From positions 1-55,321 of the forward strand of contig JAPHRK010000045.1 of the NCBI GenBank assembly GCA_026196105.1: DNA of 55,321 nt, in the 5' to 3' direction. Source of the DNA: Rhodospirillales bacterium (GTDB taxonomy: Bacteria > Pseudomonadota > Alphaproteobacteria > Rhodospirillales > JAPHRK01). Within the stretch, counting starts at the first letter, position 1; every line of letters begins with the position of its first letter. The position numbers and the translations under genes are program-made. The notes beneath the pieces are model-generated. The model saw nothing but the letters and a program-made list of their open reading frames with translations. It was not told where the DNA came from and did no database searches. Shown here in pieces: positions 1 through 55,321 of this stretch.

Positions 1-12
1 ATAAAACAAGTC

Positions 13-46
13 ATTCATTGAGAGAATCTCCTTTGCCTCAATGAAT
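13..46. repeat. Inverted repeat downstream of the hemerythrin gene, possible terminator
   Basis: A perfect 10-bp inverted repeat (ATTCATTGAG at 13-22 and CTCAATGAAT at 37-46) with a 14-nt loop lies about 50 bp past the hemerythrin stop. Read on the minus strand it is followed by a short T-rich stretch (TTGTTTTAT). The position fits a terminator, but the stem is AT-rich and the T tract is not immediate. A regulatory palindrome for a gene left of the window is the alternative. Confidence 0.4.
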
Positions 47-93
47 CACAGATTAGCTCAATTGGGAATCTTAAAATTTAATGGGTCCTGAGC

Positions 94-780
94 CTAAGCC
101 TTCTTGCAGAATAATTTCATGGCACTTTTCTTGAGTAGCTTGTCCTGCTTCTTACCAAATTGATGGATAACTTCTTCTAAAGCTTTGGCTATTTGCCCTC
201 CTTCAGAGAGGATTTGTTCAAACTCTTTAAGTGTTTGAGCGATGGGGGCTGGGACGTCAAAAGAAATAACTTCCTGCTTGGGAACTGAGATTTTAAGTTG
301 TTCGGCTTTGCCATCAGCCTCCCCTTTCATATAGGGAATATACTTCATATCAGAAATCAGGATGTGAGATGAAAGCCAGTTAGATAAGAACTTTATTACC
401 TTGATACCATCGATGGTATCGGGCTCTTTTCTATTGATTTTTGCCAGTTGTTTGACCAATTTTTTGAACTTTTTATGTTCTTTTTTATGTTCCTTTAAGC
501 CTGGGTAATGGGCCTTTTCCATAAATTGTTCTTCACGTTCAAAGTGCTCATTACAGTAAGCTGTCAGGCTTTTAATTGCATTGCCAATAGCGTCTTGTTC
601 GGCTCCTTCCTCAAAACGGTGTTTGAGAGTAGCAATTTCTTCAAATAATGTTTGGTGGTCTGAATCTATCGCTCGAACACTGGTGGAGAATTTCTCGGAC
701 CACTCAAGGGTAGGAACGATCTCGTCATTACGTCTTTCCATTTTTCGCCGATCAGATGCCCTACGTTCATTCATTGTCAT
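94..780 (-). CDS. Bacteriohemerythrin-like protein
   Basis: Hemerythrin-family protein that carries a di-iron, O2-binding four-helix bundle. The metal ligands are visible in order: H42 (DSDHQTLF), H79 and E83 (HFEREE), H98 and H102 (HKKEHKKF), H139 and D144 (HILISD). This is the complete bacteriohemerythrin set. Residues 1-22 form a very basic lead (RRASDRRKMERR), and residues 160-228 are an extra Lys-rich tail, so at 228 aa it is longer than the roughly 135-aa minimal domain. There is no signal peptide or membrane segment, so it is cytoplasmic. In the family the role is O2 storage or sensing; which applies here is not shown. A second ATG two codons in (774) sits at a better distance from AAAGG and could be the true start. 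It is monocistronic on the minus strand. Confidence 0.9.
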   Translation of the reverse strand: MTMNERRASDRRKMERRNDEIVPTLEWSEKFSTSVRAIDSDHQTLFEEIATLKHRFEEGAEQDAIGNAIKSLTAYCNEHFEREEQFMEKAHYPGLKEHKKEHKKFKKLVKQLAKINRKEPDTIDGIKVIKFLSNWLSSHILISDMKYIPYMKGEADGKAEQLKISVPKQEVISFDVPAPIAQTLKEFEQILSEGGQIAKALEEVIHQFGKKQDKLLKKSAMKLFCKKA

Positions 781-874
781 AGCCCTTTACTAGGAGTTGT
801 AAAGATATAATGCTATTATCCATATTCTTTAGTCGTTTGGATATAGCTTGGTCAGCTCCGATTAATCTATTGAA

Positions 875-2359
875 CTAAAAGGTTTTGGCTATATTAAGCA
901 TCTGGTCCAGGTCTAGATGTTCTTCAAGGTAATTTGCCAAATTATCTAAAGTTTCCTCGACTTGAGCTTCGTAAGAAAAGCCATGGGTTGTACCTTGGCG
1001 AATACGGTCAAGAAAAGCTCCTCGAAATTCATCGGATGCAAACATACCATGGAGATAACTCCCCAAGACTCGCCCGTCGGCTGAGATAGCTCCCTCAACA
1101 GCGCCATGATAACTAAACCAAGGACGTCCGCGATCAACCCCTTCGGTTTCGCCCATATGGATTTGATAGCCTTTCACAGCTTTCCCGCTCTCAATTTCTG
1201 TTCCGTCAATTTCCCACAAGGTTTTTGATGGTTCCATCGTGGTGTTGACATTAAGGAGTCCAAGCCCTTCAGCTTCTCCTGCAGGACCTTCTATCCCGAG
1301 GGGGTCCCGGACAATATTCCCGAGCATTTGATAGCCCCCACAAAGGCCAACAACCATACCGCCTCGGCGATAATGAGCCAGGATATCTGTATGCCAGTTT
1401 TGGGAGCGGAGATAGTGAAGGTCGCCAATAGTTGCCTTGGTGCCGGGGATGAGAACAACATCAGTATCACCTGAGACTGCATCGCCAGGGCCAAGAAACA
1501 CAACTTCGACATCTGGTTCAGCTGCAAGGGGGTCAAGATCGTCAAAATTAGCTATGCGTGAGAGGCGGGGTACGGCAATTTTGATGGTTGCTTTGTCTTT
1601 GTTCGTTTGCCCTTGGCCTAGGCTCATCGCATCTTCTGCTGGGAGGAGGCCTGCTTCTTTAAACCAAGGAACAACACCAAAGCTTTTAAGCCCTGTTTTA
1701 TCACCAATGATCTTAAGGCCATCATCAAAGAGGGAGGCATCGCCGCGAAATTTATTGATGATATAACCGACTAACCTAGCTTTCTCGTCCTCAGTTATCA
1801 GTTCATGAGTTCCGACGATTGAGGCTATTACTCCGCCTCGGTCAATATCACCGATAAGAACAACCGGGAGGTTAGCGGCTTCTGCAAAGCCCATGTTAGC
1901 GATATCGTTTTTACGAAGGTTAACTTCTGCCGCACTTCCTGCACCTTCGATTAAAACCAAATCGGCTGTTTCGCTTAATCGCTGGTAGCTCTCAAGAACG
2001 CGGGGCAAGAGAGAGAGCTTATAGTCCGTATATTCCCGAGCAGCCATAGCCCCTTCAACCTGCCCTTGGACAACGACCTGAGCCCCCACTTCGGTTTGTG
2101 GCTTGAGCAGGACAGGGTTCATATCAACCGTTAGCTCTAACCCACAGGCGCGTGCCTGGAGAGCTTGCGCTCGTCCAATTTCGCCGCCATCAGCGGTAAC
2201 AGCTGCATTGTTTGACATGTTCTGGGGTTTAAACGGTGCAACTTTTAACCCACGCCGTTTATAGGCACGGCACAGCCCTGCCACTAATAAAGATTTCCCG
2301 ACATCAGATCCCGTGCCCTGAAACATCAGGGCCGGAGTTGACCTAGTTATATTTGGCAA
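875..2359 (-). CDS. cobQ: Cobyric acid synthase CobQ
   Basis: ATP- and glutamine-dependent amidation of adenosylcobyrinic acid a,c-diamide at the b, d, e and g side chains to give cobyric acid. The N-terminal dethiobiotin-synthetase-like ATPase domain opens with the P-loop GTGSDVGKS (residues 15-23). The C-terminal class I glutamine amidotransferase domain has its nucleophile at C340 (GLCGGYQML), followed by late histidines in GYQIHMGETEG and GSYLHGMF. The length of 494 aa is normal. Its start overlaps the last 17 nt of the upstream SYLF gene, so the two are probably translated together. It is the last gene of the minus-strand cobalamin run. Confidence 0.96.
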   Translation of the reverse strand: MPNITRSTPALMFQGTGSDVGKSLLVAGLCRAYKRRGLKVAPFKPQNMSNNAAVTADGGEIGRAQALQARACGLELTVDMNPVLLKPQTEVGAQVVVQGQVEGAMAAREYTDYKLSLLPRVLESYQRLSETADLVLIEGAGSAAEVNLRKNDIANMGFAEAANLPVVLIGDIDRGGVIASIVGTHELITEDEKARLVGYIINKFRGDASLFDDGLKIIGDKTGLKSFGVVPWFKEAGLLPAEDAMSLGQGQTNKDKATIKIAVPRLSRIANFDDLDPLAAEPDVEVVFLGPGDAVSGDTDVVLIPGTKATIGDLHYLRSQNWHTDILAHYRRGGMVVGLCGGYQMLGNIVRDPLGIEGPAGEAEGLGLLNVNTTMEPSKTLWEIDGTEIESGKAVKGYQIHMGETEGVDRGRPWFSYHGAVEGAISADGRVLGSYLHGMFASDEFRGAFLDRIRQGTTHGFSYEAQVEETLDNLANYLEEHLDLDQMLNIAKTF

Positions 2360-3020
2360 TTGCCGCCCTTAAGTCATCAGCTTTGGGATTAGAGACAGTG
2401 TTATGGAACAGGATTTCGGCTGGGGAGACTTCTTTACCGTAAAACGCTTTATTAAAGTCAGTCCGTTTTCCGATGACCGCGCCTTCAAAAGAACCGCCGC
2501 CAAAAGCGCCACGGGCGAGAGCATATGACACTATATCAGCACCCATGCTTGAGGTGGTTGAACCGCTTAATCCACCACCTAAAGTTCCCGCAGTAACACT
2601 CACTTCTCCACCTAACTTGAACTGGTCCTTAAGAATGGCATCAACGGCTTTACGACTGCGGATAATGAAAAGGACTTGTGAGTCTTTGACCCCAATTTGG
2701 AGGCCTACACTACCAGCTGCCAGGGTGTAAAAGGCAGGATAGCTCCATTCACTGTTTGCACCTTTGACCAACAATACGCCGTTTCCACCTTCACCGCCGA
2801 TGACAAAACCAGCTTTGAGCATACGGGGGACGATGAGTAGGCCTTGGGCATCTTTCATTAACTTAAGGGCAGATGAAAAGTTGGGTTCAGAAAGAACATT
2901 GTTAACGGCGAATTTTGCCAGATCGACCAACTCTTGAGTTTCAGAAGGCTCTTCAGCTTTAGCTTCAGAAAAACCCATTACCATAACAACGCCAAAAATG
3001 GCGAGAAGCCGAGCGACCAT
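2343..3020 (-). CDS. Secreted SYLF-domain (Ysc84-like) protein
   Basis: The N-terminus is a clear signal peptide (MVARLLAIFGVVMVMGFSEAKA, cleavage near residue 22), so the protein is exported. The mature part matches the SYLF/Ysc84 lipid-binding family: KDAQGLLIVPRMLKAGFVIGGEGG near residues 57-80, then a Gly-rich segment (SVTAGTLGGGLSG) and YALARGAFGGGSFEGAVI. In eukaryotes this domain binds phosphoinositides. In bacteria the function is unknown, usually an outer-membrane or periplasmic protein. It sits inside the cobalamin cluster, 65 bp after cobO and overlapping cobQ by 17 nt, but no link to B12 synthesis is known to me. The start is preceded by AAAAGGGA. Confidence 0.88.
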   Translation of the reverse strand: MVARLLAIFGVVMVMGFSEAKAEEPSETQELVDLAKFAVNNVLSEPNFSSALKLMKDAQGLLIVPRMLKAGFVIGGEGGNGVLLVKGANSEWSYPAFYTLAAGSVGLQIGVKDSQVLFIIRSRKAVDAILKDQFKLGGEVSVTAGTLGGGLSGSTTSSMGADIVSYALARGAFGGGSFEGAVIGKRTDFNKAFYGKEVSPAEILFHNTVSNPKADDLRAAIAKYN

Positions 3021-3040
3021 TGCGTATAATCCCTTTTAAG

Positions 3041-3084
3041 AATATCAAAAAAACAAACGGTTTTTGATTCTAACCCGGGTGGGG
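3041..3084 (-). terminator. Stem-loops just after cobO, possible terminator
   Basis: Read on the minus strand, the cobO stop region forms a GGGTGG/CCACCC stem. About 20 nt later comes an ATCAAAAAC ... GTTTTTTTGAT imperfect inverted repeat that ends in a T7 run (3048-3065 region). Together they could terminate the cobS-to-cobO transcript, leaving the SYLF gene and cobQ to a separate promoter or to read-through. The signal is moderate because the GC-rich stem is not directly next to the T run. Confidence 0.35.
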
Positions 3085-3085
3085 C

Positions 3086-3703
3086 CTAAAATTCCACCCC
3101 TGGCTGAGCTTTTACACCACTTTTTAGGGGATGTTTGACCAATTTCATCTCAGTTACCAAGTCAGCAGCCTCAATCAAGTCGTTATGTGCTGCCCGTCCA
3201 GTGATCACGACATGCTTCATTTTGTCACGCGCGCCAACGGTTTCAAGCACCTCTTCCAAAGAGACATAACCATATCGAAGAGCCACATTAAGCTCATCGA
3301 GGATGACCATGCGGCAATCAGGATCTGCGATCATTTCTTTGGCGGCGTCCCAGGCTTTGCCAGCAGCAGCAATATCTTTTTCTCGATCTTGGGTTTCCCA
3401 AGTAAAGCCTTCGCCCATCGCTTTGAATATCACTAAATCAGGGAACCCTTCAAAAACGCGGCGTTCGGCTGTATCCCAAGCGCCTTTGATGAACTGAACA
3501 ATTCCCACTTTAAACCCATGACCAACACAACGCAAAGCCATACCAAATGCTGCTGATGATTTGCCTTTTCCAGGGCCTGTGTGCACGATCAACAAGCCGC
3601 GTTCGGCTTCTTTTTCCGACAGCATCTTATCTTTGGCTGCCTTCTTTTTTTCCATCTTGGTGTGATGGCGCTCTAGTTCTTCTGGGGTTAGCTTGTCAGT
3701 CAT
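3086..3703 (-). CDS. cobO: Cob(I)yrinic acid a,c-diamide adenosyltransferase CobO
   Basis: CobA/CobO/BtuR-type corrinoid adenosyltransferase, which attaches the 5'-deoxyadenosyl group of ATP to reduced cobalt. The family's P-loop, which binds ATP in reversed orientation, is GPGKGKSS (residues 43-50). The Mg-binding region MVILDELNVALRYGY is present near residues 140-155. The length of 205 aa is typical, with the charged N-terminal extension (KMEKKKAAKDK) usual for alphaproteobacterial CobO. It starts 5 bp after the cobN stop and is clearly cotranscribed with it. Confidence 0.96.
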   Translation of the reverse strand: MTDKLTPEELERHHTKMEKKKAAKDKMLSEKEAERGLLIVHTGPGKGKSSAAFGMALRCVGHGFKVGIVQFIKGAWDTAERRVFEGFPDLVIFKAMGEGFTWETQDREKDIAAAGKAWDAAKEMIADPDCRMVILDELNVALRYGYVSLEEVLETVGARDKMKHVVITGRAAHNDLIEAADLVTEMKLVKHPLKSGVKAQPGVEF

Positions 3704-3708
3704 TTAGG

Positions 3709-6700
3709 TTACTCTTTTGATAATTCACCCAACAGCATATGGGCACTGTTTGATTTAGGTTTCCATAGGCCTCGTTCCAAGGCTTCATTTAATCGGTCAG
3801 CCATCTCTTGCAAGGCGGCAGGGTTATTTTCTTCCAAGAAAGACCTGACTTCCTCGTCTTCAAGGTAGGCTTCCATGACCAAATCAAAGTGGTGGTCTTT
3901 GACGCAACGGGCTGTTGCGGCGAATGCAAACAGGTAATCTACCGTCGCTGTCATTTCGAAAGCGCCTTTGTAACCGTGCCTCATAACCCCTTGAATCCAC
4001 TTAGGATTGACGACACGTGCACGCACGACACGGGCAATCTCTTCTTCTAAAGTTCTGACTCTTGGGGTCTCAGGTCGAGAGTGATCATTATGATAAACAG
4101 TGGGTTGTTCGCCCGACAGATTGCGAACCGCAGCCGTCATGCCCCCTTCGAATTGATAATAATCATCTGAATCGAGAATATCATGTTCGCGGTTGTCTTG
4201 GTTTTGCACCACGGCTTCAACAGAACTAAGACGACGCTCAAACAGCCCGTGGGCCGCATTTCCTTTGGCTCCAGCGCCGTAAGCATAGCCACCCCAAGCT
4301 ACATAAGCGCGTGCTAAATCCGCATCCGTCTCCCAGCCTTTTTCATCGATCAAAGCTTGCAAGCCTGCGCCATAGGCACCGGGCTTGGAGCCAAAGACCC
4401 GATAGCCGGACCGATTTGCAGCTTCTTCTGGAGACATTCCTTGTTTTTCAAAATCTTGGCGCTCTTCTTTTACCCGTGCTGCTAAGAAATTTAGGTTGTC
4501 GGGCTCATCCAATTCAGCAACGGCGCGGGTGGCAGAATCAAATAAATCGATCAGGCCGGGGAAGGCATCACGAAAGAAACCTGAAATTCGAAGGGTGACA
4601 TCCACGCGGGGACGGTCGAGAAGATCAAGAGGGAGAATTTCAAACCCGGTCACTCGTTTGGATAGGCTATCCCATGTTGGACGAACCCCCATTAAGGCGA
4701 GGCCTTGGGCTATATCGTCCCCACCTGTACGCATGTTGGAGGTTCCCCAGGCGGTCAGGGCCATGGTTCTTGGCCAGGCCCCGTGCTCTTGCATATGGCG
4801 CTCAATCAATAGATTGGCAGATTTCCATCCCAAGGTCCAGGCGGCAGGGGTGGGAACGGCGCGGGTGTCGACAGAATAAAAATTACGCCCCGTAGGGAGC
4901 ACTTCCGGTTTGCCCCGGGTTGGGGCTCCAGAAGGGCCCGGTTCAATAAACCGTCCCTCTAACCCTGTGAGAAGCCCTTTGATTTCTTCTGGGCCACAAG
5001 CTTCAACGGCTGGGCGAAGGGATTGGTTGATGGTGTCAAGAACGGCTGCTGTGCAGACCCAATCAGATCGTATTTCCTCTTCGCCAGAAACCAATCTGAT
5101 AGCAAGCTCTTCCAGGCGCTCAATGGTGTCACCTTCACTGCGCCACAGGCCTTCGCCTGTGAGAACATCAGGTCTTTCGCCCATCCAGGGAGCCGACATA
5201 TCGCAATCAAGAGGGTCAAAATCGAGGTTTAAATCTTTAGCGAGAGCCCGCAAAATCGAAGCATCTCCTCCTTCACCTTTGTTTCGTGGTACCCGTGCCA
5301 ATGCGATAAGGGTGTCGTCCAAAAGCCTTTCCGTTGGGGACTCGCCGAAGATGTGGAGACCATCGCGAATTTGCATTTCTTTTAATTCGCACAAATGGTT
5401 ATCAAGCTTTGCTAAAGCATTATCTTGATTTTCATTTTCTTTAATGCCGCAATCTTCAGCCAAACCTGTGCTGTAGCTCAGCTGTAAAATTTCTTTGCGC
5501 AAAACCTTAAGGCGACGAGGGTCAACGCCAGCGGCTTGATAGTATTCATCAACCAATAACTCCAGGTCCTTTAAGGGTCCGTAGCTTTCAGCTCGGGTTA
5601 AAGGCGGAGTCATATGATCAATAATTACCGCTTGAGCTCGGCGCTTGGCTTGGGTGCCTTCGCCGGGATCATTAACGATAAAAGGATATAGGTGAGGCAA
5701 GGGGCCAAGGATCGCTTCAGGGAAGCATTCTTGCGACAAGGCAAGTGATTTACCCGGTAACCATTCCAAATTCCCATGTTTACCCATGTGAATGACCGTG
5801 TTGGCATTAAAACTTGCTCTTATCCAGGCGTAAAAGGCCAAATAACTATGCGGAGGGACTAAATCAGGGTCGTGATAGGTCGATTCAGGGTCGATGTTGT
5901 ATCCTCGGGCTGGTTGGAGGCCGATAGCGATGTTACCGCAACGAAAGATTGGTAGCAGAAATTTGCCACAGTCCAATTCTCCCGCCCGATAAAACGGGTC
6001 CGTATCGGCAGTGCCCCAACGTTTAGTTACCTGCCCCTGAACCTCTGGAGGGAGCCCAGAAAAAAAGCACTGGTAATCTGCCATCGAAAGGGTTTCGCGA
6101 ACTTCGCGTTGGTCCAAGTGTTTGTAATCATTGGTCGGTCCTTGTTGAATATGTTCAACTAAGGCGTTCCCATTTTCTGGAATTCCTTCCAAATTGTAAC
6201 CTTGGCTTTCGAGGGCCTTGAGAATTTTGATGGTTCCAGCAGGAGTATCGAGCCCCACCCCATTACCCATGCGCCCGTCCCGGTTGGGATAATTGGCTAA
6301 AATCAAAGCAACTTTACGTTCGCTTGCTGGAGCTTGGCGCAGCTTGGCCCAACCTGCGGCTAACTTGGCAACAAAAACAACCCTATCACTGACCGGTTGG
6401 TAGACAACGATGTCGGTTTCGGTCAGGGGGTCGCGTTCTTTAAGGCCTTTGAAGGAAACCGCCCGGCTTAGGATGCGCCCATCTACCTCTGGCAGGGCGA
6501 CATTCATGGCGATGTCACGAGCAGATAAACCATTTGGGTTTTCGCGCCATACTTCTTCGTTACCACCGGAGAAAACCACCTGAAGGATTGGGCAATCAGC
6601 CCCATCGAACGGGGTTTGGCTGCGTTTAGCTCCAGGAGCCGATATTGCAAAGCCTGTGGCATTGAGGATGACTGAGGGTTTTGTTTGTTCGAAAAGCTCC

Positions 6701-7428
6701 GTAACAATGGCTCCGACCACCTGATCTTTGAGGCTTGAGACAAACACGGGTAGAGGGTTAAGCCCTTCGGTTTTAAGGGCCTCAACCATGGCATCAATAA
6801 TTGCTAAATTCCCCGCCTGAACTAAGGCGCGATAAAAGGTAATGGCGACAACGGGTTTTCCGTTTTCCTTAAATTCCGGCCCGTAAACTCCGGCCTTCAT
6901 CAAAGGAGCAGGTTCAACCCAATCTCCGTCACTTCCAATCAGTTCATGGCAATAACCGAGGAAACTTGAAGCGTTTTCCATGCCGCCATGGACCATATAT
7001 TGCCACAGGCGATGGATGGATTCTTGAGGGACGGTAGAAAAGGATGTTAGTTCAGCGTCAGGTTGATCGTCGCCAGGCAGAAAGATCACGGGGATATTTT
7101 TTTCCCGACAAACCGCCGAGACTTGCTCAATGCCATACTGCCAATAGCCGCGTCCCCCAAGCACCCGTGCCACCACAAGCTTCGCTTGCCCAATAACGTC
7201 CTCAACATAAAGGTCGACGGACATGTTATGCCCAAGGTTAAGCAACGACGCCAACCGGACACTCGGTGTCTCTTTGTTTTTCTCTACCGCTTGTTTTTGC
7301 GCAAGGGCAAGGCAAGCAAGCTCACTGTCAGCGGCAGACAGAACAACGATATCGCCAGGAGTTTGGCCTAAATCAATAGCTTCGGAACCGTCTGAGGCAA
7401 GTCCGGGTGTGGCAGCAAGAAGGTGCAT
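3709..7428 (-). CDS. cobN: Aerobic cobaltochelatase subunit CobN
   Basis: Large subunit of the ATP-dependent CobNST cobaltochelatase, which inserts Co2+ into hydrogenobyrinic acid a,c-diamide. It is homologous to the magnesium chelatase subunit ChlH/BchH. At 1239 aa it is full length. Family landmarks include a PNRDGRMGNGVGLDTPAGT segment, HMGKHGNLEWLPGKSLALS (about residues 545-563), the substrate-cleft region LPTGRNFYSVD and the C-terminal WIQGVMRHGYKGAFEM. CobN marks the oxygen-dependent pathway. The partner ATPase subunits (the chelatase CobS and CobT, not the same proteins as the cobS and cobT in this window) are not present here. It lies between cobW (7 bp) and cobO (5 bp) in one transcript. 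Confidence 0.97.
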   Translation of the reverse strand: MHLLAATPGLASDGSEAIDLGQTPGDIVVLSAADSELACLALAQKQAVEKNKETPSVRLASLLNLGHNMSVDLYVEDVIGQAKLVVARVLGGRGYWQYGIEQVSAVCREKNIPVIFLPGDDQPDAELTSFSTVPQESIHRLWQYMVHGGMENASSFLGYCHELIGSDGDWVEPAPLMKAGVYGPEFKENGKPVVAITFYRALVQAGNLAIIDAMVEALKTEGLNPLPVFVSSLKDQVVGAIVTELFEQTKPSVILNATGFAISAPGAKRSQTPFDGADCPILQVVFSGGNEEVWRENPNGLSARDIAMNVALPEVDGRILSRAVSFKGLKERDPLTETDIVVYQPVSDRVVFVAKLAAGWAKLRQAPASERKVALILANYPNRDGRMGNGVGLDTPAGTIKILKALESQGYNLEGIPENGNALVEHIQQGPTNDYKHLDQREVRETLSMADYQCFFSGLPPEVQGQVTKRWGTADTDPFYRAGELDCGKFLLPIFRCGNIAIGLQPARGYNIDPESTYHDPDLVPPHSYLAFYAWIRASFNANTVIHMGKHGNLEWLPGKSLALSQECFPEAILGPLPHLYPFIVNDPGEGTQAKRRAQAVIIDHMTPPLTRAESYGPLKDLELLVDEYYQAAGVDPRRLKVLRKEILQLSYSTGLAEDCGIKENENQDNALAKLDNHLCELKEMQIRDGLHIFGESPTERLLDDTLIALARVPRNKGEGGDASILRALAKDLNLDFDPLDCDMSAPWMGERPDVLTGEGLWRSEGDTIERLEELAIRLVSGEEEIRSDWVCTAAVLDTINQSLRPAVEACGPEEIKGLLTGLEGRFIEPGPSGAPTRGKPEVLPTGRNFYSVDTRAVPTPAAWTLGWKSANLLIERHMQEHGAWPRTMALTAWGTSNMRTGGDDIAQGLALMGVRPTWDSLSKRVTGFEILPLDLLDRPRVDVTLRISGFFRDAFPGLIDLFDSATRAVAELDEPDNLNFLAARVKEERQDFEKQGMSPEEAANRSGYRVFGSKPGAYGAGLQALIDEKGWETDADLARAYVAWGGYAYGAGAKGNAAHGLFERRLSSVEAVVQNQDNREHDILDSDDYYQFEGGMTAAVRNLSGEQPTVYHNDHSRPETPRVRTLEEEIARVVRARVVNPKWIQGVMRHGYKGAFEMTATVDYLFAFAATARCVKDHHFDLVMEAYLEDEEVRSFLEENNPAALQEMADRLNEALERGLWKPKSNSAHMLLGELSKE

Positions 7429-7435
7429 CTTATGA

Positions 7436-8476
7436 TTAGTTTGGCAAGATCAAGGCTTGGACAGCTTCACGGTCAAGGCCATGTTGTCCAATAATCACCA
7501 AGCGAGATTGACGAGTTTCATCCTCACGCCATGGACGGTCATAGTAGCGCTCAAAACGGCTGCCTACGCCTTGAAACACATGGCGCATTTCTTTGCCGGG
7601 GACATTGATAAAGCCTTTGATGCGCAGGATATCATGAACCTTAACAGCTTCAATCAAACGAGTCTCCAAGACGGCTGGGTCTGCAACATCTCCGATGCTG
7701 ACCGTGAAGGTATCGAAGTCATCGTGCTCATGGTCATCAGACCCATCATGGTGGGAAGGGCGTGCTTCTAGGTCGTCTTCAGCCGCAGCTTCCAATCCAA
7801 GCAAAACGCTGACATCCACTTTGCCATAGCTTGAGGGTAACATCTTCACTCCGTCGCGAAGTTGACTTGTCAGTTCGTCTTTAACTTGAGACACGCCTGC
7901 TTCGTCCATGAGGTCGGATTTATTGAGCAAGATTAAATCAGCGCAATTGAGTTGGTCGGTGAAAACTTCTTCTAAGGGATTGTCGTGGTCAATGGCTTCA
8001 TCAGCTTCCCGTTGAGCCTGGACAGCCTCTTCATCATCAGCAAAACGACCAGCAGCAACTGCGTCAGCATCAATCACCGCAACCACACCATCAACAGTGA
8101 TTTTGGAGCGGACTTCAGGCCAGTTGAAGGCTTTGACCAAGGGTTTGGGCAAAGCAAGACCTGAAGTCTCAATAAGGATATGTTCGGGGGGTTCTGGGCG
8201 ATCTAACAAAGCTTCGATTGTGGGGACAAATTCGTCGGCGACGGTGCAGCAAATGCAGCCGTTGGAGAGCTCAATAATATCCCCGGCTCGTTCCCCTTCC
8301 AGGTCACAATCTTTAATGCCACAGCCTTTAAGGATGTCGCTATCCATCCCAAGGTCACCAAATTCATTGATGATCAGAGCAATGCGACGGCCATTGGCGG
8401 ATTCTAAAATATGGCGAACTAGGGTTGTTTTTCCGGCTCCTAAAAAGCCAGTAATCACTGTTGCGGGGATTTTCAT
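7436..8476 (-). CDS. cobW: CobW-family metal GTPase
   Basis: G3E-family P-loop GTPase, thought to be the metallochaperone that delivers cobalt to the CobNST chelatase; its place directly before cobN agrees. The Walker A motif is GFLGAGKTT (10-18). The metal-binding CxCC motif is GCICCTV (C74, C76, C77). The G4 motif NKSD is at 185-188, and a CobW C-terminal domain follows. An acidic, His-containing linker near residues 241-253 (H242, H243, H249, H251 among Asp/Glu) may be a second metal site. The start codon overlaps the cobU stop as ATGA. At 346 aa it is typical of CobW rather than of the shorter zinc ZigA/COG0523 types, though these are hard to tell apart by sequence alone. Confidence 0.92.
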   Translation of the reverse strand: MKIPATVITGFLGAGKTTLVRHILESANGRRIALIINEFGDLGMDSDILKGCGIKDCDLEGERAGDIIELSNGCICCTVADEFVPTIEALLDRPEPPEHILIETSGLALPKPLVKAFNWPEVRSKITVDGVVAVIDADAVAAGRFADDEEAVQAQREADEAIDHDNPLEEVFTDQLNCADLILLNKSDLMDEAGVSQVKDELTSQLRDGVKMLPSSYGKVDVSVLLGLEAAAEDDLEARPSHHDGSDDHEHDDFDTFTVSIGDVADPAVLETRLIEAVKVHDILRIKGFINVPGKEMRHVFQGVGSRFERYYDRPWREDETRQSRLVIIGQHGLDREAVQALILPN

Positions 8477-9006
8477 TTGTCTTTTGTATCCTTCATAATC
8501 ATGGGCAACCCGGCCGCGACGAAAACCACTTTGGTTGCCACGTTAGCAATCCGTTGGTTCAATCGTCCCGTATGGTCACGAAACTTTCTCGCCAGTTTAT
8601 TATCTGGCACAATACCCAACCCAACTTCATTGGAGACAAGGACGACCGGGCCTTTTGCCTGGAGCAGGGTCTCCGCAAGAAACTCGGTCTCTTCATCAAT
8701 GTTCTTTTCTGCCGCCATCAAGTTACTCAGCCATAAGGTCAGACAGTCGACCAGCAGCATATGGTCCGGCCCGGCGTTGCGTTCAATAGCACCCGGTAAA
8801 TCCAACGGTTCTTCAATGGTTGTCCATTGCTCTCCACGACGCTCTTTATGTAAAGAGACTCGGTTTTCCATCTCATCATCGAAGATTTCAGCCGTCGCGA
8901 TATAAACCCCACGCCCTTGTTCTTCAACCAAGGACTCGGCATAGGTGCTTTTGCCCGAACGGGCACCGCCAAGGACGAGGATTACAGAGTGTGTATTGTT
9001 ATTCAT
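8473..9006 (-). CDS. cobU: Adenosylcobinamide kinase / adenosylcobinamide-phosphate guanylyltransferase
   Basis: Bifunctional CobU (also called CobP). It phosphorylates adenosylcobinamide and then transfers GMP to give adenosylcobinamide-GDP, the substrate of CobS. The P-loop GGARSGKSTYAE lies close to the N-terminus. The downstream EVGLGIVPDNKLARKFRD and RLNQRIA motifs are diagnostic. I place the start at the ATG at 9006 (MNNNTHS, 177 aa). A longer frame begins with TTG at 9033 but adds residues unlike the family and abuts the cobC stop. The stop overlaps the cobW start by 4 nt (ATGA). Confidence 0.95.
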   Translation of the reverse strand: MNNNTHSVILVLGGARSGKSTYAESLVEEQGRGVYIATAEIFDDEMENRVSLHKERRGEQWTTIEEPLDLPGAIERNAGPDHMLLVDCLTLWLSNLMAAEKNIDEETEFLAETLLQAKGPVVLVSNEVGLGIVPDNKLARKFRDHTGRLNQRIANVATKVVFVAAGLPMIMKDTKDK

Positions 9007-9033
9007 GGGGCGTAACCTACTTTGGCGAAACAA

Positions 9034-9636
9034 TCATAGCAAGTTTATGCCTTCAACCCGCCAGACATCTTGTTTGAAATATGTCAAAGTGGAGAGGGAG
9101 AGGTTGTCGATCACAATATTGACCGCTTTGTCGGAAGCAATCCCCAAAGCATGAGCGAGAATTGCGCGTACCGTTCCACCGTGAATGGAAAATACAATGT
9201 CTTTCCCATTGTAGTCATCAAGTAACTTGGAAACGACAGGGTCAACACGGGCTCTTAAATCTTCAAAGCTTTCCCCGTCTGGCGGACAAATGGCTGACGG
9301 GCGTCGCCAAAATTCTTGGACGGTATGCTCACTTTTCTCTGTAATTTCATCCCAGGTCAGGCCTTGCCAGGAACCAAAATGTTGCTCAGCGAGGTCAGGT
9401 TCAACGATTAGAGACGGTAAGGCGAAGTCGCCCGTTTCTGAAACAGCTTTAGCGGTTTGGACCGTTCTTTGGAGGTTGCTGACAACCCAAACGGCTTCTT
9501 TAGGCAATCGTTCTGCCAGAAAAGCGAGTTTCTTTTTGTCGGAGGTATCACAAGGCAAGTCTTCCTGACCATAGAGCTTGCCATTGCTGACAGTCACAAC
9601 GGCATGGCGGACTAGGTAGAGAGATGTCTGTTTCAT
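9034..9636 (-). CDS. cobC: Histidine phosphatase family protein, probable alpha-ribazole phosphatase
   Basis: Phosphoglycerate-mutase-like histidine phosphatase with the N-terminal catalytic motif LVRHA (the RHG variant, here RHA), the central HFGSWQGLTWDEI and the second catalytic histidine in SIHGGTVRAI. In this cluster the expected substrate is alpha-ribazole-5'-phosphate or adenosylcobalamin-5'-phosphate, the last dephosphorylation of B12 synthesis. The start is set at the ATG at 9636 because it overlaps the cobS stop as ATGA, giving 200 aa. A GGTVRA motif near the C-terminus matches CobC. The assignment to ribazole phosphate comes from context; the family is broad. Confidence 0.88.
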   Translation of the reverse strand: MKQTSLYLVRHAVVTVSNGKLYGQEDLPCDTSDKKKLAFLAERLPKEAVWVVSNLQRTVQTAKAVSETGDFALPSLIVEPDLAEQHFGSWQGLTWDEITEKSEHTVQEFWRRPSAICPPDGESFEDLRARVDPVVSKLLDDYNGKDIVFSIHGGTVRAILAHALGIASDKAVNIVIDNLSLSTLTYFKQDVWRVEGINLL

Positions 9637-10421
9637 AGGGTCATAACCACGGCAAGAAGAATGCAAATTTCAGAAACCTGTTGGACGCTGCCAAGGACAT
9701 CCCCTGTATAGCCACCAATTTGACGAACCGCGATGGCAGCAATAACGATGGCCCCGCAGAAAGCCCCAAATAGAGCAACCATCCCTAATTGGGAACCGAT
9801 GAAAAGGAGGGCTAAAACAACACCAAGACCTCCAGCTATCCAACCTGTTAATTGACTTGGTCGTCCTGCACTAACAGCAAGGCCATCGGTTTTCGCCGGG
9901 TCGAGGTAGGACATAATAATAGGCATCACTGCCCTAGAGAGAGCGCCGGAACCAACCAGAAGACCAAAAACCACCTTGGGGTCGGCAACTTCGCTGATGC
10001 AGATAATGCGCAAACCTACGCCAATAATCAGGGCCAAGACTCCATATGAGCCAATAGCGCTGTCTTTCATAATGCGGAGCTTGTCTTCTTTCTTAACACC
10101 GCCACCGAAACCGTCAGCAAGATCAGCCAAACCATCTTCATGAAGACCCCCAGTGAGGAGAATCAGGGCGGCAATTGCGATAAATGCCGCAATCAAGGGC
10201 GGTAAATTCATTGAGATGGCAGCCCAATAGGCCAGACCGCCCAGACTGCCAATAACCGCACCTGCTATTGGAAAAGCTCTAAAAGCACGGGCTAAATCCC
10301 CGGTCTCCCAATCAATTTTGAGAGGCAGGCGCGTCAAGAAACCAAGGGCCATGCGAAAATCGCTTAGCCACTTTGAAAATTCGCTCCCTGATTGATTAAA
10401 AGAGGGTTCCGTTTCCGCCAT
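9633..10421 (-). CDS. cobS: Adenosylcobinamide-GDP ribazoletransferase (cobalamin synthase)
   Basis: Integral membrane enzyme (CobS, or CobV in Pseudomonas naming) that joins adenosylcobinamide-GDP to alpha-ribazole or its phosphate. The family motif GGLHEDGLADLADGFGGG lies near residues 91-108, with acidic residues that bind Mg. It is followed by about six hydrophobic helices. The length of 262 aa is normal. It is first in the minus-strand cobalamin run and diverges from cobT across a 79-bp gap that must hold both promoters. Confidence 0.95.
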   Translation of the reverse strand: MAETEPSFNQSGSEFSKWLSDFRMALGFLTRLPLKIDWETGDLARAFRAFPIAGAVIGSLGGLAYWAAISMNLPPLIAAFIAIAALILLTGGLHEDGLADLADGFGGGVKKEDKLRIMKDSAIGSYGVLALIIGVGLRIICISEVADPKVVFGLLVGSGALSRAVMPIIMSYLDPAKTDGLAVSAGRPSQLTGWIAGGLGVVLALLFIGSQLGMVALFGAFCGAIVIAAIAVRQIGGYTGDVLGSVQQVSEICILLAVVMTL

Positions 10422-10500
10422 GATCGTTTATGTTCCCGTACCTAACAACAATTGCTTACACCTATAGTTAAACCATCCCTGGGGGGGGAGAAAGCCCAAG
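10422..10500. promoter_or_regulatory. Divergent cobS/cobT intergenic region
   Basis: These 79 bp separate the two divergent cobalamin transcripts. The plus strand has a GGGGGGGAG run about 10 nt before the cobT ATG that can serve as ribosome binding site. The gap is too short to hold a full cobalamin riboswitch for either gene, and I see no B12-box sequence (GCCACTG-like). I cannot place confident -35/-10 boxes. Confidence 0.4.
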
Positions 10501-11517
10501 ATGACCATAAAAACTCTTGATGATGTTCGCGGCCTTCTTAAAGATTTGCCTGGACTCGATGCCAATGCCGCTGCTGCAGCAGCAGAACGTGAACCCCAAT
10601 TGACCAAGCCACAAGGCTCGTTAGGTCGTCTGGAAGAGGTCAGTTCCTGGCTCAGTTCCTGGCAGGGAGCCCATCCGCCGAAACTTGATAATCCACAGGT
10701 TCGGGTTTTTGCAGGTAATCATGGCATCACAGCCCAAGGGGTTTCGGCCTTCCCGGCTGAAGTGACCTTTCAGATGGTGGCCAATTTTGAGCATGGGGGT
10801 GCAGCGATCAATCAGCTTTCAAAAGCTTTTGGTGCCACCTTGAACGTGGTGCCTTTGGAATTAGACAACCCCACTAAAGACTTTTCCCAAGAACCTGCCA
10901 TGAGCGACGGGGAATGCGCGAGCGCAATTTTAGCCGGCATGGATGCTGTTGATGAAAAGGCTGATGTGCTTTGCCTCGGTGAAATGGGAATCGGCAATAC
11001 CACTCCTGCCGCCGCCATTGCCCACGCCCTTTATGGCGAAACGGCTGCTTTTTGGACCGGGCCGGGAACAGGGGTTGAAGGGGCCGCTTTGACCAATAAA
11101 GCGGACGTTATTGAACGTTCTGTTGCTCTTCACAAAGCTGCCATGACCGATGGCCTTGAGGTGTTGCGCTGTGTTGGTGGTCGTGAACTTGCTGCTATTG
11201 CTGGTGCCGTTATTGGTGCTCGAATGAAGCGGGTTCCTGTTTTGCTTGATGGCTATATCTGTTCGGCCTCTGTTGCGCCTCTTATGATGATGAACAGCAC
11301 GTCTCTTGATCATTGCATGGTTGCGCATGTCTCTGCTGAGCCGGGTCATATCAAGTTGCTTGATAAACTAGGCCAAAAAGCTCTGCTTGATTTAGGGATG
11401 CGTCTTGGCGAAGGTTCCGGGGCAGCTTTGGCTCTGGGGTTGATTAAAGGAGCGGTTGCTTGCCATGCTGGTATGGCGACTTTTGCTGAGGCTGGTGTAA
11501 GTGAAAAGGACGAGTAA
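10501..11517 (+). CDS. cobT: Nicotinate-nucleotide--dimethylbenzimidazole phosphoribosyltransferase
   Basis: CobT (CobU in Pseudomonas naming) makes alpha-ribazole-5'-phosphate from nicotinate mononucleotide and 5,6-dimethylbenzimidazole, supplying the lower ligand for CobS. Recognisable segments are LTKPQGSLGRLE (39-50), FAGNHGITAQGVSAFP (about 76-91), GEMGIGNTTPAAAI (about 160-173) and the C-terminal AEAGVSEKD. The length of 338 aa is full. It is transcribed away from cobS and is followed after 19 bp by an ABC permease that may share its transcript. Confidence 0.96.
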   Translation: MTIKTLDDVRGLLKDLPGLDANAAAAAAEREPQLTKPQGSLGRLEEVSSWLSSWQGAHPPKLDNPQVRVFAGNHGITAQGVSAFPAEVTFQMVANFEHGGAAINQLSKAFGATLNVVPLELDNPTKDFSQEPAMSDGECASAILAGMDAVDEKADVLCLGEMGIGNTTPAAAIAHALYGETAAFWTGPGTGVEGAALTNKADVIERSVALHKAAMTDGLEVLRCVGGRELAAIAGAVIGARMKRVPVLLDGYICSASVAPLMMMNSTSLDHCMVAHVSAEPGHIKLLDKLGQKALLDLGMRLGEGSGAALALGLIKGAVACHAGMATFAEAGVSEKDE

Positions 11518-11536
11518 ATAGCTCCGTTGTGAATAA

Positions 11537-14059
11537 ATGATGCTTTTAAACAATCTTATTATGGCGCTACGTATTGCGGCTCGGGATATGCGTGGCGGTG
11601 CGCGGGGACTGTGGTTGTTGGTCGGGGGTGTTTTTATCGGTGCTGCGGCAGTGGCTCTAGTTGGGGCGACCTCACAAAGCCTTATGGATGGGGCCCGAAG
11701 CGGGGGACTGGAATCTGTTGGCGGTGATTTAAGCTTGCGTCTTTATCATCGTCCACCGAGTGAGGCTGAACTTGCCGTCATTGGTCAGGAAGGTGAGGTT
11801 AGTATCACCACCGAGCTTCGCCCAATGGCACGAAGCCTCAAAAGTGACGGGGCACCTTTACTGGTAGAACTTAAAGGTGTTGACCAAAAGTATCCGCTTT
11901 ATGGGGCTGTTGAACTTAAACCTGCCGCCGATCTTTATCAGACGCTTGCTCAGCAAGAAGGAGTTTATGGTGCCGTTGCAGACCAGGCTTTGTTTGAGTC
12001 TTTAGGTCTAAGACCAGGAGATCGCCTGAAAATCGGCAAGGCTCAATATCAATTACGCGGGACTCTTGTTGTCGAACCTGATCGCGCTTTTAGAGCCTTT
12101 ACTCTTGGTCCTCGCCTTATGGTTTTAAGTGAAAGTTTACCCACGACAGGTATCGCGGATGTTGGATCGGATATTTACTATTATACTCGTGTAAAACTAT
12201 CCCCAAAAGCAGATGGAAAGGCTTCGTTAGATCGGATTGATCAAGCCTTCCCCCAATCCGGATGGCGCATGGTTAATGCCCATAATGGGGTACCAGGGGT
12301 AGAGCGAACCTTGGCGATGGCCCATGTCCTGTTGCTCTTTATTGGCTTGGGTGTGATGCTGGTCGGAGGGGCTGGGATTTCTGGAGCGGTACGGGCTCAT
12401 GTGGCTGAGAAGATGCACACGATTGCGATTTTAAAATCCATTGGCTCCCCGCCTGTCGTGGTTACCTTGGCTATTGGTTTAGAAGTTTTGGCGGCGGCTT
12501 CGATTGGAGCACTTCTTGGAGTTGGGCTTGGTGCGTTTGGCCCTGCCCTTGTCGCGTCTGCGTTAGTTGATCAATTACCGTTCTCTTTAGAGGCTACTCC
12601 CAACATCAAGCCCTTAGTGGCGGCAGGTCTGTTTGGTGTTCTTGTTGCCGCTCTATTTGCCTGGTGGCCGTTGATGAGGGTTCAGAACATGGGCTCTCAG
12701 GTGCTGCTGCGCCAGCGAGTTACTCATCAGTCTGGGAAGCTAGATGCCAAAGGTTGGTTTGGCGTGGTTGTTATTTTATCGATACTTGTATTGCTGGTAT
12801 TTTGGGTGTCACCCCTGCCTTTGTTAACGGTAGGCTTCTTAGTTGGAGCATTGGCTTTAGCTGTCTTCTATTACGGATTAGGCATCGGCCTATCTCGCCT
12901 CGCCAAGGTTTTAGCGAAAGGTAAAAGCGCTAATGTTCGACTTGCTCTAAGTAATTTGTACCGGGAAGGGGCACCAACAGGACCCGTGGTCATGGCTTTG
13001 GGGCTGACATTAACCTTGCTCGTAGCCTTGGACGGCATCGGAAATACTGCCAGTCGTCACGTCCAACAAACTTTGCCCAACAGTGCACCAGATTTGGTGG
13101 CCTTTTCGATTAAATCTGAAGTGGCTGAACAGTTAAGAGGGGAGCTTGCTCGTTCTGGGGTCGTTGAGCGCCAACGTATCATGCCGTTTTTCCATGCACG
13201 TGTGCAGGCGATTGGTGGGGTGCCTGTGCGTGACCTTAAAACTCCCGGCTCCTTGAATTGGGTGATCCGAGGGGACCGTGGCGTGTCCTTTGCGGCCCAA
13301 CTTCCTAAAGGGGGTAAGTGGGAAGAAGCCCAATTGAATCAACCTGGGTTTTCAGTGGATGAAGAGGTCGCTAAAAAACTGGGCCTTCGCCTAGGCGATG
13401 AGATCACCTTGAACCTTGGCGGAGAAGCTCGTAGCGGCTTGATTTTGAATTTCCGTCAAGTGGATTGGACTGGGCTGGATTTAGATTTCCCCATCATTGC
13501 AACGCCGGGTACCTTCAAAGGGCTTCCCTATACTTATGCAGCATCTCTGAAAGCCAAACCTGGAGAGGAAGCCAAGCTTGAAGAGTTTATCAAAACTCGG
13601 TTCCCAGATGTGCCTCTTCTTAGAGTCGCAGATTTTTTGGCCTCATTGTCTGTGGCTTTGGAGGCCATTGTCACCGGATTGGAAACAGCTGCCTTGATGT
13701 GTGGTCTAGCGGCTTTGGTCGTGTTGGCAGGAAGTGTGCTTCAAGGCTTAAGAGAACGCACTAATGAAGCCATATTGTTTAAAGTTTTAGGTGCACGCAG
13801 GCATCAGTTATTAGGCCAGTTGTTGGTAGAATTTTTGGGCCTTGGAACTTTGGTCGCCTTAAGTGCTGTGCCTTTAGGCTTAGGCGTTGCTTTTGGCGTG
13901 GCGCAGGCGGCAGGTCTTGGCAGTGTGAGTGTATCTTGGTCAGGTGGTATTATCTTAGCTGGGGCAGCAATATTGGTCACCTTGTTAATCGGTTTGGCCG
14001 CAACCCTGAGCGCTTATACCGCTACCCCCGCCAGGATATTGCGTGACCGTAGCTTTTGA
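11537..14059 (+). CDS. FtsX-like ABC transporter permease (YbbP type)
   Basis: Large membrane protein of the YbbP/LolE-like FtsX permease group. One N-terminal helix (about 25-47) is followed by a periplasmic MacB-like domain and a first FtsX bundle at about 260-380. Two further helices (about 405-450) and a second periplasmic domain come next, and a final FtsX bundle spans about 710-830. At 840 aa it matches YbbP. In relatives it pairs with a YbbA-type ATPase, often beside the esterase TesA. Neither is present here, so the ATPase must be encoded elsewhere. The substrate is unknown; lipid or lipoprotein handling is a guess from relatives. It starts 19 bp after cobT with no strong Shine-Dalgarno and ends 3 bp from a convergent gene. 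Confidence 0.85.
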   Translation: MMLLNNLIMALRIAARDMRGGARGLWLLVGGVFIGAAAVALVGATSQSLMDGARSGGLESVGGDLSLRLYHRPPSEAELAVIGQEGEVSITTELRPMARSLKSDGAPLLVELKGVDQKYPLYGAVELKPAADLYQTLAQQEGVYGAVADQALFESLGLRPGDRLKIGKAQYQLRGTLVVEPDRAFRAFTLGPRLMVLSESLPTTGIADVGSDIYYYTRVKLSPKADGKASLDRIDQAFPQSGWRMVNAHNGVPGVERTLAMAHVLLLFIGLGVMLVGGAGISGAVRAHVAEKMHTIAILKSIGSPPVVVTLAIGLEVLAAASIGALLGVGLGAFGPALVASALVDQLPFSLEATPNIKPLVAAGLFGVLVAALFAWWPLMRVQNMGSQVLLRQRVTHQSGKLDAKGWFGVVVILSILVLLVFWVSPLPLLTVGFLVGALALAVFYYGLGIGLSRLAKVLAKGKSANVRLALSNLYREGAPTGPVVMALGLTLTLLVALDGIGNTASRHVQQTLPNSAPDLVAFSIKSEVAEQLRGELARSGVVERQRIMPFFHARVQAIGGVPVRDLKTPGSLNWVIRGDRGVSFAAQLPKGGKWEEAQLNQPGFSVDEEVAKKLGLRLGDEITLNLGGEARSGLILNFRQVDWTGLDLDFPIIATPGTFKGLPYTYAASLKAKPGEEAKLEEFIKTRFPDVPLLRVADFLASLSVALEAIVTGLETAALMCGLAALVVLAGSVLQGLRERTNEAILFKVLGARRHQLLGQLLVEFLGLGTLVALSAVPLGLGVAFGVAQAAGLGSVSVSWSGGIILAGAAILVTLLIGLAATLSAYTATPARILRDRSF

Positions 14060-14062
14060 GAG

Positions 14063-15817
14063 TTATTGCACAATCTCTAACTCAAAGAAAAATGTCGTGC
14101 CTACATCCTTCTTGGTTTCAAAATCTATTTGACCGCCATGCTTTTCAATAATGGCTTGTGAAATACTTAACCCAAGGCCTGTGCTGTCTTTTTGTCGACT
14201 GTCGCTTTTATCTGCTTGGGCAAATTTCTCAAAAACCTGATCGTGAAATTCTTCAGGAATACCAGGTCCCGTGTCGGCAACTGAAATCCGCGCATGGTTA
14301 TTATTCAGCGTGATAGATACCTCGACATCGCTGTTATCAAATGAGAATTTAGCAGCGTTCGAAAGTAAATTAGCAATAACTTGGGTGAGCCTGTAAGGGT
14401 CACCTGAAACTTTTAAGTTCGTGGGTGGCTGATTGAAAACAAATTTAACTTTATTCTCAATGGCATATCCTTGATTTTCCTCTATCGCCCTTTGAACGAG
14501 ATCGCTGATATCAATTGGTTGAATATCCAGCTTAACTTTTCCCGACATAAATTTCTCAACATCCAAGATATCATTTACTAAAAAAATCAATCGGTCTGTA
14601 TTTTTATTAGCTATATCGACCATGCCCTTCGCCTTATCAGGCAAAGCACCTAAGATACCTTCATTCAATAGGCCCAAGGAGCCCTTGATGGATGTGAGTG
14701 GTGTTCGGAGTTCATGGCTTACGGTTGCTAGAAATTCAGATTTTGATTTGCTAATTCTCTGGGCAACCAATAAAGCGGATTGAAGTTCCTGCGTGCGATC
14801 GTTGACCTGTTGGCGGAGGTTGTCTTCATGGCCTTCAAGGACAGTTGCTTGGCGTAAAATAATTCGTAGGAAGTAACCAAGAAATATGGAAATTATCCCT
14901 GCAAAAATCAGGCTGATGATTGATTGTTTCCACCATTCACTTAAAATATTTTGTTTAAGTTTTGATACGACAACAATTAAGGGGAAGTCCTCAAGTTTTC
15001 TATAGGTAACAAGGCGCTCGGTACCCTCAGTTACAACTTTAGCTTCGTAGGAGCCGTTTGGACTGGCTTTAAGATGTTTAGTGTAGAGGACGCCATGAGA
15101 AAAATCTTTACCAACGATCCCCTCTGCTCTGGGTATACGGAGCATCATGATGCCGTTTGTGTTTGCAATAGCGACCGTTTGGTCTTGGTTGATTTCTGAT
15201 CGTGTGAAAAATTCCATAAAATTTTGAACTTGCAGTATCGTAACCACAAGGCCGTAAAATTTATCCTCAGGCCCCTGTCGTGGATAAACGATTGGTACTG
15301 CCCAGCGGTTAGTTACTTTAGACCTGACTGGGTTGCTAATGTACAACTCGTCTTGTTTTTCAGTTTTCCAATCATCAGCAAAGTATTTAAAATACTGTCG
15401 TTCGCGGAAGTTTAATTTCTTTTTTGGAACGTAAATTTCCCCTGTGTCGGATAAGATTGCGCTTTGATTGAGGGTGCCCTCTTCTGAGAATAAGTTAAGT
15501 GAGAATATTCCTTTTGTGTCTTTAACCCACTCACCTAGGAGTTCGGTGATTTCAGGATCAAGAGGCTTTAAAGGCGGCTTTGTCGAAAAATATTTTGCTG
15601 TATCCTTAAGCCGGCTTTCAATTGAACTGAAGACTAGGCTGGTATAGGCGCTAAGGGCATCAGCAAGTTTTTCATTTTCAATGTGAGCTTGTTTGAGGTT
15701 CTCAATCCTGGAGGAATAAATCAAATAGGCGGATGAAATCCACACTATGGCGATCGCAGAAACGAAGAAAGCGATGACCGATCTTTTTAGGTACCTAAAT
15801 TTTAGAATATGTTCCAC
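14063..15817 (-). CDS. Membrane sensor histidine kinase
   Basis: Transmembrane helix at about 13-34, then a periplasmic sensor of about 260 residues in the PDC/dCache style (RERQYFKYF near 138-146 and the repeated YxLVVT-type strand are typical), then a second helix at about 298-320. The cytoplasmic part has a short coiled coil (330-360), HisKA with the phosphoacceptor H368 in SHELRTPLTS, and a HATPase domain with N box (NLLSNAAKFS), G1 (DTGPGIP) and G2 (GLGLSIS). All catalytic elements are present. No receiver domain or response regulator lies nearby, so it is an orphan kinase and its partner is unknown. PDC domains usually bind small organic molecules such as carboxylates or amino acids. 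Confidence 0.92.
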   Translation of the reverse strand: MEHILKFRYLKRSVIAFFVSAIAIVWISSAYLIYSSRIENLKQAHIENEKLADALSAYTSLVFSSIESRLKDTAKYFSTKPPLKPLDPEITELLGEWVKDTKGIFSLNLFSEEGTLNQSAILSDTGEIYVPKKKLNFRERQYFKYFADDWKTEKQDELYISNPVRSKVTNRWAVPIVYPRQGPEDKFYGLVVTILQVQNFMEFFTRSEINQDQTVAIANTNGIMMLRIPRAEGIVGKDFSHGVLYTKHLKASPNGSYEAKVVTEGTERLVTYRKLEDFPLIVVVSKLKQNILSEWWKQSIISLIFAGIISIFLGYFLRIILRQATVLEGHEDNLRQQVNDRTQELQSALLVAQRISKSKSEFLATVSHELRTPLTSIKGSLGLLNEGILGALPDKAKGMVDIANKNTDRLIFLVNDILDVEKFMSGKVKLDIQPIDISDLVQRAIEENQGYAIENKVKFVFNQPPTNLKVSGDPYRLTQVIANLLSNAAKFSFDNSDVEVSITLNNNHARISVADTGPGIPEEFHDQVFEKFAQADKSDSRQKDSTGLGLSISQAIIEKHGGQIDFETKKDVGTTFFFELEIVQ

Positions 15818-15995
15818 TAGGAATTCAGTTGTTTGTTGTTTTCATATTAGTCACGTTGATTAACTTAAAGCAGAGATGAGCCTTAAATCCAATTATTTTC
15901 ATAATCAAAAATTGATTTGCAGATTGTTGTTCATAATACTTCGCCTTAGGATACCTACTTAATGCTGACTGCCCTTTAATTGGAACAAACATCAA

Positions 15996-17132
15996 ATGTC
16001 TCTTCTTTTTTCTCCTTTTAAGTTGCGTGATATCACATTCAAAAACCGTATTGCTGTTTCACCAATGAGCCAGTACCGGGCAAAAGATGGCTACGCCAAT
16101 AACTGGCACATGGTAAACCTTGGTCGGTTTGCAATGGGTGGAGCGGGTTTGGTCTATGCGGAAGCGACAGCGGTTGAAGTTGATGGGCGAAGAACGCCAG
16201 GAGATTTAGGACTGTGGCAAGATGAGCAAGTTGAGGGTCTAAAACAAGTTACTGATTTTATAAATCAGGAAGGCGCTATTCCTGGTATCCAACTTAGCCA
16301 TGCAGGGCGCAAAGCATCCGAACGCCGCCCCTGGCATGGCGAAACACCCGTCGATGATGAAGATATTTCAATCCGTGATGAAGCCCCTTGGAAAGCAATC
16401 GCTCCTTCTTCAATTCCTTATGCTGATGGCTGGCCTGCACCTGAAGAAATGTCAGATGCAGATATTGAGCGTGTCATTACTTCATTTGGTGAAGCCGCAC
16501 GACGTTCTAAAGAAGCAGGTTTTAAAATGATTGAGGTCTATGCGGCGCATGGTTTCCTTGTACATCAGTTTCTATCTCCTATTGCCAACAAGCGCACAGA
16601 TAAATGGGGTGGTAGTGATGAAAACCGCCGACGTTTTGCAGTGGAAGTTGCGCGTTCTATCCGTGCAAATTGGCCGGAAAAATATCCTTTAGCCTTCCGC
16701 TTGTCAGCTACAGACTGGCTTGATGGCGGTGTTGAAGTAGAAGAAACTGTAGAAACGGCAAAGGCATTGAAGGCGGAAGGCGTTGATATAATTGACTGCT
16801 CAACAGGAGGTATCTCTGGGAAGGAAAGGCCTCGGCGTATGGTTATTGAGCATGGGTTCCAGGTGCCTTTTGCAAAGCAAATTCAAAAAGATGCTGACAT
16901 AGCGACCATAGCTGTTGGTTTTTTGTGGGATGCGAAAAGGTGCGAAGAAGTGATCGCTAATGAAGAGGCAAGTATGATTGCTTTAGCACGAGAACTCCTG
17001 GATGACCCGAACTGGCCACTGCATGCGGCAGCAGAACTTGGGGCTGACGAAAACCATGCCATGTGGCCAATTGAATTCGGTTGGTGGCTGATGAAACGCG
17101 AACGTTTGCTAAATAAGCTGGGTATTAAATAA
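15996..17132 (+). CDS. NADH:flavin oxidoreductase, Old Yellow Enzyme family (YqjM-like)
   Basis: FMN-dependent ene-reductase of the YqjM/thermophilic-like OYE class (short, 378 aa, LSPIANKRTDKWGGSDENR signature at 193-211). Two positions usually diagnostic of YqjM differ. The flavin-tuning Cys of SPMCxY is Ser here (S25 in SPMSQY), and the first His of the substrate pair HxxH is Tyr (Y182 in YAAHG, with H185 kept). The conserved Y27 remains. These changes suggest altered redox potential or substrate preference. Its convergent neighbour is an HxlR regulator only 12 bp away, a common pairing for electrophile-responsive ene-reductases. The start has only a weak GGAA upstream. Confidence 0.92.
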   Translation: MSLLFSPFKLRDITFKNRIAVSPMSQYRAKDGYANNWHMVNLGRFAMGGAGLVYAEATAVEVDGRRTPGDLGLWQDEQVEGLKQVTDFINQEGAIPGIQLSHAGRKASERRPWHGETPVDDEDISIRDEAPWKAIAPSSIPYADGWPAPEEMSDADIERVITSFGEAARRSKEAGFKMIEVYAAHGFLVHQFLSPIANKRTDKWGGSDENRRRFAVEVARSIRANWPEKYPLAFRLSATDWLDGGVEVEETVETAKALKAEGVDIIDCSTGGISGKERPRRMVIEHGFQVPFAKQIQKDADIATIAVGFLWDAKRCEEVIANEEASMIALARELLDDPNWPLHAAAELGADENHAMWPIEFGWWLMKRERLLNKLGIK

Positions 17133-17144
17133 AGCTGCCGTAAC

Positions 17145-17612
17145 TCAGCTTACAGCTATGCCCGGTCCGGGGCGGTTCATGATGTTTCTTGCATCAACCA
17201 ATTGGTTATCACTTTTGCGAACGAGTTGGAGCCGGACGGGTTCACCGCTATCTCGCTCTACTAACTCAACCGGGCGAAGTTGGGGTTCGGTAATGTGTTT
17301 GTCTCCCCATTCCATCAAGGCAATCATAATGTGCTGAAGGTCCCAGCCTTTGGGGGTCAGTTTATATTCAAAACGCTGGCGTTCACCGGGGACCTGATAG
17401 GGATGTTTTTCCATGATGCCTTCTTTCTCCAGTAGGTCCAGGCGCTTTGAAAGCATGGCGCGTGGCGCGCCTAAGTGTTCTTGGAAGTCGTCGAATTTTG
17501 AGACGCCATTGATCGCATCTCTTAAGATTAGCAAAGTCCATTTATCACCGAGTACAGCCATAGCCCCGGCAACCGAACAATTCTCTTTTGTTTCCATCCA
17601 CCAGTTTTGCAT
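17145..17612 (-). CDS. HxlR-family transcriptional regulator
   Basis: MarR-like winged-helix protein of the HxlR type. C12 (ENCSVAGAM) is placed like the redox-sensing Cys of YodB/HypR regulators. The family core AVLGDKWTLLILRD follows, then RAMLSKRLDLLEKEGI (recognition helix and wing) and YKLTPKGWDLQHIMIALMEWG. At 155 aa it has a longer C-terminal tail than the roughly 110-aa minimal regulators. It lies tail to tail with the OYE gene, so control of that ene-reductase in response to quinones or other electrophiles is a reasonable inference. A good AGGAG precedes the ATG. Confidence 0.9.
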   Translation of the reverse strand: MQNWWMETKENCSVAGAMAVLGDKWTLLILRDAINGVSKFDDFQEHLGAPRAMLSKRLDLLEKEGIMEKHPYQVPGERQRFEYKLTPKGWDLQHIMIALMEWGDKHITEPQLRPVELVERDSGEPVRLQLVRKSDNQLVDARNIMNRPGPGIAVS

Positions 17613-17642
17613 CTGATAATCTCCTCTTTGCTATGAAAGGGT

Positions 17643-17654
17643 ACTATACACTAT
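17643..17654. promoter_or_regulatory. Possible HxlR autoregulatory site
   Basis: Thirty bases upstream of the HxlR start, ACTATACACTAT contains a direct repeat of ACTAT inside an AT-rich promoter-like region (GTACTATACACTATTTTAT). YodB-type regulators bind TACTAT-containing sites, so this is a plausible autoregulatory operator. No second copy was seen before the OYE gene. Confidence 0.3.
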
Positions 17655-17717
17655 TTTATCTGAATTCACAATATGAACTTAGATATATTTTGTGCCCAAC
17701 TTGATCGAGGTGGATGG

Positions 17718-18209
17718 TTATCTAGCTTTTTTAGATTTAGGTTTACTACCGAAAATCCAACCAAGAATGAGGTTGAGAAATAGACCAAAAAGGATTCCGA
17801 AAAGGCTGTAGTAGATATCTAAAGTGAGGGTGATATTGTATTTATCCCACGCTTGCTTGGCTATTTCACCGTCCAGTCCTTGAACAAAGTGCATGGGTTT
17901 TTCCCAAACCTGCCCATCTTCCATAGCCTTTTGGTGGGTGTAGAGCTTTTCAAAGCGGGTCAAGGTATAATGCAGGGTTTCCCCTGTGCGTCGGATAGCT
18001 GAATCGGTACTTTCCTGATGGTGGCGCAAATAAGCCATCAAGGTGAGTTCCTCCTCCATGGCATCGGCTGTATAGCGCTCAACTAATGTCTGGAGTTCAT
18101 GCACAGCCCCGCCGAGACGTTGTTCATATTGCTGAATGAAGGTCGGCACCTGAGAAAAGGAAATAGCAAAGAGGAAAGCCCAAATGATTGTCCATAGTTG
18201 TTTAATCAT
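17718..18209 (-). CDS. DUF2937 family membrane protein
   Basis: Small protein (163 aa) with a hydrophobic N-terminal helix (5-22) and a C-terminal helix (about 132-152). They enclose a soluble, mostly helical region (QQYEQRLGGAVHELQTLVERY). This is the pattern of DUF2937, whose function is unknown. It ends in a Lys-rich tail (SKPKSKKAR). The start overlaps the xerC stop as ATGA, so it is translationally coupled to xerC. Confidence 0.75.
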   Translation of the reverse strand: MIKQLWTIIWAFLFAISFSQVPTFIQQYEQRLGGAVHELQTLVERYTADAMEEELTLMAYLRHHQESTDSAIRRTGETLHYTLTRFEKLYTHQKAMEDGQVWEKPMHFVQGLDGEIAKQAWDKYNITLTLDIYYSLFGILFGLFLNLILGWIFGSKPKSKKAR

Positions 18210-19201
18210 TGTACCGCCCCTTTGTTAATCTGAGCGCGAGGATGGGCACGGCTATAGACATCCGTTAAGCGGGCTGAATCAACTTCCGTATAACGTTGGG
18301 TGGTGGAGAGTGTGGCGTGGCCTAACAGTTCTTGGATTGTCCTCAAGTCGCCGCCGCCAGCAAGCAAGTGGGTGGCAAAGCTGTGACGTAAGGCATGAGG
18401 CGTTGCCGTGTCAGGCAACCCAAGAAGATAACGAATATTTTGCATCAACCGTTGCACAATCCGAGGGCTTAGCCTTTTGCCCCGTGCGCCAACAAATAAG
18501 GGTGCTCCTTTTTCAGCTTTGAAAGGGCAAGCATGTATATAGGCTTCAACCGATTCGACCACCACGTCAAGAAGAGGGACGAGGCGCTGCTTGTTACCCT
18601 TCCCCGTGATCACCATGGAGTCTCCTTTCGGAGCCTCTTCAACATTAAGGTTGAGGGCTTCGCTAATACGTAGGCCACAGCCATAAATAAGTGTCAGAAG
18701 GGCCGTATCTCTTTTGCCAACCCAGTCAAGACCTCGACTAGTATGCCATTGCCCACTACCAAACTCCTCAACCGACTCTAAAGCCTCAGCAGCTTCTTCA
18801 GCAGATAGGGCTTTCGGGATGGAGCGAGGAATTTTGGGGGTGCGTACAGCACGGATTGCAGGGTTTTTAATAATGTTTGAGCGATCAAGAAATCGGAAAA
18901 AATTTCGTACCGTCGACATAGCCCGTGCAGTAGAGGTGCGGGCTAAGCCTTGGTTGTTGCGGTTGGCAAGATAGCTTCTGAAATCGGAGGTATTTAAACC
19001 TTCCAAATCTCCTAGAGCTGTTGGCTTGCCTAAATGGTCAGAGATGAAGCAGAGAAAAGCGCTCAGATCTCGCCCATAAGCATCTAAAGTATGGGCTGAG
19101 ACACGGCGTTCATCTGCCAACCAGCGACGCCATGTTTCAATTTGAGACGCAACATCATTGGCGCAGGAGTATTGGGTTAAACTGCTTGTGGTTCCAACCA
19201 C
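18206..19201 (-). CDS. xerC: Tyrosine recombinase XerC
   Basis: Site-specific recombinase that works with XerD at dif to resolve chromosome dimers. The N-terminal SAM-like DNA-binding domain covers about 17-107. The catalytic residues are all visible: R178 (GCGLRISEAL), the beta-hairpin Lys in GKGNKQR, H269 and R272 (PHALRHS), H295 (LLGHATLST) and the nucleophile Y304 (TQRYTEVD). At 331 aa it carries a slightly long N-terminus. GTG at 19201 is favoured as start because AAGGA lies about 8 nt upstream. It overlaps the end of the DUF484 gene, the same order as in gammaproteobacteria (DUF484-xerC). XerC rather than XerD is inferred from this neighbourhood. Confidence 0.93.
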   Translation of the reverse strand: MVGTTSSLTQYSCANDVASQIETWRRWLADERRVSAHTLDAYGRDLSAFLCFISDHLGKPTALGDLEGLNTSDFRSYLANRNNQGLARTSTARAMSTVRNFFRFLDRSNIIKNPAIRAVRTPKIPRSIPKALSAEEAAEALESVEEFGSGQWHTSRGLDWVGKRDTALLTLIYGCGLRISEALNLNVEEAPKGDSMVITGKGNKQRLVPLLDVVVESVEAYIHACPFKAEKGAPLFVGARGKRLSPRIVQRLMQNIRYLLGLPDTATPHALRHSFATHLLAGGGDLRTIQELLGHATLSTTQRYTEVDSARLTDVYSRAHPRAQINKGAVQ

Positions 19202-19893
19202 CCATGAATCCTTTTTTCTATCACCCGGGCGAGGAAGGTTAAGAGCTCTGTGCCTTGTTCCGGGTGGAAAGTGCTGTGGCTTTTAGACCCCAAAGCCAGA
19301 AGGCCTGCGGGTGAAAGATGTCCACCGTTGAGACGGACTATTGCTGCCGAGCGAGTGAACTCAGCCGACACACCAAACATAATGGCGTTGCTGCGTTGGT
19401 CATTGGAGAGAATAATATCTGTCTCCGCACCTAAACAGTTATCAACATCACCTTCATTAAGCTCGACAATATCTGGACTATGAAGGTCTGGAACAGGAGC
19501 TGACGAGGGCTCTAAACACAAAGCAACGATGTCTAAATCTAAAATTTTAGGAAGATCATCGGCAATAATTTTTGCCATATGAGCAAGAGAACGCGCTTCC
19601 ACAAGAGCAAGAATTGCTTGGTGCGTTCGCTCTTGTATCGATTGGTTCGATCGACCCGTAATTAAGAGGTCAGCCGTAATCGCTTTGAGATGATCGATCT
19701 CCCCGCGCATTTTTTCTGTGACGACTTTTTGAAAATCGACGATGCCATCTTCGTTCCATCGACCGGGAACAGACATTTCACCTAAAATATGTGCATTGTT
19801 ATTCAAAAACTCCGGATTGCTCCGAAGAAATACGGCAACCTCATCCTCCGTCAACCCATGGGCTGCGGCCTGGTTGCTGCCTTGGCTATTCAT
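19177..19893 (-). CDS. DUF484 family protein
   Basis: A GAF-like regulator of unknown role, recognisable from the N-terminal VAVFLRSNPEFLNNNAHIL (24-42), which resembles the start of DUF484/YigA proteins, and from the C-terminal GLLALGSKSHSTFHPEQGT. It is 238 aa, cytoplasmic, with no membrane segment. It is conserved upstream of xerC across proteobacteria and overlaps xerC here by 25 nt. Confidence 0.85.
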   Translation of the reverse strand: MNSQGSNQAAAHGLTEDEVAVFLRSNPEFLNNNAHILGEMSVPGRWNEDGIVDFQKVVTEKMRGEIDHLKAITADLLITGRSNQSIQERTHQAILALVEARSLAHMAKIIADDLPKILDLDIVALCLEPSSAPVPDLHSPDIVELNEGDVDNCLGAETDIILSNDQRSNAIMFGVSAEFTRSAAIVRLNGGHLSPAGLLALGSKSHSTFHPEQGTELLTFLARVIEKRIHGWLEPQAV

Positions 19894-20015
19894 GATCCCC
19901 TAATCCCCAAAAGCAAGTGTAATTTATGCGGTAGTGGGACTATCATCTACGGCAAATACTAAAATGCTCTTAAGAGGATGAGGTTTGAGGGGGAAGCTTT
20001 GGCGAAGATGGTTCA

Positions 20016-21038
20016 TTAATCAATCTCGAATAGGTTTTTTTGTCTGATTTCAGTTTTTTGGTATTCCCCAAGTTTTTCAGCCAATTCATCCCCCTCAAGC
20101 GGTGGAGAAACCTTTTCTCCATTGAATTCTAAAACCCGAAGAACTCGGTTGCTTTTTCGCTTTTTACCGTCCTCGATGAACGCCAATTGAACCCGCATGA
20201 AATCGGGAACATTGGCTGTGAGTTTTTTTCTAGATATCAGGTCCCAAAAAAACTCGTCCTCAAGGGTAAATACCCAGAGTGTTCCTTTGGCATACCTTGC
20301 TTTCCATAGGCGTTGTCCATCGAAAGGGTCCCAATTGGGAGAAGTTACTATGATGTCCTCGGTCATCACTGTCCAAGGACCATCTTTATCATCTTTTTCT
20401 TTAGGAGGGAGTTGGACAATGTGGCTAAGAAAATCGGTTCTTTGGATAGGGAATTCATCTTCCTCAGTGAACCCTATAGATTTGATATCGTCGTTTTCGT
20501 GGCACGCTTTATAGAAGGTATTCTTAGCTTCATAAGCTCCTCGCATATTCTCTTTCGTGATTCCCGTTTTGCGAAGAGTTGAGTGGTCTTTGCTTAAAAA
20601 TCCTTTGGTGCTTTCCGATAAAATAAGATTGGCTGTGGCTTGGTTAATTGCGGCGTTAGCTGATTTATCATCTGAAAAGGTTTTGTTGAGGGATATGCCA
20701 ACCTGTTCCGCCCAATGAGATGGCTTATGGTCCGTAAGCCCTATGACAAAGCTTTGACCGATATCACTTTCAAGGAAGACAAACGAAGCCGTAACAACAG
20801 AAACAATCGCTAGCTTGGTTTTGAAAGTGCCTGGTTCGGAGGGAAGTACAAGAAAATTGTATCGTGCCTTTCCATTGAAAAGTTGTTCGTTCAGCTCTTG
20901 GACTATTGCTTCAGCCTGAGATGCTGTCTCGATAAAATCGCTAAGAGGAAATGCGTGATCTTGCACATTAAAATGTATGGGTATAATCCCGGCAAGTTGC
21001 CCCCTAACCATGCCTATAGATTCTGTCAAAAGTATCAC
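20016..21038 (-). CDS. Uncharacterised protein
   Basis: I do not recognise a named family. The N-terminal IIPIHFNVQDHAFPLSDFIETA (17-38) looks like a conserved beta-hairpin plus helix. A hydrophobic stretch near 73-92 (KLAIVSVVTASFVFLESDIG) could be one membrane segment or a buried helix. The rest is soluble and charged, with a beta-rich region at about 215-310 (WTVMTEDIIVTSPNW, GTLWVFTLEDEFFW). The frame opens with GTG at 21038; an ATG nine codons in (21011, MVRGQLAG) may be the true start, and neither has a good ribosome binding site. It stands alone between the DUF484 operon and divergent priA. It is a coherent single-copy gene rather than a shadow: long, minus strand, no competing frame. 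Confidence 0.75.
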   Translation of the reverse strand: MILLTESIGMVRGQLAGIIPIHFNVQDHAFPLSDFIETASQAEAIVQELNEQLFNGKARYNFLVLPSEPGTFKTKLAIVSVVTASFVFLESDIGQSFVIGLTDHKPSHWAEQVGISLNKTFSDDKSANAAINQATANLILSESTKGFLSKDHSTLRKTGITKENMRGAYEAKNTFYKACHENDDIKSIGFTEEDEFPIQRTDFLSHIVQLPPKEKDDKDGPWTVMTEDIIVTSPNWDPFDGQRLWKARYAKGTLWVFTLEDEFFWDLISRKKLTANVPDFMRVQLAFIEDGKKRKSNRVLRVLEFNGEKVSPPLEGDELAEKLGEYQKTEIRQKNLFEID

Positions 21039-21241
21039 CCCAACAATGCAGTTGTTATTAAAACGTGTGTAGCATAAAAAACAATCCGCTTAAATTGAAA
21101 TTAAATTTGTTGATTTTGACTTTCTGTCCCCCCTATTTAAAGGAACTTTGTTCCTTTACGGGTACGTGCAGAGCCCGGTCTTACTTCCCACCTAATTTCA
21201 CCAAACCTTTACCCTGAGATAAGAAGCGCTAAAGTGCGTTT
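21039..21241. other. Divergent gap upstream of priA with hairpin
   Basis: This 203-bp gap holds a perfect 9-bp inverted repeat with a 3-nt loop (TAAAGGAAC, TTT, GTTCCTTTA; 21138-21158), followed by a CGGG/CCCG pair. No T tract follows on the plus strand. It could be an operator or a leader hairpin for priA. I see no RNA gene here. Confidence 0.4.
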
Positions 21242-23452
21242 ATGACTTCGCAAACAGAAAACCTCCAGACCCGCGCTGCTGTTCTGCTTCCTCTGCCTTT
21301 AGAGGGGGCGTACGATTATTTGGTGCCTGAGGGGATGGATTTGCATAAAGGGGATATTGTTCGGGTTCCGCTTGGGTCGCGGGATGTGATTGGTGTGGTT
21401 TGGGGTGAGCCGGGGTCTCTCCATGGACAAGCTCAAGACGCGACGGTTGATATCAAAAAGCTCAAAGAAGTTACCGAGAAGTTAGAGGTGCCAACCCTAC
21501 CGGAAGAGAACCTCAAATTGGTTGATTGGATCGCTTCTTATACTATCTCCCGGCCCGGTTCTGTTTTGAAGATGGTTCTGAATGTGCCTGCTGCGTTGGC
21601 GCCGCCGAAATTTCTGACAGCCTTTGCTTTGGGTGATACCCCCGAGGGGTTTCGACTGACCGAGGCACGCCAAAGGGTTTTAGACGTTCTCAGTGATGGC
21701 CCCCCTCGACTGCAAAAAGAATTGGCTCTTGAGGCAGGGGTTGGGCAATCGGTGGTTAAGGGGCTTGCCGATGCAGGTGTTTTGCGGCGGGTTGAGGTCG
21801 AGAGTCGTTCTGATATCCCCACGCCGAATCCAGATACTCAGGGGCCAAAGCTTTCCTCTTCTCAGCAAGAGGCGGCTGAAGACCTTATATCTAAAGTTAA
21901 TGCGGGGGCATATTCAGCCACTTTGCTGGATGGGGTGCCCGGCTCTGGTAAAACAGAAGTTTACTTTGAAGCGGTTGCCGAGGCGTTGCGACAGGGTAAA
22001 CAAATTTTGGTGCTGCTGCCGGAGATTGCTTTGGGGGCTCAATGGCAGGCACGATTCGAAAAACGATTTGGAGTTTTGCCTGTTGAATGGCACTCAGACC
22101 TAACAGCGACGCAACGACGTAATACATGGCGCGCGATTAGTGAGGGGCGTGCCAAGGTGATTGTTGGCGCCCGGTCTGCTTTGATGCTCCCTTATCCAGA
22201 CCTCGGCTTGATCGTGGTTGATGAAGAACATGAAACCTCCTTCAAGCAAGAAGAAGGAGTCATATATAATGCCCGGGATATGGCGGTGGTGCGGGGGCAT
22301 ATTGGCGCGATTCCCGTGGTACTTGCCTCAGCCACGCCGTCTTTGGAAACAGTCATCAACAGCAATAATGGCCGTTATAGCCGCCTTCACCTTCCGGAAA
22401 GACACGGTGGGGCTTTGTTGCCGGAAGTTGGTGTCATTGATATGCGCCAAGCTCCGCCGCCAAAAGGACAATGGCTTTCTCCTGAATTACGCGATGCCAT
22501 GGTGGAAACTTTAGAATCGGGCAAACAGGTTCTTTTATATTTAAATCGCCGGGGATATGCCCCTCTGACTTTGTGTAGAACTTGCGGCCATCGTTTCCAG
22601 TGTCCCAGTTGTACGGCTTGGTTGGTGGAGCATCGGGGAAGGGGCGCTTTACAATGTCACCACTGTGGTTTTTCAACTAGGTTGCCTGATTGTTGCCCGT
22701 CTTGTGAAAATAGCGAATCCTTAACCCCTTGCGGTCCAGGTGTGGAACGACTCGCAGAAGAGGTGGCGTTGCTCTTCCCGGAATCAAGATATCTGATCGC
22801 CTCAAGTGATAATATTGTGGGCCCCAAAGCGGCGGCGGAATTGGTGGAAACTATAGAGAATGGCGAGGTCGATATTGTCATTGGTACCCAGATTGTCGCT
22901 AAAGGCTACCACTTCCCCAACCTGACTTTGGTGGGCGTGGTGGATTCGGACCTTGGTTTAGCTGGTGGTGATCTCAGGGCCGCCGAAAGAACTTTTCAGC
23001 TTTTATATCAAGTGGCTGGCCGTGCCGGACGAGGTGAACACCCCGGCAAAGTACTGTTGCAAACCTATATGCCAGAGCATCCGGTAATGGGGGCTTTGGC
23101 CTCTGGCGGAAGGGATCAATTCATTGAAGCCGAAAGCAATGCTCGTGAAGAAGTGGGGATGCCTCCCTTTGGTCGCCTCGTGGCTCTTATTGTTTCAGGG
23201 CGTGATGTCGTTGAGGTTGAAGAGGCTGTTCGTTTATTAAGCCGTAATGCGCCCCGATTTGATGATATTTTGGTTCTTGGGCCTGCTCCAGCCCCCCTTG
23301 CCATCTTGCGTGGCAATTACCGGCACCGTTTTTTAGTCAAAGCGGGGAAAATAAAAAATATTCAGCCGCTTATAAAAGAGTGGTTACGTCGGGCAAATGT
23401 GGGTCGAAAGGTTAAAATTCAAGTCGATGTGGACCCCTATAGTTTTATGTGA
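21242..23452 (+). CDS. priA: Primosomal protein N' (replication restart helicase PriA)
   Basis: 3'-5' helicase that recognises stalled forks and reloads the replisome. The N-terminal 3'-OH-binding domain (10-110) is followed by the helicase core with Walker A GVPGSGKT (231-238) and the DEEH box (327-330). The zinc module has four Cys pairs: C445/C448, C454/C457, C472/C475 and C485/C488. Motif VI is VAGRAGRG. At 736 aa it is complete. It lies 291 bp upstream of atpH on the same strand, a common alphaproteobacterial arrangement. Confidence 0.97.
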   Translation: MTSQTENLQTRAAVLLPLPLEGAYDYLVPEGMDLHKGDIVRVPLGSRDVIGVVWGEPGSLHGQAQDATVDIKKLKEVTEKLEVPTLPEENLKLVDWIASYTISRPGSVLKMVLNVPAALAPPKFLTAFALGDTPEGFRLTEARQRVLDVLSDGPPRLQKELALEAGVGQSVVKGLADAGVLRRVEVESRSDIPTPNPDTQGPKLSSSQQEAAEDLISKVNAGAYSATLLDGVPGSGKTEVYFEAVAEALRQGKQILVLLPEIALGAQWQARFEKRFGVLPVEWHSDLTATQRRNTWRAISEGRAKVIVGARSALMLPYPDLGLIVVDEEHETSFKQEEGVIYNARDMAVVRGHIGAIPVVLASATPSLETVINSNNGRYSRLHLPERHGGALLPEVGVIDMRQAPPPKGQWLSPELRDAMVETLESGKQVLLYLNRRGYAPLTLCRTCGHRFQCPSCTAWLVEHRGRGALQCHHCGFSTRLPDCCPSCENSESLTPCGPGVERLAEEVALLFPESRYLIASSDNIVGPKAAAELVETIENGEVDIVIGTQIVAKGYHFPNLTLVGVVDSDLGLAGGDLRAAERTFQLLYQVAGRAGRGEHPGKVLLQTYMPEHPVMGALASGGRDQFIEAESNAREEVGMPPFGRLVALIVSGRDVVEVEEAVRLLSRNAPRFDDILVLGPAPAPLAILRGNYRHRFLVKAGKIKNIQPLIKEWLRRANVGRKVKIQVDVDPYSFM

Positions 23453-23493
23453 ATCGGCCTTAGTCCTTTGTGCTTCCTGGACAAAACCACTAT

Positions 23494-23518
23494 TCCTGTT
23501 TTTTTCAACAAAAAACCG
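23494..23518 (+). terminator. AT-rich hairpin after priA, weak terminator candidate
   Basis: About 42 bp past the priA stop an inverted repeat CCTGTTTTTTT...AAAAAACCGG can fold with a short loop. It is weak because the stem is almost all A-T and no extra T tract follows. It may end the priA message before the ATPase promoter. Confidence 0.25.
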
Positions 23519-23642
23519 GACCTCTGGTAATACCAAAAGGTGAATGTTTTCGGGCTTTTACGGGGGTTAAATTAAAGCGGCGACAAGTGCGAGAAGTTGG
23601 GTTGCGCACCCTAACTGAGTATGCTAGATAACACTCGCTTTT

Positions 23643-23664
23643 CGGGGAGAGCATGCTCTTCCCG
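23643..23664 (+). repeat. Inverted repeat in the atpH leader
   Basis: CGGGGAGAGCATGCTCTTCCCG is a near-perfect palindrome with one G-U wobble, able to form a 9-bp stem with a CATG loop. It lies 80 bp before the atpH start and is not followed by a T run. It is therefore more likely a structured 5' leader or regulator site of the ATPase operon than a terminator. A possible promoter just upstream (TTGCGC at 23602, TAGATA at 23625, 17-bp spacer) is weak. Confidence 0.4.
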
Positions 23665-23743
23665 ATAGGCTTATTTATGTTATTCAATGCGTTAGGGGCG
23701 TTTTTTTTCGTCTCTTTCGATGTGCTTTCGAGGACTGTCCCAA

Positions 23744-24304
23744 GTGTCATCCGAAACAATAGGTGCGACCGGACTTGCTGGCCGTTATGCAACGGCACTA
23801 ATTGAACTCGCTGATAGCGGGAATCAATTGGATGTTGTTGCAACGGATTTGAAGCAACTTCAGGTCATGATCGGTGAGAGCGACGATCTCGTTCGTTTGA
23901 TCCGAAGCCCCGTTATTTCTCGCGGGGAGCAGCAGAAAGCCATGGATACAATTCTAACAAAAGCGAAGATGTCTGATTTGACCAAGCAATTTATTGGTTC
24001 TGTCTCACAAAATCGTCGTTTGTTTGCACTGTCATCCATGATTAGCGCTTATCTGCAAATTCTTGCTGAGCGTAGAGGCGAGATTACCGCTGTGGTGACG
24101 TCAGCAGCGGAGTTGTCTGATAAGCAAGTTAAGGCGCTTGGTGCGTCGCTCAAAAAAGCCGTAGGTAGTGAAGTTATGGTCGACGCACATGTCGACCCCA
24201 GCCTGTTGGGTGGTTTGATCGTTAAGGTCGGCTCCCAGATGGTTGACAGTTCGCTACGTACTAAATTGCAACAATTACGTCTGGCCATGAAGGGAATTGG
24301 ATAA
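23744..24304 (+). CDS. atpH: F1F0 ATP synthase subunit delta
   Basis: OSCP/delta subunit, part of the stator joining F1 to subunit b. The typical N-terminus [15 protein letters not shown] and the C-terminal [21 protein letters not shown] are both visible. I place the start at GTG (23744), which has GAGG about 10 nt upstream and gives 186 aa, the usual length. An ATG eight codons further upstream (23720) would add unlikely residues (MCFRGLSQ). It is the first gene of the F1 operon; the F0 genes are elsewhere, as usual in Alphaproteobacteria. Its stop overlaps the atpA start (TAATG). Confidence 0.95.
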
Positions 24305-25836
24305 TGGAAATCCGCGCCGCGGAAATCTCCTCTATCCTGAAGGAGCAGATAGCGTCTTTCGGAACAGAATCTGAGGTCGCTGAAGTAGGACAGGTATTGT
24401 CCGTAGGTGATGGTATCGCTCGTGTACACGGTTTGGATAAAGTCCAAGCTGGCGAGATGGTAGAATTTCCTGGGGGCATTAAGGGCATGGCTCTTAACCT
24501 GGAAACCGATAACGTCGGTGTCGTTATTTTCGGCGACGATAGGACCATTAAAGAGGGCGACGTTGTAAAACGTACGGGTGCCATCGTTGATGTTCCTGTT
24601 GGTAAAGGCCTTTTGGGCCGCGTCGTTGATCCGCTAGGCAATCCGATCGATGGGAAAGGTCCTATCGAATCTGATGAGCGTCAGCTGATCGAAGTAAAGG
24701 CCCCTGGCATTATCCCACGGAAATCGGTGCATGAGCCGGTCCAAACGGGTTTGAAAGCTATTGATAGCTTGATCCCCATTGGACGTGGCCAACGTGAGCT
24801 GATCATTGGCGACAGACAGACCGGTAAAACGGCTGTTATCATCGACACCATCCTTAACCAGAAGGCCGTCAATGACGCCGCTAAGGATGACAGCGAAAAG
24901 CTGTTCTGTGTTTATGTCGCTGTTGGTCAGAAGCGTTCAACAGTTGCCCAGATCGTTAAAACTCTGGAAGACTTTGGCGCCATGGAATACTCGGTTGTGG
25001 TTGCTTCGACAGCTTCCGAACCAGCTCCGTTGCAGTTCTTGGCTCCTTATGGTGGCTGTGCAATTGGTGAGTACTTCCGTGACAACGGTATGCACGCTTT
25101 GATTTGCTACGATGATTTGTCGAAGCAGGCTGTTTCTTATCGTCAGGTATCCCTGTTGCTTCGTCGTCCTCCAGGACGTGAAGCTTACCCAGGTGACGTT
25201 TTCTATCTTCACTCTCGTTTGCTCGAGCGTGCTGCGAAACTGAACGATGACAATGGCAATGGTTCTTTGACCGCTCTGCCGGTTATTGAAACTCAAGCTG
25301 GTGACGTGTCCGCGTACATTCCAACCAACGTGATCTCCATTACTGATGGTCAGATCTTCCTTGAGACGGAGCTTTTCTATAAAGGCATTCGTCCTGCGGT
25401 TAACGTTGGTTTGTCCGTGTCTCGTGTTGGTTCTTCAGCGCAAATTAAAGCCATGAAACAAGTTTCTGGCTCTATTAAGCTTGAACTGGCTCAGTATCGT
25501 GAGATGGAAGCATTCTCTCAGTTTGCTTCTGACCTTGATGCATCAACCCAACAGTTGCTTGCACGTGGTGCCCGTCTTACTCAACTCTTGAAGCAGGGCC
25601 AATACTCCCCGCTTAAAGTTGAAGAGCAAGTTGCGGTAATCTTCTCCGGTGTTAATGGCTTTCTCGACGGTATTGCTACCGACGACGTGAACCGTTACGA
25701 GCAGGCTTTGTTGAGTGATATTCGTGCCAATGGCGCAGATATTCTTGAAACCATCCGTACAGAGAAAGCAATTTCTGATGAGACGGAAGGGAAGCTTAAA
25801 GCTTACTTGGATACTTTCACCAAGGGCTTTGCTTAA
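24304..25836 (+). CDS. atpA: F1F0 ATP synthase subunit alpha
   Basis: Regulatory nucleotide-binding subunit of the F1 alpha3-beta3 hexamer. It has a complete Walker A (GDRQTGKT near 169-176), the signature [17 protein letters not shown] near 363-379 (ATP synthase alpha/beta family pattern) and a catalytic arginine region. The length of 510 aa is standard. It starts directly at the end of atpH and is 43 bp ahead of atpG. Confidence 0.98.
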
Positions 25837-25879
25837 GCTTTTTCGGCAGTAACTTTTAGAAACGAGCGGTTGACCAAGT

Positions 25880-26767
25880 ATGGCAAACCTCAAGGACCTA
25901 AAGATCAGGATCGACAGTGTCAAATCGACACAGAAGATCACATCAGCCATGAAAATGGTGGCGGCGGCCAAACTGCGTAAAGCGCAGTTGTCCGCTGAAG
26001 CCGCCCGCCCTTACGCTGAGCGTATGGAGCGGATGGCTGGTTCTATGGCTCGAAGCTTTGATGGCGTAGACGGGGCTCCGGCCCTTCTTGCCGGAAATGG
26101 TTCGGACCAAAACCAGCTTTTTGTGGTGATCACAGGTGATCGCGGCTTATGCGGTGGTTTTAACGGCAACGTTGCCCGCGAAACCAGGCGTCAAATCAGA
26201 ACCCTCCAGGGCGAAGGTAAAAACTGCAAAATCATTTGCTTGGGCAGAAAAGGGCGTGATGCTCTTAAGTCTGAGTTCGGTGATATGATTGTTGATACCT
26301 ACGAAGATTTGACCCGTAATGGCGCGCAGTACGATGATGCAGAGAAGATTACAGATCGTATTATTGGCATGTTCAATAATGGCGAAGCTGATGTTTGCAC
26401 CATGGTTTACACCAGATTCCAATCGGCAATGACTCAGTTTGTAACGCCGTTGCAAGTGATTCCTTTCCCGACTTCATCCATCAAAGAAGTTGGTGCGGAA
26501 ACAGCAGCAGGTGGGCTTTATGAATATGAGCCTTCTGATGACGAAATTTTGAACGACCTACTTCCACGGAACCTCGCGGTTCAATTTTTCCGTGGCCTGT
26601 TAGAGAGCAATGCTTCCGAGCATGGTTCTCGTATGACAGCTATGGACAATGCAACGCGGAATGCAGGTGATATGATTGATAGCTTGTCGCTGGTTTATAA
26701 CAGAACTCGCCAAGCCAACATTACAAGCGAACTTATCGAAATCATCTCCGGTGCCGAAGCTGTTTAA
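25880..26767 (+). CDS. atpG: F1F0 ATP synthase subunit gamma
   Basis: Central rotor shaft of F1. The N-terminal coiled coil ([20 protein letters not shown]...[14 protein letters not shown]) and the C-terminal helix with [20 protein letters not shown] are the two conserved ends that form the axle. The middle contains the usual [13 protein letters not shown]. The length of 295 aa is normal. It lies between atpA and atpD in the same transcript. Confidence 0.98.
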
Positions 26768-26791
26768 GCTTAAGTATCGGTGCGGATTTAG

Positions 26792-28231
<1,440 letters not shown>

Positions 28232-28274
28232 AGCGCATCCTTTTCGTCATGCTTCAAGCTTAAGGGGAATATAA

Positions 28275-28682
28275 ATGGCTGAAACAGTTGAATTCGAGTT
28301 GGTCTCACCCGCTGAACTTCTTCTCTCTGAAAAAGTAGAGATGGTAGTTGTGCCTGGTGGTGAAGGTGACTTTGGTGTTTTACCAGGTCATACCGATATG
28401 ATCAGCACGGTCCGTGCAGGACAGATCGATATTCACGATGGTGGCAAGGTTACTAAATCCATCTTTGTTGAAGGTGGTTTTGCTGAAGTTACTAGCGAAC
28501 GCTGCACGGTTTTAGCCGTTAGTGCAACTCCAGTTGCTGACTTGGATGCCAATGCTGCAGCTCAGCGCTTAGAAGCTGCGACAGAGGCCTATAAAGCCGC
28601 TGAAGGCAGTGATGATGAGCCAAAAGCTAAAGGTGAATTAGATATTGCTGAAGCAATGGTTGTGGCAACTAAGTCCAACTAA
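28275..28682 (+). CDS. atpC: F1F0 ATP synthase subunit epsilon
   Basis: Epsilon subunit, which couples and restrains F1 rotation. The N-terminal beta-sandwich is evident (FELVSPAELLLSEKVEMVVVPGGEGDFGVLPGHT, quoted in part: VVPGGEGDFGVLPGHT). The C-terminal helices are typical (AAAQRLEAATEAYKAAE). The length of 135 aa is normal. AAGGGGA precedes the ATG. Last gene of the operon, followed by a strong terminator. Confidence 0.97.
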   Translation: MAETVEFELVSPAELLLSEKVEMVVVPGGEGDFGVLPGHTDMISTVRAGQIDIHDGGKVTKSIFVEGGFAEVTSERCTVLAVSATPVADLDANAAAQRLEAATEAYKAAEGSDDEPKAKGELDIAEAMVVATKSN

Positions 28683-28705
28683 GCTCTATTCCATCAGATA
28701 TTTTC

Positions 28706-28740
28706 AAAAGGCGCGTGGTTTGATCCTCGCGCCTTTTTTT
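28706..28740 (+). terminator. Rho-independent terminator of the atpHAGDC operon
   Basis: GGCGCG (28710-28715) pairs with CGCGCC (28728-28733) around a 12-nt loop and is followed at once by seven T residues. Four A residues before the stem can extend pairing into the T tract. It lies 24 bp past the atpC stop. Confidence 0.92.
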
Positions 28741-28809
28741 ATTCTGGCTTTTTGAGCCCTGAAAGGGTTTGATAATCTCCAGTCAAATCAAATTAAGAAG
28801 GACAATAAA

Positions 28810-29133
28810 ATGATCGTCACAACAACCGATAACGTCGAAGGCAAAAAACCTGTTCAGTATCTTGGTATTGTCAGTGGTGAAGCCATTATGGGCGCTAACA
28901 TATTTAAAGATTTTCTCGCCAGCGTCCGTGATGTGGTCGGGGGGCGTTCAGGGGCTTATGAGAACACCACCAAAGCTGCAAAGGAAGCGGCACTTGAAGA
29001 TATGATTGAAGAAGCTGCCGACCTTGGGGCTGATGCCGTAATTGGTGTTGATTTGGATTATGAAGTTATTGGTGGTGATCAAAAAACCATGCTCATGGTT
29101 AGTGCAAATGGTACTGCAGTTAAATTCGGTTAA
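28810..29133 (+). CDS. YbjQ family (UPF0145) protein
   Basis: Small cytoplasmic protein of the YbjQ family, annotated by homology as heavy-metal-binding and forming a pentameric beta/alpha fold; the function is unproven. Typical elements are [19 protein letters not shown] (residues 19-37), the [10 protein letters not shown] loop and the [18 protein letters not shown] strand near the C-terminus. The length of 107 aa is normal. AGAAGGA is well placed before the ATG. Confidence 0.92.
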
Positions 29134-29198
29134 GACTTGAAAGTGAGATATGAGCAACAAGCTATAGGATAAGCCACCAAAGCCAAAAGGAGAGTGCC

Positions 29199-30428
29199 AT
29201 GCCTAAAGGAAACAAAATTACGTTTGTCGGCCATTTAGGAATTGAGTTGGCGGCTCGTTTAGACCTCCCCCTTGGCAGGCCGAAGGCCTATGCGCTTTTT
29301 GCTCATTGTTTCACATGCTCAAAGGATATTTTCGCTGCAGCCCGTGTGAGTGCCGGGTTAGCTGAAAAAGGTATAGCTGTACTGCGCTTTGACTTTACAG
29401 GCTTGGGTCATAGTGAAGGTGAATTCGCCAATACGAATTTTACGTCCAATGTTGGCGACTTAGTTTCTGCAGCTAAATGGTTGCAGGAAAACTATCAATC
29501 TCCATCTATCTTGGTTGGCCACAGCCTTGGTGGTGCGGCAGTTCTGGCTGCTGCTAGAGATATTCAAGGTGTAAAAGCCGTTGCCACAATTGGCGCCCCT
29601 TTTGACCCTGCCCATGTGTCCCATAATTTTTCTGATTCTATCGAAAAGGTAAACGAAGAGGGAGAGGCTGAAGTAAGCCTCGGGGGACGCTCTTTTGTCA
29701 TTACAAAACAATTCTTGGATGATATTTCCAGCCAAAACCAAAAAGAACGCATCGCCAATTTAAAAAAAGCTTTATTGGTATTCCACTCTCCAACGGACAA
29801 TGTTGTTGGGGTTGAAAATGCATCAGAAATTTATGGTGCAGCTAAACATCCTAAAAGCTTCGTATCTTTAGATAATGCCGATCATCTGCTGAGCAAAAAA
29901 CGAGATGCCGTTTATGTTTCAGAAGTAATCTCCGCATGGGCGACGCGATATATTGAGGATAATATAAACGCAATTGTCCCTCCGAAATCTTCACAAGGCC
30001 AAGTGAGTGTTCAGGAAACTCGAGAGGGTAAATTCACACAAATCATATCCGTAGGAGGGAAGCATTCTCTTCGGGCAGATGAACCCATAAGTTATGGAGG
30101 AAACGATACTGGCCCAACCCCTTATGATTATCTCCTCTCAGGGTTAGGGGCATGTACGACCATGACGATGCGTATGTATGCAGACCGTAAAGGTATTCCT
30201 TTAGAACGGGCAACGGTTACCTTACAGCACCAAAAAATTTATGCGGAAGATTGTGATGCCTGTGAAACCACAGAGGGAAAGGTTGATCAAATAACCCGCG
30301 TAATTAACTTAGAAGGCGAGCTTACTCCGGAACAACGGCAGTCTCTTCTGGATATTTCAGAAAAATGCCCTGTGCATAGAACCTTACATTCTGAGGTAGA
30401 AGTAAAAAGTACCCTGAAAGATAATTAA
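29199..30428 (+). CDS. Alpha/beta hydrolase-OsmC fusion protein
   Basis: Two-domain protein. Residues 1-255 form an alpha/beta hydrolase with nucleophile S109 (GHSLGG), acid D200 (SPTDNVVG) and base H229 (NADHLL). Residues 270-405 form an OsmC/Ohr-like peroxidase domain with both thiol positions, C319 (LGACTTM) and C390 (EKCPVHRT). OsmC proteins reduce organic hydroperoxides, so this bifunctional family may cleave an ester and detoxify a peroxide; the substrate is unknown. The 409-aa length matches known bacterial fusions. Additional Cys residues occur at 37, 40, 352 and 355. It follows the YbjQ gene by 65 bp and may be cotranscribed. Confidence 0.92.
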   Translation: MPKGNKITFVGHLGIELAARLDLPLGRPKAYALFAHCFTCSKDIFAAARVSAGLAEKGIAVLRFDFTGLGHSEGEFANTNFTSNVGDLVSAAKWLQENYQSPSILVGHSLGGAAVLAAARDIQGVKAVATIGAPFDPAHVSHNFSDSIEKVNEEGEAEVSLGGRSFVITKQFLDDISSQNQKERIANLKKALLVFHSPTDNVVGVENASEIYGAAKHPKSFVSLDNADHLLSKKRDAVYVSEVISAWATRYIEDNINAIVPPKSSQGQVSVQETREGKFTQIISVGGKHSLRADEPISYGGNDTGPTPYDYLLSGLGACTTMTMRMYADRKGIPLERATVTLQHQKIYAEDCDACETTEGKVDQITRVINLEGELTPEQRQSLLDISEKCPVHRTLHSEVEVKSTLKDN

Positions 30429-30433
30429 GGCGT

Positions 30434-31375
30434 TTAAGCTTGCTTAGAGAGGGTTCCTTTAAGTTTCTTCCAGGGACGGCCATCAATAGCAGCCAAGCCA
30501 AACCCAATAATTGCCATGCCGACAAAATGTTTAAGTTCGAGTACTTCATTTAGGATGAAGGTGCCGAGCAAAATGGCGCTGACAGGGATAAGAAAAGTCA
30601 CCAACATAATATTAGTGGCACCCGCCGATCCCAGAATTCTGAAAAAGAGAATATAGGCTAGCACTGTTGCAAATATTACTAGGCCAGCAATAGCTCCAAT
30701 AGCGGCCAGGCTCGGCATAGCAAGGGTCCAAGGCTGATCAAAAATTAAGACGATTGGAATTAATATTAGGGTGGAGGCAGTAACCTGTCCTGTTGCCGTG
30801 GCAATAGTGGATATACCCATAGCCCTAAAGCGCCGCCCATAGACCCCGCTAAAGCCATAGGACAAAGCTGCGCCTAGGCAGGCAAGTTGGGCATAAAAGT
30901 TATTCCCGATGTCGTTAAAAACATCTCCGCCAATTAAAACCGTTATGCCGGTAAAGCCCAAAATAACGCCGAGAAATCGTCCTTTGGTGATTTTCTCATC
31001 ATCAGTTAGAAAGTGGGCAACAATCACAGCAAATAAAGGTGTCGTTGCGTTTAAAATTGAAGCTAACCCAGAAGCAATATAAGTTTGCCCCCAAAGTATA
31101 AGGCTAAAAGGGAGGACATTTTGTAATATCCCGATGCCAAAAAAAGCTTGCCACACCTTCCCAGAAGTTGGCATCTGGCGCCCGGTTAACCGCATGAATA
31201 TGTAGAGTAATATGGCGGCAAAGCCGACCCTACAGAGCACAATTGTCAATGGAGGGAGCTCTTTGATGGCAATCCCATTAAAGAAAAATGATCCCCCCCA
31301 CAAAAGGGAGAGAGCAATTAACATTCCCCACTCTAAGGGTGTCATGGTCATGTTGATTTTAGGGGGGTGGGACAT
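30434..31375 (-). CDS. EamA/DMT family transporter
   Basis: Inner-membrane carrier of the drug/metabolite transporter superfamily with ten predicted helices in two EamA repeats (about 13-140 and 155-300). The usual motifs are near the start (LLWGGSFFFNGIAI) and in the first repeat's end (LNATTPLFAVIVAHFL). At 313 aa it is typical. Substrates of this family range over amino acids, nucleosides and drugs and cannot be told here. It is convergent with the hydrolase-OsmC gene, 5 bp apart. Confidence 0.9.
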   Translation of the reverse strand: MSHPPKINMTMTPLEWGMLIALSLLWGGSFFFNGIAIKELPPLTIVLCRVGFAAILLYIFMRLTGRQMPTSGKVWQAFFGIGILQNVLPFSLILWGQTYIASGLASILNATTPLFAVIVAHFLTDDEKITKGRFLGVILGFTGITVLIGGDVFNDIGNNFYAQLACLGAALSYGFSGVYGRRFRAMGISTIATATGQVTASTLILIPIVLIFDQPWTLAMPSLAAIGAIAGLVIFATVLAYILFFRILGSAGATNIMLVTFLIPVSAILLGTFILNEVLELKHFVGMAIIGFGLAAIDGRPWKKLKGTLSKQA

Positions 31376-31635
31376 TTAAAGGCCTTTTTAGTCAAATTAT
31401 GCGATGAGTTGTAACAGACCATGGATAAGTTGACCATTTCCATCCGGTTCTGGTGTTCTTATTTTATAAAGTTGAACAGCATATATTTGATTTATTCCAG
31501 AAAATGGTCTATAAACAACTTCGAAGGTTAAGTCCTTCAATTCCAGAAACGGCAAACCAGTGGAAATGCTGGGGCGCAAAAGAATCGGCCTAAGGCTCTT
31601 AAAGCTAAGGTTGCGATCTGCCAAAGGATAAAGTT
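31376..31635. other. Divergent gap with a marginal 75-codon open frame
   Basis: This 260-bp gap separates divergent genes. The minus strand contains an open frame (31397-31624) beginning with TTG, whose product would end PEPDGNGQLIHGLLQLIA. It has no convincing ribosome binding site and I do not call it as a gene. On the plus strand AAAGGA precedes the next gene's ATG. No RNA gene or clear promoter was seen. Confidence 0.35.
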
Positions 31636-32694
31636 ATGCAAGAGACCCTTTCAGGACCAAACCACGAGTCCACCTCCCAAAAACCTGCTTTAACTCACAC
31701 TTATTCACCTGATTCATGGCCTAAAACTTATGAAGGCGTTGTCGATTGGGAGAAAGTGTTTGAGCACCCTGAAGCAGGATTTATTCCTTGCATAAAGAAT
31801 GCACAAGACCCTGCAAGCTTAAAAACAGCCGTCCTCACGACCATAGAAAAGCTTTTCACCCGGAAGGGGGATAAGGAAGAAATTCTTGGGTTTGTGACTG
31901 ACTTAGAAAATATTTTTGCTAACTGTGATTTCGTAGAAACGCGCAGTGCTGTGATTGTTCTGTTGCGTAATATCAAAGAGCACCGCATTCAAAAATGTGA
32001 TGAGTATCTCCTTAATAAGCATATGGATGAAGCCCAGGAACGTCGAACCAATAAAAAGGACGGCAATGGCTTAAGTCTGGCACCTTTCAAGTTCGTCAAA
32101 CTCACCCCGCAAGAAACCGGAGTCATGTTTGGTAGTTTCACCTTCGCCATTGCTGCATGTGTCATGGGTCTTATCGCTTTAGTTGGCTTTGACAGCTTCC
32201 TCGGTCTTTTTACGGCTGAAAATTCAACGCCCCAAGTGAAGCATATACAAGCAGAAGAAGTTGGTACCGCCCCGAAGCAGGGTGTTATGGACAAGGTGAC
32301 CATAGCCAAGCCGCAAGCAGAGTTACCCAAAGACGTGGGTTATAGTTATAAAATCAAAGCGCCAGCCATATACCTAACGGTTAAGCCAGATGGTAGACGC
32401 TCTTACAGAACCCTCTACCAACCAACGATTTTTCTGATTAATGATGAAGAAAAGACAACACTGTGCCGCAACTGGCCCATGGTTCTCGATGCCCTTAACC
32501 AAGTACTTTACCGAGTCCATCCAAAGCAAGAAGAGGCATCAGAGCAACACTTAACCCGGGCTAATCGTTTGGCGGCAAAAGTGATCAACCGGACCATTGG
32601 ATTAGATACCGTAACCTGGGTGTCCTATAAACCAACAGACGAGCATAACGCAGCAGTAGATTCCGCTCGGATATGTCGCGTTGTTAAGGCATAA
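31636..32694 (+). CDS. Uncharacterised single-pass membrane protein
   Basis: No family recognised. The first 150 residues are soluble and helical (VVDWEKVFEHPEAGF, then helices at about 62-75, 82-95 and 103-135). One strong transmembrane helix lies at about 163-193 (MFGSFTFAIAACVMGLIALVGF). The remaining 160 residues contain a beta-rich part (YSYKIKAPAIYLTVKPDGRR) and a helix with Cys at 275 and 347. With one internal helix the two soluble parts should lie on opposite sides of the membrane. AAAGGA about 7 nt before the ATG supports the start. It stands alone, convergent with uvrB by 5 bp. Confidence 0.78.
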   Translation: MQETLSGPNHESTSQKPALTHTYSPDSWPKTYEGVVDWEKVFEHPEAGFIPCIKNAQDPASLKTAVLTTIEKLFTRKGDKEEILGFVTDLENIFANCDFVETRSAVIVLLRNIKEHRIQKCDEYLLNKHMDEAQERRTNKKDGNGLSLAPFKFVKLTPQETGVMFGSFTFAIAACVMGLIALVGFDSFLGLFTAENSTPQVKHIQAEEVGTAPKQGVMDKVTIAKPQAELPKDVGYSYKIKAPAIYLTVKPDGRRSYRTLYQPTIFLINDEEKTTLCRNWPMVLDALNQVLYRVHPKQEEASEQHLTRANRLAAKVINRTIGLDTVTWVSYKPTDEHNAAVDSARICRVVKA

Positions 32695-32699
32695 GCGTA

Positions 32700-34844
32700 T
32701 TATTTTCGCCTCGATTTAGCTTTCAGCATACGCTTTGATTTACCTTTGACGGCCCCAAATTTTTGCGCAGTTCGTGGTGGGGCTCCAGGTCGGGCCAAGC
32801 CAAGGTCGACAGCCTCAAGGCGCTTGATCTCATCACGCAACCGAGCGGCTTCTTCAAATTCAAGGTTAGCTGCGGCTTCTTTCATTTGTTTATCGAGGTC
32901 GGCAAGGTGGGCGGTGAGGTTATGGCCCACCATCTCATTGCCGCTGGCCATGCCAAGATCGACCGTGACGTAATCCTGCTCATATACCGAGCCCAAAGCA
33001 TCTGAAATACCTTTTTTGACGCTTTCAGGCGTAATGCCGTTGGCGATGTTATAGGCCTGTTGTTTTTCCCGTCGCCGATTGGTTTCGCTTAAGGCATAGT
33101 CAAGAGACTCGGTCATACGATCAGCATAAAGCAAAACCCGACCATTCAAATTTCTTGCTGCCCGACCAATAGTCTGCACTAAAGAACGTTTAGAGCGCAA
33201 AAAACCTTCTTTATCGGCATCAAGAATAGCCACTAAAGAACATTCAGGGATGTCTAAGCCCTCGCGCAGTAGGTTAATGCCAACCAATACATCAAAAGCC
33301 CCAAGGCGCAAATCACGGATAATTTCGATGCGCTCCAAGGTATCAATATCGGAATGCATATAACGCACCCGAACCCCTTGTTGGTGCATATAGTCTGTGA
33401 GGTCTTCTGCCATGCGTTTGGTCAGGACAGTGACCAGCGAGCGTTCCCCTTTAAGGGCAGCATCCTTTACCTCTTTGAGCAGGTCATCAACTTGGGTTTC
33501 TACAGGGCGTATTTCACATAAGGGATCGATCAAACCAGTTGGGCGAACGACCTGCTCGACAAAAACTCCCCCGGTGCGGTCCATTTCCCAATTTCCTGGT
33601 GTCGCAGAAACGAAAATAGATTGGGGCCGCATATGGTCCCATTCTTCAAATTTGAGGGGCCGGTTGTCTTTACATGAAGGAAGGCGAAAACCAAATTCTG
33701 CCAGGGTGCTTTTGCGATTAAAATCGCCTCGATACATACCACCGATTTGTGGCACGGAGACATGGCTTTCATCGACAATGATTAAAGCGTTTTCAGGGAG
33801 ATATTCAAAAAGAGTTGGTGGTGGGTCGCCAGGATTTCGTCCGGTCAGGTAGCGGGAGTAGTTTTCAATCCCTTTGCAAAAACCCGTGGACTCCAGCATT
33901 TCTAAATCAAAGCGGGTGCGTTCTTCTATACGTTGCGCCTCAATCAGTTTCCCCTCCGCCTGAAAAACTTCTACCTGTTCTTTCATCTCCTGCTTAATTT
34001 TACCGAGGGCCTGTTGCAGGGTTGGCCGCGGGGTGACGTAGTGGCTGTTGGGGTAAACGGTGACTTCAGGAATGGGCGCAATCTTCTCCCCGGTCAGAGG
34101 GTCAATCTCGCGGATATCTTCAATATCATCACCAAACAAACTAATGCGCAAAGCCCGGTCTTCACAGTGAGCCGGGAAGATTTCAACAATATCGCCGCGC
34201 ACCCGAAAGGTCCCTCGGTGAAAGTCAGTGTCATTGCGTTGGTACTGCATCTCAACCAGCTTCTTGACCATATCTTTGCGGTCCATCACCTCGCCAGTTT
34301 TAATCTTGAGCACCATTTTAGAGTAGGTTTCGACCGCACCGATACCGTAGATGCAGGAAACCGAGGCGACGATAATGACGTCGTTGCGCTCCAACAAAGC
34401 GCGCGTTGCAGAGTGGCGCATACGGTCGATCTGCTCGTTTATAGCGCTGTCTTTCTCGATGTAAACATCGCTGCGGGGAATATAGGCTTCTGGCTGGTAG
34501 TAATCATAAAAGGAGACGAAATACTCAACAGCATTCTCTGGGAAAAACTCTTTCATTTCTCCATAAAGCTGGGCGGCAAGGGTTTTGTTGGGTGCGAGAA
34601 CCAAGGTGGGGCGTTGGAGCTTTTGGGTGACCTGAGCCACCGTAAAGGTCTTCCCCGATCCAGTAACGCCAAGCAAAACTTGATCCTTTTCTCCTTCTTC
34701 CAAACCCTTGACCAATTCCTCAATCGCGGCAGGCTGATCCCCTGCAGGCTGAAATTCTGACACCAATTTAAACGGTATCTTACTTTCCAGGGCTGGGCGC
34801 TTTTCAGGAATAAATATTTCTGGATTTACGGGTGCGTCGGTCAT
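32700..34844 (-). CDS. uvrB: Excinuclease ABC subunit UvrB
   Basis: Damage-verification helicase of nucleotide excision repair. It has Walker A GVTGSGKT (59-66), the tyrosine-rich beta-hairpin ([14 protein letters not shown] near 113-126), the DESH box ([12 protein letters not shown]), motif [11 protein letters not shown] and the C-terminal UVR domain ([20 protein letters not shown]) that contacts UvrC. Its basic tail ([12 protein letters not shown]) is usual for alphaproteobacteria. Length 714 aa, complete. Transcribed alone; SOS control is common in the family but I saw no clear LexA box. Confidence 0.97.
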
Positions 34845-34984
34845 GGGAGAACGGGGTGCCTTTTTTAAAGGATATCATGGAGAGTACAAAGATAGTTCGT
34901 GAATTGTTCTTATGCAAGAAAGGATGGTGGAAATCCTAAAATTGTCTACACTCGCTGAAATAATGAAACTTGAGGAGAATATTC

Positions 34985-36391
34985 GTGGCTGAAGGACTTC
35001 GGAGCAAATTTACGCGATTTCTGACTCGGAGAGATGAAGGAAAGCGAGAAGATGAAATTCTTGCTGAGGCAAATCAATATCTCATTGAGGCCATGGAGGA
35101 AGATAAGCGCCAGGGTTTAGCTTTGGCGGTCAAAGCGCGTTGGATGGCTTTAGCCGTAATTGCGCCTTTGCTGATCGTTGTAAACCCCAACTGGGATGTG
35201 CTCTATTACCAAGCGTCCCTTTTGGGCTTTGCAGCGATTGGCTGGGCCCAGCTTCAGGTTGGTCGGCTTGGGCAATCTCGTCGTGAGCTGCTGCTTATCT
35301 TAGCTGATATGGTGCTGTTGACGGTCGTTTTGATCATGCCTAATCCTTTCCTCACAGAAGATTGGCCCACGGCAGTAACCTATGAATTTGGAGGTTTCCT
35401 CTACTTTTTTGTCCTCCTAGCAGGCTCGACGATGGCTTATTCCTGGCGGACCACTGTTGCCTTTGGAGTCTGGGGGGCGGGCATTTGGATTGTTGGTTTA
35501 ATTGCGGTTCTCCTGTTTGGTCGGGAAATCCCGGAATTGTCCCAAGGCATGGCGACTTTGTTTGAGGGGAGGGAGCGTATATTATTTATGCTCGATCCCA
35601 ACGATCCCAAAGTTGCCGCGCGTATCCAAGAAGTTGTTATTCTTATTGTTGTTGCGGCGATCTTGGCGCTTAATGGTTGGCGCAATAACCAGATGTTGCT
35701 CAAGCAAGCCCAATCCGCCCGTGAACGGGGCAACCTCGCCCGACATTTCCCGCCCAACATTGTTGACCAAATTGCGGACCGGGATCAGCCCTTAGGCGAA
35801 GTGCGCTCCCAACAAGTGGCGATTATGTTCACCGATATTGTCGGTTTTACCGCCATGGCAGAACAAGGCGATCCTAATGAGACGGTTGCTTTGTTGCGTC
35901 ATTACCACGGCCTGATGGAAGAGGCGGTTTTTAATAACAAAGGGACACTCGATAAGTTCTTGGGTGATGGCATTATGGCAACTTTTGGCACCCCTAGTGC
36001 TACGGCTGATGATCCCATCAACGCATTAGCCTGCGCCTGTGAAATGACCAAACTGATGGATGCGTGGAACGAGCAACGCCAAGCTGAGGGCAAACCACCC
36101 GTCAAAATCTCCATCGGTGTTCACTATGGTGATGTCGTCCTTGGCGATATTGGCTCCGCCCGAAGGCTAGAGTTCGCCACCTTAGGTGATGCGGTCAATG
36201 TGGCAAGCCGCCTGGAATCCATGACCCGAGAACTTAAAACCCGTGTTGTGATTAGCGAGCCGTTGGTTGCGGCGATTAAGGCGGTCAAAGGAGAGGAGGC
36301 CATTGAAATTCTAGCCGATTGGAACGCTGGCGAAGAACACCACGTCCGAGGCCGCGATCAACATGTGAAGATCTGGACACGGGCGGAATGA
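34985..36391 (+). CDS. Membrane-bound class III adenylate/guanylate cyclase
   Basis: The N-terminal half has about six transmembrane helices (between residues 55 and 235). A short linker and a complete class III cyclase domain follow. Metal-binding Asp residues are in MFTDIVGF (D284) and FLGDGIMATFG (D328). The purine-selecting Lys is in LDKFLGDG, and the transition-state residues are in LGDAVNVASRLE. This keeps all catalytic residues, so the protein should make cAMP; the Lys points to ATP rather than GTP. The start is GTG at 34985, which has GAGGAG 7 nt upstream, giving 468 aa. A TTG 5 codons earlier lies inside that ribosome binding site. No receptor or effector gene is adjacent. Confidence 0.92.
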   Translation: MAEGLRSKFTRFLTRRDEGKREDEILAEANQYLIEAMEEDKRQGLALAVKARWMALAVIAPLLIVVNPNWDVLYYQASLLGFAAIGWAQLQVGRLGQSRRELLLILADMVLLTVVLIMPNPFLTEDWPTAVTYEFGGFLYFFVLLAGSTMAYSWRTTVAFGVWGAGIWIVGLIAVLLFGREIPELSQGMATLFEGRERILFMLDPNDPKVAARIQEVVILIVVAAILALNGWRNNQMLLKQAQSARERGNLARHFPPNIVDQIADRDQPLGEVRSQQVAIMFTDIVGFTAMAEQGDPNETVALLRHYHGLMEEAVFNNKGTLDKFLGDGIMATFGTPSATADDPINALACACEMTKLMDAWNEQRQAEGKPPVKISIGVHYGDVVLGDIGSARRLEFATLGDAVNVASRLESMTRELKTRVVISEPLVAAIKAVKGEEAIEILADWNAGEEHHVRGRDQHVKIWTRAE

Positions 36392-36446
36392 AAAATTAAT
36401 GGTACATTGGTTCACAAAAGATGCAGAACAGCCAATGGCAATTACG

Positions 36447-37223
36447 CTAGTTAGTTTTTTTTCGCTTTGTCATCATTTCTTTGAGAGCGATTCCTTTTTG
36501 AGGAATCACATAAAGTGAATCAATCAAATGCTCTAATATATTGATAGCAGTTTCTAACTCATTTTTGTGTGGTGCACGAAGTTGGTGAACAGCTTCGTTT
36601 CCAAGAAATCGATGGGTGTTTAATATTTCAGCGTGGTTTTTTGTAAGAATACCCTTTTCGTGTAATCCTTCAATTTTCCCATCTAAGTTCGAAGATCTCA
36701 CTGGTTTAGTTTCACCTTCATCGTTCTTGTGAAAAACGTTGCCCCCGTCAACTCCCTGCTCTGAACAAATACCCTCAATAAGTGTTCTTAAGCCTACCGC
36801 ACACAATATGAAGCTGCTGTTGTTGAAGCAATCGACTACTTCACTGTAAATACCTTTAAGATTTATAGGGACACTATCAAGTTTATCTCCGTTAAGTAAG
36901 TTGTTTGAACGGGGAGGATAAAATTTGTGATGAAGTACTGTTCCATAGTATGGATCATGCTCATCTTCAGAAAACCAATGTTCGCGCATGAAGCTAATAT
37001 CTTCACAACCCATGCACTGTAGGGTGAGGTACTCATTTGACCCATCTACGGTATGTTCACAAAGGTTGTCGTTAATCATTTCTCTCGCTACTACTTCACT
37101 AACGTAAATTCTTATTGATTTGAGAATGGTGTGATTTCTATCGGCCCCGCACTCATTGCAATAACTTTTAATTGCGCTCCCTTCTACATGACCATCAACT
37201 ATTTTTTTGGTTATTTCGCCCAT
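36447..37223 (-). CDS. DUF4145 domain protein with N-terminal zinc ribbon
   Basis: N-terminal CxxC pairs (C22/C25 in YCNECG, C70/C73 in QCMGC) suggest a zinc ribbon. The C-terminal DUF4145 domain (about 130-240) has the family pattern AVGLRTLIEGIC and HRFLGNEAVHQL, with a conserved histidine. The function is unknown. DUF4145 proteins are frequently found as accessory genes and sometimes beside restriction or defence genes, but no such neighbour is seen here. The gene is more AT-rich than its neighbours (TrkH, cyclase), suggesting recent acquisition. It is 258 aa and alone in its transcript. Confidence 0.82.
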   Translation of the reverse strand: MGEITKKIVDGHVEGSAIKSYCNECGADRNHTILKSIRIYVSEVVAREMINDNLCEHTVDGSNEYLTLQCMGCEDISFMREHWFSEDEHDPYYGTVLHHKFYPPRSNNLLNGDKLDSVPINLKGIYSEVVDCFNNSSFILCAVGLRTLIEGICSEQGVDGGNVFHKNDEGETKPVRSSNLDGKIEGLHEKGILTKNHAEILNTHRFLGNEAVHQLRAPHKNELETAINILEHLIDSLYVIPQKGIALKEMMTKRKKTN

Positions 37224-37268
37224 CGTATATACCCTAAAGTCATTTTTTGCTTGATATGATACGTGAAA

Positions 37269-38042
37269 TTACAAACAAGTCGACATCCCACCATCCACCG
37301 GAATGATTGTCCCCGTGACATAATCACTTGCCGCTGACCCCAAATACAGTGCCACCGCTGCCATGTCTTCTGGTTTGCCGATGCGTCCGGCGGGGACGCC
37401 TGCGATGATTTCGTCACCTTGGGTTTTGAGGGTTTCGGCCATCATGTGGCTTTGGAAGGGGCCAGGGGCGATGGCGTTTACGTTGATGTGATTGGGGGCG
37501 AGGTTTTTAGCCAGGGTTTTGGTTAGGTGGTGGACGGCGGCTTTACTGGCGGCGTAGGAGTAGACCTCCAGGTGTGGGGTGGTCATGCCATTGATGGAAC
37601 CTGTGGAGATGACTTTAGCCGGAGCTCCTGCTTTGCCCGCTTTTTTAAGCAAGGGCAGCATTTTTTGGGTGAGGAAGAAGACTGCTTTTATATTCACGTC
37701 CATCACCTTGTCCCAACCAGCCTCGGGGAAATCTTCAAAAGGGGCGGCCCAATTTGCTCCTGCATTGTTAACTAGGATGTCCAATTTGTCTTCAAGTTTG
37801 GCAAACTCACGAGCAACCCGTTCAATCTCGTCCACTTGTGACATGTCAGCTGGCAGGGTGCGGCAATCGTAGCCTTGCTTGTTAAATTCGTCGGCAACCT
37901 GCTGGCAAACCTCGGCTTTGCGCGAGGAAATATAAACTCTAGCGCCGTTTTCCAGGTACCCGCGCGCGATCATGTGACCAATGCCGCTGGAGCCGCCAGT
38001 GACGAATGCAACTTTGCCTTTTACCGAGAATAAATCTTTCAT
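37269..38042 (-). CDS. SDR family oxidoreductase
   Basis: Classical short-chain dehydrogenase/reductase with cofactor motif TGGSSGIG (about residues 14-21), NNAG, catalytic Ser in STGSINGM and the YSYAASKAA Tyr-Lys pair. It ends in VTGTIIPVDGGMS, all standard. The start is ATG at 38042 with AGGGGA just upstream, giving 257 aa. A longer open frame upstream runs into a repeat element and is not coding. The substrate cannot be told; relatives act on gluconate-like or keto substrates. The 5' side of the gene abuts a 264-bp inverted-repeat element, so its promoter may have been moved or replaced. Confidence 0.93.
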   Translation of the reverse strand: MKDLFSVKGKVAFVTGGSSGIGHMIARGYLENGARVYISSRKAEVCQQVADEFNKQGYDCRTLPADMSQVDEIERVAREFAKLEDKLDILVNNAGANWAAPFEDFPEAGWDKVMDVNIKAVFFLTQKMLPLLKKAGKAGAPAKVISTGSINGMTTPHLEVYSYAASKAAVHHLTKTLAKNLAPNHINVNAIAPGPFQSHMMAETLKTQGDEIIAGVPAGRIGKPEDMAAVALYLGSAASDYVTGTIIPVDGGMSTCL

Positions 38043-38052
38043 TTTGTCCCCT

Positions 38053-38316
38053 AGAGTAGTTTGTGAATAGGTGTATCCATTTGATGGAGGCGAGTGATCG
38101 TTTTGGGTAGGAGCGGTGTGCCGAGCGATGTGGTTCATCGTTCAAGCATCGCGACACCCTCCAAAACGTTCAGTTGCCCCACCGAAGGCCGGGTTCTTTT
38201 AAATTGTGGCTGCGTTACGCCGTTTGAACGATGCGCCGCATCGCTCTTCACAACTTGCCTAACCACAATTTAAAATAATCCCGGTCAAATGGGTACACCT
38301 ATTCACAAACTACTCT
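38053..38316. mobile_element. 264-bp element with 32-bp terminal inverted repeats and two internal hairpins (MITE-like)
   Basis: The ends are 38053-38084 and 38285-38316, inverted copies identical at 31 of 32 positions (beginning AGAGTAGTTTGTGAATAGG). Inside are two nested stem-loops: 38099-38168 (CGTTTTGG/CCAAAACG, then GGTGT/ACACC and GCGATG/CATCGC) and 38189-38284 (CCGGG...TTTTAAATTGTGG against its complement, about 20 bp). In addition 38123-38143 and 38226-38246 are inverted copies at 18 of 21 positions. There is no open frame of note, so it cannot move itself. No target duplication is obvious. The left end lies directly beside the ribosome binding site of the SDR gene. It could be a non-autonomous transposon derivative or a structured regulatory element. 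Confidence 0.7.
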
Positions 38317-38425
38317 TGCCTGTGGATTGTTTAAACCTTGATTTAATCATAGAAACCCTTTGTATTGTTGGTCAACTGATACCAAGCCTGCTTGGTACTT
38401 AACTTGCTCCTATCGAAAGTTTGCG

Positions 38426-38860
38426 ATGTCTCATTCCACTCCCGTTGATGCGCTCGTCAATGTGTCCTGCAAGGTGATTATTACTCTTGATAGCAAGGTT
38501 CTGTTGCTTAAGAAAAAGGGTAAATGGTGGGACTTGCCAGGGGGTAAGCTCGACGAGGGCGAAGAGTTGGAGCAGACCGCCGTGCGTGAAGTCAAAGAAG
38601 AAACAGGTTTGAAAGTGACAGTCGGTGATATCTTAAGCTGTCGACTCCAAAAACGAGATGATGCCAACCATCGCGTTTTTATCTTCTACCACAGTAAGCT
38701 CAAAGAAAAGCCAGCCAAAATTCGCCTGAGTGATGAGCATGTTGAATGGGGCTTTTTCTCGGCGAAAGACATGAAAGATATGTACCTCAACGATATTCAG
38801 CGCATCGGGCTAAAAGAGTCGATTAAGAAAATTGAAGGCTGGAAGAAAAATGGCAACTAA
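38426..38860 (+). CDS. Nudix hydrolase
   Basis: Nudix-fold pyrophosphohydrolase. The full Nudix box GxxxxxExxxxxxxREUxEExGU is present, beginning GGKLDEGEEL and ending REVKEETGL. A Mg-dependent nucleoside diphosphate-linked substrate is expected; which one is not known. I use the ATG at 38426 (144 aa) because the longer frame starts with TTG at 38360 and adds a doubtful Trp/Tyr-rich lead. The gene overlaps the next (CYTH) by 11 nt, so both are cotranslated. The Nudix-CYTH pair hydrolyses small phosphates in each case. Confidence 0.92.
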   Translation: MSHSTPVDALVNVSCKVIITLDSKVLLLKKKGKWWDLPGGKLDEGEELEQTAVREVKEETGLKVTVGDILSCRLQKRDDANHRVFIFYHSKLKEKPAKIRLSDEHVEWGFFSAKDMKDMYLNDIQRIGLKESIKKIEGWKKNGN

Positions 38861-39356
38861 TCTTGAAATTGAGCGTAAATTTCTCGTCATTGGTGAGAGC
38901 TGGAAAGCGGGCGCAAAAGCGGTCCCCATTTCTCAGGGCTATCTCTATAAAGGCAAAGACATGGTGCTGCGCGCCCGGACCAAAGGGGACAAAGGCATCC
39001 TGACCATCAAGGCCGACAAAGGGGGTATTTCCCGCCTGGAGTTTGAATATGAAATTCCCGTTGATGATGTCAAAGCTATGTTCAGCGAACTTTGTGCCGA
39101 CCCACCCCTAGAGAAAACCCGCCACATTGTTAAGGTTGGTGGCATGACATGGGAAATCGATGAATTCCATGGCGTGAACCAAGGCTTGGTGATGGCAGAG
39201 ATCGAGCTTGAGAATGCCGATCAATCGTTTGATATGCCCGAGTGGGCCGGACCGGAGGTCAGCGACGACAACCGTTTTTTTAATGCCTACCTCTCAGAAA
39301 AACCTTTCTCCACTTGGGGCATCACTCAAGCAGAACTGATTGCTGAAAAGGGTTAG
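38850..39356 (+). CDS. CYTH domain protein (inorganic triphosphatase-like)
   Basis: CYTH/ThTPase-like protein with the defining N-terminal EIERKFLV motif (residues 5-12). Basic and acidic strand residues line the phosphate tunnel (LRARTKGDKGILTIK, RLEFEYEIP, KTRHIVKVGGMTWEIDEF). In the family these enzymes hydrolyse inorganic triphosphate or, less often, thiamine triphosphate or act as adenylate cyclase. ATG at 38850 is chosen over a TTG upstream because GGAAG sits well before it, giving 168 aa. It overlaps the Nudix gene. Confidence 0.93.
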   Translation: MATNLEIERKFLVIGESWKAGAKAVPISQGYLYKGKDMVLRARTKGDKGILTIKADKGGISRLEFEYEIPVDDVKAMFSELCADPPLEKTRHIVKVGGMTWEIDEFHGVNQGLVMAEIELENADQSFDMPEWAGPEVSDDNRFFNAYLSEKPFSTWGITQAELIAEKG

Positions 39357-39374
39357 GGAAGGTTAGCTTCTCTA

Positions 39375-39463
39375 CCGTCATTCCCGCGAAAGCGGGAATC
39401 CAGGATATCAAACTCTAGCATCGCCAATTGACTCTGGATGCCCGATCAGGTCGGGCATGACGG
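39375..39463. repeat. REP-like palindromic repeat pair
   Basis: Two hairpins framed by an inverted CCGTCAT...ATGACGG: the first is CCCGCGAAAGCGGG, the second GCCCGATCAGGTCGGGC, with an inner TCCAG/CTGGA match. This type, with CGTCATTCCCGCGAAAGCGGGAATCC as hallmark (seen here from 39376), is widespread in proteobacterial intergenic regions. It sits between two converging genes (CYTH and TrkH), the usual location, and may act as a terminator or DNA-binding site. Confidence 0.85.
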
Positions 39464-39495
39464 CAATAGTTAGATGTTAGAAGGGAGCTTGCTCC

Positions 39496-40944
39496 CTAGT
39501 TTCTCCAGAAGGAACGGGTGAACAACACCATAACTGTGAAGAGTTCCAGGCGACCTAAGAGCATACCGCCTGCCATGAGCCATTTGGCTCCGTCGGGAAG
39601 TGATTGGAAGTTGCCCGCAGGTCCAACTGTGTCGCCAAGGCCTGGCCCCACATTGGCGATGGCTGTAGCAGCGCTCGACATGGCCGTAATAAAATCCAAG
39701 CCCATCATACCAAGAGCTAAAGCCAGGAACGAGAACGTGGTGGCGAAGAGGAAAAAGAAGCTCAGCACTGAGACAATAACATCATCAGAAATCGGACGGT
39801 GATTATAGTAGGGGATGAAGACCCCATGTGGTTCCAGTAGTTTCTTTAGCTGTGTATGGGCGGCTGCAAACACCACTTGGAAACGGAAAATTTTAATGCC
39901 GCAGGTGGTTGAGCCAGCGCAGCCGCCAACGACCATAATCAAGAAGAAAATGGGGATAGCAAAAGCGCCCCACTGACCATAATCCGTGGTGGCATAACCC
40001 GTCCCTGTCATGATGGAGACCACGTTGAAACTACTGTACCTCAGTGCATCCAAAGGTGTCATGCCATTGCCGATCCATAAGTATCCGGCAACCACAAGAA
40101 CAGCGGTACTGGCAATCGCCAGGAACCATTGGATTTGGGTATCTTTAGAGAAAGAAGAAACATCCCCTCGGATCAGGCGCAGGTAGAGGATAAAGGGGAG
40201 GCTGCCGAGAATCATGCCACAGGTTGTGAGGGCATCAATGGCTGGGCTTTGGAAATAACCCATGGAAGCGTCATGAGTAGAAAAGCCCCCTGTGGCAATG
40301 GTGGTCATGGCGTGGGTAATGGCATCAAAGCCACTCATCCCTAAGAGCCAATATCCCCCCGCCCAAATGAAAGTGAGGGCTAAATAAACGATGGTCAGCC
40401 CTGCAGACATCTGCGCGGCTTTGGGGAGTACTTTGTCTTCCGTATCAAAAGCCTCAACTCTAAAGAGCTGCATTCCGCCAACATTAAGCATAGGCAGGAT
40501 GGAGATCGCCATTACGATGATACCTAAACCACCAAGCCATTGCAGGATGGAGCGCCACAAAAGGATTCCAGGCGGCGCCGTATCAAGGCCCGTTATCACC
40601 GTTGAGCCAGTGGTTGTAATACCGCTCATGGCTTCAAAAAAGGAATCTGCCGGGCTCATATGCATATTAGAGAAGGCAAATGGGAGGGCACCAAAAATCG
40701 TTAAGACAAGCCAACTAAAGGTCGCCATCAAGAAACCATGACGCAGAGTAAACCGGGTTTTTGTTCCCCAACTCGTCATGATTAAAGCCACGCCAGCAAA
40801 TAAGGTAAAGCCGCCTGAAACTGCAAAGACCTGCCAATCGGGATTACCAACAACACCATCAGCAATTGCCGGAAAACACATGGCAATCGCTAGCACACAA
40901 AGCAAGGTACCAATAACAAGCAGTATGGGTCGAATATCGAGCAA
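39496..40944 (-). CDS. trkH: Potassium uptake protein TrkH
   Basis: Integral membrane K+ channel subunit of the Trk/Ktr system with four pore loops. The selectivity-filter loops are visible: TTTGSTVIT, ATGGFSTHD, MTGTGYATTD and IANVGPGLGD. About ten helices fill 482 aa, a complete protein. Its partner TrkA is not nearby. The start is TTG at 40944, supported by GGCGGGGA about 8 nt upstream; no internal ATG fits better. It is monocistronic and convergent with the CYTH gene across the REP repeat. Confidence 0.93.
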   Translation of the reverse strand: MLDIRPILLVIGTLLCVLAIAMCFPAIADGVVGNPDWQVFAVSGGFTLFAGVALIMTSWGTKTRFTLRHGFLMATFSWLVLTIFGALPFAFSNMHMSPADSFFEAMSGITTTGSTVITGLDTAPPGILLWRSILQWLGGLGIIVMAISILPMLNVGGMQLFRVEAFDTEDKVLPKAAQMSAGLTIVYLALTFIWAGGYWLLGMSGFDAITHAMTTIATGGFSTHDASMGYFQSPAIDALTTCGMILGSLPFILYLRLIRGDVSSFSKDTQIQWFLAIASTAVLVVAGYLWIGNGMTPLDALRYSSFNVVSIMTGTGYATTDYGQWGAFAIPIFFLIMVVGGCAGSTTCGIKIFRFQVVFAAAHTQLKKLLEPHGVFIPYYNHRPISDDVIVSVLSFFFLFATTFSFLALALGMMGLDFITAMSSAATAIANVGPGLGDTVGPAGNFQSLPDGAKWLMAGGMLLGRLELFTVMVLFTRSFWRN

Positions 40945-41046
40945 GAATTTCCCCGCCTTAATCTAATTACTTAGGGGGATTCTTGGAGCAAAATGCCGTG
41001 AATGTCCATGAAGAACTGAAAAGTGAGATTATATTAAGAGTAATTC

Positions 41047-41067
41047 CCCTCTCCTAACTGGAGAGGG
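41047..41067 (-). terminator. Hairpin at the end of folE
   Basis: Perfect 8-bp stem CCCTCTCC/GGAGAGGG with a TAACT loop, starting 5 bp past the folE stop. On the minus strand it is followed by GAATTACTC without a T run, so it may need Rho or may only stabilise the 3' end. Confidence 0.45.
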
Positions 41068-41072
41068 AGGGT

Positions 41073-41705
41073 TTAGCTGGCTCGGCTTGTGGGATTGCCA
41101 ATCATAGAAAGGAACTCTTTGCGGGTGGCCGGCATGTCGCGGAAACCACCGTGCATAGAACTTGTCACCATGGAAACGCCGTGCTTGTGGACACCACGTG
41201 TGGTCATGCAATGGTGTTCAGCTTCAATCACCACGGCAACACCGCGAGGCTGGAGAATATTATTAATGGCAGTAGCGATTTGGGCCGTCATTTTTTCTTG
41301 GATTTGCAGGCGCTTGGCAAATAGCTCTACCGTGCGAGCGAGTTTAGAAATTCCAACAACCCGGCGGTTAGGCAAATAGCCCACATGGGCCAGACCAATA
41401 ATTGGTGCGAGGTGATGTTCACAGTGAGATTCAAAGCGAATTCCTTTAAGAACCACCATTTCGTCGTAGCCTTCAATCTCTTCAAAGGTTCGCTCAAGAT
41501 ATTCTTCAGGATCGTTACCATAGCCTTTGAAATATTCTTCATAAGCCCGTGCAACTCGTGCGGGGGTATCTAAAAGACCTTCTCGGGTTGGGTCATCACC
41601 AGCCCAGGCTAAAAGTGTGCGAACGGCATCTTCTGCTTGTTCCCGAGAGGGCTTGGAAGAAGAGGATTCAATCACATCAAATTTTTTAGTCTTTGTGTTA
41701 GACAT
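41073..41705 (-). CDS. folE: GTP cyclohydrolase I FolE
   Basis: Converts GTP to 7,8-dihydroneopterin triphosphate, the first step of folate and, in some bacteria, queuosine synthesis. The zinc ligands are C95 and H98 ([10 protein letters not shown]) and C166 ([11 protein letters not shown]). The signature [14 protein letters not shown] and the C-terminal TRKEFLSMI are present. At 210 aa it is typical type IA. A short N-terminal Ser-rich segment (15-20) is not conserved in the family. It follows apaG by 89 bp on the same strand. Confidence 0.97.
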
Positions 41706-41794
41706 CGGAACTCTTTCAAATTTTAGCGTTCGACTAGATATGGCATATCTCGTCAGGAGTTCAAGATTAGAATTATTAAAAACTTGTGTAAAAG

Positions 41795-42187
41795 CTAATG
41801 AACTTGCCCCATGCTTTCTGGGCTATCTAGAGAGAATGAAGGGATTTCAATATCGAATCTCTCGCCATTAGAATTTTCCATTTCATAACTCCCTCCCATA
41901 AACCCTGAGGGTGTTGAGAGTGGGGTGCCGCTGGTATACTCAAAGGTTTGCCCTGGCTCTAAAACGGGTTGTTCACCGATGACCCCATCGCCACGGACTT
42001 CGTGCACTTGGCCCGCTGCATTAACTATTTTCCAATAACGGGTCAGCAGTTGAACAGTTTCTAAACCTTGATTGGAGATGATCACATGATAGGCCCAGAT
42101 ATATCTATTCTGCTCAGGGTCTGATTCGTCTTCCAGGTACATAGGCTGGACGGAGATGTTGATGCAACGGGTAATGGCAGAGAACAT
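41795..42187 (-). CDS. apaG: ApaG domain protein
   Basis: Small immunoglobulin-like beta-sandwich protein of the ApaG/Co2+-Mg2+ efflux-associated family. Seen are the N-terminal [14 protein letters not shown], the [11 protein letters not shown] strand, the [25 protein letters not shown] core and the closing [20 protein letters not shown]. Its molecular role is unclear; E. coli ApaG has been linked to cobalt resistance. The length of 130 aa is normal. It begins 3 bp after the preceding secreted-protein gene. Confidence 0.95.
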
Positions 42188-42190
42188 AAG

Positions 42191-42883
42191 CTACCTCAAT
42201 GTTTCCAGGCAGGCGATGCCGGAGTCAAATTCTATATGGGCGCGATCAAGGATTTCGGCAACTGAATCTGTGAGTTCAGTTTTAGGATCAAAACTATATC
42301 GCCTTTCGCGGAGGTCAGTATGGCAAGAGATTGTATCAATATTTCCTTGGGCTGCTTGTCTAAAATAAGCGCTCTTTTCTGTGGCTTGAAAAATATTGCC
42401 AATTAGCAATGTCGCTTCAGCTTGGCAGGTCGGTGATTGGGCCTTCGCCCAACATTCAAATTGCGCCTGGGCTGCGGCTGTTTTACCGCTATAGCTATGG
42501 CGTGCCCCGCGTGCTAATGCCGAGATCAACATTCTGCGGGCTTCTTGTAACTGGGGGAAGCTTTCAGCAGGAACCAAGGTGCCCTCTCGCTCATAGGAGA
42601 CACTTGGGTGGCGATTGATCACTTTTCCCTGTTGATGAGGGAGACCCTGGAGAAACGATTTATCTTGCCAGTTGGCGCTTACCGTGGTGATCCGTCTGTC
42701 TGAAATAGTTTCTGGGCTGTCTATCAGGCCTCGTGCCGCTCGAGCAGATTTCTCCTCAAACCCTTCAATTGCTCCGTAGGCTGCTGACAATTGTTTGGCA
42801 AAGGCTGAAGGTTCAGCAAAGCTGGGAGCACTCCCGACAACAAAGAAGAGTGCAATGGCACTTACGATTGTTTTTGTATTCAC
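42191..42883 (-). CDS. Secreted protein resembling the N-terminal region of alphaproteobacterial OmpA-like lipoproteins
   Basis: A clear signal peptide spans about 1-23 (FFVVGSAPSFA). The mature protein has helices, and the segment AAAQAQFECWAKAQSP (137-152) resembles the FDCW-containing N-terminal half of OmpA-family proteins. The peptidoglycan-binding OmpA domain itself is absent. Cys at 144, 153, 187 and 225 could form two disulfides. The function is unknown. It sits 3 bp before apaG and 40 bp after a radical SAM gene. The OmpA resemblance is short, so it is a cautious call. Confidence 0.7.
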   Translation of the reverse strand: MNTKTIVSAIALFFVVGSAPSFAEPSAFAKQLSAAYGAIEGFEEKSARAARGLIDSPETISDRRITTVSANWQDKSFLQGLPHQQGKVINRHPSVSYEREGTLVPAESFPQLQEARRMLISALARGARHSYSGKTAAAQAQFECWAKAQSPTCQAEATLLIGNIFQATEKSAYFRQAAQGNIDTISCHTDLRERRYSFDPKTELTDSVAEILDRAHIEFDSGIACLETLR

Positions 42884-42923
42884 GGCCTACCCCCTTTGTA
42901 GAGACACTTGTTCATCTCTGTAC

Positions 42924-43883
42924 TTAATCAGCGCTACAAGACCCGCCCCCCAAAACACAGAACTTAGCGCAGTGAGGATGATTGAGTTTAACTGAATTGG
43001 ATGAGGCGGCTAAATCATGCCCCATCTCAAATTGTGTATCGTAAGGCAAGAGCGTACAGGGGACCACAACAGATTTTTCGGCCCCTTTACGTTTAATCAC
43101 CATACGCGAGGTTGCACACATCATTGATTCAGGCGTAACGCCAAGAATATCCCAGCAAGCCACGGTAATTTCCGGGACATCAACTTTTTCATCCATTTCA
43201 GGAAACAGCACCAATAAAGTTGGATCGTTTACATCTATAGGAATGTGATGGTTTTTGAAGAGAAGATCATAACCTTGGCGAACAGTCTCGTCGTTCTCGT
43301 CCCAGCAAGTGCGCCCGGCTATAGAAACATTGAAGTTGTTATCCACCAGCCATTTGAGGCCCTCTAACATGGGTTCCCAACTTTTTTCACCCCGCAGCGC
43401 TTCATGTCGGCTTTGGTCGTAATGATCGATGGAAACACGGAAAGTTAGCTTGTTGCCGTAGAGCTTGCCTAGTGTCTTTAAAGGCACTTGTTTTAGGTGA
43501 AGGGGTTTCATGGCGTTGGTGAGAACGAGGACCTCAAAACCACGTTTTAAGGTTTCTTCCAAAATCTCGGGGAATTGTGGATTAAGGAAAGGTTCTCCCC
43601 CTGTGAAGCCAATTTCATGAACATCAATGCCATCTGCCGCAATCTCATCTAAGTAAGGAATAACGTCATCAAGGGTAATATAGGAAAGTCGATCATTGCG
43701 GGGGCTGGATTCGATGTAGCAATTCGTGCAAGTGATGTTGCACAGAGTTCCCGTGTTAAACCACAAGGTATGGAGATGGGTCAGGGCAACAACAGCGCGT
43801 TCCTCCCCTTTTGCGGTGGTGTTCGGGTCTTGGAATTTTGCTGAGTCTAGCTTGGTGAAATTAGCGGAGTCTAAAGGCGTCAT
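42924..43883 (-). CDS. Radical SAM protein
   Basis: Binds a [4Fe-4S] cluster through CxxxCxxC (C48, C52, C55 in CNITCTNC) and uses S-adenosylmethionine, with GGEP at 95-98. The TIM-barrel continues to about residue 200. C-terminal Cys residues (CWDILG, MCATS, VPCTLLP, HCAKFCVLGGGSC) may ligate an extra cluster, as in SPASM/twitch-type enzymes. The substrate is not known. I chose ATG at 43883 (319 aa) because the longer frame opens with TTG and an unlikely Tyr-rich lead. The 40-bp gap to the secreted protein gene suggests cotranscription. Confidence 0.85.
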   Translation of the reverse strand: MTPLDSANFTKLDSAKFQDPNTTAKGEERAVVALTHLHTLWFNTGTLCNITCTNCYIESSPRNDRLSYITLDDVIPYLDEIAADGIDVHEIGFTGGEPFLNPQFPEILEETLKRGFEVLVLTNAMKPLHLKQVPLKTLGKLYGNKLTFRVSIDHYDQSRHEALRGEKSWEPMLEGLKWLVDNNFNVSIAGRTCWDENDETVRQGYDLLFKNHHIPIDVNDPTLLVLFPEMDEKVDVPEITVACWDILGVTPESMMCATSRMVIKRKGAEKSVVVPCTLLPYDTQFEMGHDLAASSNSVKLNHPHCAKFCVLGGGSCSAD

Positions 43884-43969
43884 GGCGGCGTTATGCTCTT
43901 GATGTAAAAAACTATTCCTATATCGATAGCAATATAGACCATCAAAGCCAAATAACAATTCTGTGTAGA

Positions 43970-44205
43970 GCCTTATGACAAATTATATATCTGCCTGACA
44001 TGATTAGTTCGTTTTATGAACTTAGGGGTTAGTGATCGAGGAAAAAGCTTGTCTGGATATTAGTGCAGGCGATGCGACCGGTGGCCATTAAAACGACTAT
44101 CGCCCGAATTGAGGTTGCAGGCCGTGCAGTCTGCCCTACCTTTTTACATGTTGATGCCACAGTCAGGGACAATTTTCTATCCGCCATCTGAGACAAATAG
44201 GTGAT
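43970..44205 (+). pseudogene. Decayed copy of the 5' end of the SDR gene at 45993
   Basis: From about 43970 the sequence matches the upstream region and start of the intact SDR gene. It keeps the CTGACAT...AGTTCGTTTTATGAACTTAGG leader, but the start codon is ATC instead of ATG. The translation reads IEEKACLDISAGDATGG, then a stop, against MEKKTCLVIGAGDATGG in the intact gene. Weaker similarity continues at CCCTACCTTTTTACATGTTGATGCC (compare CCCACCCCTTTGGTGTTGATGCC) after an internal deletion of about 60 nt. The remainder to 44342 holds no recognisable gene. Confidence 0.7.
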
Positions 44206-44342
44206 CAATCGGTATGTGTTACGTTTCCTTTGTTGGATGTCACAAATTCAAACAATTCGCCTGGCCCGTTAAGGCTCTGACTCACTGGCGTACCCTGCGC
44301 AATCTATAGGATGTCGTGAGCAGCAATGCTGACAGTGTGAAT

Positions 44343-44882
44343 TTAAGCGGCTGTGTGGGTTCCCCGGATCGGATAGTTATTTTCCGGGTTGCGGATGAAT
44401 TTAAAACCCTTCAGCAGTGACTTCAAATCGGGCCTTGCGAAAGGTGCGTTTGAGATATCGATGACTTGAAGATTACCGTCACCATTGATGAGGAACAGAC
44501 CCGGTTCTGCGAACGGACGGTCTGTTTCTTGGGCTGAGCGTGGTTGAGAAATGTATAGACCTAGCTTCTGCATCTGCTCAATTGTCAGGTTATATCCGAC
44601 ATCAAAGTTCGGATTGACGAGGGCCATTTGATCTGTGGTTTTGTCCTGTGGGTCTGCAGAAACGGCCACGACATCAATACCCAATGCATTAAAATCGGAA
44701 AGAGCGTCATTCAACTCGCCCAAATAGCGGGTGCAAATTGGGCAGTGTTTTCCCCGATAGACAACCACTAGCTTCCAATCAAACCCGCTAGATGGAGTAC
44801 TAAGGGTTATTTCCCCGCCGCCGAGTTTTTCCACTGTGATGACGGGAAATTTGGCTCCGGCTTTGAGTTTCGAAATATTCAT
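44343..44882 (-). CDS. Peroxiredoxin-like thiol oxidoreductase
   Basis: AhpC/TSA-like thioredoxin fold with a CxxC at C47/C50 (HCPICTRYLGEL) at the end of the first beta strand (KLVVVYRGKH), as in the peroxiredoxin-like DUF899/Prx-like groups. It should reduce peroxides or disulfides; the electron donor is unknown. Length 179 aa, no signal peptide, cytoplasmic. It is divergent from a TetR regulator across 71 bp with two palindromes, so the two form a regulated pair. Confidence 0.88.
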   Translation of the reverse strand: MNISKLKAGAKFPVITVEKLGGGEITLSTPSSGFDWKLVVVYRGKHCPICTRYLGELNDALSDFNALGIDVVAVSADPQDKTTDQMALVNPNFDVGYNLTIEQMQKLGLYISQPRSAQETDRPFAEPGLFLINGDGNLQVIDISNAPFARPDLKSLLKGFKFIRNPENNYPIRGTHTAA

Positions 44883-44898
44883 GAGATGCTCCTTGTTG

Positions 44899-44920
44899 TT
44901 TTGTATCGATCGCTATAAAA
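44899..44920. promoter_or_regulatory. Palindrome upstream of the peroxiredoxin, likely TetR operator
   Basis: TTTTGTA-N8-TATAAAA matches the second site at 44947 (TTTTGTA-N8-TACAAAA) with one change. It lies 17 bp before the peroxiredoxin start and would block its transcription or translation initiation. Confidence 0.6.
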
Positions 44921-44946
44921 TCCAGGCCGCACCTCGAAGTCAAGGG

Positions 44947-44968
44947 TTTTGTAATGACCACTACAAAA
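44947..44968. promoter_or_regulatory. Palindrome over the TetR start codon, likely TetR operator
   Basis: Perfect 7-bp arms TTTTGTA/TACAAAA with 8-nt spacing. It includes the regulator's ATG (44954) and sits 48 bp, about 4.5 helical turns, from the sister palindrome. This fits negative autoregulation and control of the divergent peroxiredoxin. Confidence 0.6.
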
Positions 44969-45562
44969 AAAGTTGGGCGGCCAAAAAAATTCAATCGTGA
45001 TGACGCGCTGATGGCTGCTGTCAATATCTTTTGGGCCAAAGGCTATGATGGTGCGTCGATGAAAGACCTGACGTTGGGAATGGGTATAAATGGTCCAAGT
45101 CTCTATGCGGAATTTGGTGACAAGCGCGGTCTTTATCTTCAGGCCATTGATAAATATGTTAATAATGGTGCCAGTGCGCCACTAGTTGCCCTTGAACAAG
45201 AAGACGACATCGAAAAAGCCGTTGGCGCGTTCTTTCTGGCGGCGATAGATTATTCAACAAAACACCAAGGAGGTGCCAGAGGGTGCTTCCTAGCCTCTTG
45301 CGTATCAACAAGTGCAGGCGAAGTTGAAGGTGCGCGAGAATTGCTGAAGAAAGCTGTTGAGGCAACTGACACCCGTATTGCAGAGCGTTTCGAGCGTGAA
45401 AAACGCCGAGGTAATCTCCCGACAGACTTTCCTTCAAAGGAACGAGCGAGGCTGCTCTTTGATCTGCGTCAGGGCTTGGTTTTTCGTGCGAGAGCCGGTT
45501 TACCAGGAGAATCTCTTGTAGAGAATATCGAAGACAGAGTTCAGATGATTTTGGACTGCTAG
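44954..45562 (+). CDS. TetR family transcriptional regulator
   Basis: N-terminal TetR helix-turn-helix (about residues 13-60: AVNIFWAKGYDGASMKDL, GPSLYAEFGDKRGLYLQAI). The C-terminal ligand domain resembles the group with a GGARGCFLASCVSTSA motif. Its two Cys residues (about 114 and 119) could sense oxidants, fitting the peroxiredoxin neighbour, but this is inference. Length 202 aa. AAGG lies 8 nt before the ATG, overlapping the operator. Confidence 0.92.
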   Translation: MTTTKKVGRPKKFNRDDALMAAVNIFWAKGYDGASMKDLTLGMGINGPSLYAEFGDKRGLYLQAIDKYVNNGASAPLVALEQEDDIEKAVGAFFLAAIDYSTKHQGGARGCFLASCVSTSAGEVEGARELLKKAVEATDTRIAERFEREKRRGNLPTDFPSKERARLLFDLRQGLVFRARAGLPGESLVENIEDRVQMILDC

Positions 45563-45992
45563 CTAAGAGAGAGAAAGCGCACGTCAGGTGCTTTTAAAAA
45601 CTCGGCAATTAGGGCGCTATACGGTTATTTTCTGGGCTATGAATGAACAGTTGTACCAAGGGCTGCTACCTTAACTGTTATTCAAATACGTCGCCGCCCT
45701 CCGTTGCCGCATATTATCGGAACTCTGTCGCCGATTTTCTTAACAAGCAAGTTGGATGCCTTTAAATCTAGAACCTGTGTTATGCGGTCTACCATGTCGA
45801 TGCTGGTGGGCTTAGGCGCATCTTTCCAGTGTGCTGATATATGTCCGATAAAGCTCTGATTGGTGAGTGGGTTCCCCTTCTGACAAATAGCAATTCTGTG
45901 CGTTACAATTAATCAGGAGAAACTTTACTTACTTTACAAAACTACATAGCCCTGACATACTTAAGTTCGTTTTATGAACTTAGGGGTTGGTC
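45563..45992. other. 430-bp gap before the intact SDR gene
   Basis: It holds a start-less open frame (45682-45912, described separately). Just before the SDR start lies the inverted repeat TAAGTTC-N7-GAACTTA (45962-45982), shared with the decayed copy at 43995. No RNA gene or clear terminator was found. Confidence 0.45.
45682..45912 (-). pseudogene. Start-less open frame, possible gene remnant
   Basis: A 76-codon open frame on the minus strand has protein-like composition, including HISAHWKDAPKPTSIDMVDR and NLLVKKIGDRVPIICGNGG, but no ATG, GTG or TTG near its beginning. The only in-frame ATG (45795) leaves 37 residues and has no ribosome binding site. It may be the C-terminal remnant of a lost gene in a region that also contains the decayed SDR copy. 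Chance is not excluded. Confidence 0.3.
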
Positions 45993-46724
45993 ATGGAGAA
46001 AAAAACTTGCTTAGTTATTGGTGCAGGTGACGCAACAGGTGGGGCCATTGCCAAAAGGTTTGCCCGAGAAGGCTTTGAGGTTTGCATCGTGCGCCGGGCC
46101 CGACACTTGGAGGCCTTAGAAGCTTTAGCCGATGAAATTCGGGCGGCGGGAGGCATTGCCCACCCCTTTGGTGTTGATGCCCGCGATGAAGACGAGATGA
46201 TCAATTTGGTGGAAACCATTGAAACCACCATCGCCCCCTTAGAGGTTGCCGTGTTTAATATCGGTGGAAATGTTAGATTCCCAATTGTCGAAATGACCTC
46301 CCGGATATATCGCAAGGTATGGGAAATGTGCAGCTTTGCGGGTTTCCTTATGGGTCGAGAGGCCGCTAAAAGAATGCTGCCGCGTGGCAAAGGCACCATT
46401 CTCTTTACGGGGGCAACCGCGAGTGTCCGTGGTGGAGAAGGTTTTGCCGCCTTTGCTGGGGGAAAGCATAGCTTAAGAGCATTAGCCCAAAGTATGGCCC
46501 GTGAGCTTGGTCCCAGTGGAATCCATGTAGCTCATGTGGTGATTGATGGGGCCATTGATACCGCTTTCATTGCCGAGCGCTTCCCAGAACGATACGCCTT
46601 GAAGGATCAAGATGGTATCCTCCAACCCGATGATATTGCTGAAAATTATTGGAACCTCCACAACCAAAAGCGAAGCGCTTGGAGCTTTGAACTTGACCTG
46701 CGCCCTTGGTCAGAAAAATGGTAA
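45993..46724 (+). CDS. SDR-fold protein with Phe in place of the catalytic Tyr
   Basis: Rossmann-fold SDR with cofactor motif GAGDATGGAIA (residues 9-19) and NIGG in place of NNAG. The active-site helix reads GFAAFAGGKHSL, so the usual YxxxK Tyr is Phe while the Lys stays. Relatives with the same ASVRGGEGFAAFAGGKHSL pattern seem to be widespread, so the change looks like a family trait, not damage. An ordinary SDR reduction is thus doubtful. ATG at 45993 with AGGGG six nt upstream gives 243 aa; the TTG two codons earlier is not needed. It is followed after 34 bp by an isomerase-like gene, probably one operon. Confidence 0.85.
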   Translation: MEKKTCLVIGAGDATGGAIAKRFAREGFEVCIVRRARHLEALEALADEIRAAGGIAHPFGVDARDEDEMINLVETIETTIAPLEVAVFNIGGNVRFPIVEMTSRIYRKVWEMCSFAGFLMGREAAKRMLPRGKGTILFTGATASVRGGEGFAAFAGGKHSLRALAQSMARELGPSGIHVAHVVIDGAIDTAFIAERFPERYALKDQDGILQPDDIAENYWNLHNQKRSAWSFELDLRPWSEKW

Positions 46725-46758
46725 CAAACTTCGTTTGAATGAGTTTTAGGATAAAATA

Positions 46759-47391
46759 ATGATGACATCTGACAAACAAGTAGAATTCTACTTCGATTTT
46801 GGCAGCCCAACGGCCTACATCGCTTCTCAAGTGCTTCCTCGTATTGCTGAAAAAGCAAATGCTGAAATCATCTGGAAGCCCGTTCTGCTTGGTGGTTTGT
46901 TTAAGGCGACAGGGAATGTGAGCCCCATCATGATCGCCCCCAAAGGGAAACATATGTTCCATGATCTGGCGATATTTATCCGTAAATATGAAGTCAATTA
47001 TAAGCACAACCCTCACTTCCCGATTAACACCATTGGATTGATGCGCGGTGCCAGTGCTTATGAAGGTGATGCGAATTTTGCCAAATATATAGCGACTATT
47101 TTCCAGGCGATTTGGGTCGGTGAAAAGAACATGGGTGACCCAGAAGTGGTGGGTGCTGTGTTATCTGAAGCAGGGTTTGATCCGGCTGGTTTTGTTGAAC
47201 GCATCAATGACCCTGTGGTTAAGGACAAACTGAAAACCGATACGGAAGCTGCAGTCGAACGTGGTCTCTTCGGTACCCCCACGATGTTTGTTGGCAAAAA
47301 AATGTTCTTCGGCCAAGACCGCCTTCATTTCGTCGCTGAAGCTTTGGGTGTTAATATCTGTGATGTTGTCCCGAAGTTCATTGAGGCGTAG
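46759..47391 (+). CDS. DsbA-family / 2-hydroxychromene-2-carboxylate isomerase-like protein
   Basis: Thioredoxin-like fold with helical insert, of the glutathione-dependent HCCA isomerase/GST-kappa type. The N-terminal motif EFYFDFGSPTAYIASQVL carries the Ser (about residue 16) in place of the Cys of DsbA. The cis-Pro loop is at GLFGTPTMFVGKKMFFGQDRL. In naphthalene degradation NahD isomerises a chromene carboxylate, but here no dioxygenase genes are near, so the substrate is open. Length 210 aa. AGGA precedes the ATG. It is cotranscribed with the SDR upstream. Confidence 0.85.
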   Translation: MMTSDKQVEFYFDFGSPTAYIASQVLPRIAEKANAEIIWKPVLLGGLFKATGNVSPIMIAPKGKHMFHDLAIFIRKYEVNYKHNPHFPINTIGLMRGASAYEGDANFAKYIATIFQAIWVGEKNMGDPEVVGAVLSEAGFDPAGFVERINDPVVKDKLKTDTEAAVERGLFGTPTMFVGKKMFFGQDRLHFVAEALGVNICDVVPKFIEA

Positions 47392-47429
47392 ACAAGAAAT
47401 AGGAAAATCTCTATGAAAGTTTCCTATAT

Positions 47430-47503
47430 GCGGGTGTAGCTCAATGGTAGAGCAGCAGCTTCCCAAGCTGAATACGGGAGTTCGATTCTCCTCACCCGCT
47501 CCA
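47430..47503 (+). tRNA. tRNA-Gly(CCC)
   Basis: Complete 74-nt cloverleaf: acceptor GCGGGTG/CACCCGC, D arm GCTC/GAGC, anticodon loop TTCCCAA with anticodon CCC, T arm GGGAG/CTCCT with TTCGATT loop and an encoded CCA end. One mismatch lies at the top of the anticodon stem. It sits between two convergent isomerase-like genes. Confidence 0.96.
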
Positions 47504-47508
47504 ATTCC

Positions 47509-48102
47509 TTACTTCTTCAAAGCAATTTCGAGTAATTTCAGGCGATCTTGGCCCCAGTAGAACTGATCGTTGTAGACATATGAGGGAGAGCCAAAGACAC
47601 CCACTTCAATGGCTTCTTTTGTGTTGGCATCTAAGGTGATTTGGGTTGTGTCGTTTTTGGCGGTTCTTATCATTTGCGGTCCATCAAGGCCGTTTTCAGT
47701 GCAAATAACCGACAAGGTTTCTTCATCAGAAATATCTCTTTCCTGCACCCAGGTGGCGCACATCAGGGCGTGGGAGATTTTGTGGCGGTTTTCTTCGGTG
47801 TCGCAGGCAATGATGAGTTTGCAGGCAAGGTCATCGGAAACAGGGAAAAATTTTGGTTCTAAAGTTAAATCAACATTTAAGAATTCACGCCAGCGTTTTA
47901 GTTCAGCCATTCTATAAGCTTGGCGTTGGGCGGGGCGCTTAAAAAGGGGAAGGCCACCGGAGGCAGCAAAAACTTCTCCAAGTTTGACGGGTTTGTGATT
48001 TATTTTTACCCCATTTCGGATGGCGATTTCACCTAGACGCTTGTTTCCTAAGTAGGTCCAAGGGGATATGGGCGAAAAATAATAATTGATGATTTTTTCC
48101 AT
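47509..48102 (-). CDS. 2-hydroxychromene-2-carboxylate isomerase family protein
   Basis: Second thioredoxin-fold isomerase-like protein in the window. The N-terminal motif YYFSPISPWTYLGNKRL and the cis-Pro segment GVFGSPSYVYNDQFYWGQDRL are diagnostic of the NahD group. The family's active-site Ser is at about residue 10. Length 197 aa. It is related to, but clearly different from, the 210-aa protein on the other side of the tRNA-Gly, so the two are paralogues and not recent copies. It ends 5 bp past the tRNA. Confidence 0.88.
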   Translation of the reverse strand: MEKIINYYFSPISPWTYLGNKRLGEIAIRNGVKINHKPVKLGEVFAASGGLPLFKRPAQRQAYRMAELKRWREFLNVDLTLEPKFFPVSDDLACKLIIACDTEENRHKISHALMCATWVQERDISDEETLSVICTENGLDGPQMIRTAKNDTTQITLDANTKEAIEVGVFGSPSYVYNDQFYWGQDRLKLLEIALKK

Positions 48103-48121
48103 TCTAACTTTTTACCTTTTA

Positions 48122-48160
48122 TCCAAAAAGAAGCGCACCTTAACCAAAGTAAGGTGCGCT
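48122..48160 (-). terminator. Rho-independent terminator of the buf operon
   Basis: Perfect 11-bp stem AGCGCACCTTA/TAAGGTGCGCT with a 7-nt loop (48132-48160). On the minus strand it runs at once into TCTTTTT. It lies 27 bp after the doxX stop, so it ends the bufA-bufB-bufC-doxX transcript. Confidence 0.9.
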
Positions 48161-48186
48161 GATAAAAATTCAATCGTCGTTATGTT

Positions 48187-48753
48187 TTAGCGTGTACTAA
48201 ATCGTTTCAGAAGATTGTCCACTGAAATGGTTCCCCCCCCATTAAGGGCGAGGTAGATCAAAGGAAAAATCCATAAGAGGCGTTGGTCACTGACGGCAGA
48301 GTTGTGGATGCGGTCAAAGAAGGAACCAATTGCCTCTGCGTCAATACCGTGGAACTGGATGTCAACAAAAGTCATCACTACAATAAAACCAATCATCGCA
48401 AGACTGGCAGCACGGGTGAAAAGGCCAATCAAGATTAACACAGGGATAAGAACTTCTGAATAGGTCCCCATAAGGACAATAATACCGTAAGGAATAAAGG
48501 CGATTTGGCTGATGTCGTAATTGTTCGCTTCGGCAATAGGTGGCAGGATTTGGGCGTAAGCCCCGCTGCCAGGAATAAGGAAATCAGGGAACCCGTTGCC
48601 AACTTTTGTTCGGGCTGAACTCACAAAGAACATGAGTAAGACACTGGAAAAAACTAAGCGAGCTGTTAGACCAAGAAACCATTCTCCGGCAACTCTTTGC
48701 AAAGTGCTAAAGACAAGATCGTAAAGATTCTCAAGCGTGTTGATTATTTTCAT
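48187..48753 (-). CDS. DoxX family membrane protein of the buf operon
   Basis: Integral membrane protein of the DoxX family with four predicted helices (about 25-45, 82-105, 110-135 and 160-180). DoxX-like genes are regular members of bufferin operons (sometimes called bufD). In thiosulfate:quinone oxidoreductase the family holds a redox role, but its function with bufferins is not settled. Length 188 aa. It starts 27 bp after bufC and is the last gene before the terminator. Confidence 0.85.
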   Translation of the reverse strand: MKIINTLENLYDLVFSTLQRVAGEWFLGLTARLVFSSVLLMFFVSSARTKVGNGFPDFLIPGSGAYAQILPPIAEANNYDISQIAFIPYGIIVLMGTYSEVLIPVLILIGLFTRAASLAMIGFIVVMTFVDIQFHGIDAEAIGSFFDRIHNSAVSDQRLLWIFPLIYLALNGGGTISVDNLLKRFSTR

Positions 48754-48780
48754 TCTTTTTAGCTCCGTAAGGGGGCGGGT

Positions 48781-49524
48781 TTAAGGGACTAAATCAGTAA
48801 CGACACCAAGCTCAAACAAGGCGGCAAGATGTTCAGAAGGATCGAATTGTTCATCGTTTAAAAATGGTTCTAATGCTTGCCCCAAAGTTGCTCCGCCGAC
48901 GAGAGCCCGCAGGAAAGTAAATGCGGGAACGGGCAAGCTGCGTATTTCAACCTCCATTTGGGGTCGAAGGATCAATACTTTTTCTCCCCCTTCAGGGAGA
49001 TTTCCCATATCATTTGTTCCTTGGTGGGCATGCCAGATTGAGGCCACGGGCCAAGGTGAATCCAGAAGGTACATCGAAGGATGGAATTTAAAATGAACTT
49101 CTCCAATGGCCTTTTCAGGAATATCGGCTAAAGCTTGAATAGTGAGGGGAGTAACATCGGCAGAATGATAAGCTCGGTTCCAAAACCATTCTAGTCTTGC
49201 TACGTCAGCAAGATAGGGGAGACTCCCTGCAGGGGGGAAGGTTGAAACGAAATCAGGGAACTCTTCACCATAATCTAAAAGGACAGGAGTCTTTGGCAAG
49301 AACTGGCGCGTAAAAATCTGGGCCATGCCTTTAAAGAACTCATCACCAACAAGAGCCTGTGTAACTGGGAAAGTCGCGCCAAGGGCTTCGCTTAAACTGA
49401 CCGCAACGTTGTTTCTATAAACATTAAATCCTTTTTCTGCTTCTGGCCCAATTGTTGAGGGTAAAGGATGGTCAGGGTTGCGCAGGGCAGCAGCAAATTG
49501 TTCTTGCGTTTCATGCCACATCAC
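48781..49524 (-). CDS. bufC: BufC-like partner protein (DUF2063)
   Basis: HvfC/BufC-type protein with the DUF2063 domain at about 30-120, marked by FNVYRNNVAVSLSEALGATFPV. In bufferin systems it is the partner that brings the precursor peptide to the DUF692 enzyme. Length 247 aa, cytoplasmic. The gene overlaps bufB by 14 nt, in agreement with a one-to-one complex. Confidence 0.88.
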   Translation of the reverse strand: MMWHETQEQFAAALRNPDHPLPSTIGPEAEKGFNVYRNNVAVSLSEALGATFPVTQALVGDEFFKGMAQIFTRQFLPKTPVLLDYGEEFPDFVSTFPPAGSLPYLADVARLEWFWNRAYHSADVTPLTIQALADIPEKAIGEVHFKFHPSMYLLDSPWPVASIWHAHQGTNDMGNLPEGGEKVLILRPQMEVEIRSLPVPAFTFLRALVGGATLGQALEPFLNDEQFDPSEHLAALFELGVVTDLVP

Positions 49525-50368
49525 GAATCTCCTCAGAACCTGTTATGCGTTCCATAATGGCATCTGCTTTTTGGGCCTCTGCAGTAAGTTCAGCCCAAAT
49601 AGGAATATTATTGTCCCATTCAATCAGGGTTGGGACGGCTCCGGTGCGACCTAAAGTATGTTCATAAAGCTGCCAAACCTCTTCAATAACGGGGCGGTCA
49701 TGGGCATCGATCAGCAAACGTTGTTCCGCCTCACCAAAATCCTCTGCATGACCTGCAAGGTGAATTTCCCCGACTGGGTCAATAGGGAAGGCATCAATAT
49801 AAGCATGAGCGTCTTGATTGTGATTTACACAGGAAACGTAAACATTATTAACGTCGAGTAGAAGGCCACATCCGGTACGGCGAGTGATCTCAGTAATGAA
49901 ATCTATCTCACTATAAGTGCTGTCTTGGAAAACAATATAGGTAGAAGGATTTTCCAACAGCATTTGGCGACCGATATAAGATTGAATTTGATCTACATGG
50001 GCGCAAACCACATCTAAGGTTTCTTTGGTGTAGGGGGCAGCGAGAAGGTCGTTGAAATAACCTGATGTGTGGGTAGACCAAGCAAGGTGTTCTGAGAACA
50101 GCTCAGGTTGGTACCGGTCTATCAGGGTTTTAAGGCGGTCTAAGTGGTCTATATCAAGGGCCTGTGCGCCCCCGATGGAGAGACCTACCCCATGTATGGA
50201 TAAGGGGTAGTTTTCGCGAATGCGAGTCAGGTAAGAGTGAGGGGGGCCACCGGCTCCCATGTAATTCTCGGGGTGAACTTCAAACCAGCCCATGCTGGGT
50301 TTTTGTTCAAGAATTTCATGGTAATGGTCGGCCTTTAGGCCAACACCAGCCTTTTTGGGCATTGCCAT
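49511..50368 (-). CDS. bufB: BufB-like MNIO enzyme (DUF692)
   Basis: Multinuclear non-heme iron-dependent oxidative enzyme with a TIM-barrel fold. Candidate metal ligands are H59 (SIHGVGLS), E139 (LENPSTY), D172 (LLDVNNVYVS), H203 and H207 (EIHLAGH) and E250 (LIEWDNNIP). DUF692 enzymes of bufferin systems oxidise Cys residues of the small BufA precursor to thiooxazole groups that bind copper. Length 285 aa, complete. It follows bufA by 22 bp and overlaps bufC, so all are coexpressed. Confidence 0.93.
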   Translation of the reverse strand: MAMPKKAGVGLKADHYHEILEQKPSMGWFEVHPENYMGAGGPPHSYLTRIRENYPLSIHGVGLSIGGAQALDIDHLDRLKTLIDRYQPELFSEHLAWSTHTSGYFNDLLAAPYTKETLDVVCAHVDQIQSYIGRQMLLENPSTYIVFQDSTYSEIDFITEITRRTGCGLLLDVNNVYVSCVNHNQDAHAYIDAFPIDPVGEIHLAGHAEDFGEAEQRLLIDAHDRPVIEEVWQLYEHTLGRTGAVPTLIEWDNNIPIWAELTAEAQKADAIMERITGSEEIRDVA

Positions 50369-50390
50369 CGGGACCTCCCCTCAATTCGGG

Positions 50391-50684
50391 TTATTTAGGC
50401 AGATCGCGCTTAAGTTCTGCAGTGCTGCCCATGCGATCACCAGGAAGTTTCATAGTATCACATGTACCTGCAGGAACGAGTTTCCAAGCATTACCTTGAT
50501 AGTCAATTGTAGATGACCCAGCGCAAGTGGTACCTGCTCCAGCTTTACAATCATTTTGACCAGCCTTGGCAACGCCGTAGCATTTTTCTTTACCACCTGC
50601 ATATGCGTCGGTGGTGGCAAAACCTGCAGCAGCAGTGGCGATGGCTCCGGCAACAATAGCGGCGGTGGTGAACTTGCGGCTCAT
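50391..50684 (-). CDS. bufA: BufA-type bufferin precursor (DUF2282)
   Basis: Small secreted peptide precursor. Residues 1-29 form a signal peptide ending AYA. The 68-residue core has four Cys (35, 46, 54, 75) in the bufferin-1 pattern: [23 protein letters not shown] and PAGTC, with [11 protein letters not shown] between the last two. The first Cys motif reads EKC instead of the more common EGKC. In characterised bufferins such Cys are converted to thiooxazoles or form a disulfide, and the product chelates copper in the periplasm. ATG at 50684 has GGAG 8 nt upstream; the longer frame starting at 50777 is not used. First gene of the operon. Confidence 0.92.
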
Positions 50685-50717
50685 AAAAAAATCTCCTATA
50701 GCGATATGAATAAATTT

Positions 50718-50738
50718 TGTACCTTTAAACTCGGTACA
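50718..50738 (-). promoter_or_regulatory. Inverted repeat upstream of bufA
   Basis: TGTACC-N9-GGTACA, a perfect 6-bp inverted repeat 34-54 bp before the bufA start, in the expected promoter region. It is a candidate operator of the buf operon. No -35/-10 or sigma-F-type boxes could be placed with confidence. Confidence 0.35.
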
Positions 50739-50789
50739 CCATTGATATGCCATGCTTGCTTTAATGATGGAAATCACAACCGCTCACAT

Positions 50790-50816
50790 GCAAGTGATCA
50801 ACAGGTGATCACTTGC
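50790..50816. repeat. Perfect 11-bp inverted repeat between dctM and bufA
   Basis: GCAAGTGATCA-ACAGG-TGATCACTTGC, 17 bp after the dctM stop and 106 bp before bufA. It has no T tract on either strand. It could be a transcript-end hairpin for the TRAP operon or an operator for the buf promoter. Confidence 0.55.
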
Positions 50817-50832
50817 AAAATGTTAGATGTTT

Positions 50833-52191
50833 TTAGCCCATCGCATTGGGAAGCCAGGTGACGATTGAAGGGAAAGCTAAGAGAACGCCTACAGTAATCA
50901 CATCAGCGATGAAGAAAGGCCCAATCCCTCTAAAGACATCTTGTAAAGGAATTTCAAGAGACTTGCCGTTTTCGTCTCGCAGCTCTCGAGATACCCCAGC
51001 AACGACAAAGCAGTTGAGGCCGATAGGAGGAGTGATCAGGCAAATCTCCGCCATCTTAACCACAATGATACCAAACCAAATCGGATCATACCCTAGGGCA
51101 ATGACGGCGGGGTAAACCACAGGCAAGGTAAGAATCAACATGCCGATGGCATCCATGAACATGCCTAAAACCGCATAGGCAAGCAAAATACAAATCATGA
51201 TCAGGATTGGGGGGAAGTCGAGTGTCGTGACCCAACCAGCGAATGCGGTGGGAAGACCGGCAAAACCAAGGAAGCGTACAAAGAGGAAGACACCCCATAT
51301 CAAGGTGAAGATCATTACGGTTAGCTTGCCGGTTTCAATAATGGCTTCGTGTAGTTTCCCCCCCATTTGTTTGAGGGCTTTTTCTTGATAGGCGCGGTAG
51401 AGATAAACACAGAAGACCACCATAGCTCCTAAAGCACCCGCTTCGGTGGGGGTGGCAGAACCGGTGTAAAGGGCGCCAAAGATAACGCCAACAACTAAGA
51501 AGATGGGAAGGGTTCCTGGTACGCTTTTAAAACGTTCTTTCCAGCTAAAACCTTTAATAGGTTTCCCTAGATTAGGGTTCCGGATGCACATGAAGACAAT
51601 CAAGGCGACATATATAAGAGCTGAAACCAAACCAGGAAGAAAGCCAGCAAGAAGGAGCTTGCCAACAGATTCTTCAACAATGATGGCGTAAATAACCAAG
51701 ATAGCTGAAGGCGGAATTAGGGAAGCTAAGGTACCCCCAGCGGCAATAACCCCAGCGGTTAATCTTTTGTCATAGCCATTTTTAAGCATATCGGGGATCG
51801 CGACACGAGAGAATACCGCTGCCGTTGCAGTCGAGGCACCAGAGACAGCCGCAAATCCAGCCGTAGCAAAAACAGTAGCCACTGCTAACCCACCAGGGAC
51901 CCAGCCAAACCAGCGCTTCGCGGCTTCAAAAAGCCTGGTGGTAAGGCCCGCATAGAAAGCCAAGAAGCCAATAAGAATAAAAAGAGGGAGAACGGAAAGA
52001 GGATAAGTTACGGTTTTTGAGTGCGGGATAGTTCCTGCAATAGCTGCTGCTACATTCCAGCCCTTTAAGGCAACCAACCCAAGAAAACCTGTAAGAGCGG
52101 CAGCGACATAAACACGCACTCCTAAAACAACCATGATGATCAGGAGGGTGACCCCTGCAATGCCGATAGTGAAGTTACTAAATTCGGGCAT
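50833..52191 (-). CDS. dctM: TRAP transporter large permease DctM
   Basis: 12-helix membrane subunit that carries Na+-driven transport in a TRAP system. The family pattern SGASTATAAVFSRVAIPDML, PPSAILVIYAIIVEESVG and the C-terminal GIIVVKMAEICLITPPIGLN are clear. ATG at 52191 is one nt after the dctQ stop and gives 452 aa; the earlier start would overlap dctQ. GGGGGAAAG precedes it. The substrate is set by DctP, not by this subunit. Confidence 0.95.
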   Translation of the reverse strand: MPEFSNFTIGIAGVTLLIIMVVLGVRVYVAAALTGFLGLVALKGWNVAAAIAGTIPHSKTVTYPLSVLPLFILIGFLAFYAGLTTRLFEAAKRWFGWVPGGLAVATVFATAGFAAVSGASTATAAVFSRVAIPDMLKNGYDKRLTAGVIAAGGTLASLIPPSAILVIYAIIVEESVGKLLLAGFLPGLVSALIYVALIVFMCIRNPNLGKPIKGFSWKERFKSVPGTLPIFLVVGVIFGALYTGSATPTEAGALGAMVVFCVYLYRAYQEKALKQMGGKLHEAIIETGKLTVMIFTLIWGVFLFVRFLGFAGLPTAFAGWVTTLDFPPILIMICILLAYAVLGMFMDAIGMLILTLPVVYPAVIALGYDPIWFGIIVVKMAEICLITPPIGLNCFVVAGVSRELRDENGKSLEIPLQDVFRGIGPFFIADVITVGVLLAFPSIVTWLPNAMG

Positions 52192-52192
52192 A

Positions 52193-52828
52193 TTATTCTT
52201 TCCCCCGCTCGGCATCACTTAGATGCTCATGAAGAATATCTTCTTCAGCATGGAGGATTTCATCTTCGGCCTGTTCTTCGATATTCTTAAGCAAAGGCAC
52301 GGCCACCGGTTGGATCTCAGGGTCCATGATTAATCGGCAATAGCCTAAAAACTGAATAATTAATCGAATGAGGAGAACGGAGAGGGCGATAGGAATAATC
52401 AGCTTGGCGGGCCAAGTAATTATTTCAATATCAATTGTACTGTCGCCGAAGTTATAAGCCCGTTCAAAGTGGTTATATGAAGTTGGAATAAGAACGGCGA
52501 CAATGAAGGTTGCCAGAGCTGTGCTAACTAATTCAGCGACCCAATGGAGGCGTCCTTTGAGGTTTGCGACAAGCATTTCCATGCGGACATGCCCACCGAC
52601 TCGTTGGACGAAGGAGATGGCAAGAACAGCAAAGCCGACCATGGAGATTTCGACTATATCAATGTAACCAAAGAGGGGTTTGTTGAAGACGGTTCGCAAG
52701 ATAATTTGCAGAACACCTAAGAACATTAGAGAGAAAACAATACTGCCGCCAAGCAGGTTGAAACCATTTTCAATTTTCGACAAAAAATGATCAGCCCGTT
52801 GAAGCCTACGTCCAAAAGGGTCCGTCAT
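52193..52828 (-). CDS. dctQ: TRAP transporter small permease DctQ
   Basis: Four-helix DctQ subunit with helices near 22-44, 58-78, 99-119 and 138-160. The loop RVGGHVRMEMLV is the family mark. The C-terminal 50 residues are an acidic tail (EEQAEDEILHAEEDILHEHL) longer than usual for DctQ; its role is unknown. Length 211 aa. It lies between dctP (hairpin gap) and dctM. Confidence 0.93.
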   Translation of the reverse strand: MTDPFGRRLQRADHFLSKIENGFNLLGGSIVFSLMFLGVLQIILRTVFNKPLFGYIDIVEISMVGFAVLAISFVQRVGGHVRMEMLVANLKGRLHWVAELVSTALATFIVAVLIPTSYNHFERAYNFGDSTIDIEIITWPAKLIIPIALSVLLIRLIIQFLGYCRLIMDPEIQPVAVPLLKNIEEQAEDEILHAEEDILHEHLSDAERGKE

Positions 52829-52857
52829 GATCTTCTTCCCTCGCTATTGCTGCAAAT

Positions 52858-52882
52858 CGCCACCCTGAAAAACAGGGTGGCG
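52858..52882 (-). other. Intercistronic hairpin between dctP and dctQ
   Basis: Perfect 10-bp stem CGCCACCCTG/CAGGGTGGCG with a 5-nt loop, 18 bp after the dctP stop and followed by ATTTGCAG rather than a T run. Such hairpins commonly protect or partly terminate the dctP message so that the binding protein is made in excess of the permeases. Confidence 0.75.
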
Positions 52883-52899
52883 GGAGCTTGCTGTTTAGC

Positions 52900-53931
52900 T
52901 TAGTAGGATTTTCCTACTGCAGCGAAGATAGAGTGAACAAGCCCTCGGGCATCAAATGAGCCTTGGTTATCGGCGATCCATTTCTCAATGACAGGTTTAC
53001 CAGCAGCTTTGCGGAAGGAAGCTAAAGTTTCATCAGAGTAGCGTACTTCTTTGAGCTTTTCTTTGAGCATCGGTACGTTCTTTTTATCGATGTCAATATA
53101 TGCTTGTATTTGGGCTTTTACGACGGCAGGACGAATATCTGTTAATAGCTTCTTATACTGTAAAGGTAGAGATTTGTGAGCAGAAGCTGAGAAAATCACC
53201 GGGCAATCTGAAGTGCCAGGAGATAAATTCGCAGTATACCAATCTGTTACTTCGTGGATTTTATAAGCAACGTGAGCGTAGGTGAAGGGGAATGCTGCGG
53301 CATTCATGGTACCTTGTTGTACGCCAGTATAAACTTCTGTTGCACTTGAGCTTGTGGGTGTGGCGCCAAGAACTTTCATGGCTTTGCCGAGACCGCCACC
53401 GGCTCTAACCGTCATACCTTTCCAATCAGCAAGCTCCGTCGGTGCTTTCCCTTTACCCAATAACTCATATTGAGGGAGGTAAGATGAGACGTAGGCCATA
53501 GCATTCCATTTCGCCAATTCTTTTTTGACGGCTGGATGAGCATAAACAGTGTCACGGATTTTTTGGTTATCTTCCCAGCTACTCATCGGTAGGAAAGGCA
53601 TGGTAAGAACCATCAGGGCTGGGGTCTTCTTGGGGTGATAGAAATTACAGAACATAGCCCCTTGGAAAGCATCAATTGCAATGCCGTCCAAATTCTCTCT
53701 AGACTTTGAAAGAGCAGCGCCGTAGTGAAGATTGATTTCCCAGTGACCACCTGTTTTGTCTTTAACAAGGGCAGAGAGTTTTTCAACGCCAGCCGTAAAA
53801 GCACGTGGTTTGCCCCAAAGCGAGATATCCCATTTAAGTTTTGGGCCCACTACTTCAGCGGCCTGAGCACTACCAGCGAGCAGGGCAAGTGCGGTACCTG
53901 CAGCTAACATACCTTTAAATATTGTCTTCAT
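52900..53931 (-). CDS. dctP: TRAP transporter substrate-binding protein DctP
   Basis: Periplasmic solute receptor with signal peptide 1-24 (LALLAGSAQA). Typical lobes: LKWDISLWGKPRAFTAG near 33-49, VRAGGGLGKAMKVLGATPT with the carboxylate-binding Arg near 176, and VQQGTMNAAAFPFTYAH. It belongs to a divergent DctP subgroup, so the substrate is uncertain; an organic acid is likely for this family. Length 343 aa. AGGAGG sits 8 nt before the ATG. It starts the dctPQM operon. Confidence 0.94.
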   Translation of the reverse strand: MKTIFKGMLAAGTALALLAGSAQAAEVVGPKLKWDISLWGKPRAFTAGVEKLSALVKDKTGGHWEINLHYGAALSKSRENLDGIAIDAFQGAMFCNFYHPKKTPALMVLTMPFLPMSSWEDNQKIRDTVYAHPAVKKELAKWNAMAYVSSYLPQYELLGKGKAPTELADWKGMTVRAGGGLGKAMKVLGATPTSSSATEVYTGVQQGTMNAAAFPFTYAHVAYKIHEVTDWYTANLSPGTSDCPVIFSASAHKSLPLQYKKLLTDIRPAVVKAQIQAYIDIDKKNVPMLKEKLKEVRYSDETLASFRKAAGKPVIEKWIADNQGSFDARGLVHSIFAAVGKSY

Positions 53932-54126
53932 AATTTTGCCTCCTGTGTTATCGTTTGGTTTGTTTTTCTCTTAACTTTGAGTGTTTAAATTATTCTAATA
54001 AGTCGAGCCTATGTTGGAGTGAGCCATGATGCAAGTATTAGGTCATATGGCCTTAGTTAACTAAAATTCCAATATTTCTTCGTGCAAAGCCTGCCTTCTG
54101 ACCAAGATGGACTAAGCCAAAATAGG
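53932..54126. other. 195-bp gap upstream of dctP
   Basis: On the minus strand this carries the dctP leader and its AGGAGG ribosome binding site. An AT-rich stretch (TTATTAGAATAATTTAAACAC) lies in the promoter region. No clear -35/-10 pair, terminator or RNA gene was recognised, so the CoA-transferase and dctP may share a transcript. Confidence 0.35.
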
Positions 54127-55314
54127 TTAGGAGGTTTCACTAACAGCTCCATTCTCAAATAATAGGCTGATTTGATCTTTTTCTATTCCCAATTCCTGTA
54201 GGATTTCTAAGGAATGTTGTCCAATTTTAGGTGCTGGCTTATCATCTGTGGTTTGAACATCTTCAACCAGGAACGGTGATCGAATCGTGCGAATTTCACC
54301 TTCAGTAGGATGATCAACCTCTTGGAAAAAACCGGTTTCATTAAGGTGCGGATCATTAAGTAAACCGTCTAAATCGTTTACAGGAGAGCACGGAATTTCC
54401 AGGCGTTTTAGCTCACTCAACCACTCTACAGTTGTGCGTTCCATCATAATTTCAGCCAAGGTCCCATAGAGTTTGCCAATGTTCTGACTTCGTGAAGTGG
54501 GGTTTTGGATCCAATCTGCATTCGCGAGGTCTTCACGGTCTGCTAAAATAAAGAATTTCTTCCAATGTTGACCGTTGTAGGGCAGGACAGCGATGTAATC
54601 ATCTTTGGTTTTGTATGGCTTGCGATAGGGGCTAAGAACGCGCGCATAACCGGAGTCGCCCGTTTCGGGGCGGAACGTTAGAGCATCTAGGTGTTCAACG
54701 TAGAGGAAAGATAGCACACTCTCAAACATAGGTGTTTCGATATAACACCCCTCATCGCTGCTTTGTCTTTTTGCCAACCCTCCTAGAACGGCGAGGGAAA
54801 GATGCAGCCCAGCGATTTTGTCACAGACCACCGTTGGAAAAAACTGTGGCTCCCCTTCGTCGGTTGCATTTAAGCGCCCAATTCCTGTAGCGGCCTGGAT
54901 CACATCATCATAAGCGGGATAATCCGCATAAGGACCTGATTGTCCATAACCAGGGCCAGTACAGTAAATGAGTTTTGGATTAACCGACTTGAGGTCTTGA
55001 TAAGAGAGGCCTAATCGTGCGGCTGCCTGAGGTCGCATGTTGTGAACGAACACATCGGCACTTTTTATCAGGTCTATCATCACTGCGTGCCCACCCTCAG
55101 ATTTAAGGTCCAAGGCAATAGAGCGTTTGTTGCGATTGCAATTCATAAAGCCAGGAGCCATGCCGGGAGTACGTGACGTTGAACTATTGCGAAATAAGTC
55201 GCCACTGGGGGGCTCGACTTTAATGACATCAGCACCCATGTCGCCGAGAATTTGTGTGGCGTATGGCCCTAGAACAATCGTCGTCAGATCAATAACTCGA
55301 CAACCTTGCAACAT
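54127..55314 (-). CDS. Class III (CaiB/BaiF) CoA-transferase, possibly truncated at the window edge
   Basis: Family III CoA-transferase. The N-terminal VIDLTTIVLGPYATQILGD and VEPPSGD are typical. The catalytic Asp is D165 (VVCDKIAGLH), and NRNKRSIALDL near 61-71 is the CoA-site signature. It moves CoA between carboxylic acids such as formyl-CoA/oxalate or carnitine derivatives; the acid is not known. ATG at 55314 gives 395 aa, but the frame stays open to the window edge, so a few more residues may lie outside. It is followed by a TRAP operon on the same strand, suggesting import and activation of one organic acid. Confidence 0.92.
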   Translation of the reverse strand: MLQGCRVIDLTTIVLGPYATQILGDMGADVIKVEPPSGDLFRNSSTSRTPGMAPGFMNCNRNKRSIALDLKSEGGHAVMIDLIKSADVFVHNMRPQAAARLGLSYQDLKSVNPKLIYCTGPGYGQSGPYADYPAYDDVIQAATGIGRLNATDEGEPQFFPTVVCDKIAGLHLSLAVLGGLAKRQSSDEGCYIETPMFESVLSFLYVEHLDALTFRPETGDSGYARVLSPYRKPYKTKDDYIAVLPYNGQHWKKFFILADREDLANADWIQNPTSRSQNIGKLYGTLAEIMMERTTVEWLSELKRLEIPCSPVNDLDGLLNDPHLNETGFFQEVDHPTEGEIRTIRSPFLVEDVQTTDDKPAPKIGQHSLEILQELGIEKDQISLLFENGAVSETS

Positions 55315-55321
55315 ATCGAAC

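Follow-up and report, generated by a model that had tools for sequence, protein, structure and literature searches.

The 264-bp element at positions 38053-38316 of the window, by which we mean the whole 55,321-nucleotide stretch of Rhodospirillales DNA that was analysed, is very probably an IS630 / Tc1-mariner-type MITE, a non-autonomous transposon. The initial annotation had left the choice between a MITE and a structured regulatory element. We favor the former because copies of the element are dispersed, empty sites in another genus (g36) mostly carry TA at the junction, and the arms match the ends of IS630 elements; the regulatory half of the proposal found no backing in a consensus scan or in the placement of the element relative to genes. 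MITEs are usually thought of as insertion-sequence leftovers. In distant relatives, this one still has its length and an elaborate fold even though the pairs in its stems have been replaced one after another, and closely similar core halves come with different types of arm; it can therefore be used to test whether a MITE fold persists through selection or through errors of replication.

Table 1. Parts of the element and its neighbouring genes, in window coordinates
Feature	Positions	Strand	Basis
Whole MITE, 264 bp	38053-38316	.	Five genome copies; 45 full-length members found
Left TA flank (target duplication: flanking T plus the A of AGAG)	38052-38053	.	T left of AGAG in 31/41 scored members; TA at 9/12 empty junctions in another genus
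Right target flank, TT in the window copy, not TA	38316-38317	.	Sequence; A there in 36/41 scored members
Left arm: IS630-type terminal repeat plus CCATTTGA	38053-38084	+	31/32 against right arm; IS630 end profile match
Right arm, inverted copy of the left arm	38285-38316	-	31/32 arm pairing; IS630 end profile match
Hairpin 1 of the core	38085-38181	.	Fold; both-sided changes in 21/26 consensus pairs (helices 2-4)
Short unpaired linker between hairpins, within conserved block CCCCACCGAAGGCCGGG	38182-38187	.	Alignment and fold
Second core hairpin, related to hairpin 1 in inverted orientation	38188-38285	.	Fold; both-sided changes in 30/31 consensus pairs (helices 5-8)
SDR gene, outside the element; start codon 10 bases from the element	37269-38042	-	PF13561, 5.3e-53
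NUDIX gene, divergent, outside the element	38426-38860	+	PF00293, 2.8e-20

The near-perfect 32-bp inverted ends and the structured interior that had been read from the sequence both hold up (Table 1). The RNA fold of the element reaches -136.3 kcal/mol, compared to -73.0 (sd 4.9) in 200 dinucleotide shuffles (z -12.8), none of which folded as well. In the minimum-energy fold, the element is T-shaped, with two hairpins standing on an outer stem that closes at 38083/38286. One hairpin had been said to end exactly where the right terminal repeat begins, and this is nearly so: the last base of hairpin 2 is the first of the right 32-base arm. The two halves do resemble each other in inverted orientation (45 nt at 76%), and the whole element matches its own reverse complement at 66%. 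The statement that the element encodes nothing is true in substance, as no open reading frame of 80 or more amino acids lies inside the 264 bp. The SDR reading frame stays open into the element until a second candidate ATG at 38138, but a start at the 38042 ATG, which AGGGG closely precedes, is the simpler reading. No Rfam family matched at positions 37900-38500, up to an E value of 1.

The initial annotation held that several copies at different sites would support a mobile element, and that a single copy at the same locus in all relatives would argue against one. We found five copies in the genome, on five contigs and at unrelated loci. Three were matched over the full 264 bp and two over the 216-bp core only, the latter carrying arms of their own as read from the sequence. 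Genes beside these copies include the SDR and NUDIX genes of the window, a phosphoglucomutase-type (“glmM-like”) gene, and genes for ribosomal protein S4 and methionine sulfoxide reductase; the ORF beside one further copy we take to be ilvD. Within each copy, the arms pair at 23, 24, 24, 20, and 24 of 24 positions, but between copies they agree at only 10-21 of 24. The cores are 87-94% identical between copies, compared to 39-87% for the left arms and 48-88% for the right arms.

Orthologous sites with and without the element document its movement in relatives. This comparison was made among three genomes (G039, G055, and G080) that all belong to genus g36, which is not the genus of the window's genome. 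Fifteen distinct sites in G039 and G055, 10 with long and 5 with short forms, were compared with each other and with G080, which has flank matches only and no element. One further locus, L103, was excluded because its flank is another dispersed repeat, and L100 was counted with L098, as one flank is common to both, though the other is different. At 12 of the 15 sites both flanks align, the others (L099, L130, and L132) aligning on one flank only. Nine of these 12 have TA at the empty junction (long forms L093, L095, L096, L098, and L131; short forms L104, L106, L107, and L110), and six of the nine junctions read CTAG. Four of the nine (L095, L131, L107, and L110) retain TA at both edges of the insert, and in the other five one edge has changed. 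The three two-sided sites that lack TA are L012, with TG in both relatives, L097, with GA, and L105, with neither. In genus g36, then, the relatives inserted mostly at TA, with CTAG preferred and the TA duplicated. IS630 prefers CTAG. Among 41 members with scorable flanks, 28 carry both the T on the left and the A on the right, each of which is more frequent by itself (Table 1). For the five copies in the window's own genome, mobility is inferred from that of the relatives. The left flank of L103 (query 1501-1630) has many matches in each of the three g36 genomes.

The arms point to the kind of transposase involved. Of 248 genomes from the order, 104 have IS630-type (DDE_3) transposase genes, and 17 of 32 such loci gave a TA-flanked inverted repeat; by the criteria used, the other 15 gave no end pair. 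In 16 of the 17, there is a repeat starting GAGC or GAGT, and these 16 elements span about 1.05-1.08 kb, although at L125 and L220 the GAG end pair was only second-ranked. At L209, the end pair found does not start with GAG. The end consensus is GAGCGTTTCCCGATTAATCTGAATCA for the IS630 elements and GAGCAnTTTCCGACCAATTGGAACCA for the MITE arms. When scored against a profile of the 32 ends of the 16 IS630 elements, which come from related genomes, 66 distinct MITE arms have a mean score of 14.1 (4 of 90 arms that do not start with GAG near the end were excluded). Shuffled arms with the first four bases kept have a mean of -10.9, and none of 1000 shuffled sets scored as high as the MITE arms. The two consensus sequences differ at several inner positions, and in genome G007 a MITE arm (L023) and the end of a resident IS630 element (L122) agree at 14 of 18 positions by eye. 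What the arms match is a family of IS630 ends, not a single transposase. One IS630 copy is directly adjacent to a MITE (L125/L016) and has a second MITE-like end on its other side.

A separate feature of the IS630 ends concerns GANTC, which is the CcrM methylation motif. It occurs at positions 21-25 of exactly one end in 15 of 16 IS630 elements (L212, L215-L220, L222, L224, L227, L229, L230, L122, L125, and L126), and L214 is the exception. A second GANTC lies within positions 26-45 of the same end. By the strand of the DDE_3 gene, the end bearing GANTC is upstream of the transposase in 15 of 15. Among MITEs, 19 of 43 have GANTC at those positions in one arm only and none of the 43 in both. 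The one-end GANTC of the IS630 elements may be a methylation control, a subject on which our literature search found no title among those listed.

These ends and the TA target suggest a mechanism in which an IS630-family transposase acting in trans would bind the arms, cut the element out at its ends, and paste it into a TA. The arms would stay symmetrical in part because one transposase has to work on both, and in part through template switching from one inverted arm to the other during replication. No DDE_3 gene that could serve as the partner was found in the window's genome, or in genomes G055 and G040, which carry many element copies or pieces; all three are draft assemblies, where repeats can drop out. 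With no candidate transposase turning up in the window's genome, its five copies are probably relics.

The initial annotation also noted that the left end of the element lies directly against the Shine-Dalgarno sequence of the SDR gene, and indeed AGGGG touches the element end. With the start codon this close, a putative local effect on the SDR gene is possible. However, the suggestion that the element supplies or silences the promoter of this gene is unsupported. A consensus scan of the element region returned two promoter-like matches at 10/12, one of them inside the element (mean 0.6 in shuffles), and no terminator. Around 39 members, crude ORF calls place the element 18 times between co-directional, 12 times between divergent, and 9 times between convergent neighbors, and background ORF pairs in the same loci, called equally crudely, number 41, 11, and 11. 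With orientations this mixed, the element keeps to no set position relative to genes. It is therefore very improbable that the element is an immobile regulatory structure of the SDR gene, for which its position is the argument: copies lie beside unrelated genes, relatives have empty sites, and placement varies. As a full account of the element, local regulation of the SDR gene is already contradicted.

The fold of this MITE is kept through paired changes. We aligned 43 members, leaving out L020 and L079 for their odd length. The alignment has 82 consensus pairs, of which 73 have changes on both sides (43.6 in shuffles), and 93.3% of cells are paired compared to 76.2% in shuffles; on each of five measures, none of 500 shuffles did as well, although a caveat is that the structure was derived from the same sequences and that these are related, so the paired changes are not independent events. 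When the partners are slid by 1-3 columns, pairing falls to 36-41%. Folded as RNA, the top strand is the more stable of the two in 31 of 43 members but in only one of the five copies of the window's genome, and hence no strand is clearly favored. Over all helices, G.T pairs outnumber A.C pairs by 198 to 65, a count biased by prediction of the structure with G-U pairs allowed. The two arms of a MITE are more alike than the two ends of an IS630 element (mean identity 23.6/26, n = 41, versus 18.7/26, n = 16; p = 1.5e-8), also when 21 representatives are used (p = 5.6e-5, with two misregistered rows included).

These data can be read in two ways. Pairing may be kept by mutation only, with template switching during replication rewriting each inverted arm from the other, so that selection on the fold is unneeded. 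We regard this as quite possible, if somewhat short of probable: the arms within our five copies pair better than arms from different copies agree, and template switching has been described as homogenizing the arms of inverted repeats (PMC8604942 and, for E. coli, PMC7202029). Yet covariation extends beyond the arms to the hairpin stems, and a purely mutational process would not obviously hold 43 of 45 full-length members to 261-270 bp. The same constant length, the both-sided changes in most consensus pairs, and the close similarity of MITE ends relative to IS630 ends would fit a core that is a selected structured RNA or single-stranded DNA, an element that spread as an IS630 MITE but whose double hairpin has a job of its own, for example folding on the lagging strand so that the ends come close to each other, or protecting or insulating neighboring transcripts. 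This reading we consider doubtful, given that neither a consistent strand nor a fixed placement relative to genes is seen, that the covariation comes from related sequences which also supplied the structure, and that template switching alone can keep arms alike (PMC8604942).

The IS630 MITE also appears to have exchanged parts. In L060, a member from the metagenome-assembled genome (MAG) B40T1L10, the second half of the core is 96-99% like that of ten copies with A-type arms, whereas its own arms are only 50-55% like theirs. The arms of L060 are instead 93-100% like those of two B-type copies, but its second core half is only 82% like theirs. The combination seen in L060 recurs in L048, a member from another MAG, with arms at 96-97% and the second half at 99%. 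Similar core halves combined with different arm types point to exchange by recombination. One might go further and suppose that the T-shaped double hairpin is a selected working part that can be exchanged between transposase-specific arms, one core being carried by successive IS630 lineages; this is a speculative extension that we think rather unlikely.

Short forms of the element give a second view of its history. At one orthologous site, three states are found: a 265-bp long form in G039, a 47-bp palindrome of arms in G055, and an empty site in G080. The 47-bp form looks like the product of a deletion of the long form between two TCAAT repeats. Side by side, the three states in these related genomes record an insertion and, on the simplest reading, a subsequent collapse of the long form to the 47-bp palindrome, although the reverse order, with the 47-bp form preceding the long form, may also apply. 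Slippage between short direct repeats that the fold places side by side could have caused the collapse. Short palindromes are present in G039 and G055. We also considered, and rejected, a pre-existing palindrome family that received the core. The pattern AGAGCA-gap-TGCTCT occurs in the window's own genome at 13 places (0 for the reversed-pattern control), none of them by eye a 46-48-bp palindrome with long paired arms; the pattern would miss arms starting AGAGT.

Broken copies occur as well. Solo left ends of about 54-56 bases are found in L108 (1799-1854 and 2118-2170), L117 (1984-2037), and L118 (1963-2016), with nearly the same breakpoint in G039 and G055; one of the L108 solo ends and that of L117 are at orthologous loci. 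A junction between the left ~60 bases of a MITE and one particular ~80-base sequence is shared by two genomes (L119, 1937-3832; L113, 1921-2060), and in L119 it is followed by a gene for a large serine recombinase (PF00239, PF07508). The MITE hairpin may be an attachment site; the other half of an L119-type junction was absent from the 19 kb examined (L143). The TA sites point to IS630, and we therefore set the recombinase aside as the mover of the element.

Several known systems resemble parts of this IS630 MITE. There are precedents for a MITE with IS630-like ends and a TA target in RUP, the repeat unit of pneumococcus, with IS630-Spn1 (PMC2229807), and for a duplicated TA target together with 24-bp terminal repeats in ISY100 of the IS630 family (PMC2170065). 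RUP is 107 bp long (PMC2229807), compared to 264 bp and two core hairpins here, with other ends and in Alphaproteobacteria; IS630 elements such as ISY100 are autonomous and about 1 kb long with a transposase gene, which the MITE lacks. ERIC / IRU and Correia / NEMIS are, according to PMC2229807, likewise non-coding, TA-ended, dispersed repeats that form stem-loops, but Correia is smaller (about 107 and 155 bp; PMC2229807), as is RU-1 (127 bp; PMC2759123). Apart from CIR, bacterial repeats are portrayed in PMC2229807 as a single stem-loop that runs from end to end and has no arms. CIR, from Caulobacter and Brucella, is an alphaproteobacterial intergenic repeat modeled as two long arms and a linker, but PMC2229807 lists it as lacking terminal inverted repeats and as having GANTC at a hairpin tip, a comparison made by description only. 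Our element has an outer stem, and in members with GANTC the motif is mostly near the ends; the window copy (L001) has the stem and no GANTC, which sets it apart from CIR. No earlier description of such an element was found in the literature searched, whose coverage leaves out most subscription journals.

The element also has relatives elsewhere in the Alphaproteobacteria. Matches, many of them partial, were found in 17 of 100 genomes searched, a draw in which the window's genome is the sole member of its family, and in at least 33 of 385 genomes of the class, with at most two candidates scored per genome; both counts include the window's own genome. The loci gathered contain 45 distinct full-length members, all of 261-282 bp except one of 235 bp. 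With two members as queries, no element was found in a plasmid collection. An exact-pattern scan of public genomes returned 41 stretches, 19 of them in the MAG B40T1L10 alone, and nearly all come from alphaproteobacterial, rhodospirillal, or unspecified proteobacterial MAGs. Forty of the 41 also match the element profile, the only one that does not being L052 (Chthoniobacter). L088, filed under Zixiibacteriota, does match, and its name may reflect a binning error. At L064, two MITEs in opposite orientation (6450-6713 and 7405-7668) flank an ORF that resembles an ABC-transporter ATPase by eye.
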